A stretch of 33,050 nt of DNA, taken from assembly GCA_021780735.1 (NCBI GenBank), contig JAJXYE010000002.1, positions 1 through 33,050 of the forward strand, read 5' to 3'. This document shows positions 1 to 33,050 of this stretch, piece after piece (position 1 is the first letter of the stretch; each line of letters begins with the position of its first letter). This DNA comes from Pseudomonadota bacterium. GTDB taxonomy: Bacteria; Pseudomonadota; Gammaproteobacteria; Xanthomonadales; Rhodanobacteraceae. Below the pieces are notes generated by a model that made no database searches, was not told the DNA's origin, and was given only the letters and a program-made list of their open reading frames with translations. The translations under genes and the position numbers were made by a program.

Positions 1-2
1 CT

Positions 3-503
3 TCAGAACGTCAAAGTGACGGTCAGGGTATCGGTGTAAGTGCCAGCGCCCACATCCTGGCCACCGGGCAACTGTCCGTACATGGTGCCGGTGAATGTCG
101 TGCCGCTCGGGTAGCCGCCGGAATTGCCGCACGGCGATCCCGAACCCCTGCCGTAGCACGCGTAAAGGTAGTAGCTGCCGCCGGTGCCGTTGCCCAGAAT
201 CGCCGTGTAACCGGAATCCGCATAGACGTTGTAGCCGAGACTCTGGCCGGCGCGCACCAGGGTGCGGTTGCTGTAAGTTCCGCTGCTGCCGGTGGACAAG
301 GTTACGCTGACGGTGTCTCCCTTGCCGGTGTTCGTGCAGGTGAAGCTGATGCTGCCGTTTGCGGTCACCGCGGCGCTCGAGGTCGGGTCGTAGCTGCCGA
401 AATTTATACTGGTTGCGCTCAATGTGCAGGTGGCGGCGTGTACGGGTGAGAAAAGCACCCCGATGCCAAGCAGTAGCGTGCACCGCAGAACGGGGGTTTT
501 CAT
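3..503 (-). CDS. Csu-type (spore coat U domain) fimbrial subunit, possibly tip/minor subunit
   Basis: 166 aa ORF with signal peptide; CTLSATSINFGSYDPTSSAAVTANGSISFTCT and C-terminal GTYTDTLTVTLTF are typical of SCPU-domain pilins; start overlaps the usher stop (ATGA). Confidence 0.85.
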   Translation of the reverse strand: MKTPVLRCTLLLGIGVLFSPVHAATCTLSATSINFGSYDPTSSAAVTANGSISFTCTNTGKGDTVSVTLSTGSSGTYSNRTLVRAGQSLGYNVYADSGYTAILGNGTGGSYYLYACYGRGSGSPCGNSGGYPSGTTFTGTMYGQLPGGQDVGAGTYTDTLTVTLTF

Positions 504-2794
504 GGTGTCGCTCCGGCGCTGCGGATGCAGCCGATCCTGCCGAGGCTGGTCAGCGGGCGCGTGTTGGTGGGCATGCGGAAGCTGCAGCTCACCGCGCCAT
601 TCGATGTCTCGGCTTGCAGAGTGTAATGGCCCGCCGGCAGATCGGAGAAATAGAAGCTTCCATCCAGTCCGACCAGGGTCTTCATCGGCTTGCCCTTCAC
701 CTGCAGCGTGGCACTGCCGTATTTCACCGGCTTGTCATCCAGCGTCAGCTCGCCGCGTGCTGCATGAAGCGCGTGCACACCAAAACGCACGATGGTTCCG
801 CCCAGGCGAGGCACACTGATCACCTGGTCAGTGGCATCGATCTGGTATTGCAATGGCACACTGCTCTGGTCGATGCCGACCTTGTTCGCCTGGTAGGGCA
901 GCAAGGTGGTCACCAGCAGATTGCCATTGGCGTCGGTCTTCCCGATCGGCTGGTTCTCGCGGGTGATTTCCACGCCGCTCATGCCTGGTGTCTGTACCAG
1001 CGCGTAGCCACCCTGCAGCGCGCGACCTGCGAACAGATGATCGTCCATTGCCACCACGCTGCCGGAAACCAGCAAGTTGCCGTCGGACTGGTTGCCGAAG
1101 CGCTGCCCGGTGAGTTGCACCAGACCGTACCGTCCCTGGTAGTCCAGCTGGCCGATGCCGAAGCTGCCGTCATTGCCGTTCTGCACATTGACGTTGTAGC
1201 CCCAGCCGCTGTCGGTGGGCAGCGAATGCTGGGCGGAAAAGCCGTAGCTGTTGCCGGTGCTGGCGTCATGCGCGGCGTTGAAGCCGATGCTGCTGCGCCC
1301 GAACGGAATCACCAGATTGAACAGCAGCTGATTGTCGCTGGTTCCGGGATGATTGAGCTGACGGTTGAGGCTCAGCGTGAATATCGCGCCAGGCAGGTTG
1401 ACCGAGCTGTTGAGGCCGATGTTGCGCTGGCGCGTACCGTCGGCATAGAGCGTGTCGCCGGCGCTGAGTTGCATGTTCAGGCGGGCTACGGGTGCCCAGC
1501 CTGCGCTGGCATAACCCAGGCGGCGTGCCCGGAACGACGCGGGAAGCAATTCGTCGCCGATCCGGCGGTAGCCGCTGGAATAGACCTGCACCCCCGCCGC
1601 AAAGTTGAAGAAGCGATTGTTGTATTGGAACGCCAGCGAACTGCCGTGTCCATGCACGCCACCGGCATCGCTGCCGGCCAGCGCAGTACTCAGAATGCCG
1701 ACGGGAAGACGCAGGTTGAGCGAGGAGCCGGCATTGACCAGGCCACGTTCCGCTTCGACCCGGTAGCCGGCGGTCACATTGTCGCTGAAGCCGTAATTCT
1801 GGCGGGCCAGCAATACCGGGCGACCCGTGTCGTAGCTGTTGCCCAGGGTCGAGGTTCGTTCGACGCCTAGCTGATAGGCGTAATCGCTCAGGCCCCGCGC
1901 CAGCATCTGGCTGGCGCCGTAATAGTTCTGCTGCAGGACGCTGGTGCCGCCAAACGGATCCTGCACCACCACGCGCACATTGTTCGCGCCGGCGCCCAGG
2001 CCGAGGCTGGCCAGGTTGAACGGACCGGCAGGAACCTGGCGTTGACCGACCAGTACGCCGTTCTCATAGATGCTGACCGTGCCCGGCGCCTGCAACAGTC
2101 CGCTGATCGTCGGCTGCGGATAGGTGATCAGGTAGGGATCGAGATCGTACGCGCGAGCGACCCCAAAGCCGCCGAGCAGGGCCGTGCCGCCCAGTCCGTC
2201 GCTGGAATAGGCGTACTGGTCGCCGATCGTCCAGCGCTGATTGCGGTCGGTGTCGTCGTATTCCAGGCGGGACAGGCCGCGGGAAAAGCCCTGGGTCGGG
2301 TTCCATGACGGATTGGAGTGCAGCAGCCATCGACCATAGGCATAACCCGCGTCCAGGTAGGCGGAAACATTGTTCTGGCCGCTGCCGACAGTCAGCGCAT
2401 AGTTGACGAAGGCGCTGGGTACGGCGGTGGGAAGCAGTCTCGCCCGGCGCGGCCTCAGGTCGACCTGATGGTTGTCGTAGGCCGTGGCCGGGAGTGCCAC
2501 GTTCAGGCGCCCGGCGCCGACATCCAGCTGTATCTTGCTTCCGCGGTCATAAGTGCTGAGATCGATGAATTTTCTTGATCCGATCGTTTGCTCCGGCAGG
2601 CCGTGCAGCGGCAGCAGTGCCCGCTTGAGCGCATCCTCATCTACCAGGATGTGCTGATTGCGCACGACGACGAAGGCGGTGCCATGGCAGCTATCGTTGA
2701 CGCACAACTCCAGCAGCATGCGATCTGGTTGTGCCATCAGCGGACTGGACGCGAGCAGGGCGATGGCGATCAGGGTGAGCTTTTGCCCTCGCAT
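500..2794 (-). CDS. Fimbrial biogenesis outer membrane usher protein
   Basis: Usher features (LNVALPATAYDNHQVDLRPRRARLLPTAVPSAFVNYALT, GPFNLASLGLGAGANNVRVVVQDPFGGTSVLQQNYYG); likely start MRGQKLTLIAIALLASSPLMAQ (signal peptide) inside the longer ORF 500..2881. Confidence 0.9.
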   Translation of the reverse strand: MRGQKLTLIAIALLASSPLMAQPDRMLLELCVNDSCHGTAFVVVRNQHILVDEDALKRALLPLHGLPEQTIGSRKFIDLSTYDRGSKIQLDVGAGRLNVALPATAYDNHQVDLRPRRARLLPTAVPSAFVNYALTVGSGQNNVSAYLDAGYAYGRWLLHSNPSWNPTQGFSRGLSRLEYDDTDRNQRWTIGDQYAYSSDGLGGTALLGGFGVARAYDLDPYLITYPQPTISGLLQAPGTVSIYENGVLVGQRQVPAGPFNLASLGLGAGANNVRVVVQDPFGGTSVLQQNYYGASQMLARGLSDYAYQLGVERTSTLGNSYDTGRPVLLARQNYGFSDNVTAGYRVEAERGLVNAGSSLNLRLPVGILSTALAGSDAGGVHGHGSSLAFQYNNRFFNFAAGVQVYSSGYRRIGDELLPASFRARRLGYASAGWAPVARLNMQLSAGDTLYADGTRQRNIGLNSSVNLPGAIFTLSLNRQLNHPGTSDNQLLFNLVIPFGRSSIGFNAAHDASTGNSYGFSAQHSLPTDSGWGYNVNVQNGNDGSFGIGQLDYQGRYGLVQLTGQRFGNQSDGNLLVSGSVVAMDDHLFAGRALQGGYALVQTPGMSGVEITRENQPIGKTDANGNLLVTTLLPYQANKVGIDQSSVPLQYQIDATDQVISVPRLGGTIVRFGVHALHAARGELTLDDKPVKYGSATLQVKGKPMKTLVGLDGSFYFSDLPAGHYTLQAETSNGAVSCSFRMPTNTRPLTSLGRIGCIRSAGATP

Positions 2795-3552
2795 GCCTCG
2801 GCGCCTCTCGTGATGGGGTAGGGTGGCGAGGTGATCGCCAGGCTCGACCAGGACATTGAGACCGAAGCTGCCTGTGGACAACTGGTGGCTGGCAGTTTCA
2901 CGCGCAAGAACCAGGTGCCGCCGGCCAGCACGTAGTTCTCCACTTCATCGTGCTTGCCGAGCACATGGCCGGTGCGGTCGGAAACGCTGACCTTGACGCT
3001 CTGCGCATCCAGCCGCTGGGTACCGTCGTTGCCGATGCCAAGCTCCAGCACGCCTTTGCGCAGACCTGCCGATCGCAGCACGGGGACGCGCTTGGGTGCG
3101 GCCGGTTCGTCGAACACCGGCAGACTGACCTGGGTCAGTACTTTGATCTCGGGCCGAGTGGCCTGCTTCCCGTCGCCGAGGTTGGGCAGTTCGTCAATCA
3201 AGAGGCGATAACTGGTTTCGCTCGCGCCAGCATCGACCAGGCTGCCGACACGCATCTGCAAACTCTTGCCGGGCGCCACTTCGAGCAACTCGGGAGTCAC
3301 AATCAGGTCGTCGCTCGGGGTGAGCTTCCATTGACCATCGGGCTGCATGGTCCAGAGCATCGGTCGAACCTGCATGCGCAGCGGCGTGTCTCCGCTGTTG
3401 TTGACCGTGAGAATCGCTGCGCGGTGCCTGGCGTCCAGCTCGACTCGGATCGGACTGACCGAAAACGTGGCTGCACGTGCCACTGGCAGCGCTGCGAGCA
3501 AAAGCAGCGCTGCCAGGGTGTGTGTTGCAGCAACAATATGGCGACAGGTCAT
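2770..3552 (-). CDS. Periplasmic fimbrial chaperone, PapD-like
   Basis: Signal peptide, then ATFSVSPIRVELDARHRAAILTVNNSGDTPLRMQVRPMLW; sits between usher and pilin. Confidence 0.88.
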   Translation of the reverse strand: MTCRHIVAATHTLAALLLLAALPVARAATFSVSPIRVELDARHRAAILTVNNSGDTPLRMQVRPMLWTMQPDGQWKLTPSDDLIVTPELLEVAPGKSLQMRVGSLVDAGASETSYRLLIDELPNLGDGKQATRPEIKVLTQVSLPVFDEPAAPKRVPVLRSAGLRKGVLELGIGNDGTQRLDAQSVKVSVSDRTGHVLGKHDEVENYVLAGGTWFLRVKLPATSCPQAASVSMSWSSLAITSPPYPITRGAEACEGKSSP

Positions 3553-3613
3553 GACTTGGCTCCAAGGGTGGATGACGTCGAGTCAATCACGCCATTGGCC
3601 CTCGGCGACAGCA

Positions 3614-4123
3614 TCAGTACGTGACGGTGGCGACGACGCTGTCAGTGTAGCTGCCGGCAGGAACGTCCGCACCAGCCGGCAGTGAGCCGTAGGTCGGGAA
3701 GTTGAGCGCGGTGTTGACGCTGGCCGAGGTCTGCGACGCCGGACGATTCGCTGCGCCGGTGCCCCACTCGGTGGTGCCGCCGCTGGTCGTGTAGATATCG
3801 TACGGCAGCAGGCTGGCGCCGGACTTCATCTGACGAACGGGCGCTGCGGCAGTCGATCCGGTGCCGGGATTGTTGCCCTGGCCCAGTTCCACATAGACCA
3901 CGTCGCCCTTGGTGCACTTGGCGCTGACGTTGCCCGAGGCGGTCACGGCGGTGGCGGAGGTCGGGTCGTAATTGCCGAACGCGATGTTGGTGCTGCTGAT
4001 GACGCAGTTGTTGACGACGGTCGCGGTGACCTGGAAGGTGGTCGTCTGCGAGGCGGCCGACGCATTCATGGCGAAACCACCAAGGGCGACGAGGGCGACG
4101 GCGAGCAGGGTCTTCTTGAGCAT
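3614..4123 (-). CDS. Csu-type (SCPU domain) major pilin subunit
   Basis: Start MLKKTLLAVALVALGGFAMNASAAS (signal peptide); NNCVISSTNIAFGNYDPTSATAVTASGNVSAKC; C-terminal AGSYTDSVVATVTY; paralogous to 3..503. Confidence 0.87.
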   Translation of the reverse strand: MLKKTLLAVALVALGGFAMNASAASQTTTFQVTATVVNNCVISSTNIAFGNYDPTSATAVTASGNVSAKCTKGDVVYVELGQGNNPGTGSTAAAPVRQMKSGASLLPYDIYTTSGGTTEWGTGAANRPASQTSASVNTALNFPTYGSLPAGADVPAGSYTDSVVATVTY

Positions 4124-4192
4124 GATGAAATTCTCCGTGGGGTTTGGATGTTTGTGAGGGGCCTTAAGCAACCCGCGTGCCAAGAGTCCTTG

Positions 4193-4204
4193 GTAAACGT
4201 TTAC
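4193..4204. promoter_or_regulatory. 12-bp perfect palindrome GTAAACGTTTAC upstream of pilin
   Basis: Read directly; LacI/GalR-style central CG; about 70 bp upstream of the pilin ATG. Confidence 0.45.
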
Positions 4205-4293
4205 GCCAGCATCCAGGCCGATCGCGAAGGGCCAACAGAACAAGGCGCCGCAAGGGGTTTGCGGTGGCGATGCGGCATCCTGTAGGCGCTCCC

Positions 4294-4354
4294 TGACAAA
4301 TTATGGCAGTTAAAATTGCGAACTGCGTCACCTTTATACGACAGATTTGTCACC
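4294..4354. promoter_or_regulatory. Nested inverted repeats and direct GTCACC repeats upstream of the pilus operon
   Basis: TGACAAAT (4294-4301)/ATTTGTCA (4345-4352); GCAGTT (4306-4311)/AACTGC (4321-4326); GTCACC at 4327 and 4349, spaced 22 bp. Confidence 0.35.
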
Positions 4355-4399
4355 TGACCTTCACAGTTTTTGCCCTGCCAGTCCTCCCGCATCAAAACA

Positions 4400-4463
4400 T
4401 GTCAAGCTTGCTTGACATGATTGAGCCGCCCGCCTATCCTGCGAATGTCAAGTTCGCTTGACA
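4400..4463 (+). promoter_or_regulatory. Sigma70-like promoter with twin palindromic operators
   Basis: TGTCAAGCTTGCTTGACA (4400-4417) contains -35 TTGACA (4412-4417); 17-bp spacer; -10 TATCCT (4435-4440); second palindrome TGTCAAGTTCGCTTGACA (4446-4463) at the expected start site. Confidence 0.75.
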
Positions 4464-4610
4464 CAAGGGCGCGGGATTCCGCAATCGCATGTTCCTTTTG
4501 TGCAGCGGGTCTGGCCGCGCCGCTCCGCCGCCCCTGGCCGAGTGCAGGGTGCGCCGTCGCCATGCCGGCATCTCCCGGACGGCAGTCTGAAATCACTTCG
4601 AGGTCTTTAC

Positions 4611-5240
4611 ATGAAACGTCTTTCGAACCGGCAGTATCAATGGGGAGCCATGCTTTCCATGACCGCTTACGTCGCGCTGGTGCTGCTGGTATGGCCGTTG
4701 GCCCGTGAGGTCGACGGACTGGTGTTCAAGCTGTTGCTTGCGCTGACTCCAGTCTTGCCGATGCTCTACCTGTTCGCGCTGATGGCACGACGCATCCGCG
4801 ACAGCGATGAACTGCAGCAGCGCATGCATCTGGTCGCGTTGGGCATCGCGACGCTCATTACCGGTGCGTGGAGTCTGGTCGGCGGGTTTCTTTCGGCCGC
4901 GCATGTACTGACCCTTGATGGCTCGATCCTGATCTGGGTGTTCCCGGTGATGCTCGCCAGCTATGACGTCGCCCGCATGATCCTGGTGCGTCGTTACGGC
5001 GGTGACATGCTTGCCTGCGACGCAGACGCCAGTGTGCCGATGCATGTCCGCACCTTCGTGGCCGCCATCCTCATGGCTGCCATCGCGGTGTTCGCCCATG
5101 TGAAACATGACGACCTCGCCTGGGGCATGTTCACCGGGATGGCGCTGGTCTTCGTTGCTTTCGGCGTGCTGCTGCTGATTCGCCGCCGGCGTCGTAGCCG
5201 GGCGAGCCAGGGTCGCGATGACGCGGTGGCATCGCGATGA
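4611..5240 (+). CDS. Uncharacterised multi-spanning membrane protein
   Basis: MKRLSNRQYQWGAMLSMTAYVALVLLVWPLA; several hydrophobic helices; precedes XRE regulator; the longer ORF from 4458 overlaps the promoter/operator so is unlikely to be the real start. Confidence 0.8.
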   Translation: MKRLSNRQYQWGAMLSMTAYVALVLLVWPLAREVDGLVFKLLLALTPVLPMLYLFALMARRIRDSDELQQRMHLVALGIATLITGAWSLVGGFLSAAHVLTLDGSILIWVFPVMLASYDVARMILVRRYGGDMLACDADASVPMHVRTFVAAILMAAIAVFAHVKHDDLAWGMFTGMALVFVAFGVLLLIRRRRRSRASQGRDDAVASR

Positions 5241-5309
5241 GCCGCCAGGTCTCGAATTCAACGGGCGCACTGATGGCCATGCGCAAGGTTCACCGGTGCG
5301 GTCGCAGCC

Positions 5310-5510
5310 ATGCTTAACCACGTGCGTGAACTGCGCAGTGCGCGAACCTGGTCGCAGGCTGATCTGGCCGAACGGCTGGACGTATCGCGGCAGACCATCA
5401 ACGCGATCGAAACCGGCAAATACGATCCCAGCCTGCCGCTGGCATTCAAGATTGCGCGCTTGTTCGGGCAATCGATCGAAACCATTTTCGAACCGGGGAC
5501 TGACGTGTGA
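5310..5510 (+). CDS. Small XRE-family HTH transcriptional regulator
   Basis: MLNHVRELRSARTWSQADLAERLDVSRQTINAIETGKYDPSLPLAFKIARLFGQSIETIFEP: HTH_3 domain, 66 aa. Confidence 0.93.
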   Translation: MLNHVRELRSARTWSQADLAERLDVSRQTINAIETGKYDPSLPLAFKIARLFGQSIETIFEPGTDV

Positions 5511-7071
5511 ACATGAAAACCCGATCACGCATGGGCGTGGTGGTGGCCATCGCCGTGGCGATCTTCGAGGGCCAGCACGCCACCCATCACCGCGGCACGG
5601 GTGACGCGCCGTCGGCTATCGCGCCGGCCGCCGCCAGCGCCAGACCGGTTCCGGCCACGCGCGCTACCTGGACCCTAGGCCGGGTGACGCTGACCCGCTG
5701 CGAACTTGCGCAGCCGAACAGTGGCCTGAGCACGGCGGCGTGGTGTGCACGTTTCCCCGTACCGGAAAACCGCGACGATCCGCACAGCCGCATGATCAAG
5801 CTGAGGCTCGCCGTGTTGCGTTCACGGGCGCAGGTGGCGGACAAGGACTTGCTGGTATTTCTCGCTGGCGGCCCGGGTCAGGCCGCGACGGAGTCGGCCG
5901 CCAGCGTGGCTGCGGTACTGCAGCCGCTGCTTGCGCATCGCCATGTGCTGCTGCTCGATCAGCGCGGCACCGGTGGCTCGAATGCACTGACCTGCAAGGA
6001 CGCCGCCACGCTGGCGCCGGATGAAGACAGCCATTTCGATGCGCCAAGCATGCGCGACCAGGCCGCAGACTGCCTGCGCCAACTCGCCGGCCATGCCGAC
6101 CCACGCTACTACACCACCACCATCGCGGCGCGCGACCTGGAGGACGTGCGCAAGGCGCTCGGCTCCCCGCCGTTCGACCTGCTTGGCGTGTCCTATGGCA
6201 CCCGGATGGCGCAGCAGTACCTGATGCATTACCCGGATGCGGTACGCAGCGTGGTGCTGGACAGCGTGGTGCCGAACTCACAGGCGCTGGGTGAGGACTT
6301 TGCGCGCAACCTGGATGACACGCTGACTGCACAGTTCGCCCGTTGCAGCGCCGAACCTGCCTGCCGGCAGAAATTCGGCAATCCGGATCAGACCCTGTAT
6401 CAGCTGCGTGATGCGCTGCGCGCGAATCCCCATCAGGTGACCTTCCGCGACCCTGACAGCTACCAGAGCGTCAAGCGGGTGCTGAACGAGAACGCGTTGG
6501 CCAGCGTGGTGCGCATGTTTGCCTACACGCCGCAGACCGCCGCCCTGCTGCCGCTATCAATCGACGCGGCGGCGCATGGCGATGTCGGTCCGCTGCTGGG
6601 GCAGGCCAGGATCCTGTCCGGCAATCTGGCCGAGCTGGCCGCCAGCGGCATGCAGTATTCGGTGATCTGCAGCGAGGATGCGGACATGCTGGTGCCGCGT
6701 CCGCAGGATGCCGACACCATCCTCGGCACGCACATGATTGACGCCTTGAAGGCGGTCTGTTCGGTGTGGCCCAAGGGCACGCGCCCGGCAGATTTCCACA
6801 TGCCGCTCAGGACGGACAAGCCGGTGCTGCTGCTGGCGGGTCAGTACGACCCGGTGACGCCGCCGCGGTATGCCGACGAAGTGGCGAAGGAGCTGCCGAA
6901 TGCCCGCGTGCTGGTGCTCAACGGCCAGGCCCACAGCGTGATGGCTGCCGGATGCGCGCCACGGCTGATCCGGCACTTCGTCGAGAAACTCGATCCGAAA
7001 ACCATGGATGCCAGCTGCCTGAAGCGGCTGCGACCCACCCCGATCTTCATCGATTTCAACGGAGCCACGCC

Positions 7072-7075
<4 letters not shown>
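5507..7075 (+). CDS. Alpha/beta hydrolase, S33/TAP-like peptidase, probably exported
   Basis: N-terminal hydrophobic segment; FLAGGPGQA; nucleophile elbow GVSYG; C-terminal PVLLLAGQYDPVTPPRYA and GQAHSVM; GTG start overlapping XRE stop (or ATG at 5513). Confidence 0.85.
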
Positions 7076-7802
<727 letters not shown>

Positions 7803-7806
<4 letters not shown>

Positions 7807-9008
7807 ACACGCCGAGCGGAAAGCTTCCGCAGCGCAGTGCCTTGGTCACGGTATTCCTGAAGGAGATCAGGGAGAACCTGCGCGATCGCCGCACCCTGAT
7901 CAGCGCCTTCCTGACCGGTCCACTGCTCGGCCCGATCCTGCTGGTAATGCTGCTCAACATCGCGCTGAACCGTGAACTGGACAAGGCCGAACAGCCACTG
8001 TCGGTGCCGGTGATCGGTGCCGGCTACGCGCCGAACCTGCTTGACGCACTCAGGGCAGGGGGCGTCGTGCCGAGGCCTGCCGTGGCCGATCCGGCACAGG
8101 CCGTGCGCAAGCAGGATGCCGACGTGGTACTGCGCATTGCGCCGGACTACGGCAAGGCCTGGCGACAGGGCGAACCGGTGCAGGTGGAGCTGTTCTACGA
8201 CTCTTCGCAACGTGAAGCCGGCACGGCGGTGGAGCGCGTTGCCAGGCTGCTCGAGGGCTATTCACGGGAACAGGGTGCGATGCGCCTGGTCGCGCGCGGG
8301 TTGTCTCCAGCCACGGCGTGGCCGCTGCACGTGGCCAGGCGCGATCAGGCCACGCCGCAGGCGCGGGCAGTGCTGCTGTTCGCGATGCTGCCGTACTTCT
8401 TCGTCATCACCATCTTCATGGGTGGCATGTATCTGGCGATTGACCTGACTGCCGGCGAGCGTGAGCGGCAGTCGCTGGAGCCGCTGTTCGCCAACCCAGT
8501 GCCGCGCTGGAAGATCCTGTGCGGCAAGCTGGCGGCGATCTGTGCGTTTTCCATCATGAGCCTGCTGATCACGCTGCTGGCTTTCGCCGTGGTCGGGCGA
8601 TTCATTCCTGCTGCGAAGATCGGCATGGAGCTGGATCTTGGCCTGCATTTCGCAGCACATGTGGTGCTGCTGATGCTGCCGTTGGTGCTGCTGCTGGCCG
8701 TGCTGCAGTCGATGGTGGCGGCATTCGCCAAGAGCTATCGCGAGGCGCAGACCTATATCTCGTTGCTGATGCTGGTGCCGCTGATCCCCAGCGCCGCGCT
8801 GTCGTTCCTGCCGATCAAGGCGCAGCCCTGGATGTACGCGGTGCCTCTGCTGGGGCAGAACCTGGGCATCATGCAGCTGCTGCGCGGCGACGGAGTCAGT
8901 GGCGTACAGCTTGGCTGGTGCCTTGCCGGCAGCACCCTGGCAGCCCTGCTCGCCGTGCTGGTGACCGTTCAGTTGTACCGTTCCGAGAAGCTGGCCATTT
9001 CCAGCTGA
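7803..9008 (+). CDS. ABC-2 type permease, NatB-like
   Basis: MNTPSGKLPQRSALVTVFLKEIRENLRDRRTLISAFL; GERERQSLEPLFANPVPRWKILCGKLAA; C-terminal TM helices; ATGA overlap with ATPase gene. Confidence 0.9.
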
Positions 9009-9060
9009 TCCGAGTGCCCCTGCACGGGGCGGGGAGCGCCTGCCCTGCGCGGAGGAGGGA

Positions 9061-9387
9061 TCAGCGTGGCGGCGCGGTCAGTTCGCGGGCGTTGAGGTAG
9101 CCGTGGTGGTGGCGGTCGAGCTTGCGGAACTGCCGCCGCAGGTTGTCCTGATATGCCTTCAACGTGATCGGGCGACCACGGTCACCGGGCAGTTCATTGA
9201 CCTCCAGCACGCCGTCGTGGTTGACGTCGATTCGCGCGAAGCCCTGACTCATGTAGGACACGTACTCGGCTTCGCTGACCCTGCCATCGCCATTGCTGTC
9301 AAACATCTGCAGATAGGCCGTGCGCGAATCCTGCGCCAGCGCGACAAGGGGCAGCAGCAGGGCGGCGCCGATCAGCAGTTGCCGCAT
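9061..9387 (-). CDS. Secreted/periplasmic EF-hand domain protein
   Basis: Start [19 protein letters not shown] inside longer ORF; EF loops DSNGDGRVSEAE, DVNHDGVLEVNE and degenerate DRHHHGYLNARE. Confidence 0.82.
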   Translation of the reverse strand: MRQLLIGAALLLPLVALAQDSRTAYLQMFDSNGDGRVSEAEYVSYMSQGFARIDVNHDGVLEVNELPGDRGRPITLKAYQDNLRRQFRKLDRHHHGYLNARELTAPPR

Positions 9388-9989
9388 CAGCGGATGCCAC
9401 CATGGATGCCGATGAATTGCAGGAACTCGGCACGGGTACGCGCGTCCTCGCGGAACGTTCCGAGCATCTGGCTGGTGACCATCGACACGCCGCGCTTGTG
9501 CACGCCGCGGGTGGTCATGCATTCGTGGCTGGCATCGATCACCACGGCCACACCGGCCGGCTGCAGGGTGTCCTGGATGCACTGCGCGATCTGCGCGGTA
9601 AGCTTCTCCTGCACCTGAAAGCGGCGTGCGTAGCCTTCGACCACGCGTGCCAGCTTGCTGATCCCGACCACCCGGTTGGTCGGCAGATAGCCAACATGGG
9701 CGCGGCCGATGATCGGCGCCATGTGATGCTCGCAATGGCTCTCGAACTCGATGTCGCGCAACACCACCATTTCGTCGTAACCCTCAACCTCCTTGAAGGT
9801 GCGCTTGAGGTAATCGGCCGGATCCTCCGCATAACCGGAGAACCAGTCACGGTAGGCCTTGACCACCCGTTTGGGCGTATCCAGCAGGCCTTCGCGCGCG
9901 GGGTCTTCGCCGGCCCAGCGCAACAAGGTGCGCACGGCTTCCTCGGCCTGTTGCTGGGTGACGTCGGAGGGCTTGGCGTGTTCGCTCAT
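9387..9989 (-). CDS. folE: GTP cyclohydrolase I
   Basis: [64 protein letters not shown]. Confidence 0.96.
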
Positions 9990-10192
9990 GCGGAGTCCTT
10001 GGGTAGATCAAGGCGAAAGTTTAGCCGGATCGTTGCCTCGACAGGCCGATCGGCGCGGGTGTGCCTGCCGAGCCCCGTGCGCCGGGGCCATCTGACAGCG
10101 CCAGTCATACGTGACGACGGATTCGCTGGATGCACGCGGGTGCGGGAAATATCTGCCGCCCGATTCGCCAAGGTAGTCGGTGCACCGTGCAT

Positions 10193-11632
10193 TCAGGCAT
10201 CGTCTTCGCTCCCATCGGGCAGGCCGGGGATGTCGCCCAGCAGCTCCGACGGGCTCTCGCCGGAGAGCGACTCGACGTCGCGCAGCGTGCGCTCGATGGC
10301 ACGGGTGCGCACACCGGCGCTGTCGATGCTGTTGCGCGCGGCGTCGAGCTGCTTGCGGGTCTTGTCGAGCACCACACCGAACTTGCCGAACTCGTTCTTG
10401 ACCGCGCCGAGGATCTTCCACACCTCGCTGGAGCGCTTGGCGATCGCCAGCGTGCGGAAGCCCATTTGCAGGCTGTTGAGGAGGGCGCTCAGCGTGGTCG
10501 GGCCGGCCACGGTGACCCGATGCTCGCGCTGCAGGTTCTCGAACAGGCCGGGGCGGCGGATCACCTCGGCGTAAAGACCCTCGGTGGGCAGGTACAGCAC
10601 GGCGAAGTCGGTGGTGTGCGGCGGCGCCACGTACTTGCCGTGGATGCGTCTGGCCTCCTCGCGCACCCGCGTTTCCAGCGCGCGACCGGCAGCCGCGGCG
10701 GCGTCGGCGTCGGCGATCTCCTGCGCGTCGAGGAGCCGCTGGTAGTCCTCCACCGGAAACTTGGCGTCGATCGGCAGGTAGACGTGTTCGCCCTCGTCCT
10801 GCCCGGGCATGCGGATGGCAAATTCCACGCGGTCGTTGCTGCCCGGCACGGTGATCACATTGGAGGCATACTGCTCGGCGGTGAGCATGTCCTCCAGCAG
10901 CGCGCCCAGCTGCACCTCGCCGAAGATGCCGCGCTTCTTCACGTTGGTCAGTACACGTTTGAGGTCACCCACGCCGGTGGCGAGGTTCTGCATCTCGCCC
11001 AGGCCGCGCTGTACGGCCTCCAGTCGCTCGGAGACCAGCTTGAACGATTCGCCAAGGCGGGTTTCCAGCGTGGCGTGCAGCTTTTCGTCGACAGTGGCGC
11101 GCATCTGCTCCAGCTTGGCAGCGTTGTCCTGCTGCATGGCGCCCAGCTTGGCCTCGAGGGTGGCGCGCACTTCGCCCATGCGCTTTTCGTTGTCCGCGGT
11201 GAGTGCGGCCAGCCGTTGCTGCAGTTGTTCGCCGAAATGGTTGAGCGCCAGCGTGGTTTCCTCGCGGCTCTTGCGCGCATCCTCGGCCAGTCGCTGCGCC
11301 AGCGCCTGCAGCCCGGCATCGGTACGCTCGGTGAGCAGGTTGAGGCGCTGGCTGAAACTGTCGATGCGCTCGGCCTGCTGCTGCGAGGTGCTGCCGAGCT
11401 GCTCGCCGAGGTGGCCGCGGAAGCGGTCGAAGCCCTGCTGCAATTCCTCGCGGCCGGCACGCTGTTCCTCGCGTACGGTGCGTTCGACGCGGGCGCCATC
11501 GTCCTTCAGTGCATCCAGCTTCGCCATCAGGCCGGGATCGCCGCGGCCGCGCAGCAACGCCACGAGCTGCAACAGCAGCACCACCGCAACCAGGATGATG
11601 AGGGTGATCAGCAGGATTTGATTGAGCGGCAT
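10193..11632 (-). CDS. rmuC: DNA recombination protein RmuC
   Basis: N-terminal TM, coiled coil, then RuvC/endonuclease-like core VEFAIRMPGQDEGEHVYLPIDAKFPVEDYQRLLDA. Confidence 0.93.
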   Translation of the reverse strand: MPLNQILLITLIILVAVVLLLQLVALLRGRGDPGLMAKLDALKDDGARVERTVREEQRAGREELQQGFDRFRGHLGEQLGSTSQQQAERIDSFSQRLNLLTERTDAGLQALAQRLAEDARKSREETTLALNHFGEQLQQRLAALTADNEKRMGEVRATLEAKLGAMQQDNAAKLEQMRATVDEKLHATLETRLGESFKLVSERLEAVQRGLGEMQNLATGVGDLKRVLTNVKKRGIFGEVQLGALLEDMLTAEQYASNVITVPGSNDRVEFAIRMPGQDEGEHVYLPIDAKFPVEDYQRLLDAQEIADADAAAAAGRALETRVREEARRIHGKYVAPPHTTDFAVLYLPTEGLYAEVIRRPGLFENLQREHRVTVAGPTTLSALLNSLQMGFRTLAIAKRSSEVWKILGAVKNEFGKFGVVLDKTRKQLDAARNSIDSAGVRTRAIERTLRDVESLSGESPSELLGDIPGLPDGSEDDA

Positions 11633-11770
11633 GGAGCGATTTCCCGGGTCGATGCACGCAGTGTACGTCCCCGCGTCTCATCGGCTGCGCCGGCGACGAG
11701 GTGAATTGAATCGGCCAACGAGCTTCATTGTCCGCGCTACCATGCACGGTCACGACCCGAAACGAAATCC

Positions 11771-12403
11771 ATGGCCAAGCTCTACTTCTACTACTCGGCA
11801 ATGAATGCCGGCAAGACCACCACGCTGCTGCAGAGCGCGTACAACTATCACGAGCGCGGCATGCGCACGCTGATCCTGACGCCGGCCCTGGACAACCGTT
11901 ACGGCGACGGCGTGGTGGCTTCGCGGATCGGGCTGAAGGCCAAGGCGCGTCGCTTCGGCGCCGACGAGAACCTGTTCGCCCTGATCGAGGCCGACATCGC
12001 CGCCCACGGCGCCCTGCACTGCGTCTTCGTCGACGAGGCGCAGTTTCTCGGCAAGGCGCAGGTGTGGCAGATCAGCGACGTGGTCGACCGGCTCCACATT
12101 CCGGTGCTGGCTTACGGCCTGCGCACCGATTTCCGCGGCGAGCTGTTCGAAGGCAGCCGCTACCTGCTGGCCTGGGCCGACAATCTGGAGGAGATCAAGA
12201 CGATCTGCCACAGCGGTCGCAAGGCCACCATGGTGATCCGTGTGGACGAGCAGGGGCGGGCGCTGACCGACGGCCCGCAGGTTGAGATTGGCGGCAATGA
12301 TCGCTATGTCTCGGTGAGTCGCGCCGAGTTCAAGAAGATCAGCGAAGGCAGCGGCCAGATCGAACTGCAGCAATCCGTGCTGCCGCTTGACTCAGCCGGG
12401 TAG
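11771..12403 (+). CDS. tdk: Thymidine kinase
   Basis: [75 protein letters not shown]. Confidence 0.95.
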
Positions 12404-12419
12404 GAGCCCGCTTGCGGGG
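12400..12419 (+). repeat. REP-like element
   Basis: GTAGGAGCCCGCTTGCGGGG: GTAGGAGC head plus CCCGC-TT-GCGGG hairpin; includes the tdk TAG stop. Confidence 0.6.
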
Positions 12420-12476
12420 TTCTGCGAGATATCCCAGGCTGGGCGCTGCCCGGTGGCATCAAATTCAAGGAATTCC

Positions 12477-13244
12477 ATGAGCAAGCCGATCCCCATCCCT
12501 GCCTGGCAGCGTCCGCACTGGCAGGCCAGTGCCGAGGAAATCCTGCTGCAGTTTTATGTATTCGGAAAGTTCGACGCGGTGCGTGTGCCCTCCGCCGACT
12601 ACGGCAGCCCGGGTCTGCCGCCGGGCATCTCCGCGACCAACCATGCACATGCCCAGTTGCGCGCGTGGGAAGGTTATCCGCTGAAAGGCGCGATGGGTCG
12701 CATGTTCAAGGCGGATGCGCCGCAGGCGTATCAGCAGGCGATCGCTGCGCCCGAGGTGATGCTGGTGCGCGGCACGCTGAAGGACAGCCAGGCCACCGCC
12801 TACCTGCGTGACACGCTCGGCGTGCTGGCCGGCATGCTCGATATCGGTGGCCAGGTGATACTCGATCCGCAGATCCTCAGCCTGCTCGACGCCGACGCCT
12901 GGCGCCGGCACTACCTGATCCGCGACGGTGCACCGATTCGCCACCATCTGCTGATTCTGTGCGATGGCGAGTCCGAGCCCGGTCGCTCATGGATCCACAC
13001 CCGCGGCATGCGCAAGTTCGGCCGTCCGGACATCAGCATCCACCAGGTACCGGATGCCGCCATCGACCGCGCCGGCTTGTTGTGCGAAAAACTGGTCGAA
13101 CTGCAGGCGCTCGGTGCGCACTTCGTCGATGGACAGCGGCTGGACATCGAGGGCGCGCCGGCCGGGGTGAGCGTGCGTCGTGGCGGCGGTCTGGACGATC
13201 CGCAGTTCAACAACACCTTTGTCGAGTTCGAGTGGCCCAGGTGA
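12477..13244 (+). CDS. Uncharacterised protein
   Basis: 255 aa ORF from MSKPIPIPAWQRPHWQASAEEILLQFYVFGKF, well-formed start; no domain confidently recognised. Confidence 0.7.
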   Translation: MSKPIPIPAWQRPHWQASAEEILLQFYVFGKFDAVRVPSADYGSPGLPPGISATNHAHAQLRAWEGYPLKGAMGRMFKADAPQAYQQAIAAPEVMLVRGTLKDSQATAYLRDTLGVLAGMLDIGGQVILDPQILSLLDADAWRRHYLIRDGAPIRHHLLILCDGESEPGRSWIHTRGMRKFGRPDISIHQVPDAAIDRAGLLCEKLVELQALGAHFVDGQRLDIEGAPAGVSVRRGGGLDDPQFNNTFVEFEWPR

Positions 13245-13256
13245 TCCGCGATCCGT

Positions 13257-13330
13257 GCAGGAGCGCACCTTGTGCGCGATGCACTTGCGCAAGGTGACGA
13301 AGAACATCGCGCACAGGCTGCGCTCCTACC
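13257..13330. repeat. REPIN-like inverted REP doublet
   Basis: CAGGAGCGCACCTTGTGCGCGAT (+) and, inverted, GGTAGGAGCGCAGCCTGTGCGCGAT (-), separated by about 25 bp. Confidence 0.75.
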
Positions 13331-14153
13331 GCTGGCAGTGCGGGCACCAGAATGTGGAGCGCTGGCCCAGGCTGACCTGGCGGATTGCCATACCGCAGAC
13401 CCGGCAGGGCTCACCGGCGCGACCGTAGACGTAGAGTTCGCGAAAGAAATAGCCGGGCGCGCCATCGGGGCTGAGGAAGTCGCGCAAGGTAGTGCCGCCG
13501 CGCTCGATTGCCCAGGCCAGGATGCGTTTCACTTCCATGACCAGCCTGGCGTAGCGGGCGCGGGAGATCGTGCCGGCTGCGCGCCGTGGATCGATGCCGG
13601 CGGCAAACAGTGCTTCGCTGGCGTAGATGTTGCCCACGCCCACCACGACGTGGTTGTCCATCAGGAACAGCTTCACCGCGGCCGTGCGGCTGCGTGAGAG
13701 GTGCCAGAGCAGGTCGCCGTCGAACGCATCGGTCAGCGGCTCCGGGCCGAGATTCGCCAGCAGTTCGTGGGTCTCGCCGGGCGCCTGCCACAACAGGCAG
13801 CCGAAACGGCGCGGGTCGGTGAAGCGCAGGATGCGCGGCGCCTGCTCCGTGGTGCGCTCCAGTGCGATGTCGACATGGTCGTGCTTGCCCACCGGCGCGT
13901 CGGGCGGCAGTACGCGCAGCACTCCGGACATGCCCAGGTGCAGCAGGGCGCTGCCGGCTGCGGTGTGCAGCAACAGATACTTCGCGCGCCGTTCCACGGC
14001 ATCAATGCGCTGGCCGGGCAGCAATTGGCTGACCTGGTCGGGGATCGGCCAGCGCAGGTCGGCACGGCGCAGAGTGACGGCCAGCACGCGCCGGCCAGTC
14101 ACATGGGGCGCGATGCCGCGCCGCGTGGTTTCGACTTCGGGCAGCTCGGGCAA
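13326..14153 (-). CDS. mutM: Formamidopyrimidine-DNA glycosylase
   Basis: [14 protein letters not shown] start; [23 protein letters not shown]-terminal zinc finger [26 protein letters not shown]. Confidence 0.97.
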
Positions 14154-14168
14154 GGCGCGCTCCGGCGT

Positions 14169-14666
14169 TCAGTGCAATTCGGTGGTCTTGATTTCCGGCG
14201 AGCGCGGCATGTAACGCGACGACACCAGGGCGATGCGCCGGCCCACCCGCACATAGTGCTGTGGCCCGGTCACCGCGCTCACTCCGAACGCCAGCAACTG
14301 GCCATCCAGATCGAGTATCGCCCGCGGCGGTGCCAGGCCGATCTTGGCCGGATCGAAGTCGCTGGCCGGACGCCAGACCAGTACGTGCGCGGCGGCCACA
14401 CCGGCCAGGTCACGCAGGCGGTTGTCATCGGCGACCCGGCTCGGTGTGCCGTCGGTGCGCCACCAGTGTCCGTCTGCACGCTTTTCGTAGTGCAGGCTCG
14501 CTGCGCCGGGCAGGGTCAGGCTGATGTGCGTGATCGCCGTCGGGTCGAGCGCGGTGAGGTTGCCGTTTTCACGGCTCGCGTCGCGCCGCATCTGCCAGCC
14601 TGCCAGCGCCAGCAGGGCCAGCACCGCAAGCAGAAGGGTCAGGCGTCGGCGGGCTGCGCGCTTCAT
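14169..14666 (-). CDS. DUF4340-like membrane-anchored protein
   Basis: N-terminal TM; ITHISLTLPGAASLHYEKRADGHWWRTDGTPSRVADDNRLRDL; next to GldG-like gene. Confidence 0.65.
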   Translation of the reverse strand: MKRAARRRLTLLLAVLALLALAGWQMRRDASRENGNLTALDPTAITHISLTLPGAASLHYEKRADGHWWRTDGTPSRVADDNRLRDLAGVAAAHVLVWRPASDFDPAKIGLAPPRAILDLDGQLLAFGVSAVTGPQHYVRVGRRIALVSSRYMPRSPEIKTTELH

Positions 14667-14669
14667 TGT

Positions 14670-16025
14670 TCAGCGCCGACGCCGGCGCCACACGATGATG
14701 CCGCCCAGCAGCAGCAGCAGCAGCGGCAGGACGAGCAGGAAACCGAAGCTCAACGCATTCAATTCACCCTGCGAGATTTCGAGCAGGCGATCCGGTGCGC
14801 CGCGTGGCGGCAGGTTGACAAGTTTGTCGTCACCAAGCAGCCAGTCGAACACGCGTTCGCCCAGGGCGCGATTGCCGCCATTGCCGAGGAAGGTGTTGGA
14901 GAGGAAGTCGCCATCGCCGATCACCACGGCGCGCTGCTCGCTCTTGTCCGGGCTCGGTGACAGCCGGCTCAGCGCGAAGCCGAAATCAAGCGGTCCCTTG
15001 AGCTCCCCGGCGGCGGGATCGAAGCGGATGTTGCTGGTGGTGCTGTTGTCGATCGGCTTGAACTCGGTCCAGCTCTGCGGCCCTGAGCGCAGGAACGGTT
15101 TGACCGCCCAGTCGTTCTGCGCCACTTCGGCCAGCGCGGACACCTGCGGGAACAGGGTGGTCAGCTGGAAGCCGCGGGTGATCGCCTGCGGCGGGTAGTC
15201 GCCAAGCGCGATCATGCGCGGATCGTGCAGGCCAAGTGCGGCACCGGAACCATCGACCAGCACACCGGGCAACACCCGCACGCCCAGCACCTTGGCCAGC
15301 GGCTTGAGGCCAAGATCCTGGTTGGCCGGTTCGGTCAGCCACAGCAGGTTGCCGCCGTCCTGCACGTAGTTGACCAGCGCCTTCACTGCGCCCGGCGCCA
15401 GCGCCAGCGAAGGGCTGGCCAGCACCACCAGATCGGTGTGTTCGGGTACCGCGGTAACCTGGGCGAAGTTCAGCGGCACCGCGCGCATGCCGCGGCCTTC
15501 CAGCTGTTTCATGAAGGTGCCCATGTCCGCATTCGCCACGCCGTCGGCACGCCGTTCATCGTCGCCGGTGACGAAGGCGACGATGCGGTCGCTGCCGCGC
15601 ACCAGTCGTTCCAGCGCATTGGTCAGGCTGCGCTCGGAGAGCTCGTCGAGGCGCTGCTCGCGGTTCTTGTAATGCACGATCAGGGCGCCGTCGACGGTGA
15701 TGCCAAGCTCGCGCATCTTCTGCGGATCCAGTTGCGGATCGACAAAGCGCAGGCTGAGGTCGGGCTTGGCCACCTGATAGCGCTGCACGAAGGCGGCGAT
15801 GGTCTGGCGCAGGTCGCCCTGCGGGTTTGCATAGCTGACGATCTGTACCGGGCCGTCCAGCTGCGCCAGCACTGCCCGGCTCGCCGCCGACAGGCTGATG
15901 CGGCCGTTGGCGGTCCAGTCGGCCTGCACGGTGTAGCGGTTGCCGAGGTAGCCGATCGCGGCGCAGCCGAGCAACAACAGCAGGGTGAACAGCCAGCCGT
16001 CCAGGCGTCGGAAAATGTCGCGCAT
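14670..16025 (-). CDS. GldG-like ABC transporter auxiliary protein
   Basis: N- and C-terminal TM; ISLSAASRAVLAQLDGPVQIVSYANPQGDLRQTIAAFVQRYQVAKPDLSLRFVDPQ is typical of the GldG/ABC-type uncharacterised family. Confidence 0.78.
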   Translation of the reverse strand: MRDIFRRLDGWLFTLLLLLGCAAIGYLGNRYTVQADWTANGRISLSAASRAVLAQLDGPVQIVSYANPQGDLRQTIAAFVQRYQVAKPDLSLRFVDPQLDPQKMRELGITVDGALIVHYKNREQRLDELSERSLTNALERLVRGSDRIVAFVTGDDERRADGVANADMGTFMKQLEGRGMRAVPLNFAQVTAVPEHTDLVVLASPSLALAPGAVKALVNYVQDGGNLLWLTEPANQDLGLKPLAKVLGVRVLPGVLVDGSGAALGLHDPRMIALGDYPPQAITRGFQLTTLFPQVSALAEVAQNDWAVKPFLRSGPQSWTEFKPIDNSTTSNIRFDPAAGELKGPLDFGFALSRLSPSPDKSEQRAVVIGDGDFLSNTFLGNGGNRALGERVFDWLLGDDKLVNLPPRGAPDRLLEISQGELNALSFGFLLVLPLLLLLLGGIIVWRRRRR

Positions 16026-16795
16026 CAGCCGCGCTCCCGTTCGGTGTCGAGTCGGCGCGTGGCCAATGCCAGGCTGAGCAGGATCAGCAGCACAAACCAG
16101 AGCACGTCGGCGCTGGACACCAGGCCACGCAGCATGGGCTGCTCATGCGTGCTCATCGCCAGCCAGTTGATGGCGCCACCGTTGATGCCGGCCAGTTGCG
16201 CACCGAGGTTGATGCTCCACAGCGCCAGCGCCAGGATCAGTGCCGCCGCCGCCGCGATGGCCGGATGCGATGCGAAGCTGGAGCACGCCACTCCCAGTGC
16301 CGCCAATGCCGCCAGCATCAGCGCCACACCCAGTGAGGCGGCCGCCAGCTTGCCCCAGTCGAGATGGGTGGCATGGGCCAGCAGCAGCGGCATGGCCAGC
16401 GTCAACGCCAGCCACAGCAGCAACCAGCCCAGGGTCGCCAGATATTTGCCCAGCACGATGCCCGATGCCGGCACGCCGGTCGCGAACAGCAACGGCAGGG
16501 TGCCGTTGCGTCGCTCGCCGGCAAGCACGGACATGGTCAGCAGTGGCACGACCAGAAAGGCCAGCTGGGCGAGCTGGCCGAGCAGCGGCACCGCCACCAG
16601 GTCGGTGAAGCCGGGACCATCCGGCAAGGCCGCGCGCTGGATCTGTCCGGCCAGAAAGCTGCCCAGCAACAGGGTGAAGTTCCAACCCAGCCAGGCCAGG
16701 GTCAGCGCGGCCAGAACCCAGCCCAGCGGACGCATGCGCAGGCGTCGCCACTCCAGTCGCATCACCGCGGACATGCCGATCGGGACGAAGCTCAT
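16025..16795 (-). CDS. ABC-2 type permease, GldF-like
   Basis: Multi-TM protein; LAGERRNGTLPLLFATGVPASGIVLGKYLATLGWLLLWL. Confidence 0.82.
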   Translation of the reverse strand: MSFVPIGMSAVMRLEWRRLRMRPLGWVLAALTLAWLGWNFTLLLGSFLAGQIQRAALPDGPGFTDLVAVPLLGQLAQLAFLVVPLLTMSVLAGERRNGTLPLLFATGVPASGIVLGKYLATLGWLLLWLALTLAMPLLLAHATHLDWGKLAAASLGVALMLAALAALGVACSSFASHPAIAAAAALILALALWSINLGAQLAGINGGAINWLAMSTHEQPMLRGLVSSADVLWFVLLILLSLALATRRLDTERERG

Positions 16796-17556
16796 GCGGC
16801 CCGCGCCGCGTCGTGCTGGTTGTGCATGGCAATCTCGAAGAACGTTCGTTCCAGCGCGGCGTAGTCGTCTCCATGCACCGGGCCGTCATGGCGCAGGGTG
16901 CCCTCGTGCAGGATCGCCACGCGATCGCATACGGCGGTGACTTCGGCGAGCAGGTGGGTGGACAGGATGACCGCCGTGCCGGCAGTGGCCTGTTCGCGGA
17001 TCAGGCGGCGCAGTGCGGCGACCTGCACCGGATCGAGTGCGTTGGCCGGTTCGTCGAGCACCAGCAGGGCAGGCCGGTGCAGCAGCGCGCAGGCCAGTCC
17101 CAGTCGCTGGCGCTGGCCTTGCGACAGCACTCCGGCCAGGCGCCGCGCCAGCGGCTGCAGTTCCAGCCGTTCGATGATGGTTGTGCGTGCCTCGCGCAGG
17201 GTCGTGCCGTGCAGGCCGCGCAGGCGGCCATGCGCGTCCAGGTGCTCGATCACGTTCAGCTCTGGCCACAACGGCGCGCGCTCGGGCAGCCAGCCGATCC
17301 ACTGGCGGGCCATTTCGGGCTGTTCGAGGAAGTCCCGGCCGTCAAGCCGGATGCTGCCGCTGTCCGGCCGCAGCGCACCGGCGATCATCGACAAGGTGGT
17401 CGATTTGCCGGCGCCGTTGACACCGAGCAGGCCCAGTACCTGGCCGCGTGGAAGGCTCAGACTCAGATCCTGCACGGCCGGCCGGCCAGCGCGGCGACGG
17501 CCGAGCCGAACCAGCTCAACCGCGGCGGCGGGTACCTCGGGAATGATCGTGGTCAT
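16792..17556 (-). CDS. ABC transporter ATP-binding protein, GldA-like
   Basis: Walker A GVNGAGKSTT, signature LSQGQRQRLGLACAL, Walker B LLVLDEPANALD; start MTTIIPEVPAAAVELVRLG. Confidence 0.88.
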   Translation of the reverse strand: MTTIIPEVPAAAVELVRLGRRRAGRPAVQDLSLSLPRGQVLGLLGVNGAGKSTTLSMIAGALRPDSGSIRLDGRDFLEQPEMARQWIGWLPERAPLWPELNVIEHLDAHGRLRGLHGTTLREARTTIIERLELQPLARRLAGVLSQGQRQRLGLACALLHRPALLVLDEPANALDPVQVAALRRLIREQATAGTAVILSTHLLAEVTAVCDRVAILHEGTLRHDGPVHGDDYAALERTFFEIAMHNQHDAARAA

Positions 17557-17723
17557 TGCATGATTGTCACGGCGACCCCACCTGTTAGACAACTGGCGAT
17601 TTTCCGGCATGCCAACTAACGCCTGCTTGACCTTCGCCCCTTGACTGCCTGTTAGACTTGTGGGCCGGCCCATGCTGGCGGGTATGGAAACCCCTCGTCT
17701 AGACTGCCCTCGTTCCCCACCCG

Positions 17724-18926
17724 GTGCCTTCCATGCTCGACGCAGTGCTCAATTTTCTGAACAACGGCCTGACCCACGCCAGTTGGGGCCAGATCGCGAT
17801 CTACGTGCTGGTGGTGACCCAGCTCACCATTTTCACGGTCACCCTGTATCTGCATCGCAGCCAGACCCATCGCGGCGTGGATTTCCACCCGGTACTGGCG
17901 CATTTCTTCCGTTTCTGGGGCTGGCTGACCACCGGCATGGTCACCCGTGAGTGGGTGGCGGTGCATCGCAAGCACCACGCCAAGGTCGAGACCGAGGAAG
18001 ATCCGCACAGCCCGATGATCCATGGCATCAAGAAGGTGTTCTGGGACGGCGTCTCGCTGTACCGCGACGCCTGCGAGTCGAAGCAGGACATGGAGCAGTA
18101 CGGTCGTGGCACGCCCGATGACTGGGTCGAGCACAACGTCTACGGTGCCCACCCTTATTGGGGTCCGACCCTGATGCTGCTGATCAGCATCGCGCTGTTC
18201 GGGGTGATCGGCGCGGCGATCTGGGCCTTGCAGATGGTGTGGATTCCGTTCTGGGCTGCCGGCTTCGTCAATGGCATCGGCCATTGGGCCGGCTACCGCA
18301 ATTTCGAAAGCGCCGACACCGCGCGCAACCTGATCCCGTGGGGTTTCTGGATCGGCGGTGAGGAACTGCACAACAACCATCACGCCTTCCCCAGCTCGGC
18401 CAAGTTCGCCCTGCGCAAGTGGGAATTCGACATCGGCTGGGCGGCGATCTGCGGCCTGCGCGCGATCGGCCTGGCCAAGGTGTTGCGCGTCGCGCCATCG
18501 CTGAATGTGCGCCCGAACGTGCGCCTGCCTGACACCGAGACGCTGAAGGCCGTGCTCACCCATCGCTTCCAGGCGATGACCGACTACTACCGCGTTGTGA
18601 TCGTGCCGACGCTGAGCGACGAGGCACAGCATGCTGGCGAAAGCCTGAAGTCGATGCCACGGCGCATCCGCCTGGCGATGGCCGACGGTGGCCGCTGGCT
18701 GGACAGCGAGGGTCGCGATCGGATGCAGGCGGTGCTGGCCAAGCGCCCGACGCTGGCCGTGGTGGTGGAGTTCCGCAGCCGCCTCGTGGCGCTGATGGAG
18801 CAGCGCGGTGCCGAGCAGGCGCTGAAGAGCCTGCAGCAGTGGATCAACGAGGCCGAGCAGAGCGGCATTCGCGCCCTGCAGGATTTCGCCCAGCGACTCA
18901 AGGGCTACGCGGTAGCCACGGCCTGA
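17724..18926 (+). CDS. Fatty acid desaturase (acyl-CoA/acyl-lipid delta-9 type)
   Basis: His boxes HRSQTH, HRKHH, HNNHH; MPSMLDAVLNFLNNGLTHASW or MLDAV start at 17733. Confidence 0.92.
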   Translation: MPSMLDAVLNFLNNGLTHASWGQIAIYVLVVTQLTIFTVTLYLHRSQTHRGVDFHPVLAHFFRFWGWLTTGMVTREWVAVHRKHHAKVETEEDPHSPMIHGIKKVFWDGVSLYRDACESKQDMEQYGRGTPDDWVEHNVYGAHPYWGPTLMLLISIALFGVIGAAIWALQMVWIPFWAAGFVNGIGHWAGYRNFESADTARNLIPWGFWIGGEELHNNHHAFPSSAKFALRKWEFDIGWAAICGLRAIGLAKVLRVAPSLNVRPNVRLPDTETLKAVLTHRFQAMTDYYRVVIVPTLSDEAQHAGESLKSMPRRIRLAMADGGRWLDSEGRDRMQAVLAKRPTLAVVVEFRSRLVALMEQRGAEQALKSLQQWINEAEQSGIRALQDFAQRLKGYAVATA

Positions 18927-18952
18927 GCCGCAGGCAAGAATGCTCAAGCAAA

Positions 18953-18980
18953 GCCCGCCGTCTGGCGGGCTTTTGTTTTT
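18953..18980 (+). terminator. Rho-independent terminator after desaturase
   Basis: GCCCGCC-GTCT-GGCGGGC followed by TTTTGTTTTT. Confidence 0.9.
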
Positions 18981-19001
18981 TGAGCAAACGGCATCGGGGG
19001 A

Positions 19002-19223
19002 ATGGGATGGCCCTGCGTGATCCTGCTGATCGGTGCCGGTGGTGTCTTCGGTAGCCGCATTGCGCATCAGCAGGCCGGTGATGGCCGGTTGGAACTGACC
19101 CTCGGTGGGCGGCGACTGGCTGGTCTGCAGGCATTGCGTGAGTTGCCGCCCGACCCGCTGATTCAGCGGGCGGTGCTGGATGGCTGTGCCATCACCACGC
19201 AGCTTGAGTCGATCACGACATGA
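19002..19223 (+). pseudogene. Truncated saccharopine-dehydrogenase-like NAD(P)-binding domain fragment
   Basis: VILLIGAGGVFGSRIAHQQAGDGRLELTLGGRRLAGLQALRELP then stop after ~73 aa; Rossmann glycine motif at the start of a much longer family. Confidence 0.55.
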
Positions 19224-19653
19224 AGCGCTGCCGCTGCTCCGGCGTCGGCACGAAACAGCTGCGGCTCCTGCCGAAGATCCGGTAGCGGTGCCGCGCGACA
19301 AAGCGGTAGGCGGGGTCACGCAGCCAACGCGGAACGAGCAGCATGCTCCGAGCCAGTCAGCGCCAGCGTCGAGGCCCGCGGCTGAGCAGCACCCGCGCGA
19401 TGGCATCACTGTCGCTATGCCCTTGCTGACCTTCCACCAGCAGAAGCGATTGGGGCGAGTCGGGATCCAATCCGTGTTCGAGCAGCAGGATGCGGCCGCT
19501 GTCGGACTGCATCGAGGCAAAATGGTAGCGCGCCGATTTGTCGTGCCTGAGAAGAAATCCCAGCCAACGGCTGCACAGCAGGCGAACGCCATCGAACACG
19601 ATGACCGGGGCGACCGCGTCAGTGGCCACGGGAGAGGGCCTCAAGCCAGCCAT
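19213..19653 (-). pseudogene. DCC-family (DUF393) thiol-disulfide oxidoreductase with in-frame TGA
   Basis: VIVFDGVRLLCSRWLGFLLRHDKSARYHFASMQSDSGRILLLEHGLD... RGPRRWR-*-LARSMLLVPRWLRDPAYRFVARHRYRIFGRSRSCFVPTPEQRQRFMS; one frame throughout with TGA at 19357-19359. Confidence 0.8.
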
Positions 19654-20117
19654 TGCAGGCGATCAGCTGGCCCAGCCACGGCAGCCTCACGTCGACCTGG
19701 ATGTGATATCGATCAGCGCGGACGCCGCTGCGCAAAACCAACTTGCCGCGCAAGGCACGTGGTATAGGCAGGCCCAGCAGGTGCACGCTGCGCAACTGCC
19801 AGTCGCTCGTACAGCAGCGGCGATCCAGGCCGACCTTCGAGCACCGACTGCATGCGTCGGCGGCTGAAGCGGAGTGTCCATACTTCACGGTTGCCGTGAC
19901 GTTCGAAGGTGACGGTTAGCGGCTGGCCGGTGCCGGGCCGGGGCAGCCCGAGCGGTCGACGCAGCCAGCGCATCGGCGCGTGGTTGGAGCCAGTGGCGTC
20001 GGCTACGCCCTCGGTGCGGAGCAGTGGTTCGGCGCCATGCATCGATTGCACGGCTGGCGGCAACGCCTGCCATGCCTCGTCGCCCAGCCGCCGGGAAAAC
20101 AGTGATCTGCCCATCAC
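19619..20117 (-). pseudogene. DUF4166-like gene, frame-disrupted
   Basis: N-terminal half (MMGRSLFSRRLGDEAWQALPPAVQSMHG...LTVTFERHGNREVWTLRFSRRRMQSVLEGRPGSPLLYERLA) in one frame; C-terminal half (DWQLRSVHLLGLPIPRALRGKLVLRSGVRADRYHIQVDVRLPWLGQLIACNGWLEALSRGH) in another. Confidence 0.72.
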
Positions 20118-20159
20118 GGGATGATGGGCTGCCGCGACAGGGGCGGCAAGCTTGTACAG

Positions 20160-20190
20160 ACAAAAGAAAACCCGCCGGGATGGCGGGCTT
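20160..20190 (-). terminator. Rho-independent terminator of rpmB-rpmG
   Basis: On minus strand CCCGCC-ATCCC-GGCGGG followed by TTTTCTTTTG. Confidence 0.82.
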
Positions 20191-20194
20191 TCTT

Positions 20195-20243
20195 ATTGCG
20201 CACAGGGTGCGCTCCTACGGCAAGAGCGGCGCTTGCGCGCCGT
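20195..20243. repeat. REP-like doublet downstream of rpmG
   Basis: Minus-strand GTAGGAGCGCACCCTGTGCGCAAT (20195-20218), close to the 13257 copies; adjacent GAGCGGCGCTTGCGCGCC hairpin on plus strand. Confidence 0.6.
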
Positions 20244-20246
20244 GCC

Positions 20247-20414
20247 TCATTTGATCTTGCCTTCCTTGTAGATGACGTGCTTGCGCACCACCGGATCGTA
20301 CTTCTTGAATTCGAACTTTTCCGGTGTGTTCTTCTTGTTCTTCTGCGTGGTGTAGAAGTGACCGGTACCGGCCGAAGAGATCATGCGGATCTTGTCTTGG
20401 GTCTTGTTAGCCAT
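20247..20414 (-). CDS. rpmG: 50S ribosomal protein L33
   Basis: [55 protein letters not shown]. Confidence 0.98.
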
Positions 20415-20424
20415 GATTTGTTCC

Positions 20425-20661
20425 TCAGACCTTTTCGCCGCGGGCACGCATGTCGGCAATCACGGCTTCGATGCCATTCTTGTCGATCGTGCGCAGGGCG
20501 TTGTTGGACACACGCAGCTTGATCCAGCGGTTCTCGCTGGCAACCCAGAAGCGACGCTCATGCAGGTTCGGCAACCAGCGGCGACGGGTACGGTTGTTGG
20601 CGTGCGAGACGTTGTTGCCGCTCTGCACACCCTTACCGGTGACTTGACATACACGGGCCAT
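20425..20661 (-). CDS. rpmB: 50S ribosomal protein L28
   Basis: [39 protein letters not shown]. Confidence 0.98.
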
Positions 20662-20976
20662 GATGACCTCCGTAAGAATGGCTTGATTGAAAGCCGTGAT
20701 TACCACCCGTTAGCCAGGGCGACATCGGCCCAGCGGCGTCTTGCGCCACGCAATGCTGGAGATTGTTGCAAGGCCCTGTCGTGAGATCCGCATTGCGTGG
20801 CGGATCACCCGAAAACACCGGGTCGACGTGGAACCAGCCAGGCATTATGACAGAAAACCTGGCTCGCAAGCAATCCGTTGGTACAGCCCCGGCGCCGGTC
20901 ATGCGTGCGCGCCGCGGGGATGTATGGAACAATCAACGTCTTTGATTCGCCAATACCAAGACCCGAGGAAACCCTG

Positions 20977-21480
20977 ATGGCACAAGAGATCACCAACGAC
21001 CAGGCCAATGGCCAGGCCAGTCAGCCGCAGCTGGTGATGCAGAAGATCTATGTGAAGGACGTTTCCTTCGAGGCGCCGAATGCGCCGCAGATCTTCCATG
21101 AGATCGACGAGTCGGAGCAGCCGCAGGTGCAGCTGAACCTGGGCCAGAAGGCCACCGATCTGGGCAACGACCTGTACGAAGTGGTGCTCAGCCTCACTCT
21201 TACCTGCACGATCGGCCAGCGCACCGCGTATCTGGCTGAAGTCGAGCAGGCTGGCGTGTTCGGCATCGCCGGATTCAGCGAGTCGGATCATGCCGGGATC
21301 ATCGGCAGCTACTGCCCGAACCTGTTGTTCCCGTATGCGCGCCAGGTGATTTCCTCGCTGGTGCTGGAAGGCGGTTTCCCGCCGTTCCTGCTGCAGCCGA
21401 TCAATTTCGACGCGCTGTTCGCCGAGCAGCAACGCCGTGAGATGGGTGGCGCGCAACCCCCGGTTACGCTCAACAGCTGA
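20977..21480 (+). CDS. secB: Protein-export chaperone SecB
   Basis: [62 protein letters not shown]. Confidence 0.97.
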
Positions 21481-21488
21481 GCCGGCGC

Positions 21489-22514
21489 ATGTCCGACAAG
21501 CCGAAGCTGACCGTCCTCGGCGCGGGCTCCTGGGGTACGGCGCTGGCGGCGTTGACCGCGCGCAATGGAGTGCCCACCGTGCTGTGGGGGCGCAATCCCG
21601 TGGCGCTGGCGGCCATCGCCGGGCAGCGCTGCAACCAGCGCTACCTGCCGGGCATCGAGTTGCCGCAGGAACTGCGCTTCGAGTCCGATCTCGCACGCGC
21701 CGTGCGCGGCGCCGACATCGTGCTGATCGTGGTGCCCAGCCACGCGTTCGCCTCGATGCTGGTCGAGCTTGCGCCGTTGCTCGATCCCGGCACCGCGATT
21801 GCCTGGGCGACGAAGGGCTTCGAGCCGGGTACTGGCCGTTTCCTGCATGAGCTGGTGGCTGAACAATTGCCTGGCCGTCCGGCGGCGGTGGTTACCGGCC
21901 CGTCGTTCGCACGCGAGGTTGCCAGCGGCCTGCCGAGCGCGGTCACCGTGCACTCGGATGATGATGCATTTGCCCAGCAGCTGGCGGGCCTGCTGCACGC
22001 TCCGAATCTGCGTGCCTATTCCGGCCGTGACGTGCTCGGCGCCGAGCTCGGCGGCGCCATGAAGAACGTGCTGGCGGTGGCCACCGGCATTGCCGACGGC
22101 ATGGAGCTGGGCTTGAATGCCCGCGCCGGCCTGATCACCCGCGGCATGAACGAGATGCTGCGCCTGGGTGTGGCGCTGGGTGCGCGTCCGGAGACCCTGA
22201 TCGGCCTGTCCGGCCTGGGTGATCTCGTGCTTACCTGTACCGGCGACCTGTCGCGCAACCGACGGCTTGGCCTGGCCCTGGGACAGGGCGTGGGGATCGA
22301 TGAGGCGGTGCGCCGGATCGGTCAGGTGGTCGAGAGCATTCTCACCGCTGACGAGGTCGCCCGTCTGGCCGACAAGCACGGGCTTGATCTGCCGATCAGT
22401 GCCAGTGTGCGTGCAGTGCTGCACGGCGAAGTCACCCCGGTCGACGGGCTCAGGGCGCTGATGGCGCGCGAGCAGAAGCCGGAGTACCCGCAAGGTCTGT
22501 TCGGACACGCCTGA
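21489..22514 (+). CDS. gpsA: NAD(P)H-dependent glycerol-3-phosphate dehydrogenase
   Basis: [67 protein letters not shown]. Confidence 0.97.
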
Positions 22515-22614
22515 CACAACACATGCCGCGCCGATTCCATTGACGCAGGCAAACCCCGTCGCATTGGCCTCCGGCACTGCTAAGCTCAGTGTTTTGGTTA
22601 TCGCCGCGGATCGC

Positions 22615-25600
22615 ATGCGCATGCAGCAGCCGGACGAGAAACAGCAGCCTGTAGCGGCGCCTTCCGGCGACGACGAAGCCTTGCCGCTGGCCTGGCGGCG
22701 GCTGCTGGCCGCGCCGAAGCCGGTGGCACCGGGCGATCATGTCGTGCTCGGCTTTTTCCTCGACGTGATGCCGGAAGAGGGCATGGCCTCGGCCCGGCTC
22801 GACGTGGCGCCGGTATTGCTGGCGGTGGCCGAGCACGGTCGCTACGCGCGGCCGGTGCCGCTGGACAGCCGGCATCTGGCGCAATCGCCGCTGCAACCGC
22901 ATGAGCAACGTCTCGCCGCAACCCTGCTCGGGCTGCCACAGAACGTGCGCAAGAGCCGCAGTTATGCCCGCCTTGGCGGCCATGTTGGCGACACCTTGCT
23001 GGCCGAGATTCTCGATACGGCACCGTGTTTCCTCGGTGGCCTGGCCGGGTTGCGGCTGTCCCGCGGCAAATCGCATCAACTCAATTGGCACTGGCAGATG
23101 GAAGCTGACGGCAGTCAGCGCCTGTTGCCGGCATTGCCGCACAGCCAGCGCCTGCTGCACATCGACAGTCTCTGGTACCTCGACGCCGAGCGCGCCACGC
23201 TCGGCCTGTTCGATGCCGCCGCCGAAGAAACCCACTGGCTGGATCTGCCGCCGCTGAAGCATGAGCACGGCCGCCGTCTGCGCCAGCGCCTGCCGAACAG
23301 CCGGCTGGCCACGCGGGTGCCGCTGCCGCAGGTGTTTGGTGAAGTGCGGCGCTCGCAGCTGGCACCGAAGCCGGTGCTGATCCTGCACGCGCTGACCCGG
23401 CATGCGCGGCTGGCCGCGGGTACGCCGCCGCTGGGCTATGCGCGGCTGGCGTTCGACTATGCCGGCGAACGCCTGCCAGGCCGTGGCGGTGAGCCGCTGG
23501 TGCGCCGCGTGCGCAACGACCAGTTGGTCGAGATCACCCGTCGGCGCGCCGAGGAGCTCAGCGCGATGGAGCAGCTCGAACGCATCGGGCTCAGCCCCGG
23601 CGTGGATACCGAAGGCCTGCCGTGGGATGTCGCCGAAACGCTGCCTGAAGATGCCTGGCTGTTTGCCGGTACCGGTTACGCCGGCGCGCTGGAAGTCAAC
23701 ACGCCGGCGCGCTGGATGGCACTGCGACCGCGACTGGAGGAGGAAAACTTCCAGGTCGAGTACGCGCCCAGCTTCCCGTTCGAAGTGCTGGAAGGGCCGG
23801 TGCATTGGTATGGTCATGCCGAGGAAGACGCCGACGACCACGCCTTCGACCTGGAGATCGGCATCGAACTGGACGGTCAGCGCCACAACCTGCTGCCGGC
23901 GGTGGCACAGGCGCTGGCGGAAAACCAGTTGAGCCTCAGCCCGGCGGCGAACGAACCGGAGGATGCCGTGTGGTATGCGCCGGTGGATGCGCGCCGACGG
24001 GTGCCGGTGCGTTTGAAGGAGTTGCGCGGCCTGCTCGCGCCGCTGGCCGAGTACCTGGAAAGGCCGCGCAAGAAACTGCATCTGCCGCGGGTGCAGGCCG
24101 GCCGTCTGGAAGAGCTGGTTGCCGCAATGCCCGGTGGAAGCACGCTGGAGGCGGCCGAACCCCTGCTTGGCTTCGCCGCGCGTCTGCGCGACGCGGCCGA
24201 ACGCGCCAGCGACGCGCTGCCGGACGGCATCACGGTGAAGCTGCGCCCCTATCAACGGGAAGGGCTGCGCTGGTTGAATGCGCTGGCTGAGGCTGGCGTC
24301 GGCGGTGTGCTGGCCGACGACATGGGCCTGGGCAAGACCTTGCAACTGATCACCCACCTGCTGTCGCTGAAGCAGGGCGGAGCACTGACCCAGCCGGCCC
24401 TGGTCGTGGTGCCGACCAGCCTGATTCCGAACTGGCAGTCCGAGATCGAGCGCTTTGCGCCTGAGCTTCGCGTGCTCACCCTGCACGGGCCGCAGCGCGC
24501 CGAGGAATTCGCCCAGCTTGGTGCGCAGGATATCGTGCTGACCAGCTATGCCTTGCTGCCGCGCGATGTGGTACCGCTGCGCAAGCAGCCGTTCGCGCTG
24601 ATCGTGCTGGACGAGGCGCAGCAGGTGAAGAACCCGCGCACGCAGGCACGCCGCGCCCTGCTCAGCCTGCGTACGACACGCTATGTCTGCCTCACCGGCA
24701 CGCCGCTGGAAAACCATCTCGGCGAGCTGTGGTCGCAGATCGACCTGTCGGTGCCGGGCCTGCTCGGCGACGAGGGCGCATTCCGCCGCCACTATCGCGT
24801 ACCGATCGAGAAACAGCACGACGAAGACTGCCAGCAGCGTCTGAATCTGCGCATCGCGCCGTTCATCCTGCGCCGAACCAAGGCCCAGGTCGCACAGGAA
24901 TTGCCGCCCAAGACCGAGATCACCCGTCGCGTGGTGCTGGAAGGTCGCCAGCGTGAGCTGTACGAAGGCCTGCGCCTGTCGCTGGCCGAGGAACTGCGGG
25001 AGGTCATCGCCCAGCGCGGCATAGCCCACTCCGGCATCGTCGTGCTCGATGCGCTGTTGAAGCTGCGTCAGGTCTGCTGCGATCCGCGCCTGGTCAAGCT
25101 GGAGGCGGCGCGCGGCGTGCACGAGTCAGCCAAGTTCGAGCTGCTGATGGACATGCTGCCGGCGCTGCTCGACGAAGGCCGCAAGGTGCTGCTGTTCTCG
25201 CAGTTCACCGGCATGCTGAAGCTGATCGCCGCCGAGCTCGATCGTCGGCGTATCCGCTACGTCACCCTCACCGGCGACACCCGCGACCGTGCCGAGCCGG
25301 TGCAGCGTTTCCAGAACGGCGAAGTGCCGCTGTTCCTGCTTTCGCTGAAGGCAGGCGGCGTCGGCCTCAACCTCACCGCCGCCGATACCGTGATCCACTA
25401 CGACCCGTGGTGGAATCCCGCGGCCGAGGCGCAAGCCAGCGACCGTGCCCACCGCATCGGCCAGGACAAGCCGGTGTTCGTCTTCCGCCTGATCACCTCG
25501 GGCACCGTTGAGGAGCGCATCGAGGAGCTCAAGCTGCGCAAGGCCGAACTGGCCGCCGCGGTGCTGGAGGGTGGCGGCAGCCGCGAGAGGCTCAGCTTCG

Positions 25601-25638
25601 AGCAGGCCGATCTGGACGCGTTGCTGGCGCCTGGGTGA
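22615..25638 (+). CDS. SNF2-family DEAD/DEAH-box helicase
   Basis: DDMGLGKTLQLITHLL, IVLDEAQQVKN, LTGTPLENHLGELWSQIDLSVPGLLG, C-terminal SLKAGGVGLNLTAADTVIHYDPWWNPAAEAQASDRAHRIGQ; ATG at 22615 or 22621 preferred over TTG at 22540. Confidence 0.92.
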   Translation: MRMQQPDEKQQPVAAPSGDDEALPLAWRRLLAAPKPVAPGDHVVLGFFLDVMPEEGMASARLDVAPVLLAVAEHGRYARPVPLDSRHLAQSPLQPHEQRLAATLLGLPQNVRKSRSYARLGGHVGDTLLAEILDTAPCFLGGLAGLRLSRGKSHQLNWHWQMEADGSQRLLPALPHSQRLLHIDSLWYLDAERATLGLFDAAAEETHWLDLPPLKHEHGRRLRQRLPNSRLATRVPLPQVFGEVRRSQLAPKPVLILHALTRHARLAAGTPPLGYARLAFDYAGERLPGRGGEPLVRRVRNDQLVEITRRRAEELSAMEQLERIGLSPGVDTEGLPWDVAETLPEDAWLFAGTGYAGALEVNTPARWMALRPRLEEENFQVEYAPSFPFEVLEGPVHWYGHAEEDADDHAFDLEIGIELDGQRHNLLPAVAQALAENQLSLSPAANEPEDAVWYAPVDARRRVPVRLKELRGLLAPLAEYLERPRKKLHLPRVQAGRLEELVAAMPGGSTLEAAEPLLGFAARLRDAAERASDALPDGITVKLRPYQREGLRWLNALAEAGVGGVLADDMGLGKTLQLITHLLSLKQGGALTQPALVVVPTSLIPNWQSEIERFAPELRVLTLHGPQRAEEFAQLGAQDIVLTSYALLPRDVVPLRKQPFALIVLDEAQQVKNPRTQARRALLSLRTTRYVCLTGTPLENHLGELWSQIDLSVPGLLGDEGAFRRHYRVPIEKQHDEDCQQRLNLRIAPFILRRTKAQVAQELPPKTEITRRVVLEGRQRELYEGLRLSLAEELREVIAQRGIAHSGIVVLDALLKLRQVCCDPRLVKLEAARGVHESAKFELLMDMLPALLDEGRKVLLFSQFTGMLKLIAAELDRRRIRYVTLTGDTRDRAEPVQRFQNGEVPLFLLSLKAGGVGLNLTAADTVIHYDPWWNPAAEAQASDRAHRIGQDKPVFVFRLITSGTVEERIEELKLRKAELAAAVLEGGGSRERLSFEQADLDALLAPG

Positions 25639-25661
25639 GCAGCATCCATGCCAGCACGGCG

Positions 25662-26000
25662 TCAGCCGTAACGCGGGATGTGTTTGTTGATCTGGAAGCC
25701 GCAGCAGGCACAGGGAGCGGGGTTGTCCGCCTTGCGGAAGATGCTGTCGATCTTGTGATAGCGGCCTTTGCACTTGGGGCAGGCGCTGAGCAGGAACGGT
25801 ACTTGCGCAAGCAGGACGATAACCGGCGCGGCGCAGTACAGCGTCACCCGCAGCCAGTTCGGGATGTCGTGTTCAAGGACGTGTGCGCAGCCGACGCACG
25901 TGGCGGCGAGCAGTGCTCCGCCGCTGCCGATGCGTTGTCGGGAACGCATCGCCTCGCTCGCTGCGCGCAGTTGCCGATGGTTTTGCGCCGGGTCGTTCAT
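25662..26000 (-). CDS. Small membrane protein with zinc-ribbon-like CxxC pairs
   Basis: 112 aa with TM segment WLRVTLYCAAPVIVLLAQVPFLLSA and CPKC...CACC. Confidence 0.62.
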   Translation of the reverse strand: MNDPAQNHRQLRAASEAMRSRQRIGSGGALLAATCVGCAHVLEHDIPNWLRVTLYCAAPVIVLLAQVPFLLSACPKCKGRYHKIDSIFRKADNPAPCACCGFQINKHIPRYG

Positions 26001-26149
26001 GGCTTTCCTTGCGACCGATCCGCCGCTGGATCAGTTGCAGACATCATTCCGGGATCGCCCGACGTTTGTCAAAGCAAGCTTCAGCCAGAGAATCAGGGAC
26101 GGGACTCATTGACCAGGGCGGCGCCGCGATCCGCCACAGGCACGGCGGC

Positions 26150-26464
26150 TCAGGAGCCAGGCGCCATGCGTGTACGCAACAGCGAATCGACCGACTGCTG
26201 CCATTGCGGCGAGCCCGGTTTCGATTGCGGCGCCTCTTCTCCCAGCTGGTGCTGCACTGCCTGGTTCCATTCCTCCGAACCGGGATTCGGGTCGTGGCCG
26301 TTTTCGCTGATCTGCAGTGTGCGGTCGACCCATGCGTACCAGGCGGCGGAACCGAGCGTGGTGTTGGCCGGCGGGCTCGGGCTGGCCGTGGTGGGCGGCG
26401 TCGGCGCAGGCGAACACGCGGCGAGCAGCAGGGCGAGCGGAAGGCTGGCGACGAGGCGGCGCAT
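26150..26464 (-). CDS. Putative small lipoprotein with internal repeats
   Basis: MRRLVASLPLALLLAACSPAP: lipobox LLAAC; three G-S-x-x-W repeats. Confidence 0.65.
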   Translation of the reverse strand: MRRLVASLPLALLLAACSPAPTPPTTASPSPPANTTLGSAAWYAWVDRTLQISENGHDPNPGSEEWNQAVQHQLGEEAPQSKPGSPQWQQSVDSLLRTRMAPGS

Positions 26465-26568
26465 GGCGGGCTCCAGTGTCGTTTGCATGGAGCCTACTGC
26501 GCGCCCGTGGATGGGTGATTAATTTTTCATGACGGGAGCTGGTGCGATTCAGCTGCGCCGCCGACCGC

Positions 26569-27252
26569 TCAATCGCGCGCGGCTACCTCGTCGATATGCC
26601 GCAGCAGGTCGGCGGGATCGTCGTATACGCGAAAGGCCCCGGACTGCTGCAGCTCGGATTGGCCGTAGCCGCCGCAAAGCAGGCCCACGCCCAGCGCGCG
26701 CGCGCGCTGCGCGGCCAGCATGTCCCACACGCTGTCGCCGATCACCAGTGACTGCTGAATGTCCACGCCGAGGCGTGCGGCAGCGGCGATGAACAGATCC
26801 GGATCGGGCTTGGCGTGCCGCACCTGGTCACGGGTCACCACGGGCACTTTTGCCGGATCGACGCCGAGCGCCTCCACGTTGTGGCGCGCGGTTTCCATCC
26901 GCCCGCTGGTGGCGATGGCCCACGGAATCTGCTGCTCGGTCAGATAGGCCAGAAGTTCCCGCGCACCGGGCAGCGGTCGTACCGAGCCGAGCGCGTGTTG
27001 GCGATTGAAGGCTTCGGCATGCCACTGACGCAGCCGGTCGAGCCGCTCCGCGGTGATCTGCAGCCCGGTCTCGCGCAACAGCATGTTGGTGAACAGGCCG
27101 CCGCTCATGCCGATGCGGCGATGGATCCGCCACACCGAGATGTCCACGCCCTCCCGATCCAGCGCCTCCTTCCACGCCAGCACGTGCTGATAGACGCTGT
27201 CGATCAGCGTGCCGTCGAGGTCGAACAGGAAGGCCGTGTCACGGCGGGGCAT
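26569..27252 (-). CDS. HAD-family hydrolase, phosphoglycolate-phosphatase-like
   Basis: FLFDLDGTLIDSVYQHVLAWKEAL; WAIATSGR; KPDPDLFIAAAARLGVDIQQSLVIGDSVWDMLAA. Confidence 0.9.
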   Translation of the reverse strand: MPRRDTAFLFDLDGTLIDSVYQHVLAWKEALDREGVDISVWRIHRRIGMSGGLFTNMLLRETGLQITAERLDRLRQWHAEAFNRQHALGSVRPLPGARELLAYLTEQQIPWAIATSGRMETARHNVEALGVDPAKVPVVTRDQVRHAKPDPDLFIAAAARLGVDIQQSLVIGDSVWDMLAAQRARALGVGLLCGGYGQSELQQSGAFRVYDDPADLLRHIDEVAARD

Positions 27253-27320
27253 CGCGGTTCTCCGGGCTGGCGGGTGAGCGGCAGTTGGCGGTCACCCTGG
27301 CATCGTCGAGGCTTGGCCGA

Positions 27321-29529
<2,209 letters not shown>

Positions 29530-29603
29530 TTGTCTTGTTCTTGCCAGGGCAGATCCTTACTCCTCCCCTTGCCAGCATGCGTCGCACAGTCAAGAGCCTT
29601 CGT

Positions 29604-29673
29604 GCGCCTTTGGCGCCCGAGTCACTTTTCTCTTGCGTGGCCAAGAGAAAAGTGACTCGGTCGCCGACGGCGA
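29604..29673. repeat. Contiguous triple-hairpin intergenic element
   Basis: GCGCC-TTT-GGCGC | CCGAGTCACTTTTCTCTTG-CGTGGC-CAAGAGAAAAGTGACTCGG | TCGCC-GAC-GGCGA with no unpaired base between stems. Confidence 0.8.
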
Positions 29674-29851
29674 TCGACCGCTCTGCACTTGAGTTTCTGC
29701 TTCGAAGCACATCGGTGCGGGCACGGAAAGTGGATGCGCCCTCTGCAGGAGGACGAAAGCTCTGCTTACTTAGGGATGCACCCGGCGCAAGCCCGAAGCA
29801 CGCCTGCGCGATACCATTACCGTCTCCGATCGCAACCCGAGCCCACCCGTC

Positions 29852-30904
29852 ATGACGCCAACGCGCCTAGAAATCACCCGCCCCGACGACTGGCACCTGC
29901 ATCTTCGCGACGGCGACGCGCTGGCCTCGGTCGTCGCGCACACCGCGCAGCGATTCGCGCGCGCCATCGTGATGCCGAACCTGAAGCCGCCGGTGACCAC
30001 GGTGGCGCAGGCCGAAGACTATCGTCGACGGATTCTGGCAAGCCTGCCGGCTGGATCGCGTTTCCAGCCGTTGATGACGCTGTATCTCACCGAGAACACG
30101 CCGGTCGAGGAAATCATCCGTGCCAAGGCGAGCGACAGCGTGTTCGCGGTGAAGTACTACCCGGCAGGGGCCACCACCAATTCCGATTCCGGGGTGCGCG
30201 AGCTGTCGCGGGTGTATGCCGTGCTCGAGGCGATGGAAAAACACGAGCTGCCCTTGCTGCTGCATGGCGAGGTCACCGATTCGGACATCGACATCTTCGA
30301 TCGCGAAGGCGTGTTCATCGAACGCCACCTGCTGCCGCTGCGCGAGCGGTTTCCGGTGCTGCGCATGGTGCTGGAACACATCACCACCCGCAATGCGGTC
30401 GAATTCGTCAGCAGTGCACCTGCCCACGTGGCCGCCACGATCACCGCGCATCATCTGCTGCTCAACCGCAATGCGCTGTTCGAAGGCGGCATCCGCCCGC
30501 ACAACTACTGCGCGCCGATCCTCAAGCGCGAGACGCATCGCGCCGCCTTGCTGCAGGCTGCTACCAGCGGCGATCCGCATTTCTTCCTCGGCACGGACAG
30601 CGCGCCGCATCCGCGCGCAGCGAAGGAGACGGCCTGCGGATGTGCGGGTCTCTATACGGCGCCTGCGGCCATCGAGTTCTATGCCGAGGCGTTCGAGCAG
30701 GCGGGACGGCTGGATCGGCTGGAAGCGTTTGCCAGCTTCCATGGCCCGGAATTCTACCGGCTGCCGCGGAACGAGGCTCGCATTGTGCTCGAGCGCTCGC
30801 CGTGGATCATGCCGGACGAGTATCCGCTTGACGGGGCGACCTGCAAACCGATGCGCGCAGGTGAGTCGGTCGCATGGTCGATCGTGGAGACGACGGCCGT
30901 CTGA
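29852..30904 (+). CDS. pyrC: Dihydroorotase
   Basis: [50 protein letters not shown]. Confidence 0.96.
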
Positions 30905-30943
30905 TCCGGATTCGGCAGTTCTCTGGCGGCCAGCTTCGGGCGT

Positions 30944-30964
30944 CCCGCAGATTTTCCCTGCGGG
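30944..30964. terminator. Hairpin between convergent pyrC and gshA, possible terminator
   Basis: CCCGCAG-ATTTTCC-CTGCGGG; lacks a strong T-tract. Confidence 0.35.
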
Positions 30965-30973
30965 TCGCGGTGC

Positions 30974-32341
30974 TCAGTAGGCAAACTCGCGAAACACCGG
31001 ATCCACGCTGCCATTCCAAGCGCCGTGGAACAGCTCCAGCTTGCGCTCGGCCGGGGTCTGATTGGCCTGCACGATCTCGAGCAGTGGTTCGAGGAAGATG
31101 CTTTCGTCCGCACCGTGCTTGTTGAGGCGCGCGCGGCGCTTGAGGCCGTGGGCGGCAATCTTGAGCGCTTCCTCGGCCAGATCGCGCACGCTGCCGCCGC
31201 GGAACGGCAGCTTCAGCGCGTGCTTGGGCACGCCGTCGCGCAGGGCATGGCGCTCGGCGCGACTGAAATCCTTGACCAGATCCCAGGCCGCATCGAGTGC
31301 CTCCTGGTCGTACAGCAGGCCGACCCAGAACGCGGGCAGGGCGCACAGCCGGTTCCACGGGCCGCCGTCGGCGCCGCGCATTTCCAGGTACTGCTTCAGG
31401 CGCACTTCGGGGAAGGCGGTGGTGAGGTGGTCGGCGAAATCCTTCATGCTGGCGCGGGTGCCAGGCAGGGCGGGCAGTTCACCGGCGATGAAGTTCTTGA
31501 AGTCCTGCCCGGCGAGGTCGAGGTACTGGCCATTCTGCAGGCTGAAGTACATCGGCACGTCGAGGATGTAGTCGACGTAGCGCTCGTAGCCGAAACCCTC
31601 CTCGAACACAAAGTCGAGCATGCCGGTGCGGTTCGGGTCGGTATCGGTCCAGATGTGCGAGCGGTATGACAGATAGCCGTTTGGACGTCCTTCGGTGAAC
31701 GGCGAATCGGCGAACAGCGCGGTGGCGATCGGCTGCAGCGCCAGGCTGGTGCGGAATTTCTGGATCATGTCCGCTTCGGACGAGAAATCCAGGTTCACCT
31801 GAACGGTGCAGGTGCGGGTCATCATGTCCAGGCCGAGCGAGCCGACCTTGGGCATGTATTCGCGCATGATCTTGTAGCGACCCTTGGGCATCCAGGGCAT
31901 CTCGTCACGGCGCCATTTCGGCTGGAAGCCCATGCCGAGGAAACCGATGCCCAGCTCGTCGGCGACCGAGCGCACATCCTTCAGATGCGAGTTCACCTCG
32001 CAGCAGGTCTGGTGGATGGTCTCCAGCATCGCGCCAGACAATTCCAGCTGGCCGGCCGGCTCCAGCGTGATCGAGGCACCTTCGCGCGACAGCGCCACCG
32101 GGTTTTCGCCTTCGCGTGCCACTTCCCAGCCGTAGCGGGTGGCCAGCGTCTCCAGCAGCAGCTTGATGCCACGTTCGCCCTCGAACATGGGCGGTCGCAA
32201 GTCATCGGTACGGAAGCCGAACTTCTCGTGCTCGGTACCGATGCGCCACGCCTCGCGCGGCTTTTCGCCAGCCGCCAGGTAATCGGCGAGTTGCTGGCGG
32301 CCCGCGATCGGGGTGCTCTTGACGGCACTGGGTATGGACAC
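30974..32341 (-). CDS. gshA: Glutamate-cysteine ligase, plant/proteobacterial type
   Basis: [97 protein letters not shown]; likely GTG start ([12 protein letters not shown]), since the 32485 ATG lies near the rho terminator. Confidence 0.9.
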
Positions 32342-32452
32342 GGGCAGGACCTTGGCTATGGGGTTGGACGGCAGATGGGGGCGCGTTGTCGCTGAGGAAA
32401 GGACAAGATGGCGAATAATTGTACGCGACAGTTCAGCAGGCAAGCACGCACC

Positions 32453-32483
32453 AAAAAAAAACGGGGCCGAAGCCCCGTTTTCC
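32453..32483 (-). terminator. Rho-independent terminator downstream of rho
   Basis: Minus strand ACGGGGC-TTCG-GCCCCGT followed by a T-run; stable UUCG loop. Confidence 0.9.
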
Positions 32484-32502
32484 ACGATGCTCTGCCTTGT
32501 CT

Positions 32503-33050
32503 TCAGCGCTTCATCGAATTGAAGAACTCGTCGTTGGACTTGGTGTTCTTCATCTTGTCGAGCATGAACTCCATCGCCGAAAGCTCATCCATCGGATGCA
32601 GCAGCTTGCGCAGAATCCAGATCTTGGCCAGCAGGTCGGGATCGATCAGCAGGTCTTCGCGGCGAGTGCCCGAGCGGTTGATGTCGATGGCCGGGTAGAC
32701 GCGCTTCTCGGAGATGCGGCGGCTCAGGTGCACTTCCATGTTGCCGGTGCCCTTGAACTCCTCGTAGATCACCTCGTCCATCTTGCTGCCGGTTTCGGTC
32801 AGCGCGGTGGCGATGATGGTGAGGCTGCCGCCTTCCTCGACATTGCGCGCCGCACCGAAGAAGCGCTTCGGGCGCTGCAGGGCGTTGGCGTCGACACCGC
32901 CGGTGAGTACCTTGCCGGAGCTGGGCACGACGGTGTTGTAGGCGCGCGCCAGGCGGGTGATCGAGTCGAGCAGGATCACCACGTCCTTCTTGTGCTCGAC
33001 CAGGCGCTTGGCCCGTTCGATCACCATCTCGGCGACCTGCACGTGGCGCA
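32503..33050 (-). CDS. rho: Transcription termination factor Rho, 3' part (gene continues past window edge)
   Basis: [88 protein letters not shown]. Confidence 0.97.

Follow-up and report, generated by a model that had tools for sequence, protein, structure and literature searches.

Paired palindromic sites over the predicted promoter of a CylR2-like XRE operon recur across bacterial phyla

Known Systems

The system closest to the one considered here is the CylR1/CylR2 pair of Enterococcus faecalis, in which a 66-aa XRE repressor, CylR2 (PDB 1utx), is accompanied by a small predicted membrane protein, CylR1, that is needed for induction (PMC3709268). CylR2 binds the promoter under its control and governs a divergent toxin operon (PMC3709268). 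More generally, the survey of XRE autoregulatory palindromes by Wang et al. 2025 reports 223 motifs and describes XRE dimers that bind upstream of their own genes (PMC12565409). Its main text sets out the same principle as is proposed here and does not contain the operator TGTCAAG-N4-CTTGACA, which may be among the 223 supplementary motifs. The autoregulated XRE operon is an already known kind of system, whereas no earlier report of this operator or of its cross-phylum conservation was found in the literature searched (motif, YozG, DUF2975, PbsX, and 9K3W).

The locus lies in a 33,050-nucleotide window, the whole stretch of DNA that was analyzed, from a draft genome of the Rhodanobacteraceae. 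Its XRE protein is 47.5% identical to CylR2, is likewise a 66-aa single-domain protein, and is co-encoded with a membrane protein. The likeness to the CylR1/CylR2 pair drawn here is one of XRE sequence and of co-encoding. Unlike in Enterococcus, the two genes come at the front of an operon of their own, which continues with a hydrolase and an ABC transporter and encodes no toxin, and the divergent gene encodes a spore-coat-U domain protein rather than belonging to a lantibiotic/cytolysin operon. Two palindromes ahead of the operon very probably form a paired operator through which the XRE protein represses its own operon.

Architecture of the Locus

The first-pass annotation described twin near-identical palindromes at this position, and both are confirmed: TGTCAAGCTTGCTTGACA (site 1) and TGTCAAGTTCGCTTGACA (site 2), 46 bp apart from center to center (Table 1). 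Each has perfect 7-bp arms around an asymmetric 4-bp core, which makes them 7+7 palindromes and not 18-bp ones. The two promoter hexamers match the consensus at 10/12 positions with a 17-bp spacer (consensus scan), and site 2 begins 6 bases past the last base of the -10. Since transcription is predicted to start ~7 nt after the -10 (~4447), the start would fall inside site 2. The palindromes therefore overlap the predicted promoter of the regulator's own operon, and the promoter geometry proposed earlier, with the -35 in site 1 and site 2 over the expected start, is strongly supported. The leader between promoter and first gene is 147 bp here and shorter in most of the named loci introduced below. 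A LacI-family-like palindrome, TGGTAAACGTTTACGCCA (~4191-4208), is also present between the divergent spore-coat-U gene and the operon promoter.

Table 1. Candidate regulatory elements, genes, and gene remnants of the operon
Feature	Position	Strand	Basis
Candidate operator site 1, TGTCAAG-CTTG-CTTGACA; right arm = -35	4400..4417		sequence and conservation in orthologous operons
-35 hexamer TTGACA	4412..4417	+	consensus scan; twin-locus comparison
-10 hexamer TATCCT, spacer 17 bp from -35	4435..4440	+	consensus scan; named loci
Candidate operator site 2, TGTCAAG-TTCG-CTTGACA, on expected start	4446..4463		sequence and conservation
Remnant, 3' end of the alpha/beta hydrolase gene found here in genus relatives	4587..4601	+	
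209-aa membrane protein, predicted all-helical; conserved core PxxP and DE(L/F)xQR; without Pfam family	4611..5240	+	
Scar of another, short membrane-protein gene, reduced to its first 8 codons and a few at the end (MAMRKVHR...RSHA*)	5273..5317	+	
66-aa XRE regulator, CylR2-like; recognition helix SRQTINAIE	5310..5510	+	
Alpha/beta hydrolase, TAP-like; adjoins XRE in relatives too	5507..7075	+	
ABC transporter ATPase	7072..7806	+	start inferred from ATGA overlap
ABC-2 type permease	7803..9008	+	

The exact motif TGTCAAG-N4-CTTGACA occurs twice in the whole 3.57 Mb draft genome, both times here, against expectations from base composition of 0.0035 exact single copies per genome and of ~2e-10 for a pair within 60 bp. 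In the motif scan of the whole draft genome, as called for by the first-pass annotation, the twin pair is the sole exact match. Allowing up to two mismatches adds two scattered single sites, fewer than the 6 obtained with a reversed-motif control, and a wider regulon in this genome is therefore rejected. As the pair is the sole target in this draft genome, the circuit appears to be one of dedicated autoregulation.

The palindromes could also be products of chance, or RNA hairpins or terminators and not operators, and site 1 on the - strand is indeed followed by TTTT and scores terminator-like. The probability of this explanation is negligible, as the arms are conserved while the spacers diverge, the paired arrangement is kept, and a pair is hardly to be expected at the frequency given above. 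The terminator reading of site 1 is itself at chance level (two such sites found vs 1.3 expected) and is rejected.

The XRE Regulator

The regulator is a single-domain HTH_3 protein of the same size as CylR2, and its alignment to CylR2 reveals the recognition helix SRQTIN of CylR2-like regulators. The pattern SRQ..NA.E is invariant in 80/80 close relatives; the regulator's own draft genome encodes no further close XRE relative. The nearest solved relatives by sequence are 9k3w and CylR2. The former, deposited as a 'PbsX family' transcriptional regulator, is the strongest PDB relative (E 5e-23) and is nearly identical over the stretch DVSRQTINALETGKYDPSLPLAFK; neither its DNA site nor its function was found in the literature searched.

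XRE paralogues of lower similarity (39-52% identity), with helices such as LTRQTIAAIE and TTRKSINAIE, are encoded at nine loci of the genus, and none of these loci has the site in the ~2.2 kb upstream. The orthologous loci compared alongside them do carry it; L157 has just one site, with one mismatch. It is strongly supported by these sequence comparisons that the sites track the XRE subfamily with a particular recognition helix and that paralogues with other helices lack them.

Conservation of the Paired Sites

The exact motif is found in 125/198 genomes of the same family and its reversed control in 0/198. A second site lies 42-47 bp away in every family locus compared, the first often reading TGTAAAG-N4-CTTGACA, and nearly all of these loci are membrane protein-XRE-hydrolase operons. 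With a relaxed motif (TGTMAAG-N4-CTTKACA), XRE gene and site co-occur in 160 of the 198 genomes and are both missing from 31, with 6 having only the XRE gene and 1 only the site (Fisher p 4.5e-29, uncorrected for ancestry); two of the six XRE-only genomes carry distant XREs. Most family genomes hold exactly two sites, which adjoin the XRE operon.

A further set of 80 named loci was selected by XRE similarity, and its sequences are related and not independent. It spans Rhodanobacter, Dyella, Frateuria, Luteibacter, Dokdonella, Lysobacter, Massilia, and Caulobacter as well as Chloroflexi, Verrucomicrobia, Acidobacteria, Deinococcales, and others. Lack of conservation upstream of orthologous operons, which the first-pass annotation had held out as contrary evidence, is not what is seen: 76/80 operons with a close XRE relative carry the site upstream, against 0/80 downstream, 0/80 for the reversed control, and 5/1600 shuffled regions. 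A motif-free enumeration of any palindrome with 6-bp arms recovers GTCAAG-N4 in 39/80 loci and TGTCAA-N6 in 38/80, the best unrelated palindrome reaching 4. Six plasmid loci from five genera and three phyla (Deinococcus, Streptomyces, Pseudomonas, Eleftheria, and Qipengyuania) have sites that depart from the motif by 0-3 mismatches, and in five of the six loci the sites are paired. In the converse search, over 274 genomes of the class, the twin pattern turned up in only 3 of the 273 others; two of these cases adjoin a membrane-protein gene and an XRE gene, and the remaining one is close to the end of a contig.

These distributions bear on whether the XRE protein is the ligand at all. The XRE gene itself is 850-910 bp downstream of the sites, a distance that would suit another cellular regulator binding there while the XRE protein works elsewhere. 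Such an arrangement is very improbable given the co-occurrence of the site with the XRE subfamily in the 198 family genomes, across phyla, and on plasmids, together with the usual count of exactly two sites per genome, beside the XRE operon. The XRE protein, put forward in the first-pass annotation as the obvious candidate, is strongly supported as the probable ligand, since the site follows its subfamily over genera and phyla and is missing beside paralogues. The same paired sites before related operons in many distant bacteria suggest an old, dedicated self-control switch. Sequence by itself thus suffices to assign a DNA code to an orphan HTH subfamily, and to do so in many genomes at once, so that regulator, site, and target can be read automatically.

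Two minor patterns accompany the sites. In loci L015-L114, the outer arms are often TGTAAAG/CTTTACA and the inner arms mostly CTTGACA/TGTCAAG. In genus g24 (L003, L005, and L006), a second twin operator (around 1501-1561 of these loci) stands before a gene for a secreted protein that, judged by eye, has Sel1-like features, and no XRE gene is nearby; it is possibly a second regulon member, in which case the regulon can grow.

Proposed Mechanism of Repression

An XRE dimer at site 1 would cover the -35, which is itself the right arm of that site, and a dimer at site 2 would cover the transcription start. The two dimers would exclude RNA polymerase directly, and a loop would not be needed. It is the geometry of the sites from which we infer the direction of regulation, that is, repression. 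Some XRE proteins are activators, and this one might activate the promoter from the same sites; that is highly unlikely, however, as a -35 inside site 1 and a start under site 2 are positions that occlude polymerase.

TTGAC is present in 84/84 twin loci compared and the final A of the -35 in 81/84. In the 85 loci whose sites are spaced 42-48 bp apart, the -35 and the -10 are mostly separated by 17 bp. Among 54 named loci, TAnnnT is found at 17 bp in 59%, at 18 bp in 22%, and at other spacers in 0-2%. The center spacing of the two sites ranges from 32 to 48 bp, with 43-47 in most loci, 39-40 in Massilia, and 32-35 in Alphaproteobacteria. Since this spacing varies and the distance to the -10 is for the most part kept at 17 bp, the placement of the two sites seems to be governed by promoter geometry.

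The same measurements speak to cooperativity. Both sites are conserved together, as would be expected if the XRE protein bound both and repressed cooperatively via a DNA loop or dimer-dimer contact. This is nevertheless improbable, as the spacing keeps no constant helical phase across loci and no oligomerisation domain was recognised in the protein, whose 66 aa amount to a bare HTH. Looping, suggested earlier as a possible feature of the autoregulation, is accordingly rejected as a requirement, and direct occlusion of polymerase by two dimers fits the variable spacing.

The promoter reading is tentative for Alphaproteobacteria, which have a different site 2 and in which no canonical -10 was found at 17 bp. 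Caulobacter and its relatives (L058, L070, L074, L077, L081, L088, L090, and L093) have 33-35 bp spacing, and their second site reads TGACAAG-N4-CTTGTCA, which suggests a lineage-specific promoter geometry.

The Membrane Partner

A membrane protein precedes the XRE gene in most loci, as a co-encoded partner comparable to that of the CylR1/CylR2 pair. A helical core containing PxxP and DE(L/F)xQR is common to these proteins (final alignment excluding row L051). No Pfam family scores above cut-off, and an NCBIfam search gave nothing reliable. The predicted structure (mean pLDDT 87.5, pTM 0.64) has no PDB match at E < 0.001.

By analogy with what is proposed for CylR1 with CylR2, the membrane protein, as the first product of the operon, would relieve repression on a signal, and the odds that it is the signal input are about even. 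The locus points to this uncharacterised membrane-protein family as a probable source of signal input, and the question raised by CylR1, of a membrane protein freeing a bare HTH repressor, becomes testable in soil bacteria. An undescribed class of regulators extending over several phyla can be suggested only tentatively. Its members would pair a CylR2-like XRE repressor, for which the -35 hexamer itself serves as operator half-site, with a small, co-encoded transmembrane sensor belonging to a new family. If real, this class would combine a fixed pair of sites on -35 and start, serving one operon only in most genomes, with a membrane protein that directly holds or releases the repressor, that is, two-protein signalling without phosphorylation. 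The autoregulatory circuit would be of an ordinary kind, set apart by unusually strong sequence evidence, by a dedicated operator doubling as the -35 and found in several phyla, and by a membrane partner that is uncharacterised.

State of the Operon Genes

Both remnant genes of Table 1 are intact in genus relatives (e.g., L151 and L161), where an extra hydrolase gene follows the operator and a short membrane-protein gene precedes the XRE gene. The fragments in the present locus reflect either lineage deletions or faulty assembly, the draft being only 87% complete. Several genus members (L151, L152, L155, and L156) also encode, ~5.5 kb further downstream in the region, a second XRE protein that is more distant and has the helix ITRQTVIALE.
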